The translations under genes were made by a program, and so were the position numbers. Positions 1 to 64,000 of a stretch of DNA of 64,000 bases are shown one piece after another; positions within the stretch are counted from its first letter, which is position 1; each line of letters opens with the position of its first letter. This stretch comes from a virus: the IMG/VR virus record IMGVR_UViG_3300017917_004441, positions 36,912 through 100,911 of that record, one strand, 5' to 3'. The notes under the pieces were generated by a model. It worked only from the letters and a program-made list of their open reading frames with translations, was not told the origin of the DNA and made no database searches.

Positions 1-1
1 C

Positions 2-484
2 AAGGCTAAATTATCACAAATTCACCCATCAGGATTTTGGGGTAGTTTTGTTTCGTTAGAAAACCAGTATGTTACAAGCACAACTACGGCCTACTCTATG
101 ACAGCAGATACACAAACCTCAGGTAACGGTGTAATTGTTTCTGCGGATACAAGATTTGTAGTTGAATATGCTGGAACTTATAATGTACAGTTCTCGAGTC
201 AAATTGAATCAACAGGTGGTGGTAATGCACAAACTATGGATATTTGGTTGGCAATAAATGGTGACAATGTACCATATAGTAATACCCAAGTTGTTGGTAA
301 TTCAAATAACGGAAGGAGTGTTGCTGCTTGGAATTTTGTAGAACCGATGAATGCTGGTGACTATTTTGAAATAAAATTCAGAGTAAGTGATATACGTTTA
401 GGTTTTGCATACGACGCAGGTCCTTTTATTAACCCACCGAGACCCGACATACCTTCGGTGATTGTCACAGTAACACAGGTCTAA
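2..484 (+). CDS. C1q/TNF-like virion protein, C-terminal part (5' end outside window)
   Basis: The reading frame is open from base 2, so the gene starts before the window; the ATG at 98 is internal. The visible 160 residues have the pattern of a jelly-roll (C1q/TNF-like) phage surface protein: a Phe-Trp-Gly-Ser-Phe start, a strand around AGTYNVQFSSQI, then DIWLAINGDNVP and an AAWNF strand. Such domains commonly end tail-fibre or head-decoration proteins and trimerise. An intrinsic terminator follows, so this is the last gene of its transcript. Family assignment is by pattern; the exact virion location is inference. Confidence 0.6.
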   Translation, partial: KAKLSQIHPSGFWGSFVSLENQYVTSTTTAYSMTADTQTSGNGVIVSADTRFVVEYAGTYNVQFSSQIESTGGGNAQTMDIWLAINGDNVPYSNTQVVGNSNNGRSVAAWNFVEPMNAGDYFEIKFRVSDIRLGFAYDAGPFINPPRPDIPSVIVTVTQV

Positions 485-552
485 ACAAATATTTTGTATC
501 TTGTTTTTTTTCGACTTCAATAAATTTACTAAAATATAGAAAATGTAATTCT

Positions 553-582
553 AACCCTCCACTTTTACAGAGGGTTTTTTAT
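553..582 (+). terminator. Intrinsic terminator after the C1q-like gene
   Basis: AACCCTC (553-559) pairs with GAGGGTT (570-576) and is followed by a T run to 580. It separates the virion gene upstream from the glycosyltransferase operon that starts at 603. Confidence 0.85.
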
Positions 583-602
583 TTTAGTAAAAAACTGTTT
601 TT

Positions 603-1850
603 ATGAAGATATTTGTGCAAATTGCATCTTATAGGGATCCACAACTTATCCCAACAATCAAGAACATGTTGGAAAATGCAAAAAGACCAAAAAATTTGAG
701 AATTGGTATTGCAAGACAATTCCACCCTGAAGATAAATTTGACGATCTATCAGAATTTGAAAATGACAACAGATTCAGAATCTTAAACATTCCATATCAA
801 GAGGCTGAAGGCGTATGTTGGGCAAGAAACTTAGTTCAACAACTTTATCAGGGTGAGGAATATACACTACAGATTGATTCTCACATGAGATTTGCACCCA
901 ATTGGGATGACGAAATGATTAAGATGATCAAACAACTTCAGAAGAAAGGACATGCTAAACCATTGTTGACAGGATACGTATCATCATTTGATCCCGATAA
1001 CGACCCACAGGGTAGAGTTCAGGAACCTTGGAGAATGGTTTTTGATAGATTTATTCCCGAAGGTGCGGTGTTTTTCCTACCTGAAACTATACCTGGTTGG
1101 AGAGATATGAAACAACCTGTACCCGCGAGATTCTATTCAGCTCACTACGCTTTTACATTAGGACAGTTCTCAACAGAAGTTCAACACAATCCTGAATACT
1201 ATTTCCACGGTGAAGAAATTTCTATTTCAGCAAGAGCTTACACATGGGGATATGATTTATTTCACCCACATAAGGTTTTGATTTGGCACGAATACACTAG
1301 AAAAGGTAGAACCAAACAATGGGATGATGATAAAAAGTGGGTTGATAGAAATAACAAATCACACTTGATGAACAGAAAGTTGTTTGGTATGGATGGTTTA
1401 GAACAAGAAGGACATGATGGACTTTATGGATTTGGACCTGAAAGAACTCTACGTGACTATGAAAAGTATGCAGGTCTGTTGTTTGAAAAAAGGGCGGTAC
1501 AACAATATACCTTAGATAAGAACTATCCACCTAACCCTTACAATTACGAGAGCGAAGAAGAATGGAAAAAGAATTTTGCTTCAGTATTCAAACATTGTAT
1601 TGATATCAATTACAGTTCCGTACCTGAAAAGGATTACGAGTTTTGGGTTGTTGCATTCCACGGACCTAACGATGAAACATTGTTCAGAAAGGATGCGGAC
1701 AAGAATGAAATCCAACGTATCATGAACGATCCAGATGGGTATGGTAAAGTTTGGAGAGAATTCCAAACAGAATCTAAACCAACTTATTGGGTTGTATGGC
1801 CATACTCAACATCTAAGGGATGGTGTGAGAGAATTACAGGAAACTTATAA
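603..1850 (+). CDS. GlcNAc-transferase-like glycosyltransferase (GT60/PF11397 type)
   Basis: This 415-residue protein opens with FVQIASYRDPQLIPTI, the signature start of the UDP-GlcNAc transferase family that includes Skp1 hydroxyproline GlcNAc-transferase. A DSH triad at residues 92-94 sits where the family has its metal and nucleotide-sugar binding DxH/DxD. The rest (YFHGEEISISARAYTWGYD, then HPHKVLIWHEY) fits the acceptor side of a GT-A fold. Known relatives modify proteins, so a virion or host protein is a possible acceptor; that is inference. It is the first gene of a tight operon, with 2 bases to the next start. The start is the first ATG after the upstream terminator, with an A/T-rich leader and no Shine-Dalgarno sequence. 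Confidence 0.75.
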   Translation: MKIFVQIASYRDPQLIPTIKNMLENAKRPKNLRIGIARQFHPEDKFDDLSEFENDNRFRILNIPYQEAEGVCWARNLVQQLYQGEEYTLQIDSHMRFAPNWDDEMIKMIKQLQKKGHAKPLLTGYVSSFDPDNDPQGRVQEPWRMVFDRFIPEGAVFFLPETIPGWRDMKQPVPARFYSAHYAFTLGQFSTEVQHNPEYYFHGEEISISARAYTWGYDLFHPHKVLIWHEYTRKGRTKQWDDDKKWVDRNNKSHLMNRKLFGMDGLEQEGHDGLYGFGPERTLRDYEKYAGLLFEKRAVQQYTLDKNYPPNPYNYESEEEWKKNFASVFKHCIDINYSSVPEKDYEFWVVAFHGPNDETLFRKDADKNEIQRIMNDPDGYGKVWREFQTESKPTYWVVWPYSTSKGWCERITGNL

Positions 1851-1852
1851 AA

Positions 1853-2563
1853 ATGGTTACATTTGATGGTAAAAAAATTGCGGACATTGGTTATTTTATC
1901 AATTTGGATGAAAGAACCGATAGACGTGAAAAGTTAGAATCACAACTTACTAAATTTAACATTCAGGGTGTAGAAAGGGTCTCAGCAAATAAAACTACCG
2001 ATTCAGGACCAACAAACTGTAAAAGAAGTCACTTTGACTTGTTACAGAAATTAGTTGATTCAGAACATGAGACCTTATTGGTTTTGGAGGATGATTGTTT
2101 GTTTTTGGATTTTCTATTGGAAGAATCTGATGAAATTTTTGATAACATCAACAAAACTCAATGGGATCTATTTTGGTTGGGTTGTAGAAACAGAAGAACT
2201 CCCTTACTGAAAGAAAATAATTGTTATACGGTTTCTTCAGTTTCCCACGCACAGTCTTATTTGATCAAAAAAGATTTTGCTAAACACATCTTGGAAAGAT
2301 ATCCAATATACCCCCACGATAATCATAACAACGTTCCGATTGATGAATTGTTGACTCTGTGTGTTTATGGATACGATGTTGTTGCCAATCCAAATAGTGT
2401 GAATTTTTACAATTTAGATCAACCTTTGGATGTTCTACCAACACATTACACCGCACTTTGTTATGAGAAGTCTCTAACGACCCAATACTCCTCATATAGT
2501 AATCTTTGGCATTACGAAACCCATTGGGAGGAGTATATAATCAAATCGTTCCCTAAGTGGTAA
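1853..2563 (+). CDS. Glycosyltransferase family 25-like protein
   Basis: This 236-residue protein begins with the GT25 signature: YFINLDERTDRREKLESQL near residue 14, then an SHF motif (cf. SHL) and LLVLEDDCLF, whose EDD supplies the metal-binding acidic residues. GT25 includes bacterial LPS galactosyltransferases and animal collagen galactosyltransferases. It lies 2 bases after the GT60-like gene and 3 bases before the next, so it is co-transcribed. The acceptor cannot be told from sequence: capsule or LPS of the host, virion protein, or modified DNA bases are all possible. Confidence 0.75.
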   Translation: MVTFDGKKIADIGYFINLDERTDRREKLESQLTKFNIQGVERVSANKTTDSGPTNCKRSHFDLLQKLVDSEHETLLVLEDDCLFLDFLLEESDEIFDNINKTQWDLFWLGCRNRRTPLLKENNCYTVSSVSHAQSYLIKKDFAKHILERYPIYPHDNHNNVPIDELLTLCVYGYDVVANPNSVNFYNLDQPLDVLPTHYTALCYEKSLTTQYSSYSNLWHYETHWEEYIIKSFPKW

Positions 2564-2566
2564 AGT

Positions 2567-3304
2567 ATGAAATTAGTTAGTGTTACTTGGTCTTATGGAG
2601 ATGAATCTAATGTGAAGGATACTATCCTTTATAAAAGTTTTATCAAACACAATGATGAGAGTGATTTTGTGAATATTCACTTCAACAGATCAAAATATGC
2701 GGAATTGGAAAGTGAATTTCAATCTAAATTCGGATATCAATATGAGTTTCTATTGTATAGAATCTTTTTATTATCAGATTGGGTAAAATTGATAGATGAT
2801 GATGTTCTGATTTTTTCTGATACCACTGATGTTGTTTGTCTTGGTAAGTTGAGTGACATTGAATTTAATGGCGGTATTGTTTTCTCAGCCGAGAGACATC
2901 AATATCCAAATGACATTTCAAGTTGGGGACCAGTCAATCGTTACCCACAGGAGAATTTGGATAAGTCTAACTTCCTAAATGCGGGTCTTCAGATCTCTGA
3001 AAAAGGTTTATATTTGGAACTTCTAAGGTCTGTCATTGAGAACGTATTTCCTTTGGAATACAAAACATTTGGTGGTGATCAAGGTGTTTATATCTACTAT
3101 CTTATCAATGAAATTTCACCAAAAATTACTTTAGATATAGACCGTAAAGTGTTTGTTAGTACTTATCTAACAAGCCCTGATTGGTATAGAGTAGAGAATG
3201 AGAAATTATTATATAATCCCACAAACTCACACCCACTTTTTGTTCATGATAATGGTTGGAATTATGGAAGTCCTAAAATAATTGAGAGATATAGATTGAT
3301 ATGA
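2567..3304 (+). CDS. PLOD-like glycosyltransferase
   Basis: This 245-residue protein has features of the glycosyltransferase domain of procollagen lysyl hydroxylases and related GT-A enzymes: LIDDDVLIF as the DxD metal site, GIVFSAERHQYP, then FLNAGLQI and GGDQGVYIYYL. It is paralogous in layout to the following gene, which carries the same order of motifs. Its stop overlaps the next start (ATGA), indicating translational coupling. The sugar donor and acceptor are unknown. Confidence 0.6.
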   Translation: MKLVSVTWSYGDESNVKDTILYKSFIKHNDESDFVNIHFNRSKYAELESEFQSKFGYQYEFLLYRIFLLSDWVKLIDDDVLIFSDTTDVVCLGKLSDIEFNGGIVFSAERHQYPNDISSWGPVNRYPQENLDKSNFLNAGLQISEKGLYLELLRSVIENVFPLEYKTFGGDQGVYIYYLINEISPKITLDIDRKVFVSTYLTSPDWYRVENEKLLYNPTNSHPLFVHDNGWNYGSPKIIERYRLI

Positions 3305-4032
3305 AAAATGCTATAATTTCCACCTATTATTGTCTTGGTTGTCAAGAACCCTCAAAGGATGAATGTAGATCACGATTTGCATATGATGTTGATGATAACG
3401 ACTTCTATTTGAACTTCAGTAATGATTTCAATCCGTTTGATTTTTCCAACATATCTAATGTTGGTGTGAGTAAACGGAAGGATCTTGTATTCGGTAAGAT
3501 ATTCCGATTGAAAACTTTTATGGAAGAAAATATCTTGGGTAAGTACGATAATATTCTTCACATAGACTATTCAGATACGAAGTTTGCAAGGAGTAGTACG
3601 GAGTTGTTTGAGGACTTTATCAAGACAGGTAAAGATATTGTTATATCAACCGAAAAAAACTGTTGGCCATATCTTCACGCAGTATCAAACTGGTTTGGCA
3701 CTGAATTACCTCAGAAAGAATTTTTCTATGTAAATTCAGGAGCCGTTATATCCAAGACAGAAAAGTTTTACGAAATAATAAAAGAACTTGAATGGATATG
3801 TTTGAATTCTAACATAGACTTTTGGGACGACCAAGGTGTTTGGCAATATTACAACATAAAAGAAAATAACCTCAGTAAGGACCTCAACTCAGAATATTTC
3901 TTTTCAACCGCTGAGTTGGATGAGACTTACTATAAATTTGAAGACGGAGTTATCACTACAAAGTTCGGTACTCAACCTTACTTGATTCATGATAATTCAA
4001 GTTTTTCACTAAACCTAATAAGAAAAATTTAA
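3301..4032 (+). CDS. PLOD-like glycosyltransferase, second copy
   Basis: This 243-residue protein shares the motif order of its upstream neighbour: LHIDYSDTKF in place of the DxD segment, IVISTEKNCWPY, FFYVNSGAVIS and FWDDQGVWQYY. The PLOD-like pattern (acidic metal site, aromatic-rich middle, asparagine/glycine 'NSG' loop, DDQ) is clear. The pair probably arose by duplication and divergence. It overlaps the preceding gene by 4 bases and is followed after 1 base by the methyltransferase-like gene. Confidence 0.6.
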   Translation: MKNAIISTYYCLGCQEPSKDECRSRFAYDVDDNDFYLNFSNDFNPFDFSNISNVGVSKRKDLVFGKIFRLKTFMEENILGKYDNILHIDYSDTKFARSSTELFEDFIKTGKDIVISTEKNCWPYLHAVSNWFGTELPQKEFFYVNSGAVISKTEKFYEIIKELEWICLNSNIDFWDDQGVWQYYNIKENNLSKDLNSEYFFSTAELDETYYKFEDGVITTKFGTQPYLIHDNSSFSLNLIRKI

Positions 4033-4033
4033 G

Positions 4034-4642
4034 ATGAGTGTTTCGGGACATTTTGTTTATAAGGGATTGACTATCATGCAACATCCCAACGTAGAGAAAG
4101 CTTTTGAGGAGCTTTTGATTGATCTAAAACCAACAAAAGTGTTGGAAATCGGTACTTCATCAGGAGGACTTACCCTGATGATTAGAGACATTTTGGATAG
4201 AGTTGGTCTATCAGAAACTCGTTTGGTTACCTATGACGTGTATGAACCACAATATCTGAGATATCATGTAAATGATGGTGCAAATATTGAAATCAAAGTA
4301 GAAAACGTATTCAATCACCAATATTCTGACTTGGAGAACGGTCAAGAAATAATTGATTTCATTACTTCAGAGGGAACAACTTTGGTTTTGTGTGATGGTG
4401 GAAGTAAGAAAAACGAATTCAGAATCTTGTCCAACTTCTTGAAAGTCGGTGATGTAATTATGGCTCACGACTATTCTCCTAACGAACCATATTTTAGAGA
4501 GTTTGTTCATGACACTATTTGGAGTTGGTTGGAAATCCAAGACAGTGATATTGAAGCACCCTGTCAACTCAATAATTTGGAAGGATACTTTGAAGAAACG
4601 TTTAAGAATGTCGTATGGGCATGTAGAAAAAAAATGAAATAA
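4034..4642 (+). CDS. Class I methyltransferase-like protein (cephalosporin hydroxylase-like)
   Basis: This 202-residue protein has a Rossmann methyltransferase core: VLEIGTSSGGLTLMI (SAM-binding motif I, about residues 36-50), an acidic end of strand two near LVTYDVYEP, and LVLCDGGSKKNEF followed by VIMAHDYS. This pattern matches the CmcI/RhaM-like group often encoded beside glycosyltransferases, where members methylate sugars. It sits inside the glycosyltransferase operon, so capping or decorating the glycan is a reasonable role (inference). Confidence 0.65.
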   Translation: MSVSGHFVYKGLTIMQHPNVEKAFEELLIDLKPTKVLEIGTSSGGLTLMIRDILDRVGLSETRLVTYDVYEPQYLRYHVNDGANIEIKVENVFNHQYSDLENGQEIIDFITSEGTTLVLCDGGSKKNEFRILSNFLKVGDVIMAHDYSPNEPYFREFVHDTIWSWLEIQDSDIEAPCQLNNLEGYFEETFKNVVWACRKKMK

Positions 4643-4643
4643 A

Positions 4644-6314
4644 ATGAAAGTTACTTTTGTTACAGGTCTTTGGAATATAAAACGTGATACCTTAGGTGAA
4701 GGTTGGTCAAGGTCATTTGAACATTATTTACAGAAGTTTGAACAACTGTTACAGGCGGATGTGAACTTAATAATTTTCGGTGAAAGTGATTTAGAAGAAT
4801 TCGTTTGGAATCGTCGCAGCCGAGAGAACACTCAATTTATCGTAAGAGATCAAAGTTGGTTCAAATCGGAGTTTTATGACAAGATTCAATCCATAAGGAC
4901 TAACCCTGATTGGTACGGACAAGTAGGATGGTTATCCGAATCAACACAAGCAAAACTTGAGATGTATAATCCTTTGGTGATGTCCAAAGTGTACTTACTA
5001 CATGATGCGAAGTTGATGGATCAATTCAATTCTGACTATATGTTTTGGATTGATGCTGGTCTAACTAACACGGTACACCCAGGTTATTTCACTCACGATA
5101 AAGTGCAGGAAAAATTACCAAAGTATTTTGAAAAATTATCTTTCATTTGTTTTCCTTATGAAGCCAACACTGAGATACACGGATTCAACTTTGCCAAAAT
5201 AAATCAACTTGCCGGGTCAAAAGTGGATATGGTGGCTCGTGGTGGGTTTTTCGGAGGTCCAAAACACGCAATATCAGATCTCAACAGTCTCTATTACAAC
5301 CTTATGAGTTCTACTTTGAACTCAAATTTGATGGGAACCGAGGAATCTTTGTTTACGATCCTGTGTTACAAACACCCTGATCTAATCAATTATTTTGAAA
5401 TTGAATATAATGGTTTGGTCGGTAAGTTTTTTGAAGATTTGAAAAACGAGACCTTGGTGAAAAAATCAAAAGCGCCCGTACAACCCAAAAATACAAATTT
5501 GGATACCAATAACACGGCATTGTATGTAATAACCTTCAATAGTCCAAAACAATTTGAAACATTGATCACTTCAATGTTGGAGTATGATGATGATTTTATC
5601 AACAAACCAAAGAAATTTTTGCTGGATAATTCATCAGATCTCTCAACTACTGAAAAATATAAAGAACTTTGTGATCAACATGGGTTTGAACATATCAAAA
5701 AGGATAATTTGGGAATTTGTGGAGGTAGACAATGGATTGCCGAACATGCTGATGAAAATAACTTTGATTTTTATTGGTTCTTTGAAGATGATATGTTCTT
5801 TTACCCTAAAGAAGGTTCTGTATGTAAAAACGGATTCAATAGATATGTGAAGGGATTATATAAAATTTCTATAGAAATTGCCAAGAATAATAACTTTGAT
5901 TTCTTGAAGTTGAATTATACCGAATTCTTTGGTGATAACGGTACACAATGGTCTTGGTACAACGTTCCACAATCATTCAGGGAAACAAGATGGCCCGAAA
6001 AGAGTCAATTACCTGTACACGGACAAGATCCAAATGCTCCGAGAACTCTGTTCAAGAACATCAGAAGTTATAAAGGTGTACCATTTATAAGTGGTGAAAT
6101 TTATTACTGTAACTGGCCTCAGGTGGTCACCAAAGAGGGAAATGTAAAAATGTTTCTTACTGAGAAGTGGGCGCATCCATTTGAACAGACTTGGATGAGT
6201 TACATGTATCAAGAAACAGTTGCGGGTAACTTGAACCCTGGTATGTTACTTATGACACCAACAGAACACGATAGATTTGAATTTTATGATGGTAAATTGA
6301 GAAAAGAATCCTAA
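4644..6314 (+). CDS. Two-domain protein: HtrL/YibB-like N-terminus, GT2-like C-terminus
   Basis: Residues 1 to about 270 resemble the HtrL/YibB family: VTFVTGLWNIKRD at the start, a FWIDAGLTN segment, and a MVARGGFFGGP stretch. From about residue 288 a second domain starts with ALYVITFNSPKQFETLI, continues with LGICGGRQWIAEHA, and has the acidic metal-site motif FFEDDMFF, as in GT-A family 2 enzymes. It therefore looks like a fusion of two glycosyltransferase-type modules in a single 556-residue protein. It is the last gene of the 603-6314 operon, which has no gap larger than 3 bases. The specificity of either half is unknown. Confidence 0.6.
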   Translation: MKVTFVTGLWNIKRDTLGEGWSRSFEHYLQKFEQLLQADVNLIIFGESDLEEFVWNRRSRENTQFIVRDQSWFKSEFYDKIQSIRTNPDWYGQVGWLSESTQAKLEMYNPLVMSKVYLLHDAKLMDQFNSDYMFWIDAGLTNTVHPGYFTHDKVQEKLPKYFEKLSFICFPYEANTEIHGFNFAKINQLAGSKVDMVARGGFFGGPKHAISDLNSLYYNLMSSTLNSNLMGTEESLFTILCYKHPDLINYFEIEYNGLVGKFFEDLKNETLVKKSKAPVQPKNTNLDTNNTALYVITFNSPKQFETLITSMLEYDDDFINKPKKFLLDNSSDLSTTEKYKELCDQHGFEHIKKDNLGICGGRQWIAEHADENNFDFYWFFEDDMFFYPKEGSVCKNGFNRYVKGLYKISIEIAKNNNFDFLKLNYTEFFGDNGTQWSWYNVPQSFRETRWPEKSQLPVHGQDPNAPRTLFKNIRSYKGVPFISGEIYYCNWPQVVTKEGNVKMFLTEKWAHPFEQTWMSYMYQETVAGNLNPGMLLMTPTEHDRFEFYDGKLRKES

Positions 6315-6318
6315 CGGG

Positions 6319-6326
6319 TATTTATA
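6319..6326 (+). promoter_or_regulatory. TATTTATA element upstream of the 6341 gene
   Basis: TATTTATA preceded by GGG and followed by ATAA. It ends 14 bases before the ATG at 6341 and is one of fourteen similar sites. Confidence 0.6.
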
Positions 6327-6340
6327 ATAAAATACTATCT

Positions 6341-6742
6341 ATGGATTTTTTCATCAAAAAAAATGCGACCTTACCTCTACTGAAGATGCAAGTAGTGCAA
6401 GACGGTAGAAGTGAGTATCAATCATTTATGGAATCGTTGGCAGATGCTACAATTTCATTCACTATGATAAATGAGGCGACAGGTATCCCCAAGATCGTTT
6501 CTAAACCCGCATACATTGTTGAACTCATCGGACTTGATCCAAATGCTTTACCCGAATATTACGTATATTACAGATTCACCAAAAGAGATACCAACACGGT
6601 TGGTAGGTATGTTGGTCAATTTTTGATCAAATACAATCAAGCATTGTTGGGTGGTCCACAAGGGGATTTGATAGTACCCCTAAGGGATGAACTTTTCATC
6701 AATATCCAAGAAAGTTTCATATCTGATTCACCCTGTTGTTGA
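6341..6742 (+). CDS. Conserved phage protein of unknown function, probably virion-associated
   Basis: This 133-residue protein starts MDFFIKKNATLPLLKMQVVQDGR and has alternating hydrophobic strands with no catalytic motif, signal peptide or membrane helix. The middle, about residues 33-100, reads like an immunoglobulin-type beta sandwich (ATISFTMINEATGIPKIV, then YYVYYRFTKRDTNTVGRYVGQF), as in phage baseplate or receptor-binding N-terminal domains. It ends in a Cys-Cys pair. The TATTTATA element shared with tail genes supports late expression. The function is not established. Confidence 0.5.
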   Translation: MDFFIKKNATLPLLKMQVVQDGRSEYQSFMESLADATISFTMINEATGIPKIVSKPAYIVELIGLDPNALPEYYVYYRFTKRDTNTVGRYVGQFLIKYNQALLGGPQGDLIVPLRDELFINIQESFISDSPCC

Positions 6743-6763
6743 CGGGACTATCCCAAACTTGTA

Positions 6764-6771
6764 TATTTATA
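6764..6771 (+). promoter_or_regulatory. TATTTATA element upstream of DNA polymerase
   Basis: TATTTATA in the sense of the polymerase gene, 68 bases before its ATG. This leaves one of the longest leaders in the window. Confidence 0.5.
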
Positions 6772-6790
6772 GTTGAATGAGGAAGACTAA

Positions 6791-6807
6791 TTCCACACTA
6801 CGTGGAA
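6791..6807 (+). promoter_or_regulatory. Hairpin in the DNA polymerase leader, possible translational operator
   Basis: TTCCAC (6791-6796), loop ACTAC, GTGGAA (6802-6807): a perfect 6-bp stem 32 bases before the polymerase ATG. It has no T tract, so it is not a terminator. In T4 and RB69 the polymerase represses its own mRNA by binding a leader hairpin; a like role here is inference. Confidence 0.4.
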
Positions 6808-6839
6808 GAGAATGTGTCACTCGGTAAATTATACATACA

Positions 6840-9683
6840 ATGATCACAAACGAAGAAATTGAAACGTTTTTACAGGGCAATGACCCCGAAGAGTTTATAG
6901 TCGCAATAGAATTTGACTACGTAACAGACTCAATATATAAAATCAAAGAAATTCCTGGTAAAGGTAAGGCAATCATCAAAGATCACTTTGTACCATTCGC
7001 ATGGGTGGGTGATCTACGTGGTTTGAATTTTTACAATGGTTCCAAATTGGAACAGAAAGCCGCAATGTCAAAACATAAGATTGTCATTGAGAAGTTGGAA
7101 ACTCACGGTAACGAACGATTAGAGAATGGTTTGACCTATTTGGTAAAGTGTTTAGCAGGTTATAGAGCACTCACTCAATTTTTCCGTGAAGGTGGAATTG
7201 ATCCTTGGGGTGATAAAGTCCGTGACTTATTTCTCATGTTACCACCCGTAGAACAATATCTCATTCAAAAAGAAAAACGACTTTTCAAAGGTTATGAAGA
7301 ATACAATGATATAACCCGATTTGTATTTGACTTGGAGACCACTTCGTTAGAACCCAAAGATGGTAGAATCTTCATGATTGGAATGAAAACTAATACAGGT
7401 TTTCACGAAGTTATTGAATGTGATACTGAAGAGAAAGAACGTATTGGTCTAATCAAGTTTTTTGACACAATTGATCATTTGAAACCATCTATTATCGGTG
7501 GTTATAACTCATTCAACTTTGACTGGTACTGGATTTTTGAACGATGTAAAGCACTTGGATTGGACGTGAAGAAGATATGTAAGTCACTCAATCCACAGAG
7601 AACTATTACACAGAAGGAACAAATGCTCAAACTTGCTAACGAAGTTGAGAAGTATCCACAGGTTTCTATTTGGGGATATAACGTTATTGATATTCTCCAT
7701 TCAGTAAGACGTGCACAGGCAATCAACTCCAACATCAAGAGTGCTGGTTTGAAATACATTACCCAATATCTTGAGATTGAAGACAATAACCGTATCTACA
7801 TTGATCACACAGATATTGGTCCTTTCTATGCCAACAAAGAAGAGTTTTGGTTGAATACTGAAAACGGTAAATATAAAAAGGCCGATAATCCCAAGTTTGT
7901 TGACCTTGATAAGAGATTTCCAAACGTATATGAAAAGGTTACAGGTGATAAGTTAGTTGAGATGTATCTTGACGATGACTTGGAGGAAACCCTCAAAGTA
8001 GACGATGAGTTCAACCAAGGTTCGTTCCTATTGGCTTCGTTAGTTCCAACAACATATGAACGAGTAAGTACGATGGGTACCGCAACTTTGTGGAAAATGA
8101 TTATGTTGGCATGGTCTTACAAACACAATTTGGCTATTCCCGCTAAGGAAACAAAAACAGATTTCGTAGGAGGTCTTTCTCGTCTAATCAAGGTAGGTTA
8201 CTCAACCAATGTATTGAAGTTGGACTTCTCTTCTCTGTATCCATCTATTCAGTTGGTTCACGATGTATTCCCAACCTGTGATGTAACAGGTGCAATGAAG
8301 GGATTACTTAAGTATTTCCGTGACACACGTATTTTGTACAAACAATTAGCTGAGGAGTTTTCTGAATCCGACCCCAAAAAGTCTAAGTCATACGATAGAA
8401 AACAATTACCTATTAAGATCTTCATCAACTCCATGTTCGGTGCATTATCGGCTCCACAGGTATATCATTGGGGTGATATGTATATGGGTGAACAAATTAC
8501 CTGTACGGGACGACAATATCTTCGTCAGATGATTTCATTCTTTATGAGTAGAGGATATGAACCTTTAGTTATGGATACGGACGGTGTCAACTTCTCAGCA
8601 CCTAAGGATGTTGAGAACCGAAAGTATATCGGACGTGGTTTGAACTGGAAGGTAAAAGAAGGTAAGGAATACACAGGTGCTGCTGCCGATATTGCTGAAT
8701 ACAATGACATCTTTATGAGGGGTGAGATGGCTTTGGATAATGATGGTGTATGGCCATCATGTATCAACTTGGCTCGTAAAAACTATGCTCTTATGACTGA
8801 CTCAGGTAAAATCAAGTTGGTTGGTAATACAATCAAATCAAAGAAGTTACCTGGTTATATTGAAGATTTCCTTGATAAGGGTATCAAGATGTTGTTGAAA
8901 GGTCAGGGTAAGGAATTCGTAGAATACTACTACGAATATTTGGAGAAAATTTACGATCAACAGATTCCACTTATCAAGATTGCTCAAAGAGCCAAGGTAA
9001 AACAAAGTTTGGAGGAGTATAAACTAAGATGTACTCAAAAGACAAAGTCAGGTTCTTTGATGGCAAGACAAGCTCACATGGAACTTGCAATCCAACACAA
9101 CTTGGCAGTAAACTTGGGTGATATCATCATGTATGTAAATAACGGTGAGAAAGCATCACACGGTGATGTTCAAAAAGTACCAGCAAAGAAATACAGTGAA
9201 CTCCAAAGAGAAAGACATTTCAAAAAGACCGGTGAAGTACTAGAGGATACTGAATCAAGAATCCAACTGAATTGTTATTTGTTGAATCAAAGTGAACTTG
9301 AAACAAACCCTGATATGACAGGTGATTACAACGTGGCAAGGGCAATCTCAACATTCAACAAACGAATTGAACCACTTATGGTTGTTTTCCAAGATGAGGT
9401 TAGAGGTAACTTACTTGTAGATAATCCTGAAAAACGAGGTATTTTCACATCAAAACAGTGTGAGTTGATCAACGGACATCCATTGTCAGATGGTGACCAA
9501 GATGATTTGGGAGATGTACTTACGGTGTCTGACCAAGAATTGAACTATTGGGGAAGACGAGGTCTAAATCCGACTTATATGTATGATATTGCTGAAGAAG
9601 GTTGGGAAAATAAGGTAACCCAATTACCAAATTTTCAATCCATCAGAGGAGAGGATGTACCAACCCTTGTTGATGCTGACTAA
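6840..9683 (+). CDS. gp43: Family B replicative DNA polymerase (T4 gp43-like)
   Basis: This 947-residue replicative polymerase carries both 3'-5' exonuclease and polymerase motifs. Exo I is FVFDLETTS (D164, E166). Exo II is GGYNSFNFDWYW. A candidate Exo III lies in EMYLDDDLEET. Polymerase motif A is KLDFSSLYPSIQ (catalytic Asp near 462), motif B is KIFINSMFGALS (near 526-537), and motif C is VMDTDGVNF (D579, D581). Motif C has glycine where most family B enzymes have serine (DTDS), a tolerated variant. The length is close to T4 gp43 (898). No intein or intron interrupts it. Its last 60 bases overlap the end of a convergent gene on the minus strand. Confidence 0.95.
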   Translation: MITNEEIETFLQGNDPEEFIVAIEFDYVTDSIYKIKEIPGKGKAIIKDHFVPFAWVGDLRGLNFYNGSKLEQKAAMSKHKIVIEKLETHGNERLENGLTYLVKCLAGYRALTQFFREGGIDPWGDKVRDLFLMLPPVEQYLIQKEKRLFKGYEEYNDITRFVFDLETTSLEPKDGRIFMIGMKTNTGFHEVIECDTEEKERIGLIKFFDTIDHLKPSIIGGYNSFNFDWYWIFERCKALGLDVKKICKSLNPQRTITQKEQMLKLANEVEKYPQVSIWGYNVIDILHSVRRAQAINSNIKSAGLKYITQYLEIEDNNRIYIDHTDIGPFYANKEEFWLNTENGKYKKADNPKFVDLDKRFPNVYEKVTGDKLVEMYLDDDLEETLKVDDEFNQGSFLLASLVPTTYERVSTMGTATLWKMIMLAWSYKHNLAIPAKETKTDFVGGLSRLIKVGYSTNVLKLDFSSLYPSIQLVHDVFPTCDVTGAMKGLLKYFRDTRILYKQLAEEFSESDPKKSKSYDRKQLPIKIFINSMFGALSAPQVYHWGDMYMGEQITCTGRQYLRQMISFFMSRGYEPLVMDTDGVNFSAPKDVENRKYIGRGLNWKVKEGKEYTGAAADIAEYNDIFMRGEMALDNDGVWPSCINLARKNYALMTDSGKIKLVGNTIKSKKLPGYIEDFLDKGIKMLLKGQGKEFVEYYYEYLEKIYDQQIPLIKIAQRAKVKQSLEEYKLRCTQKTKSGSLMARQAHMELAIQHNLAVNLGDIIMYVNNGEKASHGDVQKVPAKKYSELQRERHFKKTGEVLEDTESRIQLNCYLLNQSELETNPDMTGDYNVARAISTFNKRIEPLMVVFQDEVRGNLLVDNPEKRGIFTSKQCELINGHPLSDGDQDDLGDVLTVSDQELNYWGRRGLNPTYMYDIAEEGWENKVTQLPNFQSIRGEDVPTLVDAD

Positions 9684-9959
9684 TTCAATACAAGCACCTC
9701 TTTCCAAACTAATTTCATCCCATTCTTCATCAATTCTACCTGAATCAGGTCGGATGATGACATTAGTCATGGCTTTGATTTTAACTCTGTCAGTTGTATT
9801 TGAATTTAATTGAAGATCACAGGAATCAACTCCCCTTACCACTATAGCATACTCACCATTTGTGGTATATTTTCTTTCAGAAACAATTGCGGACTCGGAT
9901 GTTCTTACTCTGTTTCCGTTTATAATTTTTTCTACGGGGATTGTTTTGATTATTGACAT
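9624..9959 (-). CDS. Small conserved phage protein, probably structural
   Basis: This 111-residue, beta-rich protein has no enzymatic motif. The C-terminal half (VIIRPDSGRIDEEWDEISL, GACIEL, then GWYILSSDGLKIW) reads like the small beta-fold capping proteins that accompany virion genes. Its ATG overlaps the stop of the upstream neck-like gene (TAATG on the minus strand), so the two are coupled, which supports it as a real gene. Its last 60 bases are antisense to the end of the DNA polymerase gene. The precise role is unknown. Confidence 0.6.
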   Translation of the reverse strand: MSIIKTIPVEKIINGNRVRTSESAIVSERKYTTNGEYAIVVRGVDSCDLQLNSNTTDRVKIKAMTNVIIRPDSGRIDEEWDEISLERGACIELVSINKGWYILSSDGLKIW

Positions 9960-11077
9960 TATACAACAGTGATTGGAATGGTCATCGGCCTATACTTCAA
10001 CTGAGTATTCAAGTTGGTTGCGATTTCAGCCTCTTTTTTCATTTGGTTTTCAGGACGAAGTCTCTCTAATCTCTGTTGTAATTCAGTTACAAGAGTTACT
10101 TTTTCATCCTTGGCTTCGGTTTGTAGTGATTGGTAATCCATTTGAACTTCACTATCAGGAGTTTTCAGGTTACCACTAAATTTACCACGAACACGGGCTA
10201 GTGTTTCTTTACAATATGCGGTGAACCATCTTCTTACCCAAACTCTTGCCGGTTCGTTCAAGTCAACCCACATTATTTCACTCAAAGGTACATCTGATGG
10301 AAGTTTTACGATATCAGGATTATCTTTCAAACAAAGATCTCTTTCATCACCACAAACCTCGTAATACCAATACCAAACTTTACCTCTTGTAAGTTCAGAA
10401 TCTCCAAAATCAAATTTACCACCAGGTGTATTGAACAACCATACAGCCTTTTTACCATCAGGTAATGCGGTTACTTGGTATTGTAAGTCAGGTTGAATCA
10501 ATCGTCTTTTTACGTTGATATCCTGAAGTCTTGACATAACGTCATACGATGAGAAGAAGAAGTATCCACCACCACCGTAACCTGTTTGTGCAAAACCACC
10601 AGGTCCACCCAAACCACCAGGTCCCCCTAAAGCACCGAAAGCCCAAGGGTCAAACAACATATTGTTTTCTTCAGCTGGTGAATACCACAAAAGTTGGTTG
10701 ATTTCTCTACAAGCCGGAATCTCATATATTTGTTGGTTAGGTACCAGTTCAAAATAGTCCCTTTTCAAAACATATGGACCCGCATTTTGAAGACCGGCAA
10801 TTTTTGAATAAGCATAGGTATATTGAGTTTCCCAATCCAAAGTTCTTCTGATCAAAGCGTTTGCCAATGATTCAGTTTCTAAGTTTAGTCCATATAAAGA
10901 AGTCCATTGAGATTCAATTAACCAATCTTGTACATACTGTGAATAATCTCCAATTGATAATTCTAATAAAGAATCCATCATCTCATATTCCAATTCTACA
11001 GCTCTGAGAGGTGCTCCCAACAAATTTAAAATTCTATTGTAGAATCTACTTCTTTCTGGTTCAGGGATAACTGCCAT
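9959..11077 (-). CDS. Neck/head-completion candidate (gp13-like) with collagen-like stretch
   Basis: This 372-residue protein starts MAVIPEPERSRFYNRILNLLG, followed by alpha-helical segments. A late WVRRWFTAYCKETLARVRGKF helix and an EVQMDYQSLQTEAKDE segment resemble the C-terminal half of T4-type neck protein gp13. Around residues 145-171 lies an unusual run of Gly-X-Y triplets (GAL GGP GGL GGP GGF) followed by a Gly/Tyr-rich patch. A TATTTATA element ends 14 bases before the ATG, as for other virion genes. Virion membership is likely; the gp13 assignment is by pattern and context only. Confidence 0.5.
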   Translation of the reverse strand: MAVIPEPERSRFYNRILNLLGAPLRAVELEYEMMDSLLELSIGDYSQYVQDWLIESQWTSLYGLNLETESLANALIRRTLDWETQYTYAYSKIAGLQNAGPYVLKRDYFELVPNQQIYEIPACREINQLLWYSPAEENNMLFDPWAFGALGGPGGLGGPGGFAQTGYGGGGYFFFSSYDVMSRLQDINVKRRLIQPDLQYQVTALPDGKKAVWLFNTPGGKFDFGDSELTRGKVWYWYYEVCGDERDLCLKDNPDIVKLPSDVPLSEIMWVDLNEPARVWVRRWFTAYCKETLARVRGKFSGNLKTPDSEVQMDYQSLQTEAKDEKVTLVTELQQRLERLRPENQMKKEAEIATNLNTQLKYRPMTIPITVV

Positions 11078-11091
11078 GTCCGTTTTTTATA

Positions 11092-11099
11092 TATAAATA
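11092..11099 (-). promoter_or_regulatory. TATTTATA element upstream of the neck-like gene
   Basis: On the minus strand the sequence reads GGATATTTATATATAA and ends 14 bases before the ATG at 11077, the same spacing as at 6319. Confidence 0.65.
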
Positions 11100-11107
11100 T
11101 CCAATTA

Positions 11108-12625
11108 TCAGAATTGGTACAAAATAGAAGATTCGGGGAAGTAATATGCCCCATCTTTTATTTGGGAATCTTTGTTATCAAAAACTACAATATCTTTTCC
11201 TCTTTTGACAAAAACCATCCAATCGGTGTTGTATTTTTTGACGTTAGCACTACCCTCTATTTTGAGTTCACCATCTTCATTGATGATTGAATTGAATGGT
11301 TTGATTTGTGCGGTATACACTTTTCCATCAATTCTGATTTTCATATCTACACCCATCATATCTTCCTTACTACCCAATTCACCTATCCTGTTGATATTTT
11401 CAGGACCAAATTTTTCTTTGAATTTCTTCTCAACAAGATCTTCTGTTTTGTTACCTTTCTCTGAGGTTTTTACCAAAATATTGAAAATCGTTTGAAATGT
11501 TTTTGAATTTGGATCAAAGATTCTAAATTTCAGTTGATTCATGAATCCCAACATTCTAGCCATTTCATTAATTTGTTCTTGTTCGTTTTTTCCCACGAAG
11601 TTGATTGGTTCCATATTTGCCCTGACCAAAACCAAATTCAGATCACGCATTAGTGGACAAAAAGCACTATAATTCGTGTTCAAATAATTGATTATTGATC
11701 TACCCGGCTTTTCAAAGTCATACACACCACTACTGGTTCTTGGTGCGTATTCGTTTCTTTCATAATGCTTATCGGCAAACACCTCGGCCAAAAATTTCAT
11801 AATAGCGTCTTGATACATTGTCAAAACTGTGAGATTATTGTTGAACATTTCTCTGATTTTAGCCCTTTCTTGGTCGGAACAAGCTTGAACTTTAGTCTGT
11901 TCTTTCATAATTCTTTTGATGGAATTACTCTCTTGAATATTTTTCTTGGTCAGTCTTTCCAATTCCTCTTCAACAAATTCCCAATTCACGACTTTCCAAA
12001 AGTTTTTGATGTACTCATCTCTTTTGTTTCTGTACTTTAGATAATAGGCGTGTTCCCATAGATCCAATCCCAACAATGGATGACCACCTTGTTTTATAAC
12101 ATTCATAAGTGGGTTGTCCTGATTGGCGGTTGTCATAATTTTGAGTGTACCTCTTTTGGTTAGTACAAGCCAAACCCAACCTGATCCGAATCTTTTCTTG
12201 GCGTATTCTTCAAACTTCTTTTTGAAATTCGCGTAGGATCCAAAGTTGGAATTGATCTTCTTTAGGATACCTTCTTTGGGTTCCATCTCTGTTGGAGACA
12301 ACATTTTCCAAAATATCGCGTGGTTGTAAGCCCCACCCGCATTATCCCTTACAGACTTGGAAAACCTTTCAATTGTTTTGATAATTTCTTCCAACGAAAG
12401 ATCACCATAATTTTTTCCTTCTAATGCGTCATTGAGTTTGGAGATGTATCCTTTATAGTGTTTGTTATAATGGATGTTCATTGTCTCGGGGTCAATGAAC
12501 TGACGTAAGGCTGAATATCCGTAGGGTAATTTCTCTGCTCTGATTTTTTTGGCTTCGTGAAGTTGTTCTTGGTTTTGACGGATACGTTCTTCTAAGAGTT
12601 GTATTTTGTTTTTTATATTTCTCAT
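11108..12625 (-). CDS. Superoxide dismutase fused to a PD-(D/E)XK-like domain
   Basis: Residues about 30-225 form a full Mn/Fe superoxide dismutase: LPYGYSALRQFID, the helix with ligand H52 (NIHYNKHY), NHAIFW with H102, FGSGWVWLV, and LDLWEHAYYLKY with D188 and H192. All four metal ligands are present. Gly-Gly at 97-98 and Gln169 (TTANQDNPLM) are Mn-type signatures. The C-terminal 280 residues are not SOD. A later helix KTEDLVEKKFKEKFG, then GVDMKI (D427) and AQIK (Q440, K442), fit a PD-(D/E)XK nuclease core with Gln in place of Glu. An N-terminal coiled-coil-like helix (residues 1-30) precedes the SOD. The TATTTATA element suggests expression together with virion genes. Nuclease activity is inference. 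Confidence 0.8.
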   Translation of the reverse strand: MRNIKNKIQLLEERIRQNQEQLHEAKKIRAEKLPYGYSALRQFIDPETMNIHYNKHYKGYISKLNDALEGKNYGDLSLEEIIKTIERFSKSVRDNAGGAYNHAIFWKMLSPTEMEPKEGILKKINSNFGSYANFKKKFEEYAKKRFGSGWVWLVLTKRGTLKIMTTANQDNPLMNVIKQGGHPLLGLDLWEHAYYLKYRNKRDEYIKNFWKVVNWEFVEEELERLTKKNIQESNSIKRIMKEQTKVQACSDQERAKIREMFNNNLTVLTMYQDAIMKFLAEVFADKHYERNEYAPRTSSGVYDFEKPGRSIINYLNTNYSAFCPLMRDLNLVLVRANMEPINFVGKNEQEQINEMARMLGFMNQLKFRIFDPNSKTFQTIFNILVKTSEKGNKTEDLVEKKFKEKFGPENINRIGELGSKEDMMGVDMKIRIDGKVYTAQIKPFNSIINEDGELKIEGSANVKKYNTDWMVFVKRGKDIVVFDNKDSQIKDGAYYFPESSILYQF

Positions 12626-12650
12626 ATCTCGGGTACTATCATTTATTGAT

Positions 12651-12658
12651 TATAAATA
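12651..12658 (-). promoter_or_regulatory. TATTTATA element upstream of the SOD fusion gene
   Basis: On the minus strand it reads GGGGTATTTATAATCAATAA, nearly identical to the site at 6319. It ends 25 bases before the ATG at 12625. Confidence 0.65.
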
Positions 12659-12668
12659 CCCCCACTTT

Positions 12669-14435
12669 TTATCTTCTGCTATTAATTGACTTGAGAATTT
12701 CTTCTACATAGTCACCACTTGATTCCTTATCACCCATGATAGTTTCAAAAATATCCTTTTTCTTTTTTAGAATATCGTAAATAATTCCTTCAATTGTGTT
12801 GTCAAAAATCGGGTAATAAACCAATACATTGTTTTTTTGTCCGTATCGGTATGCTCTGTCCTCAGCTTGTGAGTGGTCTGATGGAAGGAACGATAAATCG
12901 TTCATCACCACCGCTTCTCCTGAGGTCAGGGTAATACCAGTACCTGCCGCTTTGATGTTTCCAACAAATACTTTTACTGACTCATCATTTTGGAACTTGT
13001 CAACGGATTCTTGACGTTCTCTTTGGTTCATTGAACCATCAAGTCTCACCGCCTTTTTTCCAAAGTGTTCCAATATCATCTCAAGGGTTTTGGTAAAGTT
13101 GGTAAAGACAATAACCTTCTTGTCTTGTTCAATAATGTTCTCACACAGTTCAATGGTTGAGGATACTTTCTCTTGGGCGATACATTGGCGAACTTGGGTT
13201 AGTTTGGTGAACTGAAGGGTCAGGGAGTCCGCCTCACCACTTTTATCATACCAATCGTAATAGTCCCCCATAAGTTCCTCATATTGTCGTGAGCGAAGTC
13301 TCAGGTATACTGGAGTGATGATTTTATCGGGTAGATCAAGTACGTTTTCTTTTAGTCTACGTAAAACCTGTGGTTTTGTTCTGTCACGGAGTTCTTCCAA
13401 ATTGGATGATCCACTGACGTTCCACACTTTTCTTTTTCCCGCTCTGAATTGGAATCCGTTACAGTATCTTTTTACATAAGCCATCCAGTTCACCGCAACG
13501 GGTGAGTCAATCAGGTTCAGAAGATTGTAATAATTGATAGGACGACTTGTGATGGGGGTACCAGTGAGTAACCACAAGCGTTCTACTTTTGAAGCAAAAT
13601 CATTTATGAGTTTGGTTCTTTGGGCTTGTTTGTTTTGAATATAATGAGCCTCGTCAATAATAACCAAGTCAAACCCAGAATTAAGAATAATTGAATCTTT
13701 CCGATTTTTCTCATCGTGGAAATTTTTAATGATATCGTAGTTTATAATTACAAAGTCGGCGTCCTCCCATTTCTTACCTTCAATGATTGAAGTGGTACGA
13801 TCGGTGTAATTTTCAATTTCTCTTTGCCAGTTGATCTTCAGAGATGCTGGACAAATGATGAGGATTTTCTTTGACTTTGTCTCAAGTGCCGCTATGATGG
13901 TTGAGGTTGTCTTACCCAATCCCATGTCGTCAGCCAAAATCATTTTTTTGTTCTCACACAACTTTTGGATTGCCTCCTTTTGGTGTTCAAGTGGCGGACG
14001 GTGTGAATAGTTTGAATAGTCAATCTCAACATTCTTTACCGTATTGTCTTTGATAAGGGCAACTTTTGGTAACCAAAAGTCGTGAACAAAATCTTTTTCA
14101 AAAAACTTACCCCAAATATGATATGAGGTATCTTTTTCCACCAATAACTTTTCAATGTAAACTTGTTGGGGTATTGAGGTGAACAGTTTGTCATCGGCAA
14201 TCTTCTGTGCGAAATATGGGTCCAAGTCAACCCACTTTTTGGCTACTTTGGGAACCCTTGAATGGAAGTTGATGATGTATTCTGACTGTGCACGGGTGGG
14301 GTAAAACTTTGGATTGTCCAACATTTTGGTTTTCAAACGCAAGATATAATTGTTGGCACCTTCGTATTTTTCCAACAGTTCCAATGCTTTACGCTCCAAA
14401 ACGCCTACAGCTGATATGTTTGTCTGTTCTTCCAA
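12669..14435 (-). CDS. SNF2-family DNA helicase/translocase
   Basis: This 588-residue SF2 ATPase of the SNF2 type has motif I DDMGLGKT (169-176), motif Ia LIICPASLKINWQ, motif II DEAH (261-264), motif III LLTGTPI, IVFTNFTKTLEMI in the second RecA lobe, motif V AAGTGITLT, and motif VI QAEDRAYRYGQ. The layout is closest to SMARCAL1/annealing-helicase-like bacterial and phage SNF2 proteins. It likely remodels forks or recombination intermediates, a niche filled by UvsW in T4. There is no in-frame ATG between the upstream stop and residue 38, so a TTG start at 14435 is chosen; it keeps a conserved-looking N-terminal helix. It is divergent from the 14478 gene. Confidence 0.85.
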   Translation of the reverse strand: MEEQTNISAVGVLERKALELLEKYEGANNYILRLKTKMLDNPKFYPTRAQSEYIINFHSRVPKVAKKWVDLDPYFAQKIADDKLFTSIPQQVYIEKLLVEKDTSYHIWGKFFEKDFVHDFWLPKVALIKDNTVKNVEIDYSNYSHRPPLEHQKEAIQKLCENKKMILADDMGLGKTTSTIIAALETKSKKILIICPASLKINWQREIENYTDRTTSIIEGKKWEDADFVIINYDIIKNFHDEKNRKDSIILNSGFDLVIIDEAHYIQNKQAQRTKLINDFASKVERLWLLTGTPITSRPINYYNLLNLIDSPVAVNWMAYVKRYCNGFQFRAGKRKVWNVSGSSNLEELRDRTKPQVLRRLKENVLDLPDKIITPVYLRLRSRQYEELMGDYYDWYDKSGEADSLTLQFTKLTQVRQCIAQEKVSSTIELCENIIEQDKKVIVFTNFTKTLEMILEHFGKKAVRLDGSMNQRERQESVDKFQNDESVKVFVGNIKAAGTGITLTSGEAVVMNDLSFLPSDHSQAEDRAYRYGQKNNVLVYYPIFDNTIEGIIYDILKKKKDIFETIMGDKESSGDYVEEILKSINSRR

Positions 14436-14462
14436 TACGTAAAAAGATAATGTTTATTGGTA

Positions 14463-14470
14463 TATTTATC
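14463..14470 (+). promoter_or_regulatory. TATTTATC element upstream of the 14478 gene
   Basis: A variant of the recurrent element with C at the last position, ending 7 bases before the ATG at 14478. The spacing implies a very short leader. Confidence 0.45.
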
Positions 14471-14477
14471 AAGTAAG

Positions 14478-14993
14478 ATGATGCAGAAACTCGTTCCAAT
14501 TACAAGATTAGGTAAATTCTTCGGTAGTGAAGATTTTGGTTTGGACATATCCATGGGTCGTGAATGGCTTGATGGGGATATGAATTTCCAAGTGGTTCTA
14601 TATAGAGTAGACAGAACTAAAAGTATCAACGATGACGTTTATGGTGAAGTAGTAAAAGATGGAATTCAATTCCTTCCACCTATCTCTATAAATGCCTATG
14701 TAAGAATTGAAGAAGCAACAGAACAATTCTTGGGTACCAGTAAAGTCATTCAAAACGAACCTGGTGTTCTGAAGTTTAGTGTATATCAAAAAGAACTTGA
14801 AGACTTGGAAGTCAACATCCAACTTGGTGATTATATCGGTTATTGGATTACTGAAGATCAGGTGAGATACTACTCAATCGTGGATGCGGGTTCACCGAAC
14901 TATGATAATAAACACACCTATGGAGGTTATAAGAAATTCTACTTCTCTTATACGGCAACCCCTGTTAGTGAAAATGAATTTAGAGGTCTATAA
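14478..14993 (+). CDS. Neck protein candidate (gp14-like)
   Basis: This 171-residue protein starts at ATG 14478 (ATG 14481 is equally possible); an in-frame TTG further upstream is unlikely because it lies before the promoter-like element. Segments such as DVYGEVVKDGIQFLPPISINAYV, then LKFSVYQKELEDL, GDYIGY and YYSIVDAG fit the T4 gp14 neck fold (anchored acidic N-terminus, central beta strands, a GD-Y/F-I loop). It is coupled to the next gene by a TAATG overlap. Context next to tail genes supports a neck or tail-completion role; the number assignment is tentative. Confidence 0.5.
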   Translation: MMQKLVPITRLGKFFGSEDFGLDISMGREWLDGDMNFQVVLYRVDRTKSINDDVYGEVVKDGIQFLPPISINAYVRIEEATEQFLGTSKVIQNEPGVLKFSVYQKELEDLEVNIQLGDYIGYWITEDQVRYYSIVDAGSPNYDNKHTYGGYKKFYFSYTATPVSENEFRGL

Positions 14994-16036
14994 TGGCACT
15001 TCCAAAAAAACAAATAATTCCAAATATCAATCTTACCCCTGAAAAGATTCTTTATCAGAGGAGAGAACAACTATTGGATTATATCAAAGATGACGGAACT
15101 TATCTTCCAAAGAGTTTATTACACGCTGATTTGGATAAGGGGTTCTTGGATTTTGTAAAAGAAGATTTACGAACGGTAGTTGAAGGGTCTGTTATTCAAA
15201 CCGTTGATATAATTATCACCACACAAAATTGGGCTCAGTTGACTGAGACTTGGAATTTTTCGGATTTAAATGGAAATCCTGAATTACCTTTTATTACAAC
15301 AGTAAGAAATCCTGATGTAAAATATGGTAGTAATCCAGCCATCATTTATAACATACCCAATCGTAGAGAATATTTTTATGCCGCGGTTCCTTCGTGGAAT
15401 GGTAACGTAAAAGGTTTGGATATTTACAAAATCCCACAACCTGTTCCTGTGGATATCACTTATAACGTGAAAATATTGAGTAATCGTATGAGGGAACTCA
15501 ATGAATTCAATAAAAACGTTATTCAGACTTTTGCCTCAAGACAAGCCTACAGACAAATCAACGGACATTACATTCCTATTATTATGAATAATATTACAGA
15601 TGAGTCTGTCGTTGATATAGGGAGACGTAGATTTTACATCCAAAACTATGAGTTCACGATGTTAGCATTTCTTTTGGATGAGGACGAGTTTGAAGTTGCT
15701 CCCGCAGTCTCAAGAGTATTCAACACCTTTGAGTTAGTGAACAACGTAAGACCTAGTAAGAAAAAATCCTTTCCCGAAAACCCTGACACATTTGAATACT
15801 CAATGATCTACCCCCCAAGTGGATTGACTAAATCAATAGTCGTGGATTATACGGGTGACTTATCAATTAACAGAACTGTTAACGTGTCAACCTATGACGT
15901 GTATATCAACGATGATTTTTACGGGTCTGATGTCAGTTTGATTCAGGTAAATACTAATGAAACTCTAAGGGTTGATATAACCCCCACTGACTTGACTCAA
16001 CCATCTGAGATAGTCTACGGGGTCAAGTTAGTATGA
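14993..16036 (+). CDS. Tail completion/sheath-terminator candidate
   Basis: This 347-residue protein has ILYQRREQLLDYIKDDGTYLPKSLLHADLD near the N-terminus, followed by a DIIITTQNWAQLTETWNF segment and a C-terminal beta domain (SIVVDYTGDLSINRTV onward). The first 250 residues carry a fold pattern shared by proteins placed between neck and sheath genes in T4-like phages, so a gp3/gp15-type tail-end role is plausible. It starts 1 base inside the previous stop and is followed by a convergent small gene whose end overlaps by 9 bases. No enzymatic motif is present. Confidence 0.45.
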   Translation: MALPKKQIIPNINLTPEKILYQRREQLLDYIKDDGTYLPKSLLHADLDKGFLDFVKEDLRTVVEGSVIQTVDIIITTQNWAQLTETWNFSDLNGNPELPFITTVRNPDVKYGSNPAIIYNIPNRREYFYAAVPSWNGNVKGLDIYKIPQPVPVDITYNVKILSNRMRELNEFNKNVIQTFASRQAYRQINGHYIPIIMNNITDESVVDIGRRRFYIQNYEFTMLAFLLDEDEFEVAPAVSRVFNTFELVNNVRPSKKKSFPENPDTFEYSMIYPPSGLTKSIVVDYTGDLSINRTVNVSTYDVYINDDFYGSDVSLIQVNTNETLRVDITPTDLTQPSEIVYGVKLV

Positions 16037-16186
16037 GTCTCCGTAGATGTCCCTTTTTTCCTGACATTTTTCCAAAATAAGGTTCTCTAAAAACTTATAC
16101 ATTTTCAAACCGTTCTTGTCACAATATTTTTTCAGAACAGAATGCGTCTGAGATGATATCTTTAGATTTTTGATTTCTTTTTTCAT
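16028..16186 (-). CDS. Small ribbon-helix-helix-like protein
   Basis: This 52-residue basic protein has a short strand (IKNLKIS) followed by two helices, typical of ribbon-helix-helix or Arc-like phage regulators. The ATG at 16186 is preferred over an upstream in-frame ATG at 16219, because the upstream one lies inside a hairpin-forming leader immediately after the promoter element. Its end overlaps the convergent 14993 gene by 9 bases. It is probably a DNA-binding regulator, but the evidence is limited by its size. Confidence 0.5.
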   Translation of the reverse strand: MKKEIKNLKISSQTHSVLKKYCDKNGLKMYKFLENLILEKCQEKRDIYGDSY

Positions 16187-16198
16187 AGTGAGAAAAAA

Positions 16199-16216
16199 GG
16201 CAGAAAAAAAACTGCC
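16199..16216 (-). terminator. Hairpin with T run in the leader of the small RHH-like gene
   Basis: On the minus strand GGCAG, eight T, CTGCC, then six T: a terminator-shaped hairpin between the promoter-like element (16229-16222) and the ATG at 16186. On the plus strand it could also act weakly after the 14993 gene. Confidence 0.5.
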
Positions 16217-16221
16217 CATTT

Positions 16222-16229
16222 TATAAATA
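16222..16229 (-). promoter_or_regulatory. TATTTATA element for the small minus-strand gene
   Basis: On the minus strand it reads CTATTTATAAAAT, 35 bases before the chosen ATG at 16186. Confidence 0.5.
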
Positions 16230-16265
16230 GAAAAGATTAAGTAAAGTTTTTGGGTTTTTGCCGAA

Positions 16266-16273
16266 TATTTATG
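16266..16273 (+). promoter_or_regulatory. TATTTATG element upstream of tail sheath
   Basis: GAATATTTATGTAATA, ending 34 bases before the sheath ATG. This leaves a long A-rich leader without a Shine-Dalgarno sequence. Confidence 0.55.
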
Positions 16274-16307
16274 TAATAAAAATAAATTTTATTGAACCTA
16301 AAACAAA

Positions 16308-19300
16308 ATGGCAGTATCAAATAAAATATTCGTATCTCCTGGAGTCTATACTTCTGAAAGAGATTTGAGTTTTGTAGCTCAAAGTGTGGGTGTAACAACT
16401 TTGGGTCTGGTTGGTGAAACACAAATCGGTCCCGCATTTGAGCCAATCTTTATAACAAATTACGATGAGTTCGAAGCTTTCTTCGGTGGAACTCTTCCGG
16501 AAAAATTTGAAAACACACAAATTCCTAAATATGAATTGGCGTACATCGCCAAATCTTACCTACAACAGTCTAACCAATTGTTTGTTACTCGTGTACTTGG
16601 TCTATCAGGTTATGATGCGGGTCCTTCTTGGTCTTTATTGACTGTTGCGAACGTTGATTCTGCCACTGTTGCTTTGAATGGTTTGTCAACATCTTTCTCT
16701 GTAGGATTCACAGGATGTACTAATGGAACAGGTGTTACTTTTACAGGTGGTGCTTTCGCTCCTCAGATCTTAGGAAATCTAAACAGTCCTTACCCTATGT
16801 TGAATGGTGGTGAGAGTACTATCGCAACTGACGTATCTGATTTCCTTCAAGGAATCATTGACCTACCAGCATCTTCAGGTTACACCGCAGCTTACTTCGG
16901 TACTATTCCTGACGCTAACTTCAATGCTTTGTCACCAACTTATACTGCATCAACAAACGTATTCGGAGTATCAGGTCTTTCTGAATCAACCGCTGACTAC
17001 ACTTCACCAAACAACGACTCTTGGTACTACTCTAACTTTGATTTGACAGGTGGAACAGGATATTCAGGTTACTCATTCTTTGGAGTGGTAACTCAATTGG
17101 ATGCTTTTGGTCCTTCAGGATGTTTCTCAGGAACAGTATCAGGTACGGTATTCAACTACGCAGGTACTGCATATGATGGTTGGGGAGACTTGGTTGTTGC
17201 AACTTGGAGATCTCGTGGTATTTCTCTTTATGGTACTGGTCAAGACGGTCCATCTTATGTTGTGACAGGAACTACCGATGTTATCATTGACTGTTCAGGA
17301 ATTTACTCAGGTATCACATTCAATCCATATGCTACTTTCAACCTTTCAGGTGTTACTGCAGACGGTACTGATTTCGCATTTACAACTTCTATGAACTCAG
17401 GTGATCCAAACTACATCACCAAGGTATTCGGTATAACTAACTTTGGTAAACCAAGAAATGAGGTTCCGTTGTTCGTTGAAGAACAATTCCAAAATATGTT
17501 GAACTACGGTTACAACCAAGGATTCATTCGCGGTCTACAATGTGCACCATTGGCACTTCCTGGTTTGAGATATTCTCCTAACACAGCAACTATTGCTAAC
17601 TACGTTGAAAAATACCAAGACGCTGAATCACCATGGGTGGTTTCTGAATTGGAAGGCACAACTGTTGACAGATTGTTCAGAGTTATCACTATTGCTGACG
17701 GTAATGGAGCAAACGCTCAAATCAAAGTAACAATTGAAAACATCTCTTTCAACAGTGCATCATTTGACGTTGGTGTAAGAAGTTTCTTTGACACTGACTC
17801 AAACCCTGTTTACTTGGAGAAATTTACTCAGTGTACTATGGATCCATCAAGCAACAGTTACATCGGTGTGAAAATCGGTACTGCTGATGGTGAGTACGCA
17901 CTTCTTTCTAAGTACATCATGTTGGAGTTGAACGACAAAGCTAACCCTGATTCAGTACCTTGTGGTTTTGAAGGTTATGTTATTCGTTCATACGGATCTG
18001 CTCAACCACCATACCCTGTTTACAAAACAGCATATAACTACCCTGGTGAAGTTGTAGGTAACCCACCTTTCAACATTCCTTTCGGTCCAAACCAAATCTT
18101 GTCACCTGGTGACAACGTAAGACGTACCTTCTTGGGAATTTCTTCACAAATAGGTTATGACCCTGATTTCTTCCAATACAAGGGAAGACAAGCACCAATT
18201 AATTTGTGTAACGTTGATTCACTTCCATGGAATTACATCACAAAAGGATTCCACATGGATTCAGGAGCAACTGTTGTAACAATCACCTCAGGTCCTACCG
18301 CAGGTACACCAGCATTTGATTGTGGTGATGCTTCCTTCCAATCTAATCCTACAGATCCAGCTAACCCATACTACACAATCCAAGCTCGTAAATTTGCATT
18401 CTTGGTACAAGGTGGATTTGATGGTTGGGACATTTACCGTGAGTACAGAACTAACGATGACAGATACCAAATTGGTGGTTCATTGTGGCAGAGAGGTGCT
18501 TGTCCATCAACTCGTTACCCACTAGCAGATGGTTGGGGAGCATTCAAATTGATTGACCAAGATGGTTTCTCTGAGTTCTCAACTTCTGACTACTACGCAT
18601 ACCTATTGGGTATTTCAACTTTCAGTAACCCTGAAGCGGTAAACATCAACGTGTTCGCTACTCCTGGTATTGACTACATCAACAACTCTAACTTGGTTGA
18701 ACAAGCAATTGATATGGTTACATATCAGAGAGCTGACTCACTTTACATCGTGACAACTCCTGACTGTAACGTTCTTATCCCAACAAACACGGATAACATT
18801 GTTCCTCCAACTGAAGCTGTTGATAACTTGAATAACACAGGTATTGATTCTAACTACACAGCAACATACTACCCATGGATCTTGGTTAGAGATACTGTAA
18901 ACAACACCCAAATCTACATCCCACCAACAAATGAGGTTTGTAGAAACTTGGCTCTTACAGATAACATATCATTCCCATGGTTCGCAACCGCGGGTTACAC
19001 AAGAGGTTTGGTAAATGCTGTCAAGGCACGTATCAAACTAACACAAGACCAAAGAGATACTCTTTACCAAGGTCGTATCAACCCAATTGCTACCTTCTCT
19101 GACGTAGGTACTGTAATTTGGGGTAACAAGACTCTTCAAATCGCTGACACTGCTCTAAACAGAATCAACGTAAGAAGATTGTTACTACAGGCTCGTAAGT
19201 TGATCTCAGCAGTTGCGGTTAGATTGTTGTTTGAACAAAATGACGCTAAAGTACGTCAAGACTTCCTTGACTCAGTAAACCCAATCCTTGACGCAATCAG

Positions 19301-19469
19301 AAGAGACCGTGGTCTATACGATTTCCGTGTAACAGTTTCTAATGATCCTGCTGATTTGGATAGAAATACTTTGACAGGTAAGATCTACTTGAAACCTACC
19401 AAGGCTCTTGAATTCATTGATATTGAGTTCTTGATCACTCCGACAGGTGCATCGTTTGAGAATATCTAA
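16308..19469 (+). CDS. gp18: Contractile tail sheath protein (gp18-like)
   Basis: This 1053-residue sheath subunit is longer than T4 gp18 (659). The N-terminus has the family signature SPGVYTSERDLSFVAQSVG, GLVGETQIGPAFEP and DEFEAFFGG. The C-terminal 150 residues hold the conserved core (NVRRLLLQARKLISAVAVRL, DFRVTVSNDPAD, LTGKIYLKPTKALEFIDIEF) that forms the interlocking arms. Residues about 110-370 are a Gly/Ser/Thr-rich expansion likely exposed on the tail surface. It is preceded by a TATTTATG element and followed by a strong hairpin. Bases in this gene look adapted for high expression, as expected for the most abundant tail protein. Confidence 0.93.
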   Translation: MAVSNKIFVSPGVYTSERDLSFVAQSVGVTTLGLVGETQIGPAFEPIFITNYDEFEAFFGGTLPEKFENTQIPKYELAYIAKSYLQQSNQLFVTRVLGLSGYDAGPSWSLLTVANVDSATVALNGLSTSFSVGFTGCTNGTGVTFTGGAFAPQILGNLNSPYPMLNGGESTIATDVSDFLQGIIDLPASSGYTAAYFGTIPDANFNALSPTYTASTNVFGVSGLSESTADYTSPNNDSWYYSNFDLTGGTGYSGYSFFGVVTQLDAFGPSGCFSGTVSGTVFNYAGTAYDGWGDLVVATWRSRGISLYGTGQDGPSYVVTGTTDVIIDCSGIYSGITFNPYATFNLSGVTADGTDFAFTTSMNSGDPNYITKVFGITNFGKPRNEVPLFVEEQFQNMLNYGYNQGFIRGLQCAPLALPGLRYSPNTATIANYVEKYQDAESPWVVSELEGTTVDRLFRVITIADGNGANAQIKVTIENISFNSASFDVGVRSFFDTDSNPVYLEKFTQCTMDPSSNSYIGVKIGTADGEYALLSKYIMLELNDKANPDSVPCGFEGYVIRSYGSAQPPYPVYKTAYNYPGEVVGNPPFNIPFGPNQILSPGDNVRRTFLGISSQIGYDPDFFQYKGRQAPINLCNVDSLPWNYITKGFHMDSGATVVTITSGPTAGTPAFDCGDASFQSNPTDPANPYYTIQARKFAFLVQGGFDGWDIYREYRTNDDRYQIGGSLWQRGACPSTRYPLADGWGAFKLIDQDGFSEFSTSDYYAYLLGISTFSNPEAVNINVFATPGIDYINNSNLVEQAIDMVTYQRADSLYIVTTPDCNVLIPTNTDNIVPPTEAVDNLNNTGIDSNYTATYYPWILVRDTVNNTQIYIPPTNEVCRNLALTDNISFPWFATAGYTRGLVNAVKARIKLTQDQRDTLYQGRINPIATFSDVGTVIWGNKTLQIADTALNRINVRRLLLQARKLISAVAVRLLFEQNDAKVRQDFLDSVNPILDAIRRDRGLYDFRVTVSNDPADLDRNTLTGKIYLKPTKALEFIDIEFLITPTGASFENI

Positions 19470-19480
19470 TATAAACAAAT

Positions 19481-19500
19481 GGTGGGGGGAAACCCCCACC
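19481..19500 (+). terminator. Hairpin terminator after tail sheath
   Basis: GGTGGGGG (19481-19488), GAAA tetraloop, CCCCCACC (19493-19500): an 8-bp GC-rich stem with a stable GNRA loop. The T tract is weak, so it may also work as a 3' stability hairpin. Confidence 0.7.
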
Positions 19501-19519
19501 TTAGCCTTTAAAATAATTT

Positions 19520-20329
19520 ATGAGTAAAATAATAGAAGAAGGATTTGATGATTTGGGGATGCCAACTCTCAAATACTATGCTTTTGACTGGGATGACAAT
19601 TTGATGTTCATGCCGACCAAGATTATTGTTCAGGATGAAGACGGAAAAGAAATCGGTATGTCTACCGAAGATTTCGCGGAACACAGAACAAAGATCGGCA
19701 AGGAACCATTCAAATACGAAGGTAAGACCATTACTGGTTTTGCATCCGATCCGTTCAGAAACTTCACTACAAAGGGTGACAAACAGTTTTTGATTGACAG
19801 TATGAAGGCAAAACCCGGACCGGCTTGGGCGGATTTCGTAGAGGCGGTAAATAACGGGTCTATCTTCTCAATTATCACGGCAAGAGGACACAATCCAAAC
19901 ACACTAAAAGAAGCGGTTTACAATATGATTGTGTCTGACCATATGGGTCTGAATAAAGATTTATTGATTAAGAATCTTAAAAAATTCCGTGACTTTGTGG
20001 GTGATGGAAAAAAAGGGAAACAAGATATGATCCGTGAATATATGGACCTTCTCAAGTTCTATCCTGTAACCTATGGTGAGGGTTCGGCTTCTAATCCTGA
20101 AGAACTAAAAGTTCAAGCAATGAAAGAATTCATTTCCTATGTAAAGCAACAAGCAAAAGAACTAGGACAGAATGTATTCTTAAAGGACGATGTAAAGAAC
20201 AGATTTATACCTCAAATAGGATTTTCAGATGATGATATAAGAAATGTAGAAGTAATGAAGAAGCATTTTGAAGATGAACCAGTTCTTAAGACTTATTCTA
20301 CTGCTGGAGGTGTTAAGACTAGATATTAG
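19520..20329 (+). CDS. HAD-superfamily-like phosphatase/hydrolase
   Basis: This 269-residue protein has the HAD motif order: motif I YAFDWDDNL (D23, D25), motif II FSIITARG (Thr120), and the acidic motif IV IGFSDDD (residues 234-240). Motif III lysine is likely in the central basic stretch but not certain. D25 followed by Asp-Asn rather than Gly-Thr is atypical. HAD enzymes dephosphorylate small molecules or nucleic-acid ends. Its position between sheath and tube genes is unusual, since T4 has none there. It has its own leader after the sheath hairpin. Confidence 0.7.
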   Translation: MSKIIEEGFDDLGMPTLKYYAFDWDDNLMFMPTKIIVQDEDGKEIGMSTEDFAEHRTKIGKEPFKYEGKTITGFASDPFRNFTTKGDKQFLIDSMKAKPGPAWADFVEAVNNGSIFSIITARGHNPNTLKEAVYNMIVSDHMGLNKDLLIKNLKKFRDFVGDGKKGKQDMIREYMDLLKFYPVTYGEGSASNPEELKVQAMKEFISYVKQQAKELGQNVFLKDDVKNRFIPQIGFSDDDIRNVEVMKKHFEDEPVLKTYSTAGGVKTRY

Positions 20330-20381
20330 AGAGAATAAATTTTTGAAAAACAAAGTAAAGTCAAAAAATTTTAAACGGCAG

Positions 20382-20389
20382 TATTTATA
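20382..20389 (+). promoter_or_regulatory. TATTTATA element upstream of tail tube
   Basis: CAGTATTTATAATAAAC, ending 37 bases before the tube ATG; the leader between them is almost pure A. Confidence 0.65.
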
Positions 20390-20426
20390 ATAAACTAAAA
20401 TAAAAAAACAAAAAAAATAACATACC

Positions 20427-20915
20427 ATGGCAGACTTATTAATGAAAATGCCGGTTCCTTATGAACCAAAAAGAACCAACAGGTTTATCCTACGTTTTGA
20501 TTCCACGTTGGGTATTAACGAATGGTTCGTTGAATCAACGGGTCGTCCAAGTATTGACATCAACCCTGTTGAGATTCCATTCTTGAACACTTCTACATTT
20601 GTTGCAGGAAGATTCAAATGGAATTCTATAAATGTTAAATTCCGTGACCCAATCGGTCCATCAGCAACTCAGGCTCTTATGGAGTGGGTTCGTCTACACG
20701 CTGAATCAGTGACTGGTCGTATGGGTTACGCTGCGGGATATAAGAAAAACGTTGACCTTGAAATGTTGGACCCAACAGGAGTTGTTGTGGAAAAATGGAT
20801 TTTGGAAGGAACGATGATTACAAAAACAGCTTGGTCTGAAGCTAACTACTCTCAGGACTCATTGGCTACTTTGGATGCAACTCTCCAAATGGATCGTTGT
20901 ATCTTGGTTTACTAA
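20427..20915 (+). CDS. gp19: Tail tube protein (gp19-like)
   Basis: This 162-residue protein has almost exactly the length of T4 gp19 (163). It has the tube pattern: NRFILRFDSTLGINEWFVESTGRPSI near the N-terminus, WNSINVKFRDPIGPSATQALMEWVRLH in the centre, and LEMLDPTGVVVEKWILEGTMI, ending in strands. It lies downstream of the sheath gene as in T4, though separated by the HAD-like gene. It has its own TATTTATA element and a strong downstream terminator, consistent with high independent expression. Confidence 0.93.
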   Translation: MADLLMKMPVPYEPKRTNRFILRFDSTLGINEWFVESTGRPSIDINPVEIPFLNTSTFVAGRFKWNSINVKFRDPIGPSATQALMEWVRLHAESVTGRMGYAAGYKKNVDLEMLDPTGVVVEKWILEGTMITKTAWSEANYSQDSLATLDATLQMDRCILVY

Positions 20916-20962
20916 GGTGTTTACTTTTTATTGTTGATTAATAAGCAACTCATGGTATAATT

Positions 20963-20994
20963 AACACAGGGACAAACTCCCTGTGTTTTTTTTT
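20963..20994 (+). terminator. Intrinsic terminator after tail tube
   Basis: AACACAGGGA (20963-20972), loop CAAAC, TCCCTGTGTT (20978-20987), then T to 20994. The next gene starts at 20995, directly after the T tract. Confidence 0.9.
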
Positions 20995-21744
20995 ATGGAA
21001 AATGATGTAAAAATGTACGGACAACAAGATTTTTCACTTCCACACGATGTGGTGAAACTTCCGTCTGAAGGAAAATTTTATAAGAATAAAAAGAAGAGTG
21101 TCAAAGTCGGATACCTCACAGCTGCGGATGAAAACATCATTATGGCGGCAAAAGCTGAAGATATGATTATGACACTCCTTAGAGCAAAGGTCTACGAACC
21201 TGACCTTCGTCCCGATGATATGTTGAATGGAGACATTGAGGCAATCCTCATTTTCTTGAGAAACACATCATTTGGTTCTGAATACAAAATTCAAGTAACC
21301 GACCCCGAGACAGGGAAAAGATTTGCAAGTGAAATCCAATTGGATGAGTTGGATATCAAAAGAGGAGAAGTAGAACCTCAAGAAGATGGTACATTTTTGG
21401 TTGAGTTACCAAAGTCAGGTGTCCAAGTAAAAATTCGTCCTCTAACCTATAAGGAGATTATGGAGATTAACAAACAGGCTGAATCATATCCTGTTGGAAG
21501 AGTTGCACCAAAAGTAACTTGGAAACTTCAAAAACAAATTGTCTCTGTCGGTGGTGATGAAAACCCATCAACAATTGTCAAATTTATTGAGGGTCTACCC
21601 ATAATGGATTCAAAATTCATCCGAAACTTTTTGGATGCCAACGAACCAAGATTGGATCTAAGAAGATCTGTAACCGCCCCGTCAGGAGAAAGAGTGACCG
21701 TTGATGTCACTTTCGGGGCTGAATTTTTTCGCGTTTTCTTCTGA
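20995..21744 (+). CDS. gp26: gp26-like baseplate/tail assembly protein
   Basis: This 249-residue protein matches the T4 gp26-type family: PHDVVKLPSEGKFY at the N-terminus, a central VKIRPLTYKEIMEIN motif, KFIRNFLDANEPRLDL, and a GAEFFRVFF C-terminus. The ATG at 20995 is chosen over an in-frame GTG in the terminator region. It sits directly upstream of a small overlapping ORF and the tape measure gene. That is the position of tape-measure chaperones in other tailed phages, so an assembly-chaperone role may be its true job. Confidence 0.8.
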   Translation: MENDVKMYGQQDFSLPHDVVKLPSEGKFYKNKKKSVKVGYLTAADENIIMAAKAEDMIMTLLRAKVYEPDLRPDDMLNGDIEAILIFLRNTSFGSEYKIQVTDPETGKRFASEIQLDELDIKRGEVEPQEDGTFLVELPKSGVQVKIRPLTYKEIMEINKQAESYPVGRVAPKVTWKLQKQIVSVGGDENPSTIVKFIEGLPIMDSKFIRNFLDANEPRLDLRRSVTAPSGERVTVDVTFGAEFFRVFF

Positions 21745-21883
21745 TTATTCCAAGTACCAATTAGACGAATTCTTTGTCTTGGCAAAACAATTGGGTATTT
21801 CGTGGACGGAATACCACAAAATACCGACATATGCTCGGAGATATTTGATTGACAAAGTTTTGGAGACAACTAAAAAAGATTGA
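21704..21883 (+). CDS. Small ORF overlapping gp26, possible tail-assembly chaperone extension
   Basis: This 59-residue ORF overlaps the end of the gp26-like gene by 41 bases in the +1 (or -2) frame and ends 32 bases before the tape measure gene. The part after the overlap (YQLDEFFVLAKQLGISWTEYHKIPTYARRYLIDKVLE) is helical and charged, like the second half of G/GT-type tail assembly chaperones. It could be read from its own ATG at 21704 or reached by ribosomal frameshifting at the T6 run 21724-21729. Which one happens cannot be told here. Confidence 0.55.
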   Translation: MSLSGLNFFAFSSDYSKYQLDEFFVLAKQLGISWTEYHKIPTYARRYLIDKVLETTKKD

Positions 21884-21889
21884 TGATTC

Positions 21890-21897
21890 TATTTATT
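21890..21897 (+). promoter_or_regulatory. TATTTATT element upstream of the tape measure gene
   Basis: TTCTATTTATTAGAA, ending 18 bases before the ATG at 21916. It has a one-base deviation from the common form. Confidence 0.45.
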
Positions 21898-21915
21898 AGA
21901 ATCAGATAAGATCGC

Positions 21916-23751
21916 ATGCAAGCACCAAATCCGAACCCAAATCCTACACCAAACCAAAACCCTAGTCAGATTGCTCAAATTGTTGAGAAGTTAAGACAGG
22001 GTGTTGAGGATGCCTTTTCCACATTGAGTGCCCGTACAGTTGAATTGGAGAGGGACTTTACGACTTTTAATGCAAAGTTTGCCGGTGAAATAGGACAAAC
22101 ACAAAAAGCAATTATCGGATTACGCGAGGAGATTGCTGTTGCTACACCTGGTATATCGGGTTTGGGTGGTGATTTACAAGATGTGTTGAATATTGAGTTA
22201 TCAATAGCTCGAGCCTTAGGTACAAACATTATCACATTAGGTGAGACAGTAGAAGACCTGTTCGTGGCGGGTAAAGCTGTTGGTGTTGCCTCTGATGAAG
22301 TTGGTGCCATGGTTGGATACTTCAAAGATGCGGGTATTGAAGCCGGTCTTCTAAGAGACAGAATCCAAGAGACTGTGGATATTTCACGAAGTATTGGTGT
22401 CAACACCACCGCGGTTTTTGAACTCGTACAGAAAAATTTAGGACAACTAAATGAATACGGATTTGAAAACGGTGTTGCGGGATTATCATCTATGGCAGCA
22501 AAAGCGGTAATGATGAGAACCGACATGAGTAGAATATTCACGTTTGCTGAAAGAGTATTCTCCCCCGACAGTGCCATCAACACCGTTGCCGCATTCCAGA
22601 GGTTAGGAGTGGCTGTTGGTGATTTAGCGGATCCGTTCAGATTGATGTATTTGGCATCCGAAGACGTAGGTGAACTACAGAATCAGGTAATCAAGATGAC
22701 ATCAACGATGACATACTTTGACGAGAAAACAAAAGAATTCAAAGTATTCCCAAATGCTAAGAGAGATCTTCGTGAAATCGCTCAAGAAACTGGACTTGCT
22801 TATGACGATTTGGTGAAGTTCTCAATAGGACAACAAAAACTCAACATGATTGCCAAGGATTTCAGAATTCAAGGTATTGATGAAGAGTCAAAAATGTTTA
22901 TCTCAAACTTAGCGACCTACAGTAAAGATAGAGGAGGTTTTGTTGTCAAGATCGGAAAGGATGAAAAACTTGTCACGGAACTTACACAAGCCGATATTGA
23001 CCAATTACAACAAGAACCTGTTACTTTGGAGGAACTTGCTAAAGCATCTCTTACTGAGGACGAACTACAAACCGCTTTATTACAACAGTTGGTGGATACA
23101 TTTGCAGCCCCAACCGCGGCTTCAAGACTTGCCACTGACCCAAGAGAAGTTGCTCGTGGGATAATGATGGGGGTAAGTACTACAATGGATACTGCCATCG
23201 GAAACCAAAGAGCTGGTATTGATGCAGTGAACAAATTTGTTGAAAATTCATCCAAAAGTATTATGGACTTATTGAGTGGAGAGGGATCTCTTTCAGAGTT
23301 GTCCCAAGTAATTGGTAAAACCACGATGGATATTGAAGGTGGTTTTACAAGAATTGCTGACACAATAACTAATATGAATTTGGGTGAAGTTGTGTCTAAG
23401 TATACCTCATCAGGAAACATCATTTATGAAGGTGCTGTAAAAGCCTACGAAGGGTTGAATAATCTATATCAAAAGGTAAATAATTTTACAGTTGATAATG
23501 TAATTACACCAACTGAAAAATTACAAGCGGCACCCACAAAAACTGTAGTAGAATTTGCCGATGTCAAATATCAAGGTAATTTGAATGTTGTATTATCAAC
23601 TCCGACAGGAACACCACAGGCAGTTGCCATCACAGATCAGATGGCATATGACTTATTCCAAAACCCGACATTCCAAAAACAAAACCAAGCCGCAATACAA
23701 CAAGCATTAGCACAAAACAATTATGCGGCATTACCCAACACAGCGTCATAA
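21916..23751 (+). CDS. gp29: Tape measure protein (gp29-like)
   Basis: This 611-residue protein is close to T4 gp29 (590). After a short Asn/Pro-rich start it is helical, with long heptad-like segments (QIVEKLRQGVEDAFSTL, then LGGDLQDVLNIELSIARALG) and small-residue-rich helices. Its position directly after the gp26-like and overlapping small ORFs matches tape measure genes in general. It is followed by a TATTTATA element and a baseplate gene. No lytic motif is visible. The tape measure call rests on length, helicity and gene order. Confidence 0.7.
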   Translation: MQAPNPNPNPTPNQNPSQIAQIVEKLRQGVEDAFSTLSARTVELERDFTTFNAKFAGEIGQTQKAIIGLREEIAVATPGISGLGGDLQDVLNIELSIARALGTNIITLGETVEDLFVAGKAVGVASDEVGAMVGYFKDAGIEAGLLRDRIQETVDISRSIGVNTTAVFELVQKNLGQLNEYGFENGVAGLSSMAAKAVMMRTDMSRIFTFAERVFSPDSAINTVAAFQRLGVAVGDLADPFRLMYLASEDVGELQNQVIKMTSTMTYFDEKTKEFKVFPNAKRDLREIAQETGLAYDDLVKFSIGQQKLNMIAKDFRIQGIDEESKMFISNLATYSKDRGGFVVKIGKDEKLVTELTQADIDQLQQEPVTLEELAKASLTEDELQTALLQQLVDTFAAPTAASRLATDPREVARGIMMGVSTTMDTAIGNQRAGIDAVNKFVENSSKSIMDLLSGEGSLSELSQVIGKTTMDIEGGFTRIADTITNMNLGEVVSKYTSSGNIIYEGAVKAYEGLNNLYQKVNNFTVDNVITPTEKLQAAPTKTVVEFADVKYQGNLNVVLSTPTGTPQAVAITDQMAYDLFQNPTFQKQNQAAIQQALAQNNYAALPNTAS

Positions 23752-23770
23752 AAAAAAATATAACTTATCC

Positions 23771-23778
23771 TATTTATA
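23771..23778 (+). promoter_or_regulatory. TATTTATA element upstream of the 1641-residue baseplate protein
   Basis: TCCTATTTATAGTAATAAG, ending 16 bases before the ATG at 23795. Confidence 0.6.
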
Positions 23779-23794
23779 GTAATAAGTAAAAAGG

Positions 23795-26700
23795 ATGCCA
23801 AGTAGCTTATCATTTCTAGCCACCAAAGCGATACGAGAAAAGTTATTGCTGAGAAACCTGAAGCCATACTCCAAACCTGGAGTATTCGCTCCACAGTCTC
23901 AGCCAGCTAGTGGTGAACTTATTCAGAACGATTATAACGTAATTGATTCACCTGATGTTCTGATTGACGCTAACCCATATGCTAATGTATTGGGGGTAAA
24001 AAACGAGTTTGGACCTAATGGGGGTTATAACTTGGACATCTCAGGACTTATATCAACAGCACAAAACACTCCAAACCGAGGACCCTATGGTCCATATCCA
24101 CCCTATACGGATGCCTTGGAAGTATATTCAACCACCTTCCAAAAAAGACAATACATCAAAAACGAGTATGTACCTCAATTTGGGTATCTAAGATATTACG
24201 AAATTGGTGACATTATCAAACCTCAAAGGAATCAAACCTATTGGGAGCCACCAAGTTTCAGACCTTCTATATACTCACCATACTCAATCTTGATCCAAGA
24301 AGACCCAGCCGGTGACGCTGGTGTTGTTTCCCAGGACTCCAGAATGATGCAGATTGCTGCCGAGAGAGCCAAGTACAGTTTCCAACAAAGAGTAAATCAG
24401 AATGTAAGAACCCAAACTATAGGTAGAGTAAACATTCTAAATGGTCTACAAGATCCAGTCAACTTGTCACAAATCCTTGCTGGACGTAGACCAATCATTG
24501 ATAGAGACTGGCAGATCACTACAGGTGGAGGAAATATCCTATCACAAGGACAGGATATTGTTCAAAGAATTGCGGGGTTCACTCTACCGTTCTCACCTAT
24601 TCCTGGTGACTACTTTGAACAAGATAATCTACAAAGAGATTTTGATACTACACAATCTTTAGGTGCAGCCGAAGGAGGACTGGCGGCGAGAATTGTTGGA
24701 GGATTATTTGGACTTCGTGGATCAAGACCGAAGTCACCATCACAGGTATTCTTAGATTATACAGGTGCTGGACAAAGAGCACAGTTGACATCCAATTTGG
24801 ACCTCAACAGATACCGTCCTCAATACAACACCGGTGGGACAGGAATTATTTCAGCACTCGGAAATGCCATCAGAGCGGCATTCGCTGCCGACAACGGGGC
24901 GGGATTCTACTATGTAGGAAGTCCCGAACGTGAACCACAATACTTGGTATCACCTCCTGGTGAAGTACCTATTGATCCATTTGGATCTCAAATTTTAGCA
25001 CCTGTTTATGGGCCTGACGTTCTTGGTAAAGAATACGAAGGACCTGAACAAAATTTCCAATTTGGTTTAGCCGGTAGAGCATTTGAAGACGATGGTAGTC
25101 TATCGGGTGGTTTTACATGGGTAAATGGTAAATGGGCTCCCAACTCAGGTAGAAGACAAAAACCTGGTGGGGATTACACAACCGAAGATCCCGATTTCCA
25201 ACTTATTGCTGGTCCATTTGAGGGTACACAGTCAATTAATTATGAATTCAAACCAGGATCCATACTGGATGATACCCAACGTCTTATTGACTCTGTACCA
25301 AACACAGGAGCAAGATTCGGACATGTTGGTAACGCCATTGATCAAACATCCAAAGTATTCTTTGACGGTTACAAAGAAATCACCAAAGGTTCTCAAGTCA
25401 TCAAATACACCGATGGACAAGAGAACGTTGGGATTGAATATTGTAGAGTCTTTACAAAAGATACTCCATATTACACATTCACTGACCTTCAGAAATACGA
25501 GGGTAACATCAGAAAGTTCAAATACTCAATTCTTGACTCTACATTCAATCTGAACATAACCCCAACCAAAGGGGAGGATTCTACAAACATCATTGATGGA
25601 CAAGTAACCAAATACATGTTCTCAATTGAAAACTTGGCTTGGAGAACAGGTAGTCGTCCTGGATTTAGATACAATGACCTTCCTGTGTGTGAGAAGGGAC
25701 CAAACGGTGGTAGAATTATGTGGTTCCCACCATATGACCTTACATTCAGTGAGGATACAACTCCATCATTCAATGAGACGTCATTCTTGGGTAGACCCGA
25801 GCCAATTTACACTTACAAGTCAACACAAAGAAGTGGAACCCTAAAGTGGAAGATCATTGTGGACCACCCATCTATTTTGAATTTGATAGTACAGAAGGTG
25901 TTGGCTAACGAGGGGGACAGACCAAAAGTAGATTCTATTGTAAACTCATTCTTTGCGGGTTGTAAGAAGTACGACTTGTATGAATTAGCAAAAATTTATA
26001 ACACGGTTCCACTCACTGAATTACAGGCTTGGCAAGAAGTTATCAATAACCCAAACACAACAAACGAACAGTATAAAGATGCGGTGAATTTCTTACAGGG
26101 AAATGAAACTGTTGCTCCAACTGGTGGGGGAACGGGACCATCTTCATCTGAAGCGATTTCTGCTGATTTCTTGTCATCGTATGAAAAAAATGGATTTTAT
26201 TTTGATAATGATATTCCTGGCACAAACCCTAATTTGACGACATCAACAAGTTTTGAAGTATTCTATAATTCTTATACATCGGCGGCAAACAAACAAGAAT
26301 ATCAGGCTAAAGCCATACAAAAAACTAATGTTGATTTATTTTTCCAAGACACCGTTGAGAGTAATTACACTCAAATTCAAGAACTTGGGAAAAAAATATA
26401 TGATATTTTACAACAACCCCAAGCCTCAAAAGTTGTTATTGATTTAGTGGGTAGTGCTTCATCACCACAAGAAGTGGCTTACAATAAGAAACTTTCATCA
26501 AGAAGAATAAGTTCGGTAGAAAATTTCTTTAAGAGTTTTAATTTTCCTGGTGGTGTTTCCCTAAGTAAATTTATTTCGGAGGGTAAAGTTGTGTTTACTG
26601 CAAATCCACAAGGTGAACAAAGTACGGCAACACCAAGAGCAGGTACTACTGCTTTGGGACCATTTTCTTGTACAGAAAATCTTACTGGTGCAAACAAAAT

Positions 26701-28720
26701 ATATTCGGTTCAAGCCATGGCGTGTAGAGCGGTAATAATCAACAAGATTACTATTGAACCAATTGTAGAACAACCTACACCAAACAACGTTGGGGTAAAT
26801 GCACAATTACAACAAGATGGTCAAAAACCACAACCAGTCAAACCAGGAACTGGTAATACACAAGCATTACAACAACCGACACAGTACCTATACAAAGGGG
26901 CTTCTAAGAAGTTGTTGAGATATCTTTTAAGTGAATGTGATTACTTTGAGGTTATGAAAGCGTCAAATCCGTTTATTTACGACTCAATCAAAGAAAAAAT
27001 CAAATACTTCCAACCATCATTCCACTCTATGACACCTGAGGGATTGAATTCAAGATTGACCTTTTTACAACAATGTACAAGACCTGGTGATACAATTCCT
27101 ACTATTGGTGCTAATGGTCAGAAATTATATAATGACGCTACAAATACATCATTTGGGGCACCACCTGTTTTGGTACTAAGAATTGGTGACTTTTACAACA
27201 CTAAGATTATACCAAAGAGTATCAACTTTACTTACGATAAGACATTTGACATAAATCCAGAAGGTATTGGATTTCAACCAATGATAGTGGATGTACAAAT
27301 GAGTTTCAATTTTGTTGGTGGAATGGGGCTTAAAAATCCAATTGACACGTTACAAAATGCATTATCATTCAACTACTACGCCAACACTGAAATGTATGAC
27401 GAAAGGGCTGAAGCAACAGAAGATACGACAAAACTTGATAGAGAAATAATACAGGCAATCCAAAACCAAACTCCTGTTGTTGGTGCTAAGAATGTTCAAA
27501 ACAACCTTACAACTGATGGAGGAAATACCATTGGAGTTCAGGTTGTCACAGGACAGACTTCTTCAGGTGTTACAGGAACAATTGAATATAAAACATTTAT
27601 GAACTCATTGGTTGACCAAACCAAGGACTACTTCAATGGTGGATTAACTTATTTTGAGAACCTTCTGAATAATTATAACTATGGTATTCTGTCGTTGGTA
27701 AACGATACATCAGGAAACAACGTTGGATATAACACAGGTGTAATCAACAGTAATACAACATCAATTATTGGTAAGAGTTTACAAGTCCAAAAGAATTTGG
27801 ATAACTCATTCTCAAAACTAATCTCGGCAATCAATGATGATGATCTTCCAATATTTAGTAGTCAAGCCTTTGTCAATCCATTGATAACAAACGCCCAAAA
27901 GAGATTGTTCAAGAAAAACTACAAGGATTTTGTGAACACATACAAGAATAATTTTGCGGATGGAATATCTGAAAACATTTCTACTATTGTACAAATCCAA
28001 CAAAACTTGGTTTTCAATTTTGATAGATTAAACTTTGTATTAGCAGGACCATCTGCGGGAAGTGGGTATGATGGAAAGATCAACAAACAAAATATTGCGG
28101 AGATTTTCATCACAAGTGGAACAACAGAAACATTCAACGGGAACCCTATTAATACCTATGTTCAGTTAGGTTTGGATGCTACCACGCTATCCATAAACAT
28201 AAATAACTATGTGACACAATTACAAGGAAAACAAATATATGTCGGGACTGCTTATAATAAAACCAGCGGGGCATACACACCACCAACTTCTGATACTATT
28301 ACCAACACTTTGTTACCAACTGACTTTGCAAAACTTGAGTTTATGTTGATGTCAAAAGCCATGTTGAAAGACAACAAACAAATTTTCTTGAATGCTTTGA
28401 AACAAGGATTGGATCAAGCCACTACAAATGCGATTGATTTCTATTATGATGGAATTGGTAATGCATCTTCAAGATATAATGTTTGGAAACAAATTTATGA
28501 TCAAAATAAAACTTTGATTACAACCTTCAAAACTTCCACAGTTGGACTATCTTTTGTTGAATACACTCCACCTTTTGGTAAAACTCAAGAAAGGATTACA
28601 GTTTTTGAGACAACCCTAACACCGCCGAACAATATCAAGAATACATTACAGAATATCTATTTACCTAAAAACGATTCATCTCAGATAAACCCATATAACT
28701 TCAAGAGAAAGTTTAACTAA
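23795..28720 (+). CDS. Large baseplate/tube-junction protein with OmpA-like domain
   Basis: This is a 1641-residue structural protein. Two tail-tube-cap-type segments are recognisable: about residues 605-700 (SIENLAWRTGSRPGFRYND onward to LKWKIIVDHPSI) and about 1125-1185 (VLRIGDFYNTKIIPKSINF onward). Between them, about residues 845-990, lies an OmpA-C-like domain with GSASSPQEVAYNKKLSSRR and the NxxLSxxRxxxV pattern whose Asn and Arg bind diaminopimelate in peptidoglycan. T4 gp48 and gp54 occupy the corresponding gene position but are only 320-364 residues. It is likely at the tube/baseplate junction; peptidoglycan contact is inference. The next gene starts 1 base after the stop. Confidence 0.65.
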   Translation: MPSSLSFLATKAIREKLLLRNLKPYSKPGVFAPQSQPASGELIQNDYNVIDSPDVLIDANPYANVLGVKNEFGPNGGYNLDISGLISTAQNTPNRGPYGPYPPYTDALEVYSTTFQKRQYIKNEYVPQFGYLRYYEIGDIIKPQRNQTYWEPPSFRPSIYSPYSILIQEDPAGDAGVVSQDSRMMQIAAERAKYSFQQRVNQNVRTQTIGRVNILNGLQDPVNLSQILAGRRPIIDRDWQITTGGGNILSQGQDIVQRIAGFTLPFSPIPGDYFEQDNLQRDFDTTQSLGAAEGGLAARIVGGLFGLRGSRPKSPSQVFLDYTGAGQRAQLTSNLDLNRYRPQYNTGGTGIISALGNAIRAAFAADNGAGFYYVGSPEREPQYLVSPPGEVPIDPFGSQILAPVYGPDVLGKEYEGPEQNFQFGLAGRAFEDDGSLSGGFTWVNGKWAPNSGRRQKPGGDYTTEDPDFQLIAGPFEGTQSINYEFKPGSILDDTQRLIDSVPNTGARFGHVGNAIDQTSKVFFDGYKEITKGSQVIKYTDGQENVGIEYCRVFTKDTPYYTFTDLQKYEGNIRKFKYSILDSTFNLNITPTKGEDSTNIIDGQVTKYMFSIENLAWRTGSRPGFRYNDLPVCEKGPNGGRIMWFPPYDLTFSEDTTPSFNETSFLGRPEPIYTYKSTQRSGTLKWKIIVDHPSILNLIVQKVLANEGDRPKVDSIVNSFFAGCKKYDLYELAKIYNTVPLTELQAWQEVINNPNTTNEQYKDAVNFLQGNETVAPTGGGTGPSSSEAISADFLSSYEKNGFYFDNDIPGTNPNLTTSTSFEVFYNSYTSAANKQEYQAKAIQKTNVDLFFQDTVESNYTQIQELGKKIYDILQQPQASKVVIDLVGSASSPQEVAYNKKLSSRRISSVENFFKSFNFPGGVSLSKFISEGKVVFTANPQGEQSTATPRAGTTALGPFSCTENLTGANKIYSVQAMACRAVIINKITIEPIVEQPTPNNVGVNAQLQQDGQKPQPVKPGTGNTQALQQPTQYLYKGASKKLLRYLLSECDYFEVMKASNPFIYDSIKEKIKYFQPSFHSMTPEGLNSRLTFLQQCTRPGDTIPTIGANGQKLYNDATNTSFGAPPVLVLRIGDFYNTKIIPKSINFTYDKTFDINPEGIGFQPMIVDVQMSFNFVGGMGLKNPIDTLQNALSFNYYANTEMYDERAEATEDTTKLDREIIQAIQNQTPVVGAKNVQNNLTTDGGNTIGVQVVTGQTSSGVTGTIEYKTFMNSLVDQTKDYFNGGLTYFENLLNNYNYGILSLVNDTSGNNVGYNTGVINSNTTSIIGKSLQVQKNLDNSFSKLISAINDDDLPIFSSQAFVNPLITNAQKRLFKKNYKDFVNTYKNNFADGISENISTIVQIQQNLVFNFDRLNFVLAGPSAGSGYDGKINKQNIAEIFITSGTTETFNGNPINTYVQLGLDATTLSININNYVTQLQGKQIYVGTAYNKTSGAYTPPTSDTITNTLLPTDFAKLEFMLMSKAMLKDNKQIFLNALKQGLDQATTNAIDFYYDGIGNASSRYNVWKQIYDQNKTLITTFKTSTVGLSFVEYTPPFGKTQERITVFETTLTPPNNIKNTLQNIYLPKNDSSQINPYNFKRKFN

Positions 28721-28721
28721 T

Positions 28722-29042
28722 ATGCAAACATACTACAATAGATATCAACAATTTTTCGTGAATGGAGAACAAACCGTGGTTCCTTTTATTCCATTACCAT
28801 CAAAAACAACTGATCAGAGGTATGTCTATAGAGTTGGTGTTAGTAGGTTAGATAAAGTTTCCCAAGAATACTATGGATCACCATTTTTCGGATGGTTAAT
28901 CCTTCAAGCCAATCCTGAATTCGGTGGTTTGGAATGGAACATACCTAATAACTCTGTGTTGACTATTCCATTCCCACTTGTATCATCATTACAAGATTAT
29001 AAAAATGGTGTAGACAACTACTTCTTCTATTATGGCAGATAA
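28722..29042 (+). CDS. gp53: LysM-like baseplate wedge protein (gp53-like)
   Basis: This 106-residue protein has a LysM/gpX-like core: VYRVGVSRLDKVSQEYYGSP, FFGWLILQANPEF, then NSVLTIPFPL. It has the usual order of an Arg-Leu-Asp start, Tyr-Tyr-Gly turn, Trp-bearing helix and final Ile-Pro strand. T4 gp53 carries this fold and links baseplate wedges. It sits 1 base after the junction protein, and its last 11 bases overlap the giant hub gene. Confidence 0.7.
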   Translation: MQTYYNRYQQFFVNGEQTVVPFIPLPSKTTDQRYVYRVGVSRLDKVSQEYYGSPFFGWLILQANPEFGGLEWNIPNNSVLTIPFPLVSSLQDYKNGVDNYFFYYGR

Positions 29043-32000
29043 TTTAGGAAATAACGATAATATATTTGTAGATTTTGATTGTCAAAACATCATATTGGTT
29101 GACCCCAATAAAACTCAAAATGATGATGGTACAGTTTCAGAAAGAAAACTAGCGCACGAAGATTTGGTTATGTATGCCAACTTGGAGGCGAGAGTTATCC
29201 CAAGAACAAAATTGGCTGTTGGAGCACCAATTTCGGACGCTGTTAGAAATATACCTTTGGCCTCCATGAATTTTCTCAGACCTGGTGGAAGAACACAACT
29301 GAGAAATGATTATTTAGATGAGATTACGGGATTGAATTCCCAAAGTGGTAAAGGTACTAACCAACCTAGTAGGAATAGTATCCAACAAGAAAACAAAACT
29401 GACGAATTCTACATTTCAGAAAATGTCATCAACCCGTTAGACACAGGTCTTTTGGGTATTGAATCCATCAGAATTCAAAACAACAGGAGCGTTACACCGA
29501 CTGTACAAATGGTTTTGATAGATACACAAGGTAGGGCACTATTTGAAAAAGGAGAGAACTCTGAATATGCTGCATTCTTTAATCTACCATATCCTATATT
29601 TTATTTGACGCTAAAAGGATACTACGGGAAGGCTATCAGATATCAGTTAATACTGACAAATTTTTCAGCGGCTTTTGAAGGTAACACAGGTAATTACAGA
29701 ATAAACCTAACTTTTTACTCTTACAAATATACCATTTTAGCTGAGACACAAGTTGGTGCTTTGTTTGCGTTACCATACATGTATGCTAGTGATTTTAGAG
29801 TACAATCAACGGGGTTAGAGCCAGCTGCAGTCCAAGCCGCCCGAGCCTCATTAGGGAATGACAAAACTACAACTCAAGTCATACGATCAACCAAAGGGTA
29901 TTCCAATATCCGAAACATGTATGCAAAATACAAAGCTCTTGGATTGATACCAAAAGATTTACCTGAATTATCAATACCGGAATTGCTAGCCAGACTTGAG
30001 TTATTACAAAGAAATATAATTCAAGGATTCGGACAGGCTGACTTTAGTCCATTGTCGGACATACAGAATTACAACAAACTTCTCACTGATTTTTACAATG
30101 ATGTTTATTCTTCTAACGAAAATTCTTGGTTTTCAAGGTACATAGACCGAGAAAATATTTTTGTATTCAAATCAAAGGTTGAAGACACCCCACCTAACGA
30201 AGAACCTGAATTACAGTATGTTTATTTGTATAAGAATAACATCGGTTCAGATACTCAAGCAAGTTTGGATGCCTACACACAATTGAAACAGATTGTAGAC
30301 TCATACAAATCCGCCTTAGCAAAAAACCCAACATTAGGTTTGAACGGGTCGTATACAATAGATGGTGTAAAAGATGACTCAACTAAAATAACGGCAATCA
30401 ATAAAATCAATGTAATCAATCCATCCAAGAGTTTGGATCAGAGTAAGGTTCTCATTGAGGATACTTTCAGAAAGGCAATTGGACTCAATGATATTGATTG
30501 GGAAGCGACATATGTGGCACGGAACAAACGAGAGGGTACCGCCTTTGAAGTATTGGAGTTACAAACCAAATCCGCAAATTTATTCAGACCTACTCAAACA
30601 AACGTAGGTGGATTGGCAATATTCTACCCCACTTACAATTTTATTTTTGAGGGTAAAAATCAATTTACAGGAATTTACCAACAAATTTTCAATGATGTAA
30701 ACAAACAGAAAGAAAAAATTGTTTTGGCTCTTGGTGCCTTTTTAGAAAAGAAAATTGAAGGTCCAAATGGATTAGGGTTTAGACCATCACTGAGAAACAT
30801 TATGGCCATGATATTCGCATCTATTGAAGGTTTCTATCTTCTATTAGATGATGTACACACGGACGCTTGGTCTCAAAGACTCAATAAAAAAAGAAAACAG
30901 GCCATATTCAACCCAACCATTTCTTCAGCAAATCCTGACACATATCAAAATACACCAACAACAACTGCTCCTAATTTGGGGGATATACCGGTTTACCCAT
31001 GGCCTCAATACTTGGTTGACACCAACGCTGAGGATGATGAACCGTTTGAAATAAGATATCCTGGTGAACCAAGTCAAATCGCAAGGACAGGCGCGAACGA
31101 TTTTGTTGCTTGGCCTGAAGTAGAATTTGTTGAGGAATATATCAAAGGATTATCTAAAACTTTGGATGCACCACCGTCTCCAAATGGAAATGCCAATCTA
31201 TCAAGAACTATATCAAGGATTTCAGTAAATGCCGTTGAATTCCCAATGACAAATATTCCATATTCTGATTACCAAGCAGTAAAGTTTTTGTATGAAATAT
31301 ACGAGCGTGTTTTATTGGCGGCATATTGGGACCGACTATCAAAAGGAGGACAAGAAAATTTTGAAATTTACAAAACACTATCCGACTTAGAAAACGTAAA
31401 CATACAAACATCATTACTTGGGGCTAGCCCACAATTGACTAAAATCCTTAAAAATGTTGCTTTATCACCTATAAATTATTTGGACGTTTTGAGAAATTCT
31501 TCCAACGATGGTACAGGACCAAGTTGGCAACAACTTATTCGTGGTATTTTCACCTCTGAGTATCTAAGGGGTATCACGACTAAGGATTATGGTATTCTCC
31601 CTAATACAACATTTTCTAACTCGTCTGAATCAACTAATCAAAGTGTTGATTCATTAGGTAAGATTCAACAATTTATTAAGGACACAAAATCCAATCAAAC
31701 TGACATTGCAGATTTATATCCTTTTGTTGATACCAATTGGACTAAATTCAATTTGTCTTCCTTTGTTAGTACGGAGAATACATATTTGACAACCAAGAGC
31801 CTGTATGTCAACGACACAAAAAAGTTCATCACCAATTTCCAAGACGGTCTATCTCAGAATGAAAATAGGCCTTTCACAAGTGGTGAATTTTTGATTGTAA
31901 ATCTTCCTGAACTTGACAACTCAAATGGGCAGAACAAAAGTTTTGATACGTTCTACTTGGAGAGAACTCTATCGGGTAATTACTTGGTAACAGAAGGACC

Positions 32001-35000
32001 TGTCAATTATCAAAATAAAACAGGTAAAGTTATTGCGGAACAAACAACCTCAATGATGAATACACCGTTTTTTATCAACGCAATTGATGATGCGGTAACA
32101 AGACAAAAATCCGCAGATTTAAATCCATATATACTTCCAGCGTATTTGTTTTTGAACTCACTACCTTTGAGTACACTTAGAGAAAAATACAAAAACGTTA
32201 GTCCAACACAAAATACAGATTTAGATTACATATTTGCAACGATGACCAAGTTTGGTGGTATTCACAAAGTACCATATGCTTGGGTTCTAAAATATGGTTC
32301 TATTTGGCACAGATATAAAAAGTGGATTGAGACAAGTACTGACATACTGAATCCTATTTGGAGTAACATCAATTACTTTGATCTGTATGATCCTATCACT
32401 CAGAACCTACAGAAATTTTATTCCTTCCAAAACCAACAGAACAAAAATGTTGATATTGTTGCTCAAAATAATGTGAACATTGTTGGAGTAACAATCTCCA
32501 CAATGAACGTAGGTTTCTATCCTAAGTTGATCAACGATTACTATTATATTTTTACAGGTCAAGATTTGTTTACTACCTATTCGGACTCTGAATTCCAAAG
32601 TGCGGTAACACAGGGACTGAATTTGGGTAATATACAGAAGAGTTCTATCGAACTTCCATTGGGTTTTGATAATTCACAACCAGGTAGAGTCCTGAACTAC
32701 CGTACTTGGTTTACAAGTTTTGACTCAAAAGATTCACCGAAGTTTACACCGTCGTTACAAAATCAAACAATTGTAATACCATCTTTTGGTAGTAATTTCA
32801 GTCAGGTGACCGATGAGTGTTTTGTGAACACTCCAACTGGTAAAACACTTAGCCAAGAGGTATTCAATAACACTGCGATTTATGACGGATCCGCAAGACC
32901 ATTTTGGGCGGCACCTAACTTTGGATATTTTGAATTACCAAGTATAACCAAACCAAGATATGATGAATACTTCAAGGAGATCAATCCAAATGGATTCAAT
33001 CCTGAAGCCTTTGAACTACAAAACGAATATAGTAACATTGAAGAAATATTCGGTGTTCTCAAAAAAGAAATATTGGATGAGTTTGAAACTGAGTTCTTAA
33101 ATTTTTGTGCCCCACAGACAGATAGTTCTTTGGATTTTTCAATTTTGGTAAACAAGAATTTCCAAACATTACTTCAAGAACTCATGTCAATCAATGTTGT
33201 TGACAATCAAAAAACATACGAAAATTACGTAAAAGATGTTTCTGTAGCTCAAGCCGAAAAAGTTACCAACACAATAAGAACATTCCTAAATTACGATGTT
33301 GCGTTGAAGATTGGTAACCCAAGTAATTTTGATAGAAGATTGTGGGGTAGTTTCACTACAAATCCTTCAAACGAAATAGTTGATGGATTTACATGGAATG
33401 CTTATATAAACAATTCATTACCATCATCCACGGGATCAACGACTTTGGCGCTATCTATTGCCCAATATCCTCAAGCGTGGCAGAACATGTACACTTACGT
33501 TGGATTTGCATCACAAACAGGATTGACATACAGTAATAGTGGAAGTTATTATACTGATTTTTTTGTTGACTTGAATATTGAATTCACCCCAACAAATGTT
33601 CAAAACTTTGCACCACTAATTAAGATCTATGGAACACAAAAATTGTTGGCTAACGGATCATATAATTCAGTCAACTTTACACAAGATATAAATGAGTATT
33701 ACACAAATAACGATAAGTTCATAAGTCTAATTTTGACTCAGTTATTTTTTAGTCTTCAGAAACAACTTCCGAATGTAGAACAAAGTAATGAAAAACCAAT
33801 TCTTAGTGGGTTAGACGGTAATCAACAAAAAATTGATTATTGGGAGACATTCAAAGCCTTCAACGACAAATGGATTGCTGGTGGAGAATTTAGAGAAAAA
33901 ACATTATTCCAAGACGTTCTATTCTTGGATCGTGCCAACCGAGATATTGGTAATGACGTACTGATGGATGTGATAAAACTAAAAGATTTCCTATCAGGAA
34001 GTACGGTAACTAATGCCAGGGTAATTGATTTTGTTAGCAAAATCTTTATTGATAACAAGTTTCAAATGATGCCGATGCCTGCCTATATCAACTTTTGGGG
34101 TGTTGGAGAAGTTGTCAACGGACAACGACCAAGAACTGAAACAAGTCAGGATATGGCTAACTCATTGTTCGGAACCTTCTTGGATGTAGACTACAGAGAA
34201 GCTTCACCGAAGTTAGTTTGTTATTATGTTGGTAAACCATCGGAACATTTGAACCTCAAAGGTAATGAAAACTACAGATGGAAGACAGATTCCTTTGACT
34301 TTAATTGTGGTGGGGATCAACCCCTAGCGAGTGACTTGAAGAATAAGACTGACTTTGCCCTTTCAAATAGAGTTGTTGGATTCAACGTAGATTTTGGTAC
34401 AAGAAATCAAGGGGTATTTTACAGTATACAATTAGATCAGAACGGAGCTGCTGCGACATCCGAAGCTAACCGAGTAGTCACAGATATTGCATTACAGGCC
34501 GGAGGTAAAAGGGCTCAATCTCAAAGTGTATCGTTATACAATTATTATAAAGTAAGGAGCTATGAATGTAGAGTAGAAGCACTTGGAAATATGATGATTC
34601 AACCTACGATGTACTTCAATTTACAGAGAGTACCAATGTTTTATGGTCCTTATATGGTTCAGTCCGTGGAACACGTAATCCAACCCGGAGATTTCAAAAC
34701 TTATTTTACGGGAATCAGAATGCCTGTTGCGTCAATACCGAAACTGACACAACAACTTGTGAGTTTGAATGAAAATTTGTTGAGTGAATTAGTACAACAA
34801 GTACAGAGACTTAAGGAGACTGAATCTCAGTCAGTTACTAACAACGTGATTTCGGTTGGAAATTCAATAAGAAGTAACCAAGTGTTTACGGCGGCTTCGC
34901 CAGCACGTTGTGTTGCGGACATGCAAGTTGCAAACGTTAGATATAGAAATTACCAAGGTATTGAAACAACAAAGAGAGAAATTACTTTTTCTGAGTTATC

Positions 35001-35520
35001 TACAAAAATCAAATCTAAAATCTCAGATAACGCTCTGAAAGGTATTGTATTCTTCACTGCATACTTGAATGGACATACGGATAATAAATTCATCACTTGG
35101 GATTATGATTTGGGTGGAACACCGTTCGGTGGAACAATCTACAGTGGGATTTCATATAGTGAAAGAAGAGTTTTCTTCAGACCTGAGTATGGATGTAGAA
35201 CTAGTAGTGATGGTGTGTCAGTTCCATATGCGGTATTTGATTCATTTGAAAAGTCTATTGATTTTATAAATGATTATTTCAAAACCTTATACCTTAGTAC
35301 AAACTCAGTCACACAGACAAAACTAAATTGGACTACCAAGTCAGAGTACATTGCCAGTTTGGTGATACTTTGGACGGAGTGGTGGCCAACCAAAAAATTC
35401 CAAACTCCACAGCAATACCTTGGTTGGTTAAATTCCAACAAAAGTGTTGTTGAAAGTTTGAAAAAACAAGCGGAAGAAGCGGTTGAAAAAGCCATTTCTT
35501 TAGGACTTATTAACTTTTAA
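29032..35520 (+). CDS. Giant baseplate hub-type protein
   Basis: This 2162-residue protein begins about residue 135 with a hub-like segment (IESIRIQNNRSVTPTVQMVLID, then YPIFYLTLKGYYGKA and YRINLTFYSYKYTIL). It ends, about residues 1840-1905, with SYECRVEALGNMMIQP and FYGPYMVQSVEHVIQPGDFKTYFTG, resembling late-control/hub proteins (gp27, Mu gp44). The final 200 residues form a separate domain (KIKSKISDNALKGIVFFTAYLNG, C, WDYDLGG) followed by a C-terminal helix. That domain could be a lysozyme/glucosaminidase-type module, but no firm catalytic pattern is visible. The middle 1200 residues are unassigned. It overlaps the gp53-like gene by 11 bases. Confidence 0.6.
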   Translation: MADNLGNNDNIFVDFDCQNIILVDPNKTQNDDGTVSERKLAHEDLVMYANLEARVIPRTKLAVGAPISDAVRNIPLASMNFLRPGGRTQLRNDYLDEITGLNSQSGKGTNQPSRNSIQQENKTDEFYISENVINPLDTGLLGIESIRIQNNRSVTPTVQMVLIDTQGRALFEKGENSEYAAFFNLPYPIFYLTLKGYYGKAIRYQLILTNFSAAFEGNTGNYRINLTFYSYKYTILAETQVGALFALPYMYASDFRVQSTGLEPAAVQAARASLGNDKTTTQVIRSTKGYSNIRNMYAKYKALGLIPKDLPELSIPELLARLELLQRNIIQGFGQADFSPLSDIQNYNKLLTDFYNDVYSSNENSWFSRYIDRENIFVFKSKVEDTPPNEEPELQYVYLYKNNIGSDTQASLDAYTQLKQIVDSYKSALAKNPTLGLNGSYTIDGVKDDSTKITAINKINVINPSKSLDQSKVLIEDTFRKAIGLNDIDWEATYVARNKREGTAFEVLELQTKSANLFRPTQTNVGGLAIFYPTYNFIFEGKNQFTGIYQQIFNDVNKQKEKIVLALGAFLEKKIEGPNGLGFRPSLRNIMAMIFASIEGFYLLLDDVHTDAWSQRLNKKRKQAIFNPTISSANPDTYQNTPTTTAPNLGDIPVYPWPQYLVDTNAEDDEPFEIRYPGEPSQIARTGANDFVAWPEVEFVEEYIKGLSKTLDAPPSPNGNANLSRTISRISVNAVEFPMTNIPYSDYQAVKFLYEIYERVLLAAYWDRLSKGGQENFEIYKTLSDLENVNIQTSLLGASPQLTKILKNVALSPINYLDVLRNSSNDGTGPSWQQLIRGIFTSEYLRGITTKDYGILPNTTFSNSSESTNQSVDSLGKIQQFIKDTKSNQTDIADLYPFVDTNWTKFNLSSFVSTENTYLTTKSLYVNDTKKFITNFQDGLSQNENRPFTSGEFLIVNLPELDNSNGQNKSFDTFYLERTLSGNYLVTEGPVNYQNKTGKVIAEQTTSMMNTPFFINAIDDAVTRQKSADLNPYILPAYLFLNSLPLSTLREKYKNVSPTQNTDLDYIFATMTKFGGIHKVPYAWVLKYGSIWHRYKKWIETSTDILNPIWSNINYFDLYDPITQNLQKFYSFQNQQNKNVDIVAQNNVNIVGVTISTMNVGFYPKLINDYYYIFTGQDLFTTYSDSEFQSAVTQGLNLGNIQKSSIELPLGFDNSQPGRVLNYRTWFTSFDSKDSPKFTPSLQNQTIVIPSFGSNFSQVTDECFVNTPTGKTLSQEVFNNTAIYDGSARPFWAAPNFGYFELPSITKPRYDEYFKEINPNGFNPEAFELQNEYSNIEEIFGVLKKEILDEFETEFLNFCAPQTDSSLDFSILVNKNFQTLLQELMSINVVDNQKTYENYVKDVSVAQAEKVTNTIRTFLNYDVALKIGNPSNFDRRLWGSFTTNPSNEIVDGFTWNAYINNSLPSSTGSTTLALSIAQYPQAWQNMYTYVGFASQTGLTYSNSGSYYTDFFVDLNIEFTPTNVQNFAPLIKIYGTQKLLANGSYNSVNFTQDINEYYTNNDKFISLILTQLFFSLQKQLPNVEQSNEKPILSGLDGNQQKIDYWETFKAFNDKWIAGGEFREKTLFQDVLFLDRANRDIGNDVLMDVIKLKDFLSGSTVTNARVIDFVSKIFIDNKFQMMPMPAYINFWGVGEVVNGQRPRTETSQDMANSLFGTFLDVDYREASPKLVCYYVGKPSEHLNLKGNENYRWKTDSFDFNCGGDQPLASDLKNKTDFALSNRVVGFNVDFGTRNQGVFYSIQLDQNGAAATSEANRVVTDIALQAGGKRAQSQSVSLYNYYKVRSYECRVEALGNMMIQPTMYFNLQRVPMFYGPYMVQSVEHVIQPGDFKTYFTGIRMPVASIPKLTQQLVSLNENLLSELVQQVQRLKETESQSVTNNVISVGNSIRSNQVFTAASPARCVADMQVANVRYRNYQGIETTKREITFSELSTKIKSKISDNALKGIVFFTAYLNGHTDNKFITWDYDLGGTPFGGTIYSGISYSERRVFFRPEYGCRTSSDGVSVPYAVFDSFEKSIDFINDYFKTLYLSTNSVTQTKLNWTTKSEYIASLVILWTEWWPTKKFQTPQQYLGWLNSNKSVVESLKKQAEEAVEKAISLGLINF

Positions 35521-35523
35521 GGA

Positions 35524-35531
35524 TATTTATA
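35524..35531 (+). promoter_or_regulatory. TATTTATA element upstream of the 35543 gene
   Basis: AGGATATTTATAGATAA, just after the hub stop and ending 11 bases before the ATG at 35543. Confidence 0.6.
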
Positions 35532-35542
35532 GATAAAAAACC

Positions 35543-35767
35543 ATGGACATCAAGAAACATTTGGATAACTATCTTGGAAAAAACACAAGATTTTCCGAAA
35601 AAGCCACAGGGAACGGATACACAGAAGTGTGTGATCTAGATACAGGTGATTGCTACACAGTCAGAGATCGTGACGGTCTCATTGAAAGAGTAGATAACAC
35701 CATGAGAACTAATAGAAGAGTTCAAGTTGAAACACCACATGGAGTTAAACAATTATTAAACGGATAA
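35543..35767 (+). CDS. Small conserved phage protein, unknown
   Basis: This 74-residue protein has helix-then-strand character: LDNYLGKN, then YTEVCDLDTGDCYTVRDRDGLIERVD, ending in a VQVETPHGVKQLL strand. A Cys pair spaced CxxxxxxC lies in a beta hairpin. No family was recognised. It is followed after 3 bases by the acidic 217-residue gene and has its own promoter-like element, so the two form one unit ended by the 36451 terminator. Confidence 0.6.
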   Translation: MDIKKHLDNYLGKNTRFSEKATGNGYTEVCDLDTGDCYTVRDRDGLIERVDNTMRTNRRVQVETPHGVKQLLNG

Positions 35768-35770
35768 GTG

Positions 35771-36424
35771 ATGAGTAACGTTGACAACAAAATAATGGAA
35801 GAATTGAAAAGATACAATTCTATCAACAAATATATTACAGAACAAGAAGCTGTTGCTCCTGATGTTGATTTGGCTGCGGCTACAGCTGATGCGGCACCTG
35901 AAGCTGATCCAACTATTGCGGATGCACCACCCGCAACACCTGAAGTGATTGATGTAAGTCAGGATTCTGAAGTTGAGAAAATTTCTGATACAGGTGAGAC
36001 TGAATCAGAGGAATCTTCATCAGAGGAATTGGAAATTACCGATTTGGTAAATTCCCAAAAATCAATTGAAGAAAAACAAGCACAATACTTTGATTCAATG
36101 TTCCAACAATTGAACCAACTTCAAAGTAAGTTGAGTGAAATGGATGGTTTGGTTCAGAAACTAAATGACATTGAAACCAAAATTGAAAAATACAGACCTA
36201 AAACCCCTGAAGAAAAACTTGAACTAAGAAGTTTGGATTCAGGACCATATCATCAGAAACTATCTGATTTCTTTCAAGACAAACAGGAAGATATGAGAAA
36301 GGCAGGAAAGAATGAATACGTTCTAACCGCTGATGAGGTAGAACAATTCACACCGTCAGAAATCTCTAAAACTTTTGATGACTACGGTGCTGAACCAACC
36401 GGTTCCAAATTCAAAATGTATTGA
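35771..36424 (+). CDS. Acidic Ala/Pro/Glu-rich protein with coiled coil, unknown
   Basis: This 217-residue protein starts at ATG 35771 (a GTG 3 bases earlier is less likely). Residues 1-25 are helical (IMEELKRYNSINKYITEQEA). Residues 26-85 are a disordered Ala/Pro/Glu/Ser tract. Residues 90-145 are a predicted coiled coil (QYFDSMFQQLNQLQSKLSEM, then LVQKLNDIETKIEKY). The end is mixed helix. No catalytic motif is seen. Such proteins are often scaffold-like or internal head proteins, but that is a guess. Confidence 0.6.
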   Translation: MSNVDNKIMEELKRYNSINKYITEQEAVAPDVDLAAATADAAPEADPTIADAPPATPEVIDVSQDSEVEKISDTGETESEESSSEELEITDLVNSQKSIEEKQAQYFDSMFQQLNQLQSKLSEMDGLVQKLNDIETKIEKYRPKTPEEKLELRSLDSGPYHQKLSDFFQDKQEDMRKAGKNEYVLTADEVEQFTPSEISKTFDDYGAEPTGSKFKMY

Positions 36425-36450
36425 TTCATGAACAAAATGAATTATATTAA

Positions 36451-36475
36451 AGGGGTCACATTGTGACCCTTTTTA
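36451..36475 (+). terminator. Intrinsic terminator before gp32
   Basis: GGGTCAC (36453-36459), loop ATT, GTGACCC (36463-36469), flanked by A and T runs. It isolates the tail unit from the replication block. Confidence 0.9.
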
Positions 36476-36550
36476 TTTGGCGAATGATTTGACGGAACAA
36501 TAAACTTGGCGTATACTTTCTATGTCTAACAATTAATTTTTTTTACAACT

Positions 36551-37393
36551 ATGGCTAGTCCACTTGACGCAGTTCTCGCTCAATACGAGAAAAACACCCA
36601 ATCCTATGACAACTCAGGTAAGATGTCACAGGAAGAACGAATGAAGAAATACTTCGCTTGTATCCTACCGCAAGGTCAGGCTCAAGGTCAACGAAGAGTC
36701 CGAATTCTCCCCACTAAAGACGGATCATCACCTTTCGTAGAGGTCTACTACCACGAACTACAGGTTGGTGGTAAATGGCAGAAATTCTATGATCCGGGAA
36801 AGAATGACAACGAGCGTTCACCCTTGAATGAAGTTTATGAAGAACTCATGGCTACAGGAAAAGAGGCTGATAAAGAATTAGCTCGTCAGTACAAATCACG
36901 CAAATTTTACATCGCTAAGGTCGTTGACCGTGACGCTGAAGAAGAAGGTGTAAAATTCTGGCGTTTCAAACACAACTACAAGAACGAAGGTATTCTTGAT
37001 AAAATCATTCCTATTTGGAGACAAAAGGGTGATATCACCGATCCCGAAAAAGGTCGTGACCTTATCATCCAATTGGTAAAGCAAAAGACTCCAGGTGGTA
37101 AAGATTACACTTCAATCCAAACTATTATGCATGACGATCCTTCAGCACTTCACACTGATGAGGCGGTTATGAAAGAATGGTTGGCAGATGAATTGACATG
37201 GCAAGATGTCTACTCTAAAAAACCTGTTGAGTACTTGGAAGCTATCGCTCGTGGTGAGGAACCTCGTTGGGATTCTGAGACAGGTAAATATGTTTATGGT
37301 GATGATGCCCTTCTATCTATGGGAGGCGGTAAATCAACCCCATTGGCAGATCCACAAGCAGGTGCAGATCCTGACGAAGATCTACCATTCTAA
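36551..37393 (+). CDS. gp32: Single-stranded DNA-binding protein (gp32-like)
   Basis: This 280-residue protein is near T4 gp32 (301). It has the basic N-terminal cooperativity region (SGKMSQEERMKKYF), the OB-fold core with RRVRILPTKDG, FVEVYYHELQVGGKW, KFYIAKVVDRD and KFWRFKHNYKN, and an acidic C-terminal tail ending DPDEDLPF. Unlike T4 gp32, no zinc ligand set (HxCxC) is present; only one cysteine is seen. The end resembles the DDDIPF tail of bacterial SSB, which recruits partner proteins. It is bracketed by terminators on both sides, as expected for a separately and strongly expressed gene. Confidence 0.85.
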   Translation: MASPLDAVLAQYEKNTQSYDNSGKMSQEERMKKYFACILPQGQAQGQRRVRILPTKDGSSPFVEVYYHELQVGGKWQKFYDPGKNDNERSPLNEVYEELMATGKEADKELARQYKSRKFYIAKVVDRDAEEEGVKFWRFKHNYKNEGILDKIIPIWRQKGDITDPEKGRDLIIQLVKQKTPGGKDYTSIQTIMHDDPSALHTDEAVMKEWLADELTWQDVYSKKPVEYLEAIARGEEPRWDSETGKYVYGDDALLSMGGGKSTPLADPQAGADPDEDLPF

Positions 37394-37400
37394 ATTTCGG

Positions 37401-37438
37401 ATGGTGCAGGCGTTGTCTGCACCATTCTTTTTTTTTAT
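37401..37438 (+). terminator. Intrinsic terminator after gp32
   Basis: ATGGTGCAG (37401-37409), seven-base loop, CTGCACCAT (37417-37425), then a long T tract. Confidence 0.92.
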
Positions 37439-37441
37439 AAC

Positions 37442-37621
37442 ATGGCAAGAATTGTAAAAATATCACCAGTTTATCGTTACTACGAATTACAACTCACTGA
37501 AGAACAACAAAAAATCTATGAAGAATCTCCAAATGAATTCTTGAATGATATTGTAAAAGACGAGGATTGGGTTTATATTGAAAGTACTGTCGGAGCCGAC
37601 GAATACGAATTTAAGAAATAA
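37442..37621 (+). CDS. Small acidic protein between gp32 and uvsX
   Basis: This 59-residue ORF starts ATG 37442 (MARIVKISPVYRYYELQL) and ends one base before the uvsX ATG (TAATATG). It is acidic, with alternating strands and a helix (LTEEQQKIYEESPNEFLNDI), and has no known family. Its tight coupling to uvsX and consistent base usage argue that it is real. A recombination-accessory role is possible only by context. Confidence 0.6.
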   Translation: MARIVKISPVYRYYELQLTEEQQKIYEESPNEFLNDIVKDEDWVYIESTVGADEYEFKK

Positions 37622-37622
37622 T

Positions 37623-38633
37623 ATGGCACTAAAGAAAAATGATTTCTCATCACTGAAGAAGAAATTCTCTACTTCAGCAAAATACAAACCCCAACGTTTC
37701 TTTGACTTGGGTAAAGAGTTCTTGGAGGCGGTCGGTCTACCAGGACCTGCAATCGGACACATCAATATGTTCTTGGGACATAGTGATACCGGTAAAACCA
37801 CTGCTTTGGTAAAATCTGCGGTGAGTGCTCAAAAACAAGGAGTACTTCCTGTCTTTATCATCACCGAACAGAAATGGAGTTTTGAACACGCTCAGTTGAT
37901 GGGATTTGAGTGTCAAGAAGCCGTTGACGAAGAGACTGGCGAAATTGATTGGGACGGATTTTTCATCTTTAACAACAACTTCAGTTACATTGAACAAATC
38001 ACTGATTACATCAATGAATTGTTGGATGCTCAAGAGAAGGGTGAGTTGGAGTATGACTTGTTGTTCCTTTGGGATTCTATTGGTTCTATTCCATCGAAAA
38101 TGACTTATGAAGGTAAGGGTGGTAAGCAACACAACGCAGCCACACTTGCTGACAAGATTGGTATGGGAATCAACCAAAGAATTTCAGGTTCACGTAAGGC
38201 TGACTCAAAGTTTGAGAATACCCTTGTAATTGTGAACCAACCTTGGGTTGAACTTCCCGATAATCCATTCGGTCAACCTAAAATCAAAGCTAAGGGTGGT
38301 GAGTCAGTTTGGCTCAACTCATCATTAGTGTTCTTGTTCGGTAATCAAAAAGGTGCTGGCACCACGAAGATCACCGCAACAAAGGACAAGAGAACGGTAA
38401 AGTTTGCAACCCGTTCAAAAATCTCCGTCATGAAAAACCACATCAATGGATTGGGTTATGAAGATGGGAAGATCATTGTTACCCCTCACGGTTTCTTGGC
38501 AGGAAAAGATACCACCGAGGAGAAGGCTTCTATTGAATCATACAAGAAAGAATATTCTGACTACTGGAAGGGTATTATCGGTTCAGACGGGGACTTTTCC
38601 CTTCACGAGGAGAAAGACCCTGAAACACTCTAA
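37623..38633 (+). CDS. uvsX: UvsX/RecA-like recombinase
   Basis: This 336-residue RecA-family strand-exchange protein has Walker A GHSDTGKT at residues 52-59, an aromatic-rich second helix, and Walker B LLFLWDS. The QxxG-type loop before KMTYEGKG and the late VWLNSSLVFLFGNQ strand complete the core. It assembles on single-stranded DNA in recombination-dependent replication, as in T4. The start at 37623 (MALKKN) is chosen over an in-frame TTG at 37578, which lies inside the preceding small gene. A tiny membrane protein follows after 1 base. Confidence 0.93.
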   Translation: MALKKNDFSSLKKKFSTSAKYKPQRFFDLGKEFLEAVGLPGPAIGHINMFLGHSDTGKTTALVKSAVSAQKQGVLPVFIITEQKWSFEHAQLMGFECQEAVDEETGEIDWDGFFIFNNNFSYIEQITDYINELLDAQEKGELEYDLLFLWDSIGSIPSKMTYEGKGGKQHNAATLADKIGMGINQRISGSRKADSKFENTLVIVNQPWVELPDNPFGQPKIKAKGGESVWLNSSLVFLFGNQKGAGTTKITATKDKRTVKFATRSKISVMKNHINGLGYEDGKIIVTPHGFLAGKDTTEEKASIESYKKEYSDYWKGIIGSDGDFSLHEEKDPETL

Positions 38634-38634
38634 T

Positions 38635-38742
38635 ATGATGCTTGCTGTAGGTTATTTTCTCATGGGTTTTGGTCTTGCAGGACTTCTGCGCAACATTTAT
38701 GAAATTTATACTTTGTTGAACCCTTCAACAGGTAACAAGTGA
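38635..38742 (+). CDS. Tiny single-pass membrane protein
   Basis: This 35-residue ORF starts ATG 38635 (a second ATG at 38638). Residues 1-22 form a hydrophobic helix (MLAVGYFLMGFGLAGLL), then a short polar tail (NIYEIYTLLNPSTGNK). Its stop overlaps the GTG start of the exonuclease gene, so all three genes are coupled. The length suits a single membrane-spanning peptide. No function is known. Confidence 0.5.
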   Translation: MMLAVGYFLMGFGLAGLLRNIYEIYTLLNPSTGNK

Positions 38743-39743
38743 AAACTCTCTTAGTAGATGGAGATAATTTATTTAAAATCGGATTCCACGGAGTCCGCGA
38801 ATTCTTCGTTGATGGAAATCACATCGGCGGAGTCTTCCACTTTCTCAACACACTTAGAAAACAGTTGGATGAGCACAACTACGACAAAGTCATTGTCTTT
38901 TGGGACGGTGACGGCAACTCATCCCAACGACGTGAAATATACCCCAAGTACAAACTGAACCGGCGTCAGGATATGAACGAATTCAAATTTGAATCGTATC
39001 TTATCCAAAAACAACGAGTCAAGGAATATTTGGAGGAATGTTTTGTGCGTCAACTTCGTGTTGATAACAACGAATCAGATGACCTTATAGCATATTATTG
39101 TCAGGTGGCCAAAGATGAGGATAAAACCATCTTTACCGCCGACAAGGATCTGCTACAACTCATTGATTCAACCACATCCATCTATTCACCGATGATCAAA
39201 GTGATGTATAAGATGGGGGACAAAGTATCCATTATGGGTACCCAAATCCCTCATCAGAACATCCTGACACTCAAGGTGATAATGGGTGACAAGAGCGATA
39301 ATATTGATGGGATTGAAAGACTCGGTGAAAAGACTTTTCTAAAGTTTTTTCCTGAGGTCCTTGACAGGGGGGTTTCAGTAGATGATATTTTATCTAAAAC
39401 CAATCAACTTCTTCAAGAAAATGGAACCAACAAAGCACTTCAAAATTTGGTCAATGGAAAGACTAAAGAGGGGGAACTCGGTATGGAATTTTTCAAGATC
39501 AATAAGAAAATCGTGGATTTGTCGGATCCAATGATTACTGAAGAAGGTAAAGAACTTGTCCAACTTTATTATCGTGAAACAATAGACCCCGAGGGTAGGG
39601 GGTCAAAGAATCTTATCAGAATGATGACAGACGATGGTTTCTTTAAGTTCCTACCCAAAACCGATGAAGCTTTTCTAAACTTCGTCAGACCGTTTACAAA
39701 ACTAACAAGAAAAGAAAAAAGACAATTCAAACAATCAAATTAA
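38739..39743 (+). CDS. rnh: 5'-3' exonuclease (T4 RNase H-like)
   Basis: This 334-residue FEN/PIN-type nuclease has the acidic motif set: LLVDGDNLF near the N-terminus, VFWDGDGNSSQRR, DNNESDDLI, TADKDLLQLI, and the IMGDKSDNIDG helix-hairpin-helix start. This is the order of metal-binding aspartates in flap endonucleases that remove RNA primers. The start is GTG at 38739 (GTGA overlap with the membrane peptide); no upstream ATG exists. A basic C-terminus (TRKEKRQFKQ) fits a DNA-binding tail. Confidence 0.88.
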   Translation: MKTLLVDGDNLFKIGFHGVREFFVDGNHIGGVFHFLNTLRKQLDEHNYDKVIVFWDGDGNSSQRREIYPKYKLNRRQDMNEFKFESYLIQKQRVKEYLEECFVRQLRVDNNESDDLIAYYCQVAKDEDKTIFTADKDLLQLIDSTTSIYSPMIKVMYKMGDKVSIMGTQIPHQNILTLKVIMGDKSDNIDGIERLGEKTFLKFFPEVLDRGVSVDDILSKTNQLLQENGTNKALQNLVNGKTKEGELGMEFFKINKKIVDLSDPMITEEGKELVQLYYRETIDPEGRGSKNLIRMMTDDGFFKFLPKTDEAFLNFVRPFTKLTRKEKRQFKQSN

Positions 39744-39749
39744 TTTATT

Positions 39750-40199
39750 ATGAAAGAACAAGATATTGTTAAAATGGAGTTTTTGATCACATTGAATAAC
39801 AACATAGTTATTCAACGATACTTCAATGTACGAGGATACAACTCCACCGCGAGAGTTTCTGTTGACCTTTATGAATATGTAAAAGGATTGGTGGAAGCAT
39901 TTGAACAAACTCAAAAAATGAGAACTGTTGTGTACATGCTTGACAACCAATTTGACATTATGGAAGATTCAACAATTTTGGACACTGACAATACCGACGG
40001 ACCAGAAATTTTCAATTTCTACATCAAAATCGGCGAACAGACAATTTGTCATAGAACTCTGGATGCAAAAAATTTCCCACCTAAAATAAGATACACCGTA
40101 GACATACGCCAAGAGGCAAAAAGTATACTTCGGGACCTAACTGACATCTTTTCAGGACGAGAATTTAACACTCAGTACCTGAACTATACATTGGCTTGA
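39750..40199 (+). CDS. Conserved phage protein in the replication block, unknown
   Basis: This 149-residue acidic protein starts at ATG 39750, 6 bases after the exonuclease stop. Two similar strands (MEFLITLNNNIVIQRYFNV and IFNFYIKIGEQTICHR) suggest a repeated beta motif around a helix (YEYVKGLVEAFEQTQKM). There are no catalytic or DNA-binding motifs. Its place between exonuclease and helicase suggests a replication accessory role; that is inference. Confidence 0.55.
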   Translation: MKEQDIVKMEFLITLNNNIVIQRYFNVRGYNSTARVSVDLYEYVKGLVEAFEQTQKMRTVVYMLDNQFDIMEDSTILDTDNTDGPEIFNFYIKIGEQTICHRTLDAKNFPPKIRYTVDIRQEAKSILRDLTDIFSGREFNTQYLNYTLA

Positions 40200-40202
40200 G
40201 CG

Positions 40203-40210
40203 TATTTATA
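40203..40210 (+). promoter_or_regulatory. TATTTATA element upstream of gp41 helicase
   Basis: GCGTATTTATAACTTA, ending 25 bases before the ATG at 40236. It shows the element is not confined to virion genes. Confidence 0.55.
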
Positions 40211-40235
40211 ACTTACAGAAAAGGGAATAAAAATT

Positions 40236-41612
40236 ATGTCAAATAGGAACTTCGAATATCTCGGGAATACATTTCAATTACAACTACTCAACCAACTTAT
40301 TTTAGATAAGGATTTTTCGCATTCAATTATTGACGTAATAGAACCCTCTCACTTTGAGAACAAGTACTTCAAGACCCTGATTCAGTTGATCAAGGAGTAT
40401 TATGTAAAATACGACTGTACACCATCATACGAAACATTATCGCAGATTGTCAAAAGTGAGTTCCCACAGGAGCTCATGTTGAAAATCCTGAACGATACAA
40501 TCAAACAAATTCAAGACGCACCAATTGATGGTGCTAGTTTTGTCCAAGAAAAAGCACTCAAGTTCTGTAAACAACAAGAGTTACAAAAAGCTATTTCCAA
40601 GTCACAAAAAATCTTGGATAACGGTGATTTTGAGAACTACGATAAATTGGAGGAATTGTTCAGAACTGCTATTCAAATTGGAGAGAACAACAACAAAATT
40701 GAGGACGTATTCACTAACTTAGATGATGTCCTAAATGAGGACTTCAGACACCCTATTCCCATGGGAATTGCTGGTATTGACCGACTTCTCAAAGGAGGAT
40801 TGGCAAAGGGTGAGTTGGGGGTAATCTTGGCACCAACTGGTGTAGGTAAAACTACTATCCTATCTAAGATTGCCAACAGTGCATTCAACACAGGATATAA
40901 CGTTCTACAATTGTTTTTTGAGGACAACCCAAAGGTTATCCAAAGAAAACACTTTACTATGTGGACAGGAATAGCTCCTGACGAATTGCCCAATCATCGT
41001 GAAGAAGTTCTTGAAAAAGCACGTCAAGTAAAAGAGGAGATGACAAACAAGTTATACTTGAAGAAACTTCCCTCTGATACACACACCATGACTCAAATCA
41101 AAAATATGATCCGTAAAATGATTGCTGATGGACATAAGATTGATATGATATTGGTTGACTACATTGACTGTATCGTGCCCGATAAAAACTTGGGTGATGA
41201 ATGGAAAAGTGAAGGTTCTGTCATGAGAGGTTTTGAAGCTCTCTGTCATGAATTGAATGTTGTAGGTTGGACCGCAACACAGGGTAACAGAAGCTCTATA
41301 TCTTCTGAGGTAGTCACCACCGACCAGATGGGTGGTAGTATTAAGAAGGCTCAAGTAGGTCACGTTATCATTTCCGTGGCAAAGACCTTACAACAAAAAG
41401 AAATGAACTTGGCAACCATCGCCATAACCAAATCTCGTATTGGTAAAGATGGTGTTGTTTTTGAGAACTGTAAGTTTGATAACGAAATGTTAGATATTGA
41501 CACGGAGAGTTCAGTAACCTTCTTAGGATTTGAAGAGAAGAAGGAAGAACAGAAACGTGATCGTATCAAAGAACTGATGGAGAAACGAAAACAACGTGAA
41601 CAACAAAACTAA
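40236..41612 (+). CDS. gp41: Replicative DnaB-type helicase (gp41-like)
   Basis: This 458-residue RecA-fold hexameric helicase has an N-terminal helical domain of about 170 residues, Walker A APTGVGKT (near 200-207), a FFEDNPKVIQRKHF segment, Walker B DMILVDYIDC, and a late TATQGNRSS motif holding the sensor glutamine region. The length matches T4 gp41 (475). It unwinds DNA ahead of the phage replisome. A TATTTATA element precedes it and the ribonucleotide reductase genes follow on the same strand. Confidence 0.9.
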   Translation: MSNRNFEYLGNTFQLQLLNQLILDKDFSHSIIDVIEPSHFENKYFKTLIQLIKEYYVKYDCTPSYETLSQIVKSEFPQELMLKILNDTIKQIQDAPIDGASFVQEKALKFCKQQELQKAISKSQKILDNGDFENYDKLEELFRTAIQIGENNNKIEDVFTNLDDVLNEDFRHPIPMGIAGIDRLLKGGLAKGELGVILAPTGVGKTTILSKIANSAFNTGYNVLQLFFEDNPKVIQRKHFTMWTGIAPDELPNHREEVLEKARQVKEEMTNKLYLKKLPSDTHTMTQIKNMIRKMIADGHKIDMILVDYIDCIVPDKNLGDEWKSEGSVMRGFEALCHELNVVGWTATQGNRSSISSEVVTTDQMGGSIKKAQVGHVIISVAKTLQQKEMNLATIAITKSRIGKDGVVFENCKFDNEMLDIDTESSVTFLGFEEKKEEQKRDRIKELMEKRKQREQQN

Positions 41613-41631
41613 ATTATAAAAATTATAAGCA

Positions 41632-42912
41632 ATGGAAGAGTTATTAGATATTATATCTAGTGATACCCGATATGTGATCAAACGTAGCGGTGATAGAGTT
41701 TTATTTGAGTCTGATAAAATCAAAAATGCGGTTATGAAAGCTATGTTCAGCGTTGGTAAAGTTGACGAAGAAATGGCTGAAAAAATTGCAAGACTTACCA
41801 AGAAAAGTCTCTACAGAGGTGATAAACTCAGAGTACCACATGTTGATGAAATCCACGATATGGTGGAAAATAAATTGATGGATAACGGTTTGAATGATGT
41901 TGCTAAGGAATACATTATCTATCGTTCAGTTCATCGTCCAAATATTTTTTCAAAACGAGTGAACTTGAAACCTTACGAGTATCCCGAGTTAGTTGAATAT
42001 GTTGACGCAATTCGTCACTCATACTGGGTTCACACCGAGTTCAACTTTACATCTGATATTCAAGATTTCAAAGTACACTTGAATGAAAAAGAGAAGTCAG
42101 CGGTTCAGAGAGCTATGTTGGCAATCTCACAGATTGAAATCGCAGTTAAAACCTTTTGGGGGGACATCTACAAAAGAATGCCCAAACCCGAAATCGGTAA
42201 TGTGGGTGCAACGTTTGCAGAGTCTGAAGTAAGACACGCAGATGCTTACTCTCACTTGATTCAATTGTTGGGACTGAATTCTGAATTTCAGAACTTGTTG
42301 GAAGTACCGGCAATTAGAAGAAGAATCAAATATTTGGAAAAAACTATTGCAAACTCTAAGACGGTAGAAAACCAAGATTACTTTGAATCAGTAGTCCTAT
42401 TCTCAATGTTTGTAGAAAACGTTTCGTTGTTCTCACAATTCTTGGTTATTATGTCCTTCAACAAACACAAGAATGTTTTGAAAGGTATTAGTAACGCTGT
42501 GGAAGCAACTTCAAAAGAAGAAAACATTCACGCAGAATTTGGATTTGATTTGGTGAATACAATCAAAAAAGAGAATCCTAATTGGTGGACACCACAGTTG
42601 GTTGAAGACATCTTAGATGCTACCATTGAAGCGTACGAAGCTGAGGCTGAGATTGTGGATTGGATCTTTGAGTTGGGTGATATGGATTTCCTTACAAAAG
42701 CTCAAACCTTGGAGTTTATTAAACACAGATTCAACCTATCATTGAATTCTATCGGTATTGAGGACGCGTTCAAAGTTGATAAGAAATTGTTGGAGACCAC
42801 CGAGTGGTTTGACGATGAAATCCTAACAACGAAACACACAGATTTCTTCAATAAGAGAAGTATCAATTACAGTAAAAAATCAAAATCAATTACGTTAAAC
42901 GACTTATTTTAA
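41632..42912 (+). CDS. nrdB: Ribonucleotide reductase small subunit with N-terminal ATP-cone
   Basis: This 426-residue class I radical subunit is preceded by an ATP-cone. Residues about 13-102 form the cone (YVIKRSGDRVLFESDKIKNA to YIIYRSVHRPN). The reductase core has the diiron ligands D145, E199, H202, a later Glu in ENVSLF, and EENIH with Glu and His. Tyr206 lies at the E-x2-H-x3-Y spacing of the E. coli radical tyrosine. ATP-cones on NrdB have been described in Flavobacteriia, where dATP oligomerises NrdB to switch the enzyme off. It is followed 17 bases later by nrdA. Confidence 0.93.
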   Translation: MEELLDIISSDTRYVIKRSGDRVLFESDKIKNAVMKAMFSVGKVDEEMAEKIARLTKKSLYRGDKLRVPHVDEIHDMVENKLMDNGLNDVAKEYIIYRSVHRPNIFSKRVNLKPYEYPELVEYVDAIRHSYWVHTEFNFTSDIQDFKVHLNEKEKSAVQRAMLAISQIEIAVKTFWGDIYKRMPKPEIGNVGATFAESEVRHADAYSHLIQLLGLNSEFQNLLEVPAIRRRIKYLEKTIANSKTVENQDYFESVVLFSMFVENVSLFSQFLVIMSFNKHKNVLKGISNAVEATSKEENIHAEFGFDLVNTIKKENPNWWTPQLVEDILDATIEAYEAEAEIVDWIFELGDMDFLTKAQTLEFIKHRFNLSLNSIGIEDAFKVDKKLLETTEWFDDEILTTKHTDFFNKRSINYSKKSKSITLNDLF

Positions 42913-42929
42913 TATATAAAAAAACAAAC

Positions 42930-44636
42930 ATGGAAAATAGAAAACCTTTTGACTGGATAAATGAGGAATCAATCACATTTCTTCGTAGAGGATATTTGAG
43001 TGAGGGTGAACAACCTTTGGAAAGAATCAAAGTCATTGCTGATCATGCAGAAAAACTATTGGGAATTGAAGGATTCGCTGATAAGTTTTACGATTATATG
43101 GGTAAAGGATGGTATTCTTTATCATCACCTGTATGGGCTAACTTTGGTAAAAAAAGAGGACTACCTGTAAGTTGTTTCGGATCAAATGTCGGAGACAATA
43201 TTGAATCAATTCTTTACACACAAGCTGAAGTAGGAGAGATGAGTAAAATGGGTGGTGGAACCTCAGGATATTTTGGTAACATCCGTGGACGTGGTGCTAA
43301 AATCACTGACAACGGACACGCACCAGGAGCGGTTCACTTTATGAACTTATTCCAAAGTGTTGTGGACAATATATCTCAAGGATCAACTCGTAGAGGTCGT
43401 TTTTCACCATATCTTCCAGTTGAACACCCTGACATCATGGAATTCTTGGAAATCGGTACAGAAGGTTTCCCAATTCAGGACCTTACACACGCTGTAACAG
43501 TTACCGATGAATTTATGAAGGAAATGATTGCAGGTGATGAGGATAAGAGAGCGGTGTGGGCAAAAGTTATTCAACGTAGAGGTGAGATCGGATATCCTTA
43601 TATCATGTTCACCGATACTATGAACAACGGAGCTCCTGAGGTATACAAGGACAAGGATATGAAAATTTACAATTCAAACCTCTGTTCTGAAATCGCTCTA
43701 CATAATTCAGAAGAAGAGTCGTTCGTTTGTGTTCTTTCATCTATGAATCTACTTCACTACGATGAGTGGAAAGACACCGATGCTGTTGAAACCATGATTT
43801 ATTTCTTGGATGCGGTTGTAACTGAATTCGTTAGTAAAATTGATGATATTCGTAACAGTGGTACCTTGGAAGGTCAAAGAGCTTTCTTCTACTTGGAAAA
43901 AGCTTACAACTTCGCTAAAAGACAAAGAGCACTTGGACTTGGAGTCTTGGGTTGGCACTCTCTATTACAATCAAAGAATTTACCTTTTGATAGTAAGGAC
44001 ACTGCAAGATTGAACGTTGAGGTATTCAAACTCATCAAAGATAAGTCATACAAAGCATCTGCAGAATTGGCGGAAATGTTTGGTGAACCCGAAACCTTGA
44101 TTGGTTACGGAAGACGTAATGTTACTTTGAATGCGATTGCACCAACAACATCTTCAGCTTTTATTTTGGGACAGGTGTCACAGTCAATTGAACCTATTTG
44201 GTCAAATGCTTATGTGAAGGACGTTGCTAAATTGAAAGTTACAATCAAGAACCCAGTCTTGAAGAAACTTTTGTCTGAGATGGGTAAAGATACCAAAGAG
44301 GTATGGGATAGTATCAAGAAATACGATGGTTCCGTACAACACTTGGAATTTTTGACTGATGAACAAAAAGACGTTTTCAGAACTTTTGCTGAAGTCAATC
44401 AATCATCAATTATCAACCAAGCGGCGGTAAGACAAGATTTTATTGATCAGTCTCAATCGTTGAACCTAATGATTTCACCTGACATGCCAACCAAGGATGT
44501 CAACAAATTGTTGATTGACGCATGGAAGTTAGGGGTAAAGACATTGTACTACCAACACTCAATGAACTCGGCACAGGCTTTCGCAAGAAAGAAATTGAAC
44601 CTAAATGACCTTGAATGCGTGGCTTGTCAGGCATAA
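42930..44636 (+). CDS. nrdA: Ribonucleotide reductase large subunit, lacking ATP-cone
   Basis: This 568-residue catalytic subunit is shorter than E. coli NrdA (761) because it has no ATP-cone; the core begins almost at once (FLRRGYLSEGEQPLERI). Key residues are present: C82 (VSCFGSN), C252 and E254 (NLCSEIAL), C267 (CVLSSMNL), the tyrosine pair near 540 (LYYQHSM), and a C-terminal CxxC (C563, C566), one step tighter than the usual Cx4C. With the upstream NrdB it makes deoxyribonucleotides for phage replication. A strong terminator follows. Confidence 0.95.
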   Translation: MENRKPFDWINEESITFLRRGYLSEGEQPLERIKVIADHAEKLLGIEGFADKFYDYMGKGWYSLSSPVWANFGKKRGLPVSCFGSNVGDNIESILYTQAEVGEMSKMGGGTSGYFGNIRGRGAKITDNGHAPGAVHFMNLFQSVVDNISQGSTRRGRFSPYLPVEHPDIMEFLEIGTEGFPIQDLTHAVTVTDEFMKEMIAGDEDKRAVWAKVIQRRGEIGYPYIMFTDTMNNGAPEVYKDKDMKIYNSNLCSEIALHNSEEESFVCVLSSMNLLHYDEWKDTDAVETMIYFLDAVVTEFVSKIDDIRNSGTLEGQRAFFYLEKAYNFAKRQRALGLGVLGWHSLLQSKNLPFDSKDTARLNVEVFKLIKDKSYKASAELAEMFGEPETLIGYGRRNVTLNAIAPTTSSAFILGQVSQSIEPIWSNAYVKDVAKLKVTIKNPVLKKLLSEMGKDTKEVWDSIKKYDGSVQHLEFLTDEQKDVFRTFAEVNQSSIINQAAVRQDFIDQSQSLNLMISPDMPTKDVNKLLIDAWKLGVKTLYYQHSMNSAQAFARKKLNLNDLECVACQA

Positions 44637-44664
44637 AGACTCAAAAAGGTACATAATGTACAAT

Positions 44665-44695
44665 AAACCCATCACTAAAGTGGTGGGTTTTTTTA
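44665..44695 (+). terminator. Intrinsic terminator after nrdA
   Basis: AAACCCATCAC (44665-44675), TAAA, GTGGTGGGTTT (44680-44690) with one G-T pair, then T to 44694. It ends the replication block. Confidence 0.9.
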
Positions 44696-44719
44696 TGTCC
44701 TAAAAAAAATAATGGGATA

Positions 44720-44727
44720 TATTTATC
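44720..44727 (+). promoter_or_regulatory. TATTTATC element directly before gp25
   Basis: GATATATTTATCAGAT, ending only 4 bases before the gp25 ATG. If it acts like a -10 element, the mRNA would have almost no leader. Confidence 0.45.
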
Positions 44728-44731
44728 AGAT

Positions 44732-45193
44732 ATGGCAAATGGTAAAACATATGGATTAACTTTTCCCTTCGTAGATTCGTTTGATGGAAAGTATTTGGAT
44801 CTCACTGATTATCCTGCTGAGGAAGTCAGAAGTAACCTTATTCACCTTTTATTGACAAGGAAAGGTTCACGTTACTTTTTACCTGACTTTGGGACAAGAT
44901 TATTAGAATACATTTTTGAACCTTTGGATGGCCCAACATTCCAAAGTATTGAAGCGGAAATCAGAGATTCAGTACAAAAATTTATGCCACAATTACAACT
45001 TACAAATATCTCCATTACATCACCGACAGGAGAAGCTGCAGGTCTTACGGCAACTGAAGCGGGTGGGGTGATAGATCCGGGCATTAGAAGATACAATCAA
45101 GACGTTAGTGAATACACCGCAACAGTAAGGATTGATTATTCAATAACAAATGATGTTTTCAACACAAAAGATTTCGTCATCATAAATATTTAA
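44732..45193 (+). CDS. gp25: Baseplate wedge protein gp25-like
   Basis: This 153-residue protein has the gp25 pattern: LTFPFVDSFDGKYLDLTDYPAEEVRSNLIHLLLTRKGSRYFLPDFGTRL in pieces, then an LLEYIFEPLD segment, and a final DYSITND strand. It joins wedge parts and contacts the sheath, and is the most conserved wedge piece across contractile systems. The gp6 gene follows after 4 bases, as in T4-like operons. The ATG lies only 4 bases after a promoter-like element and is the only in-frame candidate. Confidence 0.9.
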   Translation: MANGKTYGLTFPFVDSFDGKYLDLTDYPAEEVRSNLIHLLLTRKGSRYFLPDFGTRLLEYIFEPLDGPTFQSIEAEIRDSVQKFMPQLQLTNISITSPTGEAAGLTATEAGGVIDPGIRRYNQDVSEYTATVRIDYSITNDVFNTKDFVIINI

Positions 45194-45197
45194 GATT

Positions 45198-47039
45198 ATG
45201 GCTGAAAGAAGAATTTCCTATACTGTAAGAGACTTTGCGGCAATCCGTCAAGAACTTATCAATTACACAAAAACATATTACCCTGAATTGATAGATAACT
45301 TCAATGATGCATCTGTCTTTTCAGTTTTCTTAGATTTGAATGCCGCAGTTGCCGACAACCTACATTATCACATTGATAGAAGTATCCAAGAAACAGTTCT
45401 TCAATATGCCCAACAAAGATCTTCAATTTACAATATTGCAAGGACATATGGTTTGAAAATTCCTGGTCAGAGACCATCTATCGCTTTGATAGACTTTTCC
45501 ATTACAGTACCAGCCTTCGGTGATAAAGAAGATGAAAGATACTTGGGTATCCTCAGAGCGGGTAGTCAGGTTATTGGATCAGGACAAATCTTTGAAAATT
45601 TATATGATGTAAATTTTGCATCACCATTCAACCAAGATGGTTTCCCAAACAGATTGAAGATTCCAAATTTTGATGCGAGTGGTAATTTGATCAACTACAC
45701 CATCACAAAAAGAGAAACAGTCGTAAACGGTATTACCAAGGTATTCAAGAGAGTTATTACACCTAATGATGTACGTCCATTTTTTGAATTCTTTTTACCT
45801 GAAAAAAATGTTCTCGGTGTAACATCAATTATCCAAAGAGATGGTACCTCATATTCTAACGTACCAACACCACAGGAATTCTTGGGGGCTCAAGGAAGGT
45901 GGTATGAAGTACCAGCTTTGGCTGACGATAGAGTTTTTATTGAGGATCCTACAAAACCATCTGATGATCCGGCAATCAAAGTTGGTAGATATATCCAAAC
46001 ACAACAGAGATTTATAACAGAATACACACCTGAAGGTTTCTTGAAGATTACTTTCGGTGGGGGTACAAATACTGCGGAGGATCAACTACGTGAGTTTACT
46101 GCTTTAGATGTTCCTTTGAAGATTCAAAGGTACCAAAATAACATGATGTCTTTGGGATCAACACCTAAGGCAAATACAACTTTGTTTATTCAATATAGAA
46201 TTGGTGGAGGACTTGGAACTAATTTAGGTGTGAATGTCATCAACCAAATTGGAGCCGTAGACTTTTTTGTCAATGGACCATCGGATGTAATCAACAACTC
46301 AGTAATCAATTCCTTGGCTTGTAACAACGTTACAGCTGCAATTGGTGGTGCAGGGTACCCTTCAACAGAAGAGGTCAGAAACTACGTTACATTCAACTTC
46401 TCAGCACAAAACAGAGCGGTTACCATCAATGACTATGAGGCAATCATCAGAAACATGCCAGGTCAATTCGGAGCACCTGCTAAAGTTTCAATCACAGAGA
46501 ATAATAATAAGATTCTGATCAACGTTTTATCATACGACTCATCAGGAAATCTTACCTCGGAAGTTTCACAAACTTTGAAACAGAACTTGGCTGAGTATCT
46601 GTCAAATTACAGAATGATCAATGACTATGTACAAATCGGAAGTGCTCAGGTTATTGATTTGGCAGTTGATGTCCAAGCAGTATTAGACTCAACACAAAAC
46701 CAAGGTGCTGTAATATCCAACATTATTGATAGAGTCACAACCTTCTTTAGCCCAACAATTAGAGAGATGGGTGAAGATATTTTGGTATCTGAACTCAACA
46801 GATTGATTCAATCTGAAAACGGTGTAATAAGTGTTGGTGAAATCAAAATATTCAATAAGGTAGGTGGACAATACAGTTCATCACAAACATCAATGCCATA
46901 TTCAGATGCTGCAACCAAAGAAATCTCATTGGTTGACAACACAATATTTGCAGAACCAAATCAAATCTATCAGATTAGATTCCCAGCGAAGGACATTACA
47001 GTTAGAGTTAAGAATTACCAAACAACAAACTTCTCGTAA
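45198..47039 (+). CDS. gp6: Baseplate wedge protein gp6-like (J-type)
   Basis: This 613-residue protein is near T4 gp6 (660). It has the baseplate J-type N-terminus (YTVRDFAAIRQELINYTK, then DLNAAVADNLHYHIDRSIQE) and ARTYGLKIPGQRPS. The central AIGGAGYPSTEEVRNYV, FNFSAQNRAVTINDYEAII and RNMPGQFGAPAKV are the conserved stretch shared with P2 gpJ and Mu gp47. It forms the wedge ring around the hub. It is co-transcribed with gp25. Confidence 0.92.
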   Translation: MAERRISYTVRDFAAIRQELINYTKTYYPELIDNFNDASVFSVFLDLNAAVADNLHYHIDRSIQETVLQYAQQRSSIYNIARTYGLKIPGQRPSIALIDFSITVPAFGDKEDERYLGILRAGSQVIGSGQIFENLYDVNFASPFNQDGFPNRLKIPNFDASGNLINYTITKRETVVNGITKVFKRVITPNDVRPFFEFFLPEKNVLGVTSIIQRDGTSYSNVPTPQEFLGAQGRWYEVPALADDRVFIEDPTKPSDDPAIKVGRYIQTQQRFITEYTPEGFLKITFGGGTNTAEDQLREFTALDVPLKIQRYQNNMMSLGSTPKANTTLFIQYRIGGGLGTNLGVNVINQIGAVDFFVNGPSDVINNSVINSLACNNVTAAIGGAGYPSTEEVRNYVTFNFSAQNRAVTINDYEAIIRNMPGQFGAPAKVSITENNNKILINVLSYDSSGNLTSEVSQTLKQNLAEYLSNYRMINDYVQIGSAQVIDLAVDVQAVLDSTQNQGAVISNIIDRVTTFFSPTIREMGEDILVSELNRLIQSENGVISVGEIKIFNKVGGQYSSSQTSMPYSDAATKEISLVDNTIFAEPNQIYQIRFPAKDITVRVKNYQTTNFS

Positions 47040-47089
47040 TCTATAGTTTTCCCAACTTTAGATTACTTTTTATAAAATAGTGGATAAAC

Positions 47090-47097
47090 TATTTATC
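47090..47097 (+). promoter_or_regulatory. TATTTATC element upstream of the 1695-residue protein
   Basis: AACTATTTATCATAG, ending 17 bases before the ATG at 47115. It lies in an inverted repeat (GATAAA, three bases, TTTATC). Confidence 0.5.
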
Positions 47098-47114
47098 ATA
47101 GAAAGTTTGTTTTA

Positions 47115-50100
47115 ATGTCCAAGTCATACAGAATAAGAACCCAAGTAGGTGTAGATAGACAAATCAATGTACAATTAGATCAAGACTTTGATCAGATTGA
47201 AATTCTATCTCTGAAGATCAGAAGTGAAGATGTTTTCACAAGAATGTGTGCGGACTATGGTGTTGTCGTTGGTCGTGTTTTTGCCAACGGTGGTTATGGT
47301 ATCCCAAACGCCAAACTATCAATTTTTGTCCCAATCACAGATGAGGATCTCAATAATGAAATTATCCGAGAACTATATCCTTACGAAACAATTGAAGACG
47401 TAAATGAGGACGGCTATCGTTACAATCTTTTACCCTATGAAAAAAGTCACTCAGGACACGTCCCGACGGGAACCTTCCCAAGTAGGAATGATATTCTTTC
47501 TAATCCAGCCCTAATTCAGGTATACGACAAATACTACAAGTACACAGTCAAAACAAACGGAAGTGGTGACTTTATGATTATGGGGGTTCCAATCGGAACT
47601 CAAACTTTAGTAATGAACTTGGACTTATCAGATATGGGTCCGTTCTCCCTGTCCCCACAAGATTTGGTAAGAATGGGTAGAGCAAGTTCAAGTGACTTCA
47701 ACTCAGCAACATTTAGTACTTCATCGGACTTCCAATCACTCCCTCAAATTGTGACTCTGAATCAGAGTGTCAACGTACAACCATTTTGGGGACAACCTGA
47801 ATTATGTGAAGTTGGTATTGTTAGATACGACTTCAATTTGGGTGATGTAGGTGTAACAATTGAACCAACGGCATTGTTCATGGGTTCATTGGTTAGTAAC
47901 CAAAGTGATCAAGCAATATCAAGGAATTGTGTACCACCATCAGAGATGGGGGACTTATGTAATTTGAATGTAGCACCAGGAGAAATTGTTGCAATCAGAC
48001 AAACGATATTCCAAGACACAAATGGTCTACCAATATTGGAACAAGCCGAATTACCAAATGGTGGAAAAGTAATTGACGAAGATGGAACTTGGTTATTGGA
48101 GGTTCCAATGAATCTTGATTATGTTACTACAAACGAATTTGGTGAACAAGTTTTGAGTCAGGATCCTGAAGTCGGGGTACCAACTCAAGGAAAATATAGA
48201 TTTAAGGTCAAATGGGATCAATCTCCAAGTTTGGAACTTAGTGAAACTAGAAGAGCTTACTTCTTGGTACCGAATATTAAGGAATACGGTTGGAGTAATT
48301 CCTCAGCCGATCCGGCTTTTACTTTGAATCCCAATAGTCAACAATATCAGGATTTTATTGGTTCTTACTATTTTGGTTTGGAATGGAGTGGGTATACAAA
48401 CGTAACTGCCGCTGTAAATTGTGAAGATACATTCTACAATTTTCAATATAATAAAGTCTATACCGTTTCAGGATTGGTAGACCAATATTATAAAGGTTTG
48501 AATCGTGGAAACTTTTTAGGTATCAAAGAGATTACCGATAACACTTGTGCCGATGAAAATAATAAATTTCCGGCTACAGATGGAGTTAGAAATTTTGACT
48601 TTTTGTTTTTTGTAACAAACCTCTTATTAACTATTCTGTCTCCACTCGCGGTTGTTGTAATCCCCATTTTGCATTTAATAGCCCAATTTTGGCCACAATT
48701 CAGGTGGTTGATACAAAACGTATTTCCAATATGGCTTGGATTCAACGCCTTAATCAGTACAATAAACGCAGCATCGGCATATCCTGCGATCGGACTGATA
48801 GTCACAAACGCTTTATGGGCCATTGCATGGGCGGCAGCAGCGGTAGGATTTACTCGTGTTGTTAGACCTTTATTGGACAACTTCACCTTGAAACAATTTC
48901 AATTACCAATGTTGTCATATCCAACATGTGAAGCTTGTGAATGTTCCAACGATGATATTATTTTACCTGAAATTACCGAGAATATTTTCGGTGGTTCTTC
49001 AAGGATTGGAGTGCAAAAAATTGGAGATTATAAAATCTATTCAAGAATTTCCTCATCAACTCTGATTAGTTCAAACACACCTTCTCTTTGGGGTGATTTG
49101 ACTGGAGACCCTGGTGATACTGCTCCTGAGGGTATAGACCCTGATTTGTATAATAATAATAATGCAAATAAACGCCAAAACAAATACATTGCCGATCTCA
49201 ATGGATTTCAATATGCATTAGCAGGTTATCCGTTAGTAGATCCGTTATATGTAACTCCGAGTACGAACAATTTTACAAGTACACTTGAGTATGGACGAGG
49301 AAGAGTTGCCGGTACTCCTGTTGTTAGGACTTACGCTAATGATGATACGGAAGGTATAGTTGGAAGAGATATCAATTTATCACAGTCTCTGAACCTTATG
49401 AACTTGAGAGAAAGATACTTTGAAAGTTCAAATATTATTACAACAACAATAAACCCAACCACGACTTCATCACAACCATTTACTGATATGCCAATGATTT
49501 TGGTGTGTCAACCAGGGTCTACGTTTGTTGCTGGAGATGTACTAACATTTGTAAATCCTGAACAACAATTGGATCCTAATTTCAGTGGTCAGTCCCTAAA
49601 CCAATTCGGATCCAATTCAATTACGGGAACTTCAGTATCGGGGGTGAACATTTCAACAAACGTCACCTATATTCAACCCAACGGTACGGTGTCTACGGCA
49701 CAAGTATTTTTGAATTCTACAAAACAAGAAAGAGATTATAATGCTAAGACCGGTATTGAGTACTTCCAAGTAATAACGAGTGATACTGCGGAATCCGTTT
49801 ATAATGATTTAAGTCCAAACCCTTCTGTTCTTAGAAAATATCTGTTTGACAAACAACAGGAGATCACATACATAGATGCTAATAACGGTGTAAGAACTGT
49901 AACCTTGAATTCATTTTTCTCAATTGGAGATTCATGGAAAGATTATTTGATTGTATTCTTGACAAGAGGAGTTGATCCATGGACTGAAAAACAAGAAATC
50001 AATTACGATTTATCCAAAATATATGGATACTCACTGAATAGTAATACTGTTGGTATTACAGGTTCATACTACATGAACGTGCCTATACAACCTAACAGTG

Positions 50101-52202
50101 GTTCGGGTACTTGGTTCACAAGTTATAAGACACCTGAATCCCATAATGTCCCTTATACAACTTCAAAAATATTTTTCAAACCGTTCAACTTTACACCAGA
50201 CTCAACGCAATTTACTACCGTACAGACTACCCAACCCAAACTTTATTCCTCATTAGATAAATCAACATCTAACTTCAGGCCTTACAACGGGGATAAGAAT
50301 GTTGGATATTATTTGAATTCTAATTTTTCTGATGACGGAGTTGTTCAACAAGATATGAAATTTTTCAACACATCCTACCAAGGAGTTGTTGAGGGTGGTA
50401 CATTGATTGGATCTACTGATGGACAAATTCAGAAAAGTATGTTGCAGATGGATTCAAGACTATACTCACCAGCCTATACTTCTTACCCTAATTTACCATC
50501 TACAAGTATTTCATATCTCGGGGCAATAAACAATGCTAAATTGGTTATGAGATCAGATAGACTTCCATCATCGGATGTTTATCAGAAAACAACTTGGACT
50601 CCATATGTAAGTGCAGGTAATACAATGTTATTACACCAAAATGATAATTTTGTGATTTATAAGATTGCAAGTGGAGGTGAGGGATCAATATCTACACCAT
50701 TCAATTTTGATTTGGGATTAGGGTTACAATATGAGAGTACAGGTTTGAATAATAATTTTGATCGTGTGCTTGATACCTTTAGTTGTCAGGGTATGGTCCC
50801 ATTAAGATGTTACACAGTGAATGCTAACGGGGAACTTGAGGTTTTGGATCCATGTCCGGCCAATGAAGATCCTATTAGAGTTGAGGGTGGTTGTTACGAT
50901 TTATTATCGCCTGATGAAAATGGTAGTTATATTCGTACCATAAGACCGGCAATCCAAAATTATTTTGAATGGGCTCAAAGATTCAGGTTAACTTTTGCAA
51001 TCTGTCGTGGAGTGTTCTCACATATTTTTGTAAACTCATGGGTGAATGGAACCCTGTTTGCATTCCCATTTAGAAACAAACCAACCTTCAACGCAAACAA
51101 TCAACTTGAAGTAAGACGAGTCATTTCAGTTCAAACTCCGTTTGGACAACAACAAAAAGTTTCATACTCTTTCTGTTCGGACACAATTGCATTTGAACCG
51201 AATTCTAACAACTTCTATTATCGTTCATCACCATGGAGTGGAACAAAATTCATCGGTAAAAAATCACCAACACAAACTGGTACTATTGTCGGTGGAGCTT
51301 CGTTCACACCATTGAACAGATATAACCTGTTGTTCCCGACAACTATTATGGATTTGGGTCCAAAATATTTTTGGACTAAGGATGTCAACCTTTCACCTGA
51401 TTATTATGGATATCAGATGGATAAAATGAACACATCATCTTGGAACGAGGTTTCCAATTTGATACAACTTTTCACTATTTCAAGATTGGTAAACATATCT
51501 TTCTTGGAAAGTATATTCAGTACTGGTGATGCTGCTTTATCGGGGTATTTCAGTAGAGACGGACAAAGAGTTGATGGGGACTACGCTCAGATGTTACAAA
51601 TTAACTCACAATACGGGGTATCACCTCTTAACGAAGGTAATTACGTTGATGATCCAACAATACCGGGTGATAACCCAATTTACATTTCTTCAGATTCACA
51701 GGGTAATCCTGTATTTGGTGTTTTCTATAATTCATACCCATCTGATAGAGATTTGATTTCACCTCGTAGAATTGACAGAAACACTACAGGTTCTATTCTG
51801 ATTGCTGACTATTTAGGTACCAAATCACAAGAAGTTCCCTTCTACAATTGGAGAAATAATGGTTGGTCTCCAACACCGGAAAACTCCATTTTCGGTAATG
51901 ATAAAAACACTTGGTATACTGATTACAATCTAATATTGAATTTGGGTAGAAATATCTACAGTGAAAAATATCAAGAATTAGATAGACTCAATGCACCATA
52001 TTTCTTGGGAAACAACGGATTAATTCAAAATCAACAAGGGTTCATATTCCAACGAAACGGTTTGAACCAATACGATCCTCAAAACACAAGTCCAAATAAT
52101 TTTTCTACAATCACTTCAGCCCCATGGTATTTCTACTTTGGATTGAAGGTAGGTAGAAGTGCTATGGATAAATTCAGACAGACATACATAGGTGGAGAAT
52201 GA
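47115..52202 (+). CDS. Giant wedge-region structural protein with hydrophobic core segment
   Basis: This 1695-residue protein sits where T4 has gp7 (1032). Residues 1-190 contain RTQVGVDRQINVQLDQDFD and a transthyretin-like GRVFANGGYGIPNAKLSIFV module. Residues about 495-585 are a dense run of three or four hydrophobic segments (FVTNLLLTILSPLAVVVIPI onward to ALWAIAWAAAAVGF), followed by a CEACEC cluster near 605. The remainder is beta-rich repeat-like virion sequence. A baseplate location is likely from gene order; the membrane-like segment is unexpected in such a protein. It overlaps the next gene by 4 bases (ATGA). Confidence 0.55.
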   Translation: MSKSYRIRTQVGVDRQINVQLDQDFDQIEILSLKIRSEDVFTRMCADYGVVVGRVFANGGYGIPNAKLSIFVPITDEDLNNEIIRELYPYETIEDVNEDGYRYNLLPYEKSHSGHVPTGTFPSRNDILSNPALIQVYDKYYKYTVKTNGSGDFMIMGVPIGTQTLVMNLDLSDMGPFSLSPQDLVRMGRASSSDFNSATFSTSSDFQSLPQIVTLNQSVNVQPFWGQPELCEVGIVRYDFNLGDVGVTIEPTALFMGSLVSNQSDQAISRNCVPPSEMGDLCNLNVAPGEIVAIRQTIFQDTNGLPILEQAELPNGGKVIDEDGTWLLEVPMNLDYVTTNEFGEQVLSQDPEVGVPTQGKYRFKVKWDQSPSLELSETRRAYFLVPNIKEYGWSNSSADPAFTLNPNSQQYQDFIGSYYFGLEWSGYTNVTAAVNCEDTFYNFQYNKVYTVSGLVDQYYKGLNRGNFLGIKEITDNTCADENNKFPATDGVRNFDFLFFVTNLLLTILSPLAVVVIPILHLIAQFWPQFRWLIQNVFPIWLGFNALISTINAASAYPAIGLIVTNALWAIAWAAAAVGFTRVVRPLLDNFTLKQFQLPMLSYPTCEACECSNDDIILPEITENIFGGSSRIGVQKIGDYKIYSRISSSTLISSNTPSLWGDLTGDPGDTAPEGIDPDLYNNNNANKRQNKYIADLNGFQYALAGYPLVDPLYVTPSTNNFTSTLEYGRGRVAGTPVVRTYANDDTEGIVGRDINLSQSLNLMNLRERYFESSNIITTTINPTTTSSQPFTDMPMILVCQPGSTFVAGDVLTFVNPEQQLDPNFSGQSLNQFGSNSITGTSVSGVNISTNVTYIQPNGTVSTAQVFLNSTKQERDYNAKTGIEYFQVITSDTAESVYNDLSPNPSVLRKYLFDKQQEITYIDANNGVRTVTLNSFFSIGDSWKDYLIVFLTRGVDPWTEKQEINYDLSKIYGYSLNSNTVGITGSYYMNVPIQPNSGSGTWFTSYKTPESHNVPYTTSKIFFKPFNFTPDSTQFTTVQTTQPKLYSSLDKSTSNFRPYNGDKNVGYYLNSNFSDDGVVQQDMKFFNTSYQGVVEGGTLIGSTDGQIQKSMLQMDSRLYSPAYTSYPNLPSTSISYLGAINNAKLVMRSDRLPSSDVYQKTTWTPYVSAGNTMLLHQNDNFVIYKIASGGEGSISTPFNFDLGLGLQYESTGLNNNFDRVLDTFSCQGMVPLRCYTVNANGELEVLDPCPANEDPIRVEGGCYDLLSPDENGSYIRTIRPAIQNYFEWAQRFRLTFAICRGVFSHIFVNSWVNGTLFAFPFRNKPTFNANNQLEVRRVISVQTPFGQQQKVSYSFCSDTIAFEPNSNNFYYRSSPWSGTKFIGKKSPTQTGTIVGGASFTPLNRYNLLFPTTIMDLGPKYFWTKDVNLSPDYYGYQMDKMNTSSWNEVSNLIQLFTISRLVNISFLESIFSTGDAALSGYFSRDGQRVDGDYAQMLQINSQYGVSPLNEGNYVDDPTIPGDNPIYISSDSQGNPVFGVFYNSYPSDRDLISPRRIDRNTTGSILIADYLGTKSQEVPFYNWRNNGWSPTPENSIFGNDKNTWYTDYNLILNLGRNIYSEKYQELDRLNAPYFLGNNGLIQNQQGFIFQRNGLNQYDPQNTSPNNFSTITSAPWYFYFGLKVGRSAMDKFRQTYIGGE

Positions 52203-53929
52203 GTAACAATCAATACAATGTAATTAAACCTGACTTACAGTTTGCCTCAGCACCTGAAAGTGATATTTCTATCAATACTTATTTGGATCAAACACAATCT
52301 GAAGTAATTGATTACGATAGGACTGTGACTGTCAATTTGGCAACATTGTTTGACAACGAAAGAAATCAATCAAATATTTTCAGACCAATCCTAAAGATTT
52401 CTTATATCTATGAAAATTCATTGGTAGGATCAACTGAATATGAAATTTATCGTGACAGTTTATACTATGTAAATCCTGAGAAGTCGACACCTATCCTTGG
52501 CGGAAATAACATTTGGAGTGGTTTACCCTCTTACCAAGAATTTGAGTTTATCAGAACCGACGCTACAAACCCACAAGTTTCCTACAGAGCCAAAAGTGCA
52601 TCATCATACAACTGGAGTGTTGTTTACTCATACCCATATCTGAACGACTTCAATGTTCCCATGGATTATTATTTTGCGGACAATTCATCATTACCTACTT
52701 GGGTATCAGGTGACGGTATACCATTTTACATATCAACAGGGGCAGATAATGGATTACCTATTATACAATTCAATTGTATTGCACAACACGGATTGACTCA
52801 GGGTGAATGGGTGGAATTATCATTTGGATATCAAGGAACCAACACATTCCAAGTGTATTCTTTGGGTAATGGAACTGAGGGTTCTAATGAGTACGTATTC
52901 AACTTAGAAAACGTAGGATACACGGGAACCACTTTCAACACGGGTAACGATGGAACTTTCAAACGTATTGTTGACATCAACAATTCGGGTGAAACAAAAT
53001 CAATCTATTATGTTAGAGTCCATAAAGTAATTACTAATCCTGAAGATAGTTTGATTACTTTGAACGGGTTTGAGTTGAACTCATTCCAAGATTATGCCGC
53101 TTATCAATTCTCATCTCTGACCCCAAACAATATTGCTTCGGTGGCTAAGTGGCAGAGTTCCAATAGTTACAATCTTACGGTTGCTCGTGATTTAGAAATC
53201 ACTGAAAGACTTATTGATAACAACAACAGACCTGTTAGTCAAATTTTTGCCACATTCCAAAATGTTGGACAATATGGTTGGTGGAACAAACTAAGACGTG
53301 GATGGGAATTCAATATGTTACCTGGTCAAACAAACCCATGGTGGGATCTAACCAATGGACTTGCTTTGGAGTCAAACTCAACAACAACCTACACAAGAAA
53401 TATTGATGGATCTACGGTATGTGTGAATCCACCCGATTGTTACACTTTTACCGTAAACTTACCAAGAGTAAGTGGTGATACTCTGTATGGTGATTGGTGT
53501 GAGTTCAACAATATCACACAAAGAGAAAGAGTGATATCCAAATACATGAACAAGATGACTTATTACACCAAAGCTTTTGATGTATCAAGTCAACCAACTT
53601 CAAATCCAAATGGATATTACTATCAGGTTCACTTCCCTGTTGTCTTGAAATACTTCTCGGATTATATAGAATCTGCTGATCCTGACTTTGTACAGGATAT
53701 ACCAAATTACGCTTACTATAGTCAAACCCTCAAGAGTTGGTTATGGAGAGACCTGTATCCTTTGGGATTCATTGACACAAACGGTGATGGAGTGGACTAT
53801 CCATTCTTGAACGACAGCCATTATCCATTTACGGATATAATATTTAGATTATACCCCGAGGGTGCGTCATTTGACATAAATTCAATATACTCGGTCGTTC
53901 CCGATCCAATTATAGATGGCTGTGAATAA
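52199..53929 (+). CDS. Tail/baseplate structural protein, unknown
   Basis: This 576-residue beta-rich protein starts at ATG 52199 in an ATGA overlap. No enzyme motifs, signal peptide or membrane helix are seen. The centre holds a GEWVELSFGYQGTNTFQVYSL strand set typical of spike or fibre domains. The C-terminal third contains WWNKLRRGWEFNM and YVIDIN-like strands and ends in a DPIIDGCE tail. The genes on both sides overlap it, so it belongs to one operon of appendage proteins. Confidence 0.55.
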   Translation: MSNNQYNVIKPDLQFASAPESDISINTYLDQTQSEVIDYDRTVTVNLATLFDNERNQSNIFRPILKISYIYENSLVGSTEYEIYRDSLYYVNPEKSTPILGGNNIWSGLPSYQEFEFIRTDATNPQVSYRAKSASSYNWSVVYSYPYLNDFNVPMDYYFADNSSLPTWVSGDGIPFYISTGADNGLPIIQFNCIAQHGLTQGEWVELSFGYQGTNTFQVYSLGNGTEGSNEYVFNLENVGYTGTTFNTGNDGTFKRIVDINNSGETKSIYYVRVHKVITNPEDSLITLNGFELNSFQDYAAYQFSSLTPNNIASVAKWQSSNSYNLTVARDLEITERLIDNNNRPVSQIFATFQNVGQYGWWNKLRRGWEFNMLPGQTNPWWDLTNGLALESNSTTTYTRNIDGSTVCVNPPDCYTFTVNLPRVSGDTLYGDWCEFNNITQRERVISKYMNKMTYYTKAFDVSSQPTSNPNGYYYQVHFPVVLKYFSDYIESADPDFVQDIPNYAYYSQTLKSWLWRDLYPLGFIDTNGDGVDYPFLNDSHYPFTDIIFRLYPEGASFDINSIYSVVPDPIIDGCE

Positions 53930-54698
53930 TAGAAGAATAGTGATCCCCAACGCTGTGGGAACAACTTTGGATATTCCAATTGAACAAACTTGGGATTTTC
54001 AAGGATTGCAAGAATCCATAGAACAATACGAACTCAGTGTATTGGAACAGGTAATCAACAAAGACGAAGACTTTGAGGTAACCCGATTTGCTCACGCTGA
54101 AGATCAAAATGATGAAACGTCAATTTCATACATTTTCAACTTTTGGAATCCAAGTATTTTGGGTGGGGTTTATGAAGAATCGTACACATCAAAGTTTACT
54201 GTAGATCAAATCTACTACTACACACCACCTTTTACAAAGTCGTTTTGGAAACTTGACTTGTATACCTCACCCCTCAATAGAGATCAACAAGCGTACATTA
54301 CAATTATATTACCAACTCAACAAGGATTCAGAGAAAATGCGGTGTTGAATGGAACAACAAATGTCACCATAAAAAAACCTTCTTACCGATTGGATTATGT
54401 TGGTGATAAAGAAGGTTTCTTTATTTACTGGTTGAAGAAAAGGGATTTCTTGAATATTACTGACTTTTATATGACCGCAAAATTCTTTGACGGCAGTACT
54501 GGTCAATTTATCAAAATGATGAATACACCACAAAATACTTTATCAAATCCTTCTGATTTCCCACAAGAAGAATATTTCTATTATAAAGTGGTATTGGATT
54601 ATCCAACTCAAAAATACGAGGTTTATCATTACCCTACTTTGGTAAAAGTGGGGACGAAAACAAACCCGATAACTTGGTATGAATACGTAAACCCATAA
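53916..54698 (+). CDS. Tail structural protein, unknown
   Basis: This 260-residue protein starts inside the previous gene (14-base overlap) at MAVNNRRIVIPNAVGTTLDI. A long amphipathic segment (LQESIEQYELSVLEQVINKDEDFEV) is followed by beta-rich sequence (FFIYWLKKRDFLNITDFYM) and a C-terminal KVVLDYPTQKYEVYHYPTL. No motif identifies it. The stop overlaps the next ATG by 1 base. It may be a bridge between baseplate and fibre; that is inference. Confidence 0.5.
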   Translation: MAVNNRRIVIPNAVGTTLDIPIEQTWDFQGLQESIEQYELSVLEQVINKDEDFEVTRFAHAEDQNDETSISYIFNFWNPSILGGVYEESYTSKFTVDQIYYYTPPFTKSFWKLDLYTSPLNRDQQAYITIILPTQQGFRENAVLNGTTNVTIKKPSYRLDYVGDKEGFFIYWLKKRDFLNITDFYMTAKFFDGSTGQFIKMMNTPQNTLSNPSDFPQEEYFYYKVVLDYPTQKYEVYHYPTLVKVGTKTNPITWYEYVNP

Positions 54699-55777
54699 TG
54701 GAAAGTCAAACAATGTATGTGAATATTTCACCAGGGGTTCTGTCCACTTTGGTGCACGATGTGACGGTTTCAGGAGATACCTTCGGTGTGTACTCAGGTA
54801 TGACTCAGATGCTCACAGGTGGAACCAACAATACATCATTGTTTACTGGTTTGACGATCCCAATTTTACTTGTCCAAAACACAATTGATTTGGGATACTA
54901 TTCTGTTTTTGACGGAGCAATCCTTCAACAGAATGTTGTAACAAACTTTATTTTTTCATCAACAACTGCAAATCCATATGAATGGAATGTGTATAATACA
55001 GTTGATGCGGACTTCAATGCCTTTCTACAACTATCAAGTTACTTTATAGATTGGGGGGATGGTAGTCCATTACAACAGATTACAAACTACGCACCAAACT
55101 CTATATCACACGTATATCCTTCAGTAAGTTCTGAATACACCATCACGATGTTTCAGAATAATCCTTGGGGAAATACCACGGTAAGTAAGACAATTCAAGC
55201 ACCATTTGTTGATGTTCCCAATTTCAATCCACAAGGGACGGCGTATTTCACTCCAAATGTTGGTGCTTGGACAGGTACACCAATCTCGTACAACTACATA
55301 TTCACAGGAGATAGTGTGAATGTTGTTAGTGCTCAGACATCTAACAATTATACAACAGTTCCGTTTACAATAACGGGTTTGACCTCTTCAAGAATTACGG
55401 AACTTGCTCAATATGGTACTGACAGGTATGTTCTATTGTTACCAGTTAAGAAAGAAGGAATTGATTACGGTATCATCACAGACATAAATTTATCTTATAC
55501 TGCTTACACCATACAGGATGTAAACTATATTGATTTTGCGGATGGAACCACAATATATGAAATTCAATCGTCAGGATTGATTCAAGATTGGATGGTTGCA
55601 GAGCCATTAGTGAAAGATGAATTATTATTAGGTGTTGCAGGTCAAGCAGAAATTCAATCTAATGTATTTATAGAACGAGGGAAAAACTCTGCATATGAAC
55701 GAGTCCAAAGAATTGGTGAAGTTGATAATTTGGGTGATCTCATAAAATATGGATATAGATTTTTTAACGTAATATAA
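54698..55777 (+). CDS. Structural protein with a PKD-like domain
   Basis: This 359-residue protein has a PKD-type domain at about residues 85-160: the hallmark YFIDWGDGSP, a SISHVYP turn and an EYTITMFQ strand. PKD domains are extracellular binding or spacer modules. The C-terminal 100 residues (TIYEIQSSGLIQDWMVAEPL, then LLGVAGQAEIQSNVFIERGK) form a distinct conserved virion segment. It is coupled to the previous gene by a 1-base overlap. It is probably a component of the distal tail. Confidence 0.6.
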   Translation: MESQTMYVNISPGVLSTLVHDVTVSGDTFGVYSGMTQMLTGGTNNTSLFTGLTIPILLVQNTIDLGYYSVFDGAILQQNVVTNFIFSSTTANPYEWNVYNTVDADFNAFLQLSSYFIDWGDGSPLQQITNYAPNSISHVYPSVSSEYTITMFQNNPWGNTTVSKTIQAPFVDVPNFNPQGTAYFTPNVGAWTGTPISYNYIFTGDSVNVVSAQTSNNYTTVPFTITGLTSSRITELAQYGTDRYVLLLPVKKEGIDYGIITDINLSYTAYTIQDVNYIDFADGTTIYEIQSSGLIQDWMVAEPLVKDELLLGVAGQAEIQSNVFIERGKNSAYERVQRIGEVDNLGDLIKYGYRFFNVI

Positions 55778-55778
55778 C

Positions 55779-56687
55779 ATGGCAACAGGAACCTATGGAA
55801 CAATTAGACCGGCAGATGTTTCTCCTGAGGATGTTCAAATTATAATGAACTACACACCCTCAAGGGATGTAACAGATAATTTTGTGTTGACACAACTCAA
55901 TGCAAGTCAAATACTACGTCCATATTTCAACAACAACCAAACAGGTGGAAATACGAACGAAATTTTGGGTGGTTTATACAACCTAAGATTACCATCTAAC
56001 GTATTCAATCAGTTAGGTATCTATACTTTATACATCAGACCGGCAGAAATAAGAACAACAATTACAGATTGTGGTGTTTTATCGGCACTTCCAAACGTAA
56101 AAGGAATCGTGATTGATTTATCAAATGTACCAAACCAATTCGTAAACAAATTTATTGCTCAAGGATTGGTTGGATTCAGAGTTGAATATCTAAATCCTGA
56201 TGGTAGTAAGATTCCAAACTTTTTCAGAATCATTACATCTAACTTCTTTTGTGAACCTATTGTTCAGAACCTGACCAACACACAACAGAAATCAGTTAGA
56301 TACCGATACACTGAGGGTCAAACAAACTTGGTGTTCTGTACTTTGTCACCGAGTTCGGCACCTACTAACAAACCTAATGCAACGCCATTTATCGGACAAC
56401 CCGATCAAAATATTATCCTTTCAAATACATTCTTCAATCCACTTACATTAGAGGTGACAGTTGGACAGTACGACTTGGATACTCTTGGAATTGCCTTCTA
56501 CGGTAATCAAACTAAGAGTATGGAGGATGGTATCTACACGATCTACGACGAGGAGAACAACATCTATCAACAATTCAACTTGTACGAAATCAAAGATGAC
56601 TTCAATAATCTTCTTTATGAGGTCAAAGAGAATCGTGGTGATAATATTGATTTTAGTAAAAACTTCCAAAACATTACTGAACAATAA
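55779..56687 (+). CDS. Tail structural protein, unknown
   Basis: This 302-residue protein starts 1 base after the PKD gene. Two segments stand out: LGGLYNLRLPSNVFNQLGIYTLYIRPAEIRT near residue 65 and a C-terminal SMEDGIYTIYDEENNIYQQFNLYEIK. It is beta-rich, with few cysteines and no enzymatic signature. The TATTTATA inside the preceding gene at 55665 could give it a separate start of transcription, but that may be chance. Co-transcription with its neighbours is likely. Confidence 0.5.
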   Translation: MATGTYGTIRPADVSPEDVQIIMNYTPSRDVTDNFVLTQLNASQILRPYFNNNQTGGNTNEILGGLYNLRLPSNVFNQLGIYTLYIRPAEIRTTITDCGVLSALPNVKGIVIDLSNVPNQFVNKFIAQGLVGFRVEYLNPDGSKIPNFFRIITSNFFCEPIVQNLTNTQQKSVRYRYTEGQTNLVFCTLSPSSAPTNKPNATPFIGQPDQNIILSNTFFNPLTLEVTVGQYDLDTLGIAFYGNQTKSMEDGIYTIYDEENNIYQQFNLYEIKDDFNNLLYEVKENRGDNIDFSKNFQNITEQ

Positions 56688-56689
56688 TA

Positions 56690-59644
56690 ATGGCTAAAAA
56701 GTTCATTCCAAATACTGCAGCATCGGGAGCTGGAACTCCCTTTGATAATATTGTCGGTTTGCAGACTGTACAAGGGGGTGGACTTACGCAAGGAAATTTT
56801 GAATTCTCAACTCAGTTATCTGAGAAGGTAAACAGAACCTTCAACATCGGTGTTTTCCAAGATCCAATCAATTTGGAAAACTTAGACATAGAATCGGTAA
56901 ACGAAGCAAGAGAATTATTGGCAAAAGAATACCGAGTTTATCCTAACTACGATCTCTCTCAAGTAACAAACTTTACAATATTTGGTTCACTTCAAAAAAG
57001 ACTTGAGGTCTCAGTTCAAAGAATTCTTAACTTTTTCCCCGCAGCAATTGAGGTTGATAGAGTTTACTATGATTACTCAACTGGGTTGACAGTAACAAAT
57101 ATAACGTATGATTCTGTAAATAATGAGACACAATTTGAGATCAACGTATCAAGAATTAAAAACCCATTCTCGTTAGACTATTCAGTAAACTCAGTAATCA
57201 ATTTACAAAACAGAGAGTCTGAGTTTTCACCAATCAGAGATTTGACAAACCGATATAGAGATTATTCTTTATTCACGGTATTAGGTGAGTTCCCAATTGT
57301 GGACTTCACACCGTCTCAGAGTTTGTTTAGTGGAACTATTGTGGTTGTGGTAACAGGAGATGCATTTCCTGGTCTAAGTAACACCACAGAGAGTATCTAT
57401 ATCAAACCCAATACATATTACACTGAAAAATCATTTACCGAAGATTTTGATGAAGTTGAAAAATTCTTACTTAATAGATTATCAAATCCGATCTACACGG
57501 CAACATTCTCAGTCCCTGTTGAAAGTGAAAACGGTGTCCTGACTATATCAAGTCAAAGTGTTACTTGGCCGTTAGATGGATTATGGAACTTAGATATTAG
57601 AAGTGATAGGTTTGAATTATACCTTGAACAACTCAACCAAATAGGTGTTGAGTTTGATGCCTTCAAAACAAATCTCATCGCGAGATTCCTTGTTACAGAA
57701 TCACTCTTGGAGTTTGATACGCCTGACCACAAAGTTAGAAAAGTTTTACAGATATACGGAAGAAGTTTTGATCAGATCAAACAATTCATTGATGCCTTGG
57801 CATACATGAACTCAGTATCGTACAACCCTGGTAATGACATACCTTCCATGTTATTGAAAAACTTGGCAGCTACTTTGGGTTGGGGTACAAACATATCACC
57901 GATTACTGAAGAAGGTTTCTTAAATTCCGTGTATTCATCAAGTGGTGTAACTCAATACGCAGGATTCTCAAGAGAACTTACACCGAGTGAATTGAACTAT
58001 CAGTTCTATAGGAACTTGATTTTGAACTCCGCCTATCTGTTCAAATCAAAAGGAACAAGAAGATCAATTGAATTCACATTGAGATTGGTCGGTGCTCCTG
58101 ATGCCTTGATTGAATTCAACGAACATGTTTATCTTGCGGATCAGAGAATCAATATGAGACAATTCAACCAACAGTTTGCTCAGATAACTGGAGGAACTTA
58201 TGTTGATGTGGAAACACAATATGTACCTGGTGATACCTTCACAATTTTGGGTGTTCCGTACACAGGATTTGCTACAACGTCTCAGATCTTTATTGTGGAT
58301 GAAGTACGTGAAGATTATCCTGTGGATGAATTTGGATACCCACAAGCACCATTGGAAAATGATGACTACTTCTTTGAGAAAGGTGCTGGTTGGTTTGAAT
58401 CTACACCACAACACAGAAGCCCAGAATTAGTCAATCAATCACTATCTGTATTTACGGGTAGTAGTCCGAACGTTCAAACTTTCTTAGAACCTTTCACTTA
58501 TGGACAATTGTACTTCAGTAAGTTCAGAAATTTCCCTTACATGAATCTTGGGTTCAAACTGAAGTATACAATCGACAACAAGAAGAGTTGGCAACCACCT
58601 GTATTCAGAGTTGCTAGAAATGCTGGATATGAAGCCTATTACACAGTCGGAGACGAGAGATTAGTTCTCAATGCGAAGAACGTCGATTTATTTATCAACC
58701 CATCACAAGGTATTTTGTACAACGTATGGCAAATGTCATCTAATTACAATTACCCAATACCAAACAGTGGATATACCCCAACCTACCCAAGTTTGGGACA
58801 AAACAACTGGTCATTTATTGATCCACAACCAAACAAAAAGACATTCTTTGAATTTGCTCAAACCTTTGTAAAATCTACAATCAACATCAGAGACAGATGG
58901 TATTCAACAGATGGAAAAACAAGTGGATATCCTGACTTGTTGAACATTTTTTACAAGTATCTTTTGTCAGATCAAAATGTAGGGATTCCAAATGACAATT
59001 TCTTGTATCAAAAACTTATTGAATACGTACAAGGAATAGGTCCATATTGGATTCGTTTGACACAACAAATGATACCCGCCACAACAATTTGGAACACGGG
59101 TGTAAAGTTTGAGAACTCAGCACTTCAGAGACAAAAATTTGTCTACAGAAGACAAAGAGGTTGTCAGTTGATTCCAATTGAGGTAGATCCTTGTGTTGCT
59201 ATAGGAACACTCTATGGATCTGATTGTTTACGTGAAAGTGCGGATTGTTTTGTGTATCCTTGGATCGGACAGACGAGTGGAGTTACTTCATTCTCACAAA
59301 TACTATACTCAGTATTGAATTCGTATTTGAATTCAAATGGATTGTTGATTGGAGATTGTGACACTAACTCACTTTATTCACAATGGTTTGTGGAAGTAAA
59401 AATTGACGGAACTACAATTATACAAAACCAATTCTTTACAGGATATGGTATTGGACAAGTTCCAACAAACATTCAATGGAAATCTGCTTTGGTATTTTAC
59501 CTAAGTCAACTCATTTCATTTGGATATTACTTTACCTTGAATGGTAATACAGTTACAGTTTACAAAGTAGGATGTGCTGAAGATACTACACCGAGTACTC
59601 TACAAATCAATGTGGGGATAAATATTGATATAGATTGTGTATAA
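56690..59644 (+). CDS. Large baseplate/tail-fibre-associated protein, unknown
   Basis: This 984-residue protein has a helical start ([20 protein letters not shown]) then a mixed core. [38 protein letters not shown] near residue 325 resembles the long helices of phage tail-tip proteins of the P2 gpI type. The C-terminus is a separate Cys-bearing domain (CLRESADCF, then GDCDTNSLY, ending in DIDCV). It overlaps the adhesin gene start (TAATG). The combination of gpI-like core and Cys-rich end suggests an anchor for the adhesin that follows. Confidence 0.5.
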
Positions 59645-62600
59645 TGCCTTGTAGTAATTCAGTTTATTTAGTTTGTTGTTATGATCCCACAAGGTCCTTT
59701 TCAGCCTGTACTCCAACAATTGACGGAGTACCAAATTCTTCGTTTGTTGATGGTGGATTTTACTTAGGAAGTGATCCACTAAACGCTAACATTTGTTATT
59801 CTGCAACGTCCACTCCTGTTGGAACCGTATATAACTTACAGCAATCAAGCTATACCACACAAGTAGATTGCGATACATGTCAACTCAATTACGGTGGAGG
59901 ATGTCCTTCAGTTGTAACCTTTACAAACGCCATATTGGTAAACTGTTGTGATCCGACCGATACTCTCAACGCTAGTGTACCTAACACCTATTCTGTAGGG
60001 ATTCAGGCAATTAGATATAATGATAAATGTTGGACCGTTCAATCATTTGGTGGTGTTGGAGGTGAAGAACTTTACGCAGGATATGATGGATGTGGTGATT
60101 GTTTGAATAATTTTCCATGTTGTGGATGTTACGAGCTTGAAGTTGGACCCCTTTTCCCACTTGTTGTGGATAATGGAGATGTTTTCATTGATTACACAAA
60201 CTGTTCAGGTAATTTACAAACAGCAACTGCAACCACAGGTAACCTTACATTCAACATATGTTCTCAATCGGGTGAAACTATCACAACAAGATTTGATGTG
60301 GGAGGATCACCTTATACAGGGGATACCTACCCCTATGAGCCTTTCGGGGGACCAAACCCAGACCTAACGGTTTATGTAACGAATTTAGAAGAGGTATGTA
60401 GTGGAGAACCTTGTGGTCCGTTGCCATCGGCTACACCAACACCTACACCAACAATTACACCAACCCCCACTATAACTGTAACCCCCACGGTAACACCAAC
60501 ACCTACAAGTTCACCTCCGTTTTTACCTTCACCTCTGAATTACACTTTGAGTATCACAGGGACATGTACTTCAGCAACTGGCGCGATATGTGTTGTTCCA
60601 TCGGGTGGTGTTCCACCTTATACAGTGGAATGGTTGACCCCGAATTTGGGTTTTGGTCTTTGTAAAACTGGTCTTACCGCGGGTAGCTACTCAATCAAAC
60701 TTACGGATTCGTCATCACCTGTAAACCAAACAAATTACATCAATGCGGTTGTTGGAAATTCATTGTCACTTGCAATTTCAAGTGTCAATGACACAACATG
60801 TGGATTGGATAATGGAGATGTTGTTGTTTATGCCGTAAGTAATAACTTAGATATTACATATTATTTGTATTCGGGATCAAGTGTTCTGAATTCAACTACA
60901 ACCACAAATGGAATTGCCTCGTTCAACCAGTTGGCTTCGGGTAATTACTACGTCTATGGTGTAGGTGTTGATGGATGTACGGCAACAACGGCAAACTTTG
61001 TGGTGGATCCATCAGATCCTTTGGACTTTGGATTCTATGTGGTGAATGATACTCAGTGTTTGAGTCCATCAGGAAAACTTTATGTTACGGGTCTAACAGG
61101 AAACGCACCATACACTTATCTATGGAACAACTTGGAGACTACTTCAAGTATAACAGGACTAAGTGCTGGGTCTTATTCAGTAACCGTTACTGATAACCAA
61201 GGTTGTACGGTTACCAAGAGTGCTTTGGTTGACTACGTACCTGGTTTAGGACTTGGATCTTGGACAAGTACGGATCCAACTTGTTTCAATTCAGACGGAA
61301 GCCTTACGTTGACAATAACGGGTGGAACGGGTCCTTATTTCTATTCGGGAAGTAATGGTACCACGATAGTTACCTACGCCACGTCCTATACATTTACAAA
61401 TCTTTCTGCGGGACCGTTCTTTGTTACAGTTACCGATGCCGCACTTTGTAAACAAACCTTCAGTGCCACATTACTAACACCAACAGCTTTTTATAATGTC
61501 GTTGCAAATGTTACAAATTCAACATGTTCATCACAAAATGGATCTATAAATGTTTCCTTACAAGGGGGTAGTCCGCCTTATACGTATAGTTTGAGTTCGG
61601 TAACATCAACAACAAGTGCCACGACAAACTCAACACAATACATTTTCAGTAATCTGTCAAACGGAACATATAATTTGACAATTAGTGATGGGGGTGAGTG
61701 TGAATACAACTCAACGTTGGTTGTAAACTCAACAAATCTTTTCTCAGTGTCAGTGTCGGCAACCACAGCTAGTTGTGGACTTGATAATGGTTCAATTGTT
61801 TTGACAGCAACGGCGGGTGGTGTACTTCCATATACTTACACCTTGGACAATGGACAAACCATAACAACCACAAGTTTATCAACTACGTTCTCATCTCTAC
61901 CGAGTGGTCCGTATCAATATTATGTGACTGACGCCAATGGTTGTACCGTATCAGGTAACACAAGTGTTGCGGATTTGAGTCCTTTAAATTTCTCTTTGTT
62001 CCCAACACAACCAGTGTATCCTTCAACCACAGGTAATATATCGGTATTGATATCACAAGGTCAGCCACCATTTACATTCACATGGTCTCCGAACATTCCA
62101 AGTAATCCACAATCAATTTTTGTCACAGGTCTAACTGCCGATACCTACACCTTGACAATTGTTGATGATAATGGATGTACCCAAACAAGAAGTACGGTTA
62201 TAGAACAACCCAATTTCCAACAAACTTATCAAACATTCACAATGTGTGAGTCTGATTTTGTTTTCACCTCGGCAACAAGAAGATCAATGTTGGATATGGT
62301 CTATGACGGATTTATAGATCTGACAACACCTGAAACTGGATGTACATTATCCTCAACTACTTTCACAATAGAAGTGGAAGTTAGTGGTAATACATATTCA
62401 AATTCTTTCTATACAGGATACACTTTGACAGATGTACCAACAGACACTGAATACTTCACCGCAGTTGAAAATTTATTGACAGGAATACCAGGAGTTTCAC
62501 AAGTAATAATTGATCCCGTAACATCTCAGGTTTCAATATTTACTGAAGGTGAATTGGCAAACAAACCCGTAGTAATTGATTTGATAATTGATTACATAAT

Positions 62601-63270
62601 ATTGTGTCCGACACCATGTCCATCAGCGACACCTACGGTCACACCTACTATTACAACAACACCTACGGTAACACCTACTATTACCGAGACCCCAACACAG
62701 ACACCTACTCCAACATCAAGTAGTACAACACAAACACCGACCCCAACTAGTACTGTAACCCCGACAGTGACTCCGACTATAACTGAAACTTCTACTCAAA
62801 CGCCAACTCCAACACCAACAATAACCGAAACACCGACAAATACGCCAACATCAACAATTACACAGACACCAACTCAAACTCCTTCAGTAACACCTACCCT
62901 AACTCCAACGGTTACACCTTCATCTGATCCGTATCCATACTTCTTGGCGGGTTATTGTTATGATGGAAGAATGTATGCTGATGGCGGAAGTTTCTCATCA
63001 AATTGTACGCAAGTTCAAAGTGGTTTGGGATCCGCTACTCGTTATAAGTCAAATTATCCGTATAGTTATTTGTACAGTGGATTGTGGAGTACAGTCAATA
63101 TGTTTATTTATGATACTGTCACTGCAAGTTTATTGAGTTCAAAACCAATCGCCGATGGATGTCAGTATTGGGAAACTAGTAGTTTGGGTAAAGTTATTGC
63201 AGGATATCCACAAGTTGGATTTGATTGTACAACCCCTGGAGGTTGTTGTCCTGGTACCGCACCAAGTTAA
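59644..63270 (+). CDS. Distal tail adhesin with SprB-like repeats and Thr/Pro linkers
   Basis: This 1208-residue protein starts at ATG 59644 (TAATG overlap), not the in-frame GTG 9 bases upstream. Residues 1-190 hold 16 cysteines in two tandem modules (each with a LVxCCxDPT-like start and CxxC end). Residues 262-293 and 990-1096 are Thr/Pro repeats ([12 protein letters not shown] style). Residues 295-855 hold seven units of 77-84 residues with the SprB pattern: C..x.NGS, GG.PPYTY, L..G.Y.V.VTD..GC. Residues 1097-1208 are a C-terminal Cys-bearing domain. SprB repeats are known from flavobacterial gliding adhesins. A receptor-binding tail protein is the best reading. Confidence 0.75.
60424..60520 (+). 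repeat. Thr/Pro-coding repeat tract 1 in the adhesin
   Basis: Degenerate ACACCA/ACCCCC-type repeats coding alternating Thr and Pro, joining the N-terminal Cys modules to the first SprB-like unit. Confidence 0.85.
60526..62210 (+). repeat. Seven SprB-like protein repeats within the adhesin
   Basis: Units begin near 60526, 60760, 61011, 61240, 61480, 61731 and 61977. The DNA copies are diverged, so the array is old rather than a recent expansion. Confidence 0.75.
62617..62928 (+). repeat. Thr/Pro-coding repeat tract 2 in the adhesin
   Basis: About 104 codons of TPT, TPTIT and TETPT units with near-identical short DNA words, a likely site of slippage or recombination with the tract at 63520. 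Confidence 0.9.
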
Positions 63271-63283
63271 ATAAATAATCGTT

Positions 63284-64000
63284 ATGCCATCACAAATTCA
63301 AATAACAAGTTTTACGGGGGGGTTACCAGCACAGGTATTCGTATCTGACGTATATGGTAATAACAATACGTTTGTGGGATCTATAGTTTCGGCGATTCCA
63401 CCAACAATTTATTTCACGTTACCATCTTTATTTGATTTTGCACCTGCGGTTAAAATAACCATAATAGATTCAAATGGTTGTGAAGAATTTACAATTGATG
63501 AGTGTCTGACCATTTTCCCGAGTCCCACACCAACTCCAACAGTAACTCCAACAATCACCAACACACCGACTGTTACTCCAACAATAACGAACACATCAAC
63601 TTCAACGCCAACACCAACGGTTACCGAAACACCAACAAGTACTCCTACACCAACTATTTCTGAAACTCCAACTCAGACACCAACTGTTACACCAACTTCA
63701 GATCCTACACAAACTCCAACCTCTACTATCACTCCAACGGTAACACCAACAATTACTGAGACTCCAACAAATACTCCGACGGCAACAGTAACCGAGACAC
63801 CAACCAATACTCCTACGACAACCGCAACTCAAACTCCGACAGTTACTCTTTCGCCAAATCCAACCCAAACTCCGACACCAAGTATTACACCAACAGTAAC
63901 GGATACTCCAACAGCAACACCGACTCAAACTCCAACCGTAACACCAACATCGGATCCTACCCAAACACCAACGCCAAGTATCACACCAACTGTGACTCCA
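63284..64000 (+). CDS. Thr/Pro-repeat tail protein, 3' end outside window
   Basis: The gene starts at ATG 63284, 13 bases after the adhesin stop, and remains open to the end of the window (239 codons visible). Residues 1-76 form a small beta domain ([20 protein letters not shown]) ending in a partial SprB-like strand ([15 protein letters not shown]). From residue 77 on, the protein is an uninterrupted Thr/Pro/Ser repeat of at least 160 residues. It is likely a second distal adhesin or fibre with a long stalk. Its length and C-terminal domain are unknown. Confidence 0.65.
63520..64000 (+). repeat. Thr/Pro-coding repeat tract 3, extending past the window
   Basis: Same word set (ACTCCAAC, ACACCAAC) as tract 2, with SDPT interruptions near 63698 and 63952. 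Confidence 0.9.

What the first reader, a model, noticed from the sequence alone, without database searches (positions are those of the whole stretch)
11108..12625. Superoxide dismutase fused to a PD-(D/E)XK-like domain in a phage
Seen: a complete SOD domain with all four metal ligands (H52, H102, D188, H192) and Mn-type Gly/Gln signatures, continued in frame by 280 residues ending in a D427...Q440-x-K442 pattern with a preceding Glu-bearing helix. The gene has the TATTTATA element at the same kind of spacing as virion genes. Inference: the fusion may be packaged or expressed late, tying oxidative defence to DNA cutting or repair, or the nuclease fold may be a DNA-binding relic.
Basis: partly seen in the sequence, partly recalled or inferred. 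Interest (0 to 1): 0.8.

Follow-up and report, generated by a model that had tools for sequence, protein, structure and literature searches.

The report
Phage superoxide dismutase–nuclease polyprotein
A family of T4-like environmental phages makes one protein that joins a complete superoxide dismutase to a DNA-cutting-type domain; conserved cut sites around each half suggest that it is loaded into the virus head, split in two and injected into the host, which needs testing.

Summary
Window 11108-12625(-) is one 505-aa frame: a complete Mn-type SOD (31-222), a helical middle domain (249-370), and a domain (371-505) whose AlphaFold model resembles PD-(D/E)XK nucleases (I-Ssp6803I, Hjc), with E395, D427, Q440 and K442 invariant. 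The fusion is no assembly artefact: I found 161 distinct viral copies. No report of it turned up in the searched literature.

Three glutamates (E24, E232, E242), in or next to low-confidence linkers, carry L/I/V at -2 in 100/100/97% of 32 diverse members, with variable neighbours. That is the T4 gp21 prohead-protease motif (L/I-X-E). Seven related contigs carry gp21-type proteases; seven full-length gp23 capsid proteins show LINE|A at the expected site. The SOD-nuclease linker also resembles N-terminal leaders of unrelated proteins in a related phage.

At the same gene slot some relatives lack SOD (at least two losses, one an in-frame deletion keeping two cut sites); others carry SOD alone. 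The halves therefore do not need each other.

Best reading: a head-packaged two-cargo precursor, like T4 internal proteins, cut into separate SOD and nuclease and delivered with the genome. Packaging, cleavage and both activities are inferred, not shown.

The parts
11108..12625 (-). whole 505-aa leader-SOD-MID-NUC gene
   Evidence: 161 distinct viral fusion sequences
12651..12658 (-). TATTTATA promoter-like element, 25 nt before the ATG
12554..12625 (-). N-terminal leader, aa 1-24 (predicted helix)
   Evidence: alignment; model; kept in SOD-only and mostly in SOD-less relatives
12554..12562 (-). putative protease site A, L22-H23-E24|A25
   Evidence: E24 invariant with L/I/V at P3 in 32/32 representatives; pLDDT <50 at 19-24
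11960..12535 (-). Fe/Mn SOD domain, aa 31-222, Mn-type
11930..11938 (-). putative protease site B, I230-Q231-E232|S233
   Evidence: E232 invariant, L/I/V at P3 in 32/32; pLDDT <50 at 229-240
11900..11908 (-). putative protease site C, M240-K241-E242|Q243 (this copy has Met at P3; 30 of 31 representatives with the Glu have L or I)
11516..11881 (-). MID domain, aa 249-370, helical, conserved GRSxINxLNTNYSxFC...DxN; no known family
11111..11515 (-). PD-(D/E)XK-like domain, aa 371-505; E395, D427, Q440, K442 invariant
9959..11077 (-). neighbour: head-tail adaptor family, TATTTATA 14 nt upstream; same neighbour in L046 and L131
12669..14435 (-). neighbour: DNA helicase; same neighbour in L046 and L131

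Best explanation
The gene encodes a two-cargo precursor of the T4 internal-head-protein kind. The leader (aa 1-24) directs the protein into the prohead core. During maturation the phage's gp21-type protease cuts after E24, and after E232 and/or E242, removing the leader and separating an ordinary-sized Mn-SOD (about 25-232) from a roughly 260-aa nuclease (about 243-505). Both stay in the head with the DNA and enter the host cell with it. There the nuclease cuts DNA, most likely host or competitor DNA, and the SOD blunts superoxide early in infection. Shown here: domain make-up, invariant catalytic residues, conserved (L/I/V)xE motifs at the domain boundaries, gp21/gp23 head genes in related phages, independent loss of each module. 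Inferred: packaging, cleavage, both enzyme activities, delivery, and the target DNA.
For: (1) In 32 representatives below 80% identity, the variable conserved-E columns with L/I/V two residues before are E24, E232 and E242 only; in six neighbouring gene families (2543 aa in all) one column met the same rule. (2) In 53 representatives every left linker has (L/I/V)xE (shuffles mean 25, max 34) and 51 right linkers have two or more (shuffles mean 15, max 23). (3) The sites lie in or beside the lowest-confidence segments, between folded domains. (4) Seven related contigs carry Peptidase_S77, seven carry full-length gp23 with LINE|A at the expected place, and the scaffold has many such sites; T4 gp21 cuts after L/I-X-E (PMC9026906). 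(5) The paired-site linker pattern matches 103 of 121 distinct right linkers and nothing else in those proteins; it also occurs at the N-termini of 12 of 339 ORFs in a related phage, 3.1 expected. (6) SOD-only, SOD-less and fused forms coexist; L220 lost SOD in frame keeping sites A and C. (7) T4 can package and deliver nucleases fused to the capsid-targeting leader (PMC9026906), and chlorovirus PBCV-1 packages a SOD and restriction endonucleases (PMC7019647).
Against: No virion proteomics or cleavage data. L/I-X-E is a short motif: across the window's record one site in the first 40 residues is little more common than inside proteins (18 of 81 ORFs against 18%), so the case rests on conservation. 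P1' at site A is mostly Met, unlike the Ala of gp23, though gp21 itself has LIE|M. The window's own site C has Met at P3; L060 lost site C and some eroded SOD-less leaders lack a clean site. The leader is not the same sequence as the MKIIITESQ/MKKIIRLTESDL leaders. gp21/gp23 were not found in the window's own 101-kb record, which is probably a fragment. The promoter-like element also precedes replication genes. A nuclease packed with phage DNA needs restraint or protection, not shown.
Confidence: 0.55

Rival explanations
1. A non-packaged, uncleaved bifunctional enzyme made during infection: SOD protects the phage factory or the DNA from superoxide while the nuclease domain processes DNA, with fusion keeping the two together.
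For: Fusion kept in 161 distinct sequences; both active sites invariant; gene next to a helicase in L046 and L131 and near DNA polymerase.
Against: Each half occurs without the other at least twice; five large SOD-less records have no SOD elsewhere; the linkers keep protease-type motifs and low model confidence.
Confidence: 0.22
2. The nuclease half is a Holliday-junction-resolvase-like recombination or packaging enzyme used late in infection; SOD is a tolerated passenger. Nothing enters the virion.
For: Hjc and RecU among the fold matches; helicase and polymerase neighbours; MID-NUC alone suffices in the L131 clade and in a 735-kb phage.
Against: Does not explain the conserved (L/I/V)xE sites, the leader-like linker or leader retention in SOD-only forms; the best fold match is a homing endonuclease, and all matches are weak.
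Confidence: 0.13
3. The protein is packaged but not cut: the (L/I/V)xE segments are short amphipathic docking helices that bind the scaffold or portal.
For: The linker is weakly predicted helical; similar segments sit at N-termini of other proteins of a related phage.
Against: Glu is fixed and P2 is free at all three sites, as for a protease motif; similar sites occur in the scaffold and gp23.
Confidence: 0.1

Closest known systems
T4 internal head proteins (IPI, IPII, IPIII, Alt) with capsid-targeting leaders, cut by gp21
   Same: Short N-terminal leader ending in (L/I)xE; T4-type gp21/gp23 head module in related phages; proposed delivery with the genome (PMC9026906; PMC5694885).
   Different: Carries two enzyme domains with candidate cut sites between them; no sequence homology to IPI-III or Alt was tested; packaging unproven.
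Bacterial Mn/Fe superoxide dismutase (PF00081/PF02777)
   Same: Complete domain, all ligands and Mn-type signatures invariant; nearest cellular relatives 54% identical or less, mostly Bacteroidota.
   Different: Flanked by a phage leader and a nuclease; all 86 SOD frames in the bacterial loci examined lack MID and NUC.
PD-(D/E)XK nucleases (I-Ssp6803I, archaeal Hjc, RecU)
   Same: Fold match and E/D/QxK residues.
   Different: No detectable sequence family; extra helical MID domain; Gln in place of the usual acidic residue of (D/E)XK; canonical second core helix not clearly predicted.
Stand-alone phage SODs (PA5oct-like Pseudomonas phages, Vibrio phage 2.275.O)
   Same: Fe/Mn SOD encoded by phages.
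   Different: Match only the SOD domain at 26-30% identity; no nuclease domain matched.
PBCV-1 virion cargo
   Same: The virion carries a SOD and DNA restriction endonucleases (PMC7019647).
   Different: Separate genes, Cu/Zn SOD, algal virus.
UniProt A0A6J5L953, 'superoxide dismutase', uncultured Caudovirales phage, 501 aa
   Same: Matches the MID-NUC model at TM 0.86 with SOD-fusion length, so a member already sits in databases.
   Different: Named only as SOD in the table seen here; the nuclease half and linkers are not mentioned.

Membership tests
Fe/Mn superoxide dismutase | His/His/Asp/His metal ligands and both Pfam domains above cut-off | tested here: met
Fe/Mn superoxide dismutase | Mn-type Gly and Gln signatures | tested here: met
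   AGG and NQD, invariant
Fe/Mn superoxide dismutase | superoxide dismutation with Mn or Fe | not testable with these tools
   needs assay
PD-(D/E)XK superfamily | core fold | tested here: met
   model pLDDT 87, pTM 0.80; meaningful PDB matches are all PD-(D/E)XK, best E 0.015
PD-(D/E)XK superfamily | acidic, acidic, (D/E/Q)xK residues conserved | tested here: met
   E395, D427, Q440, K442 invariant
PD-(D/E)XK superfamily | canonical second core helix | tested here: inconclusive
   458-468 not predicted as helix
PD-(D/E)XK superfamily | sequence-profile match to a known family | tested here: not met
   no credible Pfam, PHROG, NCBIfam or PDB-sequence match; membership rests on fold and residues only
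PD-(D/E)XK superfamily | nuclease activity | not testable with these tools
   needs assay
T4-type gp21-processed internal head protein | (L/I)xE sites at leader and domain boundaries | tested here: met
T4-type gp21-processed internal head protein | phage encodes gp21-type protease and gp23 | tested here: inconclusive
   present in related contigs; not found in the window's own record, probably a fragment
T4-type gp21-processed internal head protein | present and cut in the virion | not testable with these tools
   needs virion proteomics
T4-type gp21-processed internal head protein | leader sequence shared with other packaged proteins | tested here: inconclusive
   SOD-MID linker fits the shared paired-site pattern; the true N-terminal leader only partly resembles it

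The most novel reading that the evidence does not exclude
A natural self-separating cargo polyprotein: T4-like phages load one precursor into the head and the prohead protease splits it into an antioxidant enzyme and a DNA-cutting enzyme that are injected with the genome, giving the injected cargo both an oxidative-burst countermeasure and a DNA attack from the first minute of infection.
Probability: 0.42. Interest if true: 0.86.

Novelty: new variant of a known kind. Interest (0 to 1): 0.72.

Why it matters
If true, it would be the first SOD I know of delivered by a bacteriophage particle, and a naturally occurring version of the laboratory trick of packaging enzymes in T4 heads through a capsid-targeting leader. 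It would suggest that superoxide at the moment of phage entry matters enough to be countered before any phage gene is expressed, and would make that testable. The linker pattern also offers a way to list candidate injected proteins in uncultured T4-like phages from sequence alone. At the least it is a widespread, apparently undescribed phage protein family whose one database relative seen here is named only 'superoxide dismutase'.

Tried and rejected
Assembly artefact or two genes: rejected, 161 distinct fusions; one split copy, L111, looks like a frameshift. Known nuclease family by sequence: none; the weak phrog_34249, Pol X and MC4 hits were set aside. Host gene: one genome scan with two peptide patterns found no cellular MID-NUC, suggestive but not exhaustive. 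Promoter as evidence of a virion role: rejected, it also precedes replication genes. A single N-terminal LxE as evidence: rejected, hardly enriched across the window's record. Phage DNA modification as self-protection: inconclusive; a thymidylate-synthase homologue in 3 of 7 records, not in G000, plus glucosyltransferase-like genes in the window. SOD relocated rather than lost in SOD-less phages: rejected in five large records. Full-model fold search returned only SODs among the matches shown, so the C-terminal part was modelled alone. Papers: no report of the fusion.

Full report
What is there. The frame at 11108-12625(-) is a single 505-aa protein. Residues 31-222 are a full Fe/Mn superoxide dismutase of the Mn type, nearest in solved structures to Sphingobacterium MnSOD; its nearest cellular relatives are mostly Bacteroidota, at 54% identity or less. 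All four ligands, the second-sphere His56 and Tyr60 and the E191-H192 pair are invariant in 27 diverse homologues; their roles are assigned from memory of E. coli MnSOD. The remaining 280 residues have no credible match to Pfam, PHROGs, NCBIfam or PDB sequences.

The C-terminal half. A model from 38 sequences (pLDDT 87.1, pTM 0.80) shows a helical MID domain and a mixed domain. PDB matches are I-Ssp6803I first, then archaeal Hjc, with RecU lower, all PD-(D/E)XK enzymes. No single match is significant (best E 0.015), but the agreement, with invariant E395, D427, Q440 and K442, makes a competent PD-(D/E)XK domain the best reading. The second core helix is not clearly predicted.

How common. Architecture scans of the viral loci gave 161 distinct SOD-MID-NUC proteins, 27 MID-NUC, and SOD-only forms of which L316 and L302 end at internal stops. 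No phage record in the annotated collection carries the full fusion; a UniProt entry of fusion length exists, named only SOD. No cellular copy of MID-NUC was found, by a limited scan.

One gene slot, three forms. In L131 the slot between helicase and head-tail adaptor holds MID-NUC without SOD; L046 has the fusion in the same slot. On a tree of 81 MID-NUC sequences, the SOD-less rows need three changes: a clade of 18, the lone L220 inside a well-supported fusion group, and the very distant L184. L220 keeps INE|MKKIEIEKL joined in frame to KSIISE|GKSE, which points to deletion from a fusion ancestor. Five large SOD-less records have no SOD elsewhere. The two halves are therefore separable in nature.

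The linkers. Ranking every column with a conserved Glu, only E24, E232 and E242 combine Glu fixed in at least 95% of sequences, L/I/V at -2 (100, 100, 97%) and free neighbours. Six neighbouring gene families gave one such column in 2543 aa, although some had fewer representatives. Shuffling linker residues does not reproduce the site counts. All three sites lie in or beside the lowest-confidence segments of the models and bracket the folded SOD. T4 gp21 cuts after L/I-X-E (PMC9026906), and Alt is cut at both ends at ITE and LTE (PMC5694885).

Is the protease there? The window's record (100,911 bp) shows neither gp21 nor gp23 by Pfam and is probably a fragment. In 11 related contigs, 8 have gp23 and 7 have Peptidase_S77. 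The seven full-length gp23 proteins begin with about 60 residues ending LINE|A, the position where T4 gp23 is cut (T4 site from memory), and the scaffold is dense in similar motifs.

Leaders. In a 294,914-bp relative that carries the fusion, ORFs beginning MKIIITESQ..., MKKIIRLTESDLxRIVxRVISEQ or similar are enriched (25 of 339, 7.4% against 2.1% inside proteins). A paired-site pattern marks 12 of 339 N-termini, 3.1 expected, and 103 of 121 distinct SOD-MID linkers, but nothing else in those proteins. The pattern was written after seeing both sets, so it is descriptive rather than an independent test. It suggests that the fusion joined two leader-bearing proteins.

Mechanism. I favour a head-packaged precursor cut by gp21 into SOD and nuclease and injected with the DNA (0.55). 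Precedents: T4 packages and delivers EcoRI and staphylococcal nuclease fused to IPIII or its leader; PBCV-1 virions carry a SOD and restriction endonucleases, the latter thought to degrade host DNA within minutes. The nuclease target is my weakest inference.

Limits. No proteomics, no assay, no host. The targeting role of the leader is unproven, the window's own site C has Met at P3, and site A mostly has Met at P1', perhaps a relic of a SOD start codon. The TATTTATA element is real but also precedes replication genes, so it does not speak for a virion role.

Noticed in passing
G002 (294,914-bp relative), e.g. 186729-187427(-), 192274-192753(-), 194072-194437(-): About 20 unrelated ORFs share N-terminal leaders (MKIIITESQ..., MKKIIRLTESDLxRIVxRVISEQ, MKLQENIxRIKxMMGLIIE) with one or two (L/I/V)xE sites; candidate capsid-targeting leaders and a possible list of injected proteins.
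   Followed up: partly
L046 2137-3627(-), L055 2121-3629(-), L265 5980-7473(+): A neighbouring ~500-aa protein with an MKIILTENQ-type leader, a zinc-ribbon-like segment and a second nuclease-like domain (GVDVTIDGVNYQIKP) related to NUC; most relatives found lack that C-terminal part.
   Followed up: partly
L184 7713-8639 (LR756501, 735-kb phage): Very distant stand-alone MID-NUC homologue; BFVD also lists a 1113-aa marine phage protein (A0A8D9CCA0) matching the same fold.
   Followed up: partly
window 6319, 6764, 11092, 12651, 20382, 23771, 35524, 40203, 55665: TATTTATA in coding-strand orientation upstream of both virion and replication genes; candidate promoter element of this lineage, resembling but not identical to the T4 late TATAAATA.
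   Followed up: partly
L111 5249-6810: Fusion gene split into SOD and MID-NUC frames by an apparent frameshift in the linker; error or natural split not resolved.
   Followed up: no
window 603-6314: Cluster of glycosyltransferase-like genes (phrog_24687, phrog_2835, weak phrog_842), either DNA or surface glycosylation.
   Followed up: no

Follow-up and report, generated by a model that had tools for sequence, protein, structure and literature searches.

ATP-cones set whether a ribonucleotide reductase (RNR) halts at high dATP, a brake whose loss might be expected in lytic viruses. In homologues of the enzyme described here, ATP-bound dimers of the NrdB subunit work and dATP-bound NrdB tetramers do not (PMC5794259, PMC8350387, PMC6187632), the published Facklamia ignava NrdB forming a beta4 on dATP (PMC6187632). 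Members of the class Id subclass store the radical equivalent on a Mn(III)Mn(IV) pair (PMC5794259, PMC6754362), and their signature consists of a glutamate as first metal ligand, a tryptophan, and a lysine three residues before that tryptophan (PMC6754362). Within the cone, Arg102 of the Leeuwenhoekiella blandensis protein (LbNrdB) is a contact residue for the gamma-phosphates of dATP (PMC5794259), and StNrdD Gln79 or E. coli NrdA His59 hydrogen-bonds the ribose 3'-OH of dATP (PMC12662201). The combination of a cone on NrdB with a cone-less NrdA is an already published arrangement, viruses included. What sets the present case apart, as judged from sequence, is an old virus-only branch of such enzymes whose ATP-cone lacks an arginine kept in the other cones compared (a lysine in one of them).

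The nrdB-nrdA gene pair and its class Id assignment

The window analyzed is a 64,000-nucleotide stretch of viral DNA, corresponding to bases 36912-100911 of a 100,911-base virus record (IMGVR_UViG_3300017917_004441). Its + strand carries nrdB (41632..42912, +; 426 aa), encoding the class Id radical-generating subunit NrdBi and followed after 17 nt by nrdA (42930..44636, +; 568 aa), encoding the catalytic subunit NrdAi. Genes for a gp32-like single-strand binding protein, a UvsX-like recombinase, a 5'-3' exonuclease and a DnaB-type helicase lie 5' of the pair, and genes for two baseplate wedge proteins lie 3' of it. The source virus is a T4-like tailed phage, of which a DNA-level search among isolated phages retrieved no near relative. 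No glutaredoxin was found anywhere in the virus record, and no second ATP-cone across its whole 100,911 bases, that of NrdB being the sole one. Elsewhere in the window, positions 603-4642 hold a series of genes predicted to encode glycosyltransferases and one methyltransferase (PHROG 24687 glycosyltransferase, Glyco_transf_25, two GT_PLOD, RMNT_CmcI). Shine-Dalgarno-like sequences were present at 3 of 29 window gene starts, the upstream regions being A-rich like those of Bacteroidota and their phages, and the baseplate proteins gave distant matches to Flavobacterium, Microcystis and uncultured phages.

Pfam placed an ATP-cone (PF03477) at residues 14-102 of NrdB (41671..41937, +; E 3.4e-20; 72.8 bits, cut-off 25.8) ahead of a Ribonuc_red_sm domain (PF00268) at residues 109-383 (E 3.7e-58), and found only the class I all-alpha and barrel domains in NrdA. 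The domain layout read from the letters in the earlier note, a cone ahead of a full core on NrdB and none on NrdA, was thereby confirmed with exact coordinates. TIGR02510 'NrdE-prime' was the best NCBIfam match of NrdA, over its full length. The top PDB match of this subunit was 6DQX (E 5e-209), with 6DQW also retrieved, both of them alpha chains without a cone match, and no cone was present in any related NrdA examined. The top PDB sequence match of whole-length NrdB was 5OLK, LbNrdB with dATP (E 1.1e-156), which was also the first fold match of its AlphaFold2 model (mean pLDDT 82; TM 0.80/0.86); in a fold comparison with 6SF5, the NrdB core gave an rmsd of 1.2 A at 64% identity. The core and C-terminal tail (41947..42912, +) hold the metal ligands Glu169, Glu199, His202, Glu262, Glu297 and His300 and the class Id markers Lys173, Trp176 and Tyr206, all of them invariant in 71 aligned relatives. 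Because the class Id residues are invariant, 5OLK is the nearest structure, and NrdA is cone-less and matches TIGR02510 over its full length, the pair is assigned as a complete class Id (NrdAi/NrdBi) RNR, predicted to be of the manganese type; the likeness to L. blandensis drawn in the earlier note was well founded. Tyr206 occupies the position of the radical tyrosine, but in view of the Mn(III)Mn(IV) storage of this subclass the 'full radical core' of that note should not be taken to mean a tyrosyl-radical enzyme. Chance or artefact was rejected as an explanation, the cone and core matches being highly significant and recurring across no fewer than 500 related contigs of viral origin; in IMG/VR, relatives up to 96% identical are encoded by at least 501 contigs.

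A virus-specific subtype of ATP-cone

The limits of the cone rest on Pfam, the AlphaFold2 model and an alignment with the cones of LbNrdB, P. aeruginosa NrdA and P. copri NrdD (PcNrdD). In the model, it comprises a hairpin with Lys17-Arg18 and helices spanning residues 27-41, 46-60, 71-84 and 88-100. Residues were counted over distinct NrdBs, 121 of which are viral and share the cone type of the window (W-type; 78 from the window clade, W1, 42 from a second viral clade, W2, and one from a Salicola phage), the comparison set consisting of 99 NrdB cones (81 from Flavobacteriia, four from Patescibacteria, 12 from Firmicutes phages and two from L356-type contigs). The distance from the second helix-4 tyrosine (Tyr97) to the core motif KPYEYP was 16 in all 121 W-type sequences and 20 in all 99 of the comparison set, the W-type cone-core junction (residues 98-106 of the window NrdB, RSVHRPNIF; 41923..41949, +) being four residues shorter than that of LbNrdB. 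Due to this shortening, the equivalent of LbNrdB Arg102 (PcNrdD Arg91), eight residues after the tyrosine, is missing: arginine occupies this position in all 99 cones of the comparison set and in none of the 121 W-type cones. Another 25 cones, a few of them near-duplicates and most taken from NrdD, NrdA or other proteins than NrdB, have arginine (24) or lysine (one) at the same position. Furthermore, a histidine stands in place of LbNrdB Arg98 in the window NrdB, the basic +4 position thus being gone, and the alignment revealed no conserved basic residue in the linker of W-type cones that would substitute for the missing arginine. Two separate AlphaFold2 models agree with the alignment as to the shortening of helix 4, which ends at Tyr97+3 in the window NrdB (88-100) and at Tyr+8 in the flavobacterial protein L084 (78-95). 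His75 of the window NrdB (codon CAC; 41854..41856, +) aligns with LbNrdB Gln72, StNrdD Gln79 and E. coli NrdA His59, and this position is His in 120/121 W-type sequences and, wherever readable, Gln in the other 99. The cone is a virus-specific subtype, characterized by His75 and by a shortened helix 4 and linker without the gamma-phosphate arginine.

In the window clade, Lys17-Arg18, Lys29, Tyr94 and Tyr97, site-1 residues included, are conserved. So are the cone-cone interface residues, Asp76 (Lb Asp73) being kept in 72/78 sequences, and Met83, Ile95 and Arg98 (Lb Met80, Ile92 and Arg95) being invariant. The description of the cone as 'intact' in the earlier note holds for site 1 and for the interface but not for the full set of residues of both dATP sites, with Arg102 absent, Arg98 replaced and Gln72 changed to His; the loss of nucleotide-binding residues, which that note had named as evidence against its own reading, is in this sense partial. 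Median dN/dS was 0.10 for the cone vs 0.05 for the core, with only 46 unsaturated pairs usable and dS high; the window-clade cone is under purifying selection. In most members of W2 (contigs L419, L413, L383 and others), Lys or Arg stands where the published cone-cone salt bridge has its helix-3 Asp, and the two viral clades may for that reason differ in their mode of cone docking.

Candidate modes of dATP control

Given the retained site-1 and interface residues, the purifying selection on the cone and the loss of the arginine, the cone most likely acts as a dATP switch whose second nucleotide site is altered. The RNR would most likely work like the L. blandensis enzyme, with the activity switch on NrdB. 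ATP in the cone would leave NrdB a dimer, which would form an active alpha2beta2 with NrdA; dATP, on accumulating, would bind the cone, the cones of two NrdB dimers would dock via helices 3 and 4, and the resulting beta4 would form no productive complex with NrdA, a mechanism that we infer for the phage enzyme from its homologues. Both the alignments and the models point to a poorer handling of the second nucleotide or of its gamma-phosphate. We expect a second site that is weak or missing, and a dATP inhibition that persists in changed form, probably requiring higher dATP levels. Taken in full, an L. blandensis-type switch with an altered second site, on a gene pair long inherited vertically in a viral lineage, is an explanation that we regard as reasonably probable. 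Were the missing arginine essential, the cone may sense ATP only, or never inhibit.

A cone functionally the same as that of L. blandensis, binding two dATP with a Ki in the tens of micromolar, is possible but appreciably less probable; the Ki of LbNrdB is about 20 uM. His75 and the short linker would then be neutral, and basic residues of the core domain or of the neighborhood would replace the arginine. The conservation of the site-1 residues, of both helix-4 tyrosines and of the interface is consistent with such equivalence, as is the finding that the F. ignava and L. blandensis cones, just 28% identical, both function as switches (PMC6187632). Such neutrality is, however, difficult to reconcile with an Arg present in 99/99 NrdB cones (and an Arg or Lys in 25/25 others) that is absent from 121/121 W-type cones, and with a linker offering no conserved basic replacement.

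We view with more doubt the proposal that class Id NrdB gained cones more than once, the viral lineage carrying a phage-type cone akin to those of phage NrdD and to stand-alone phage cones, not to flavobacterial NrdB cones, in which the loss of the arginine would tune the cone such that ATP activation is kept and dATP inhibition weakened. In a cone-only tree, window-type cones indeed grouped with phage NrdD and stand-alone phage cones (89/86, an unstarred branch), and a single group of all NrdB cones was rejected (p-AU 0.0095); a group of window-type and flavobacterial/Patescibacteria cones was not rejected (p 0.136), the 86 columns of this tree being too few, and repeated cone acquisition is a lead from it rather than a result. 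As a separate observation, Privateervirus phages (Proteus phage 3H10_20 and Cronobacter phage vB_CsaP_009) encode a stand-alone 98-aa ATP-cone protein (L431:2240-2536 and L472:1040-1336) annotated as ribonucleotide reductase, whose gene adjoins Dps-like and thioredoxin genes and whose product is possibly a free dATP sensor or regulator. N-terminal ATP-cones were also found ahead of a P-loop kinase-like domain in Bacteroidota proteins of 447-475 aa (L280, L440, L445) unrelated to RNR.

That the cone has lost dATP inhibition altogether, serving ATP activation or protein stabilization only and leaving the enzyme in effect feedback-free, is unlikely. Two missing basic residues, the gamma-phosphate arginine and the one at +4, would fit such a loss, as would the reversal of the interface Asp to Lys or Arg in most of the sister clade W2, and it has been argued that lytic phages gain from losing dATP feedback (PMC6370689); our literature search found no paper stating that the phage T4 RNR escapes dATP inhibition. 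The interface residues of the window clade are nevertheless conserved, with purifying selection acting at conserved nucleotide-site residues, and were feedback a mere burden, deletion of the cone, as in related phages, would be simpler.

With regard to such deletions, the statement of the earlier note that many phages lose this feedback was right in spirit, several related phage lineages being cone-less and only 77 of the 751 phage records with an NrdB match covering at least 80% of the window NrdB. Cone-less viral NrdBi were identified at L357:3001-4005, L369:535-1509, L381:3001-3969, L376:3001-3978 and L208:3001-3969, and in relatives of L208. All three trees (NrdB, NrdA and concatenated) put L357 among cone-bearing Flavobacteriia, and the NrdB tree puts L369 there too, which makes true cone losses in viral NrdBi likely. 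Isolated phages with a cone-bearing NrdBi include a Sporosarcina phage, Staphylococcus/Mammaliicoccus phages and Salicola phage SCTP-2. A widespread viral lineage whose cone is under purifying selection, yet without a near-universal phosphate-binding arginine, amounts to a natural experiment for telling apart the parts of the cone that ATP activation and dATP inhibition each require, a question tractable with two purified proteins alongside the well-characterized L. blandensis enzyme.

Ancestry of the gene pair and comparison with known systems

In a tree of the NrdB core (63 rows), the window fell in a virus-only clade of 21 representatives (93/97). The NrdA tree (53 rows) likewise gave it a virus-only clade (100/99), separate from a group (98/92) that unites Flavobacteriia with Patescibacteria and Firmicutes phages. 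The concatenated tree joined W1 to W2 (93) and the remainder together (92), the window standing beside, not inside, the Flavobacteriia group. Neither subunit thus belongs to a Flavobacteriia clade in any of the three trees. Constraining W1 to group with Flavobacteriia lowered the log-likelihood by 39 units for the concatenation (p-AU 0.035) and by 23.5 for NrdA by itself (p-AU 0.055); these p-AU values are modest, and the deep branches of the trees are moderately supported. The phylogeny that the earlier note had named as a check places this enzyme of the L. blandensis kind in virus-only clades. Identity alone was rejected as evidence of origin, because the NrdAs of Flavobacteriia and of the Sporosarcina phage are about equally identical (~65%) to that of the window. 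That both genes came recently from a flavobacterial host, in line with the Bacteroidota origin suggested in that note, is very improbable: although the nearest bacterial homologues by identity are flavobacterial (NrdB ~60%, NrdA ~65%), weak Shine-Dalgarno use fits a Bacteroidota host and the distant baseplate matches include Flavobacterium phages, the gene pair is nested in Flavobacteriia in none of the trees, the constrained grouping is disfavored, and the cone subtype is unlike all 81 distinct flavobacterial cones examined. Because of the virus-only clades and the (modest) AU values, the trees favor long vertical descent of nrdB-nrdA in a viral lineage; an ancient transfer, in either direction, may have preceded it. 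Four contigs filed as Patescibacteria (Paceibacterota; L087, L140, L143 and L284), genuine or misbinned, carry a cone-NrdBi of the Gln/long-linker type.

Among known systems, the NrdB of Salicola phage SCTP-2 shares the cone type of the window NrdB, its cone being of the His type with a short linker and lacking the +8 arginine. SCTP-2 differs in being a 440-kb Salicola phage whose NrdB is just 48.6% identical, on a long branch of unsure placement; its NrdA (L163:5300-7969; 889 aa) matches as two separate segments, as would fit an intein or another kind of insertion. Sporosarcina phage Lietuvens, the Staphylococcus Twortvirinae phages Romulus and PSU4, and Mammaliicoccus phage MSShimriz1 likewise encode a cone-NrdBi with a cone-less NrdAi downstream. 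Their cones, in contrast, have the Gln and a long linker with the arginine, and in the NrdA and concatenated trees they are nearer than the window to the flavobacterial/Patescibacteria group. F. ignava NrdB (Grx-cone-NrdBi; PMC6187632) resembles the window protein in bearing a cone on NrdBi with nrdA downstream, and differs in its glutaredoxin fusion. With the L. blandensis NrdB/NrdA (class Id, 5OLK; PMC5794259), finally, the window pair shares the domain order, the metal site, the Lys/Trp markers and the cone-less NrdA, as well as the cone hairpin, the helix-4 tyrosines and the cone-cone interface residues; it departs from that enzyme in its His75 for Gln72, in a junction four residues shorter, in the lack of an Arg102 or Arg98 equivalent, and in its place in a separate, virus-only clade.
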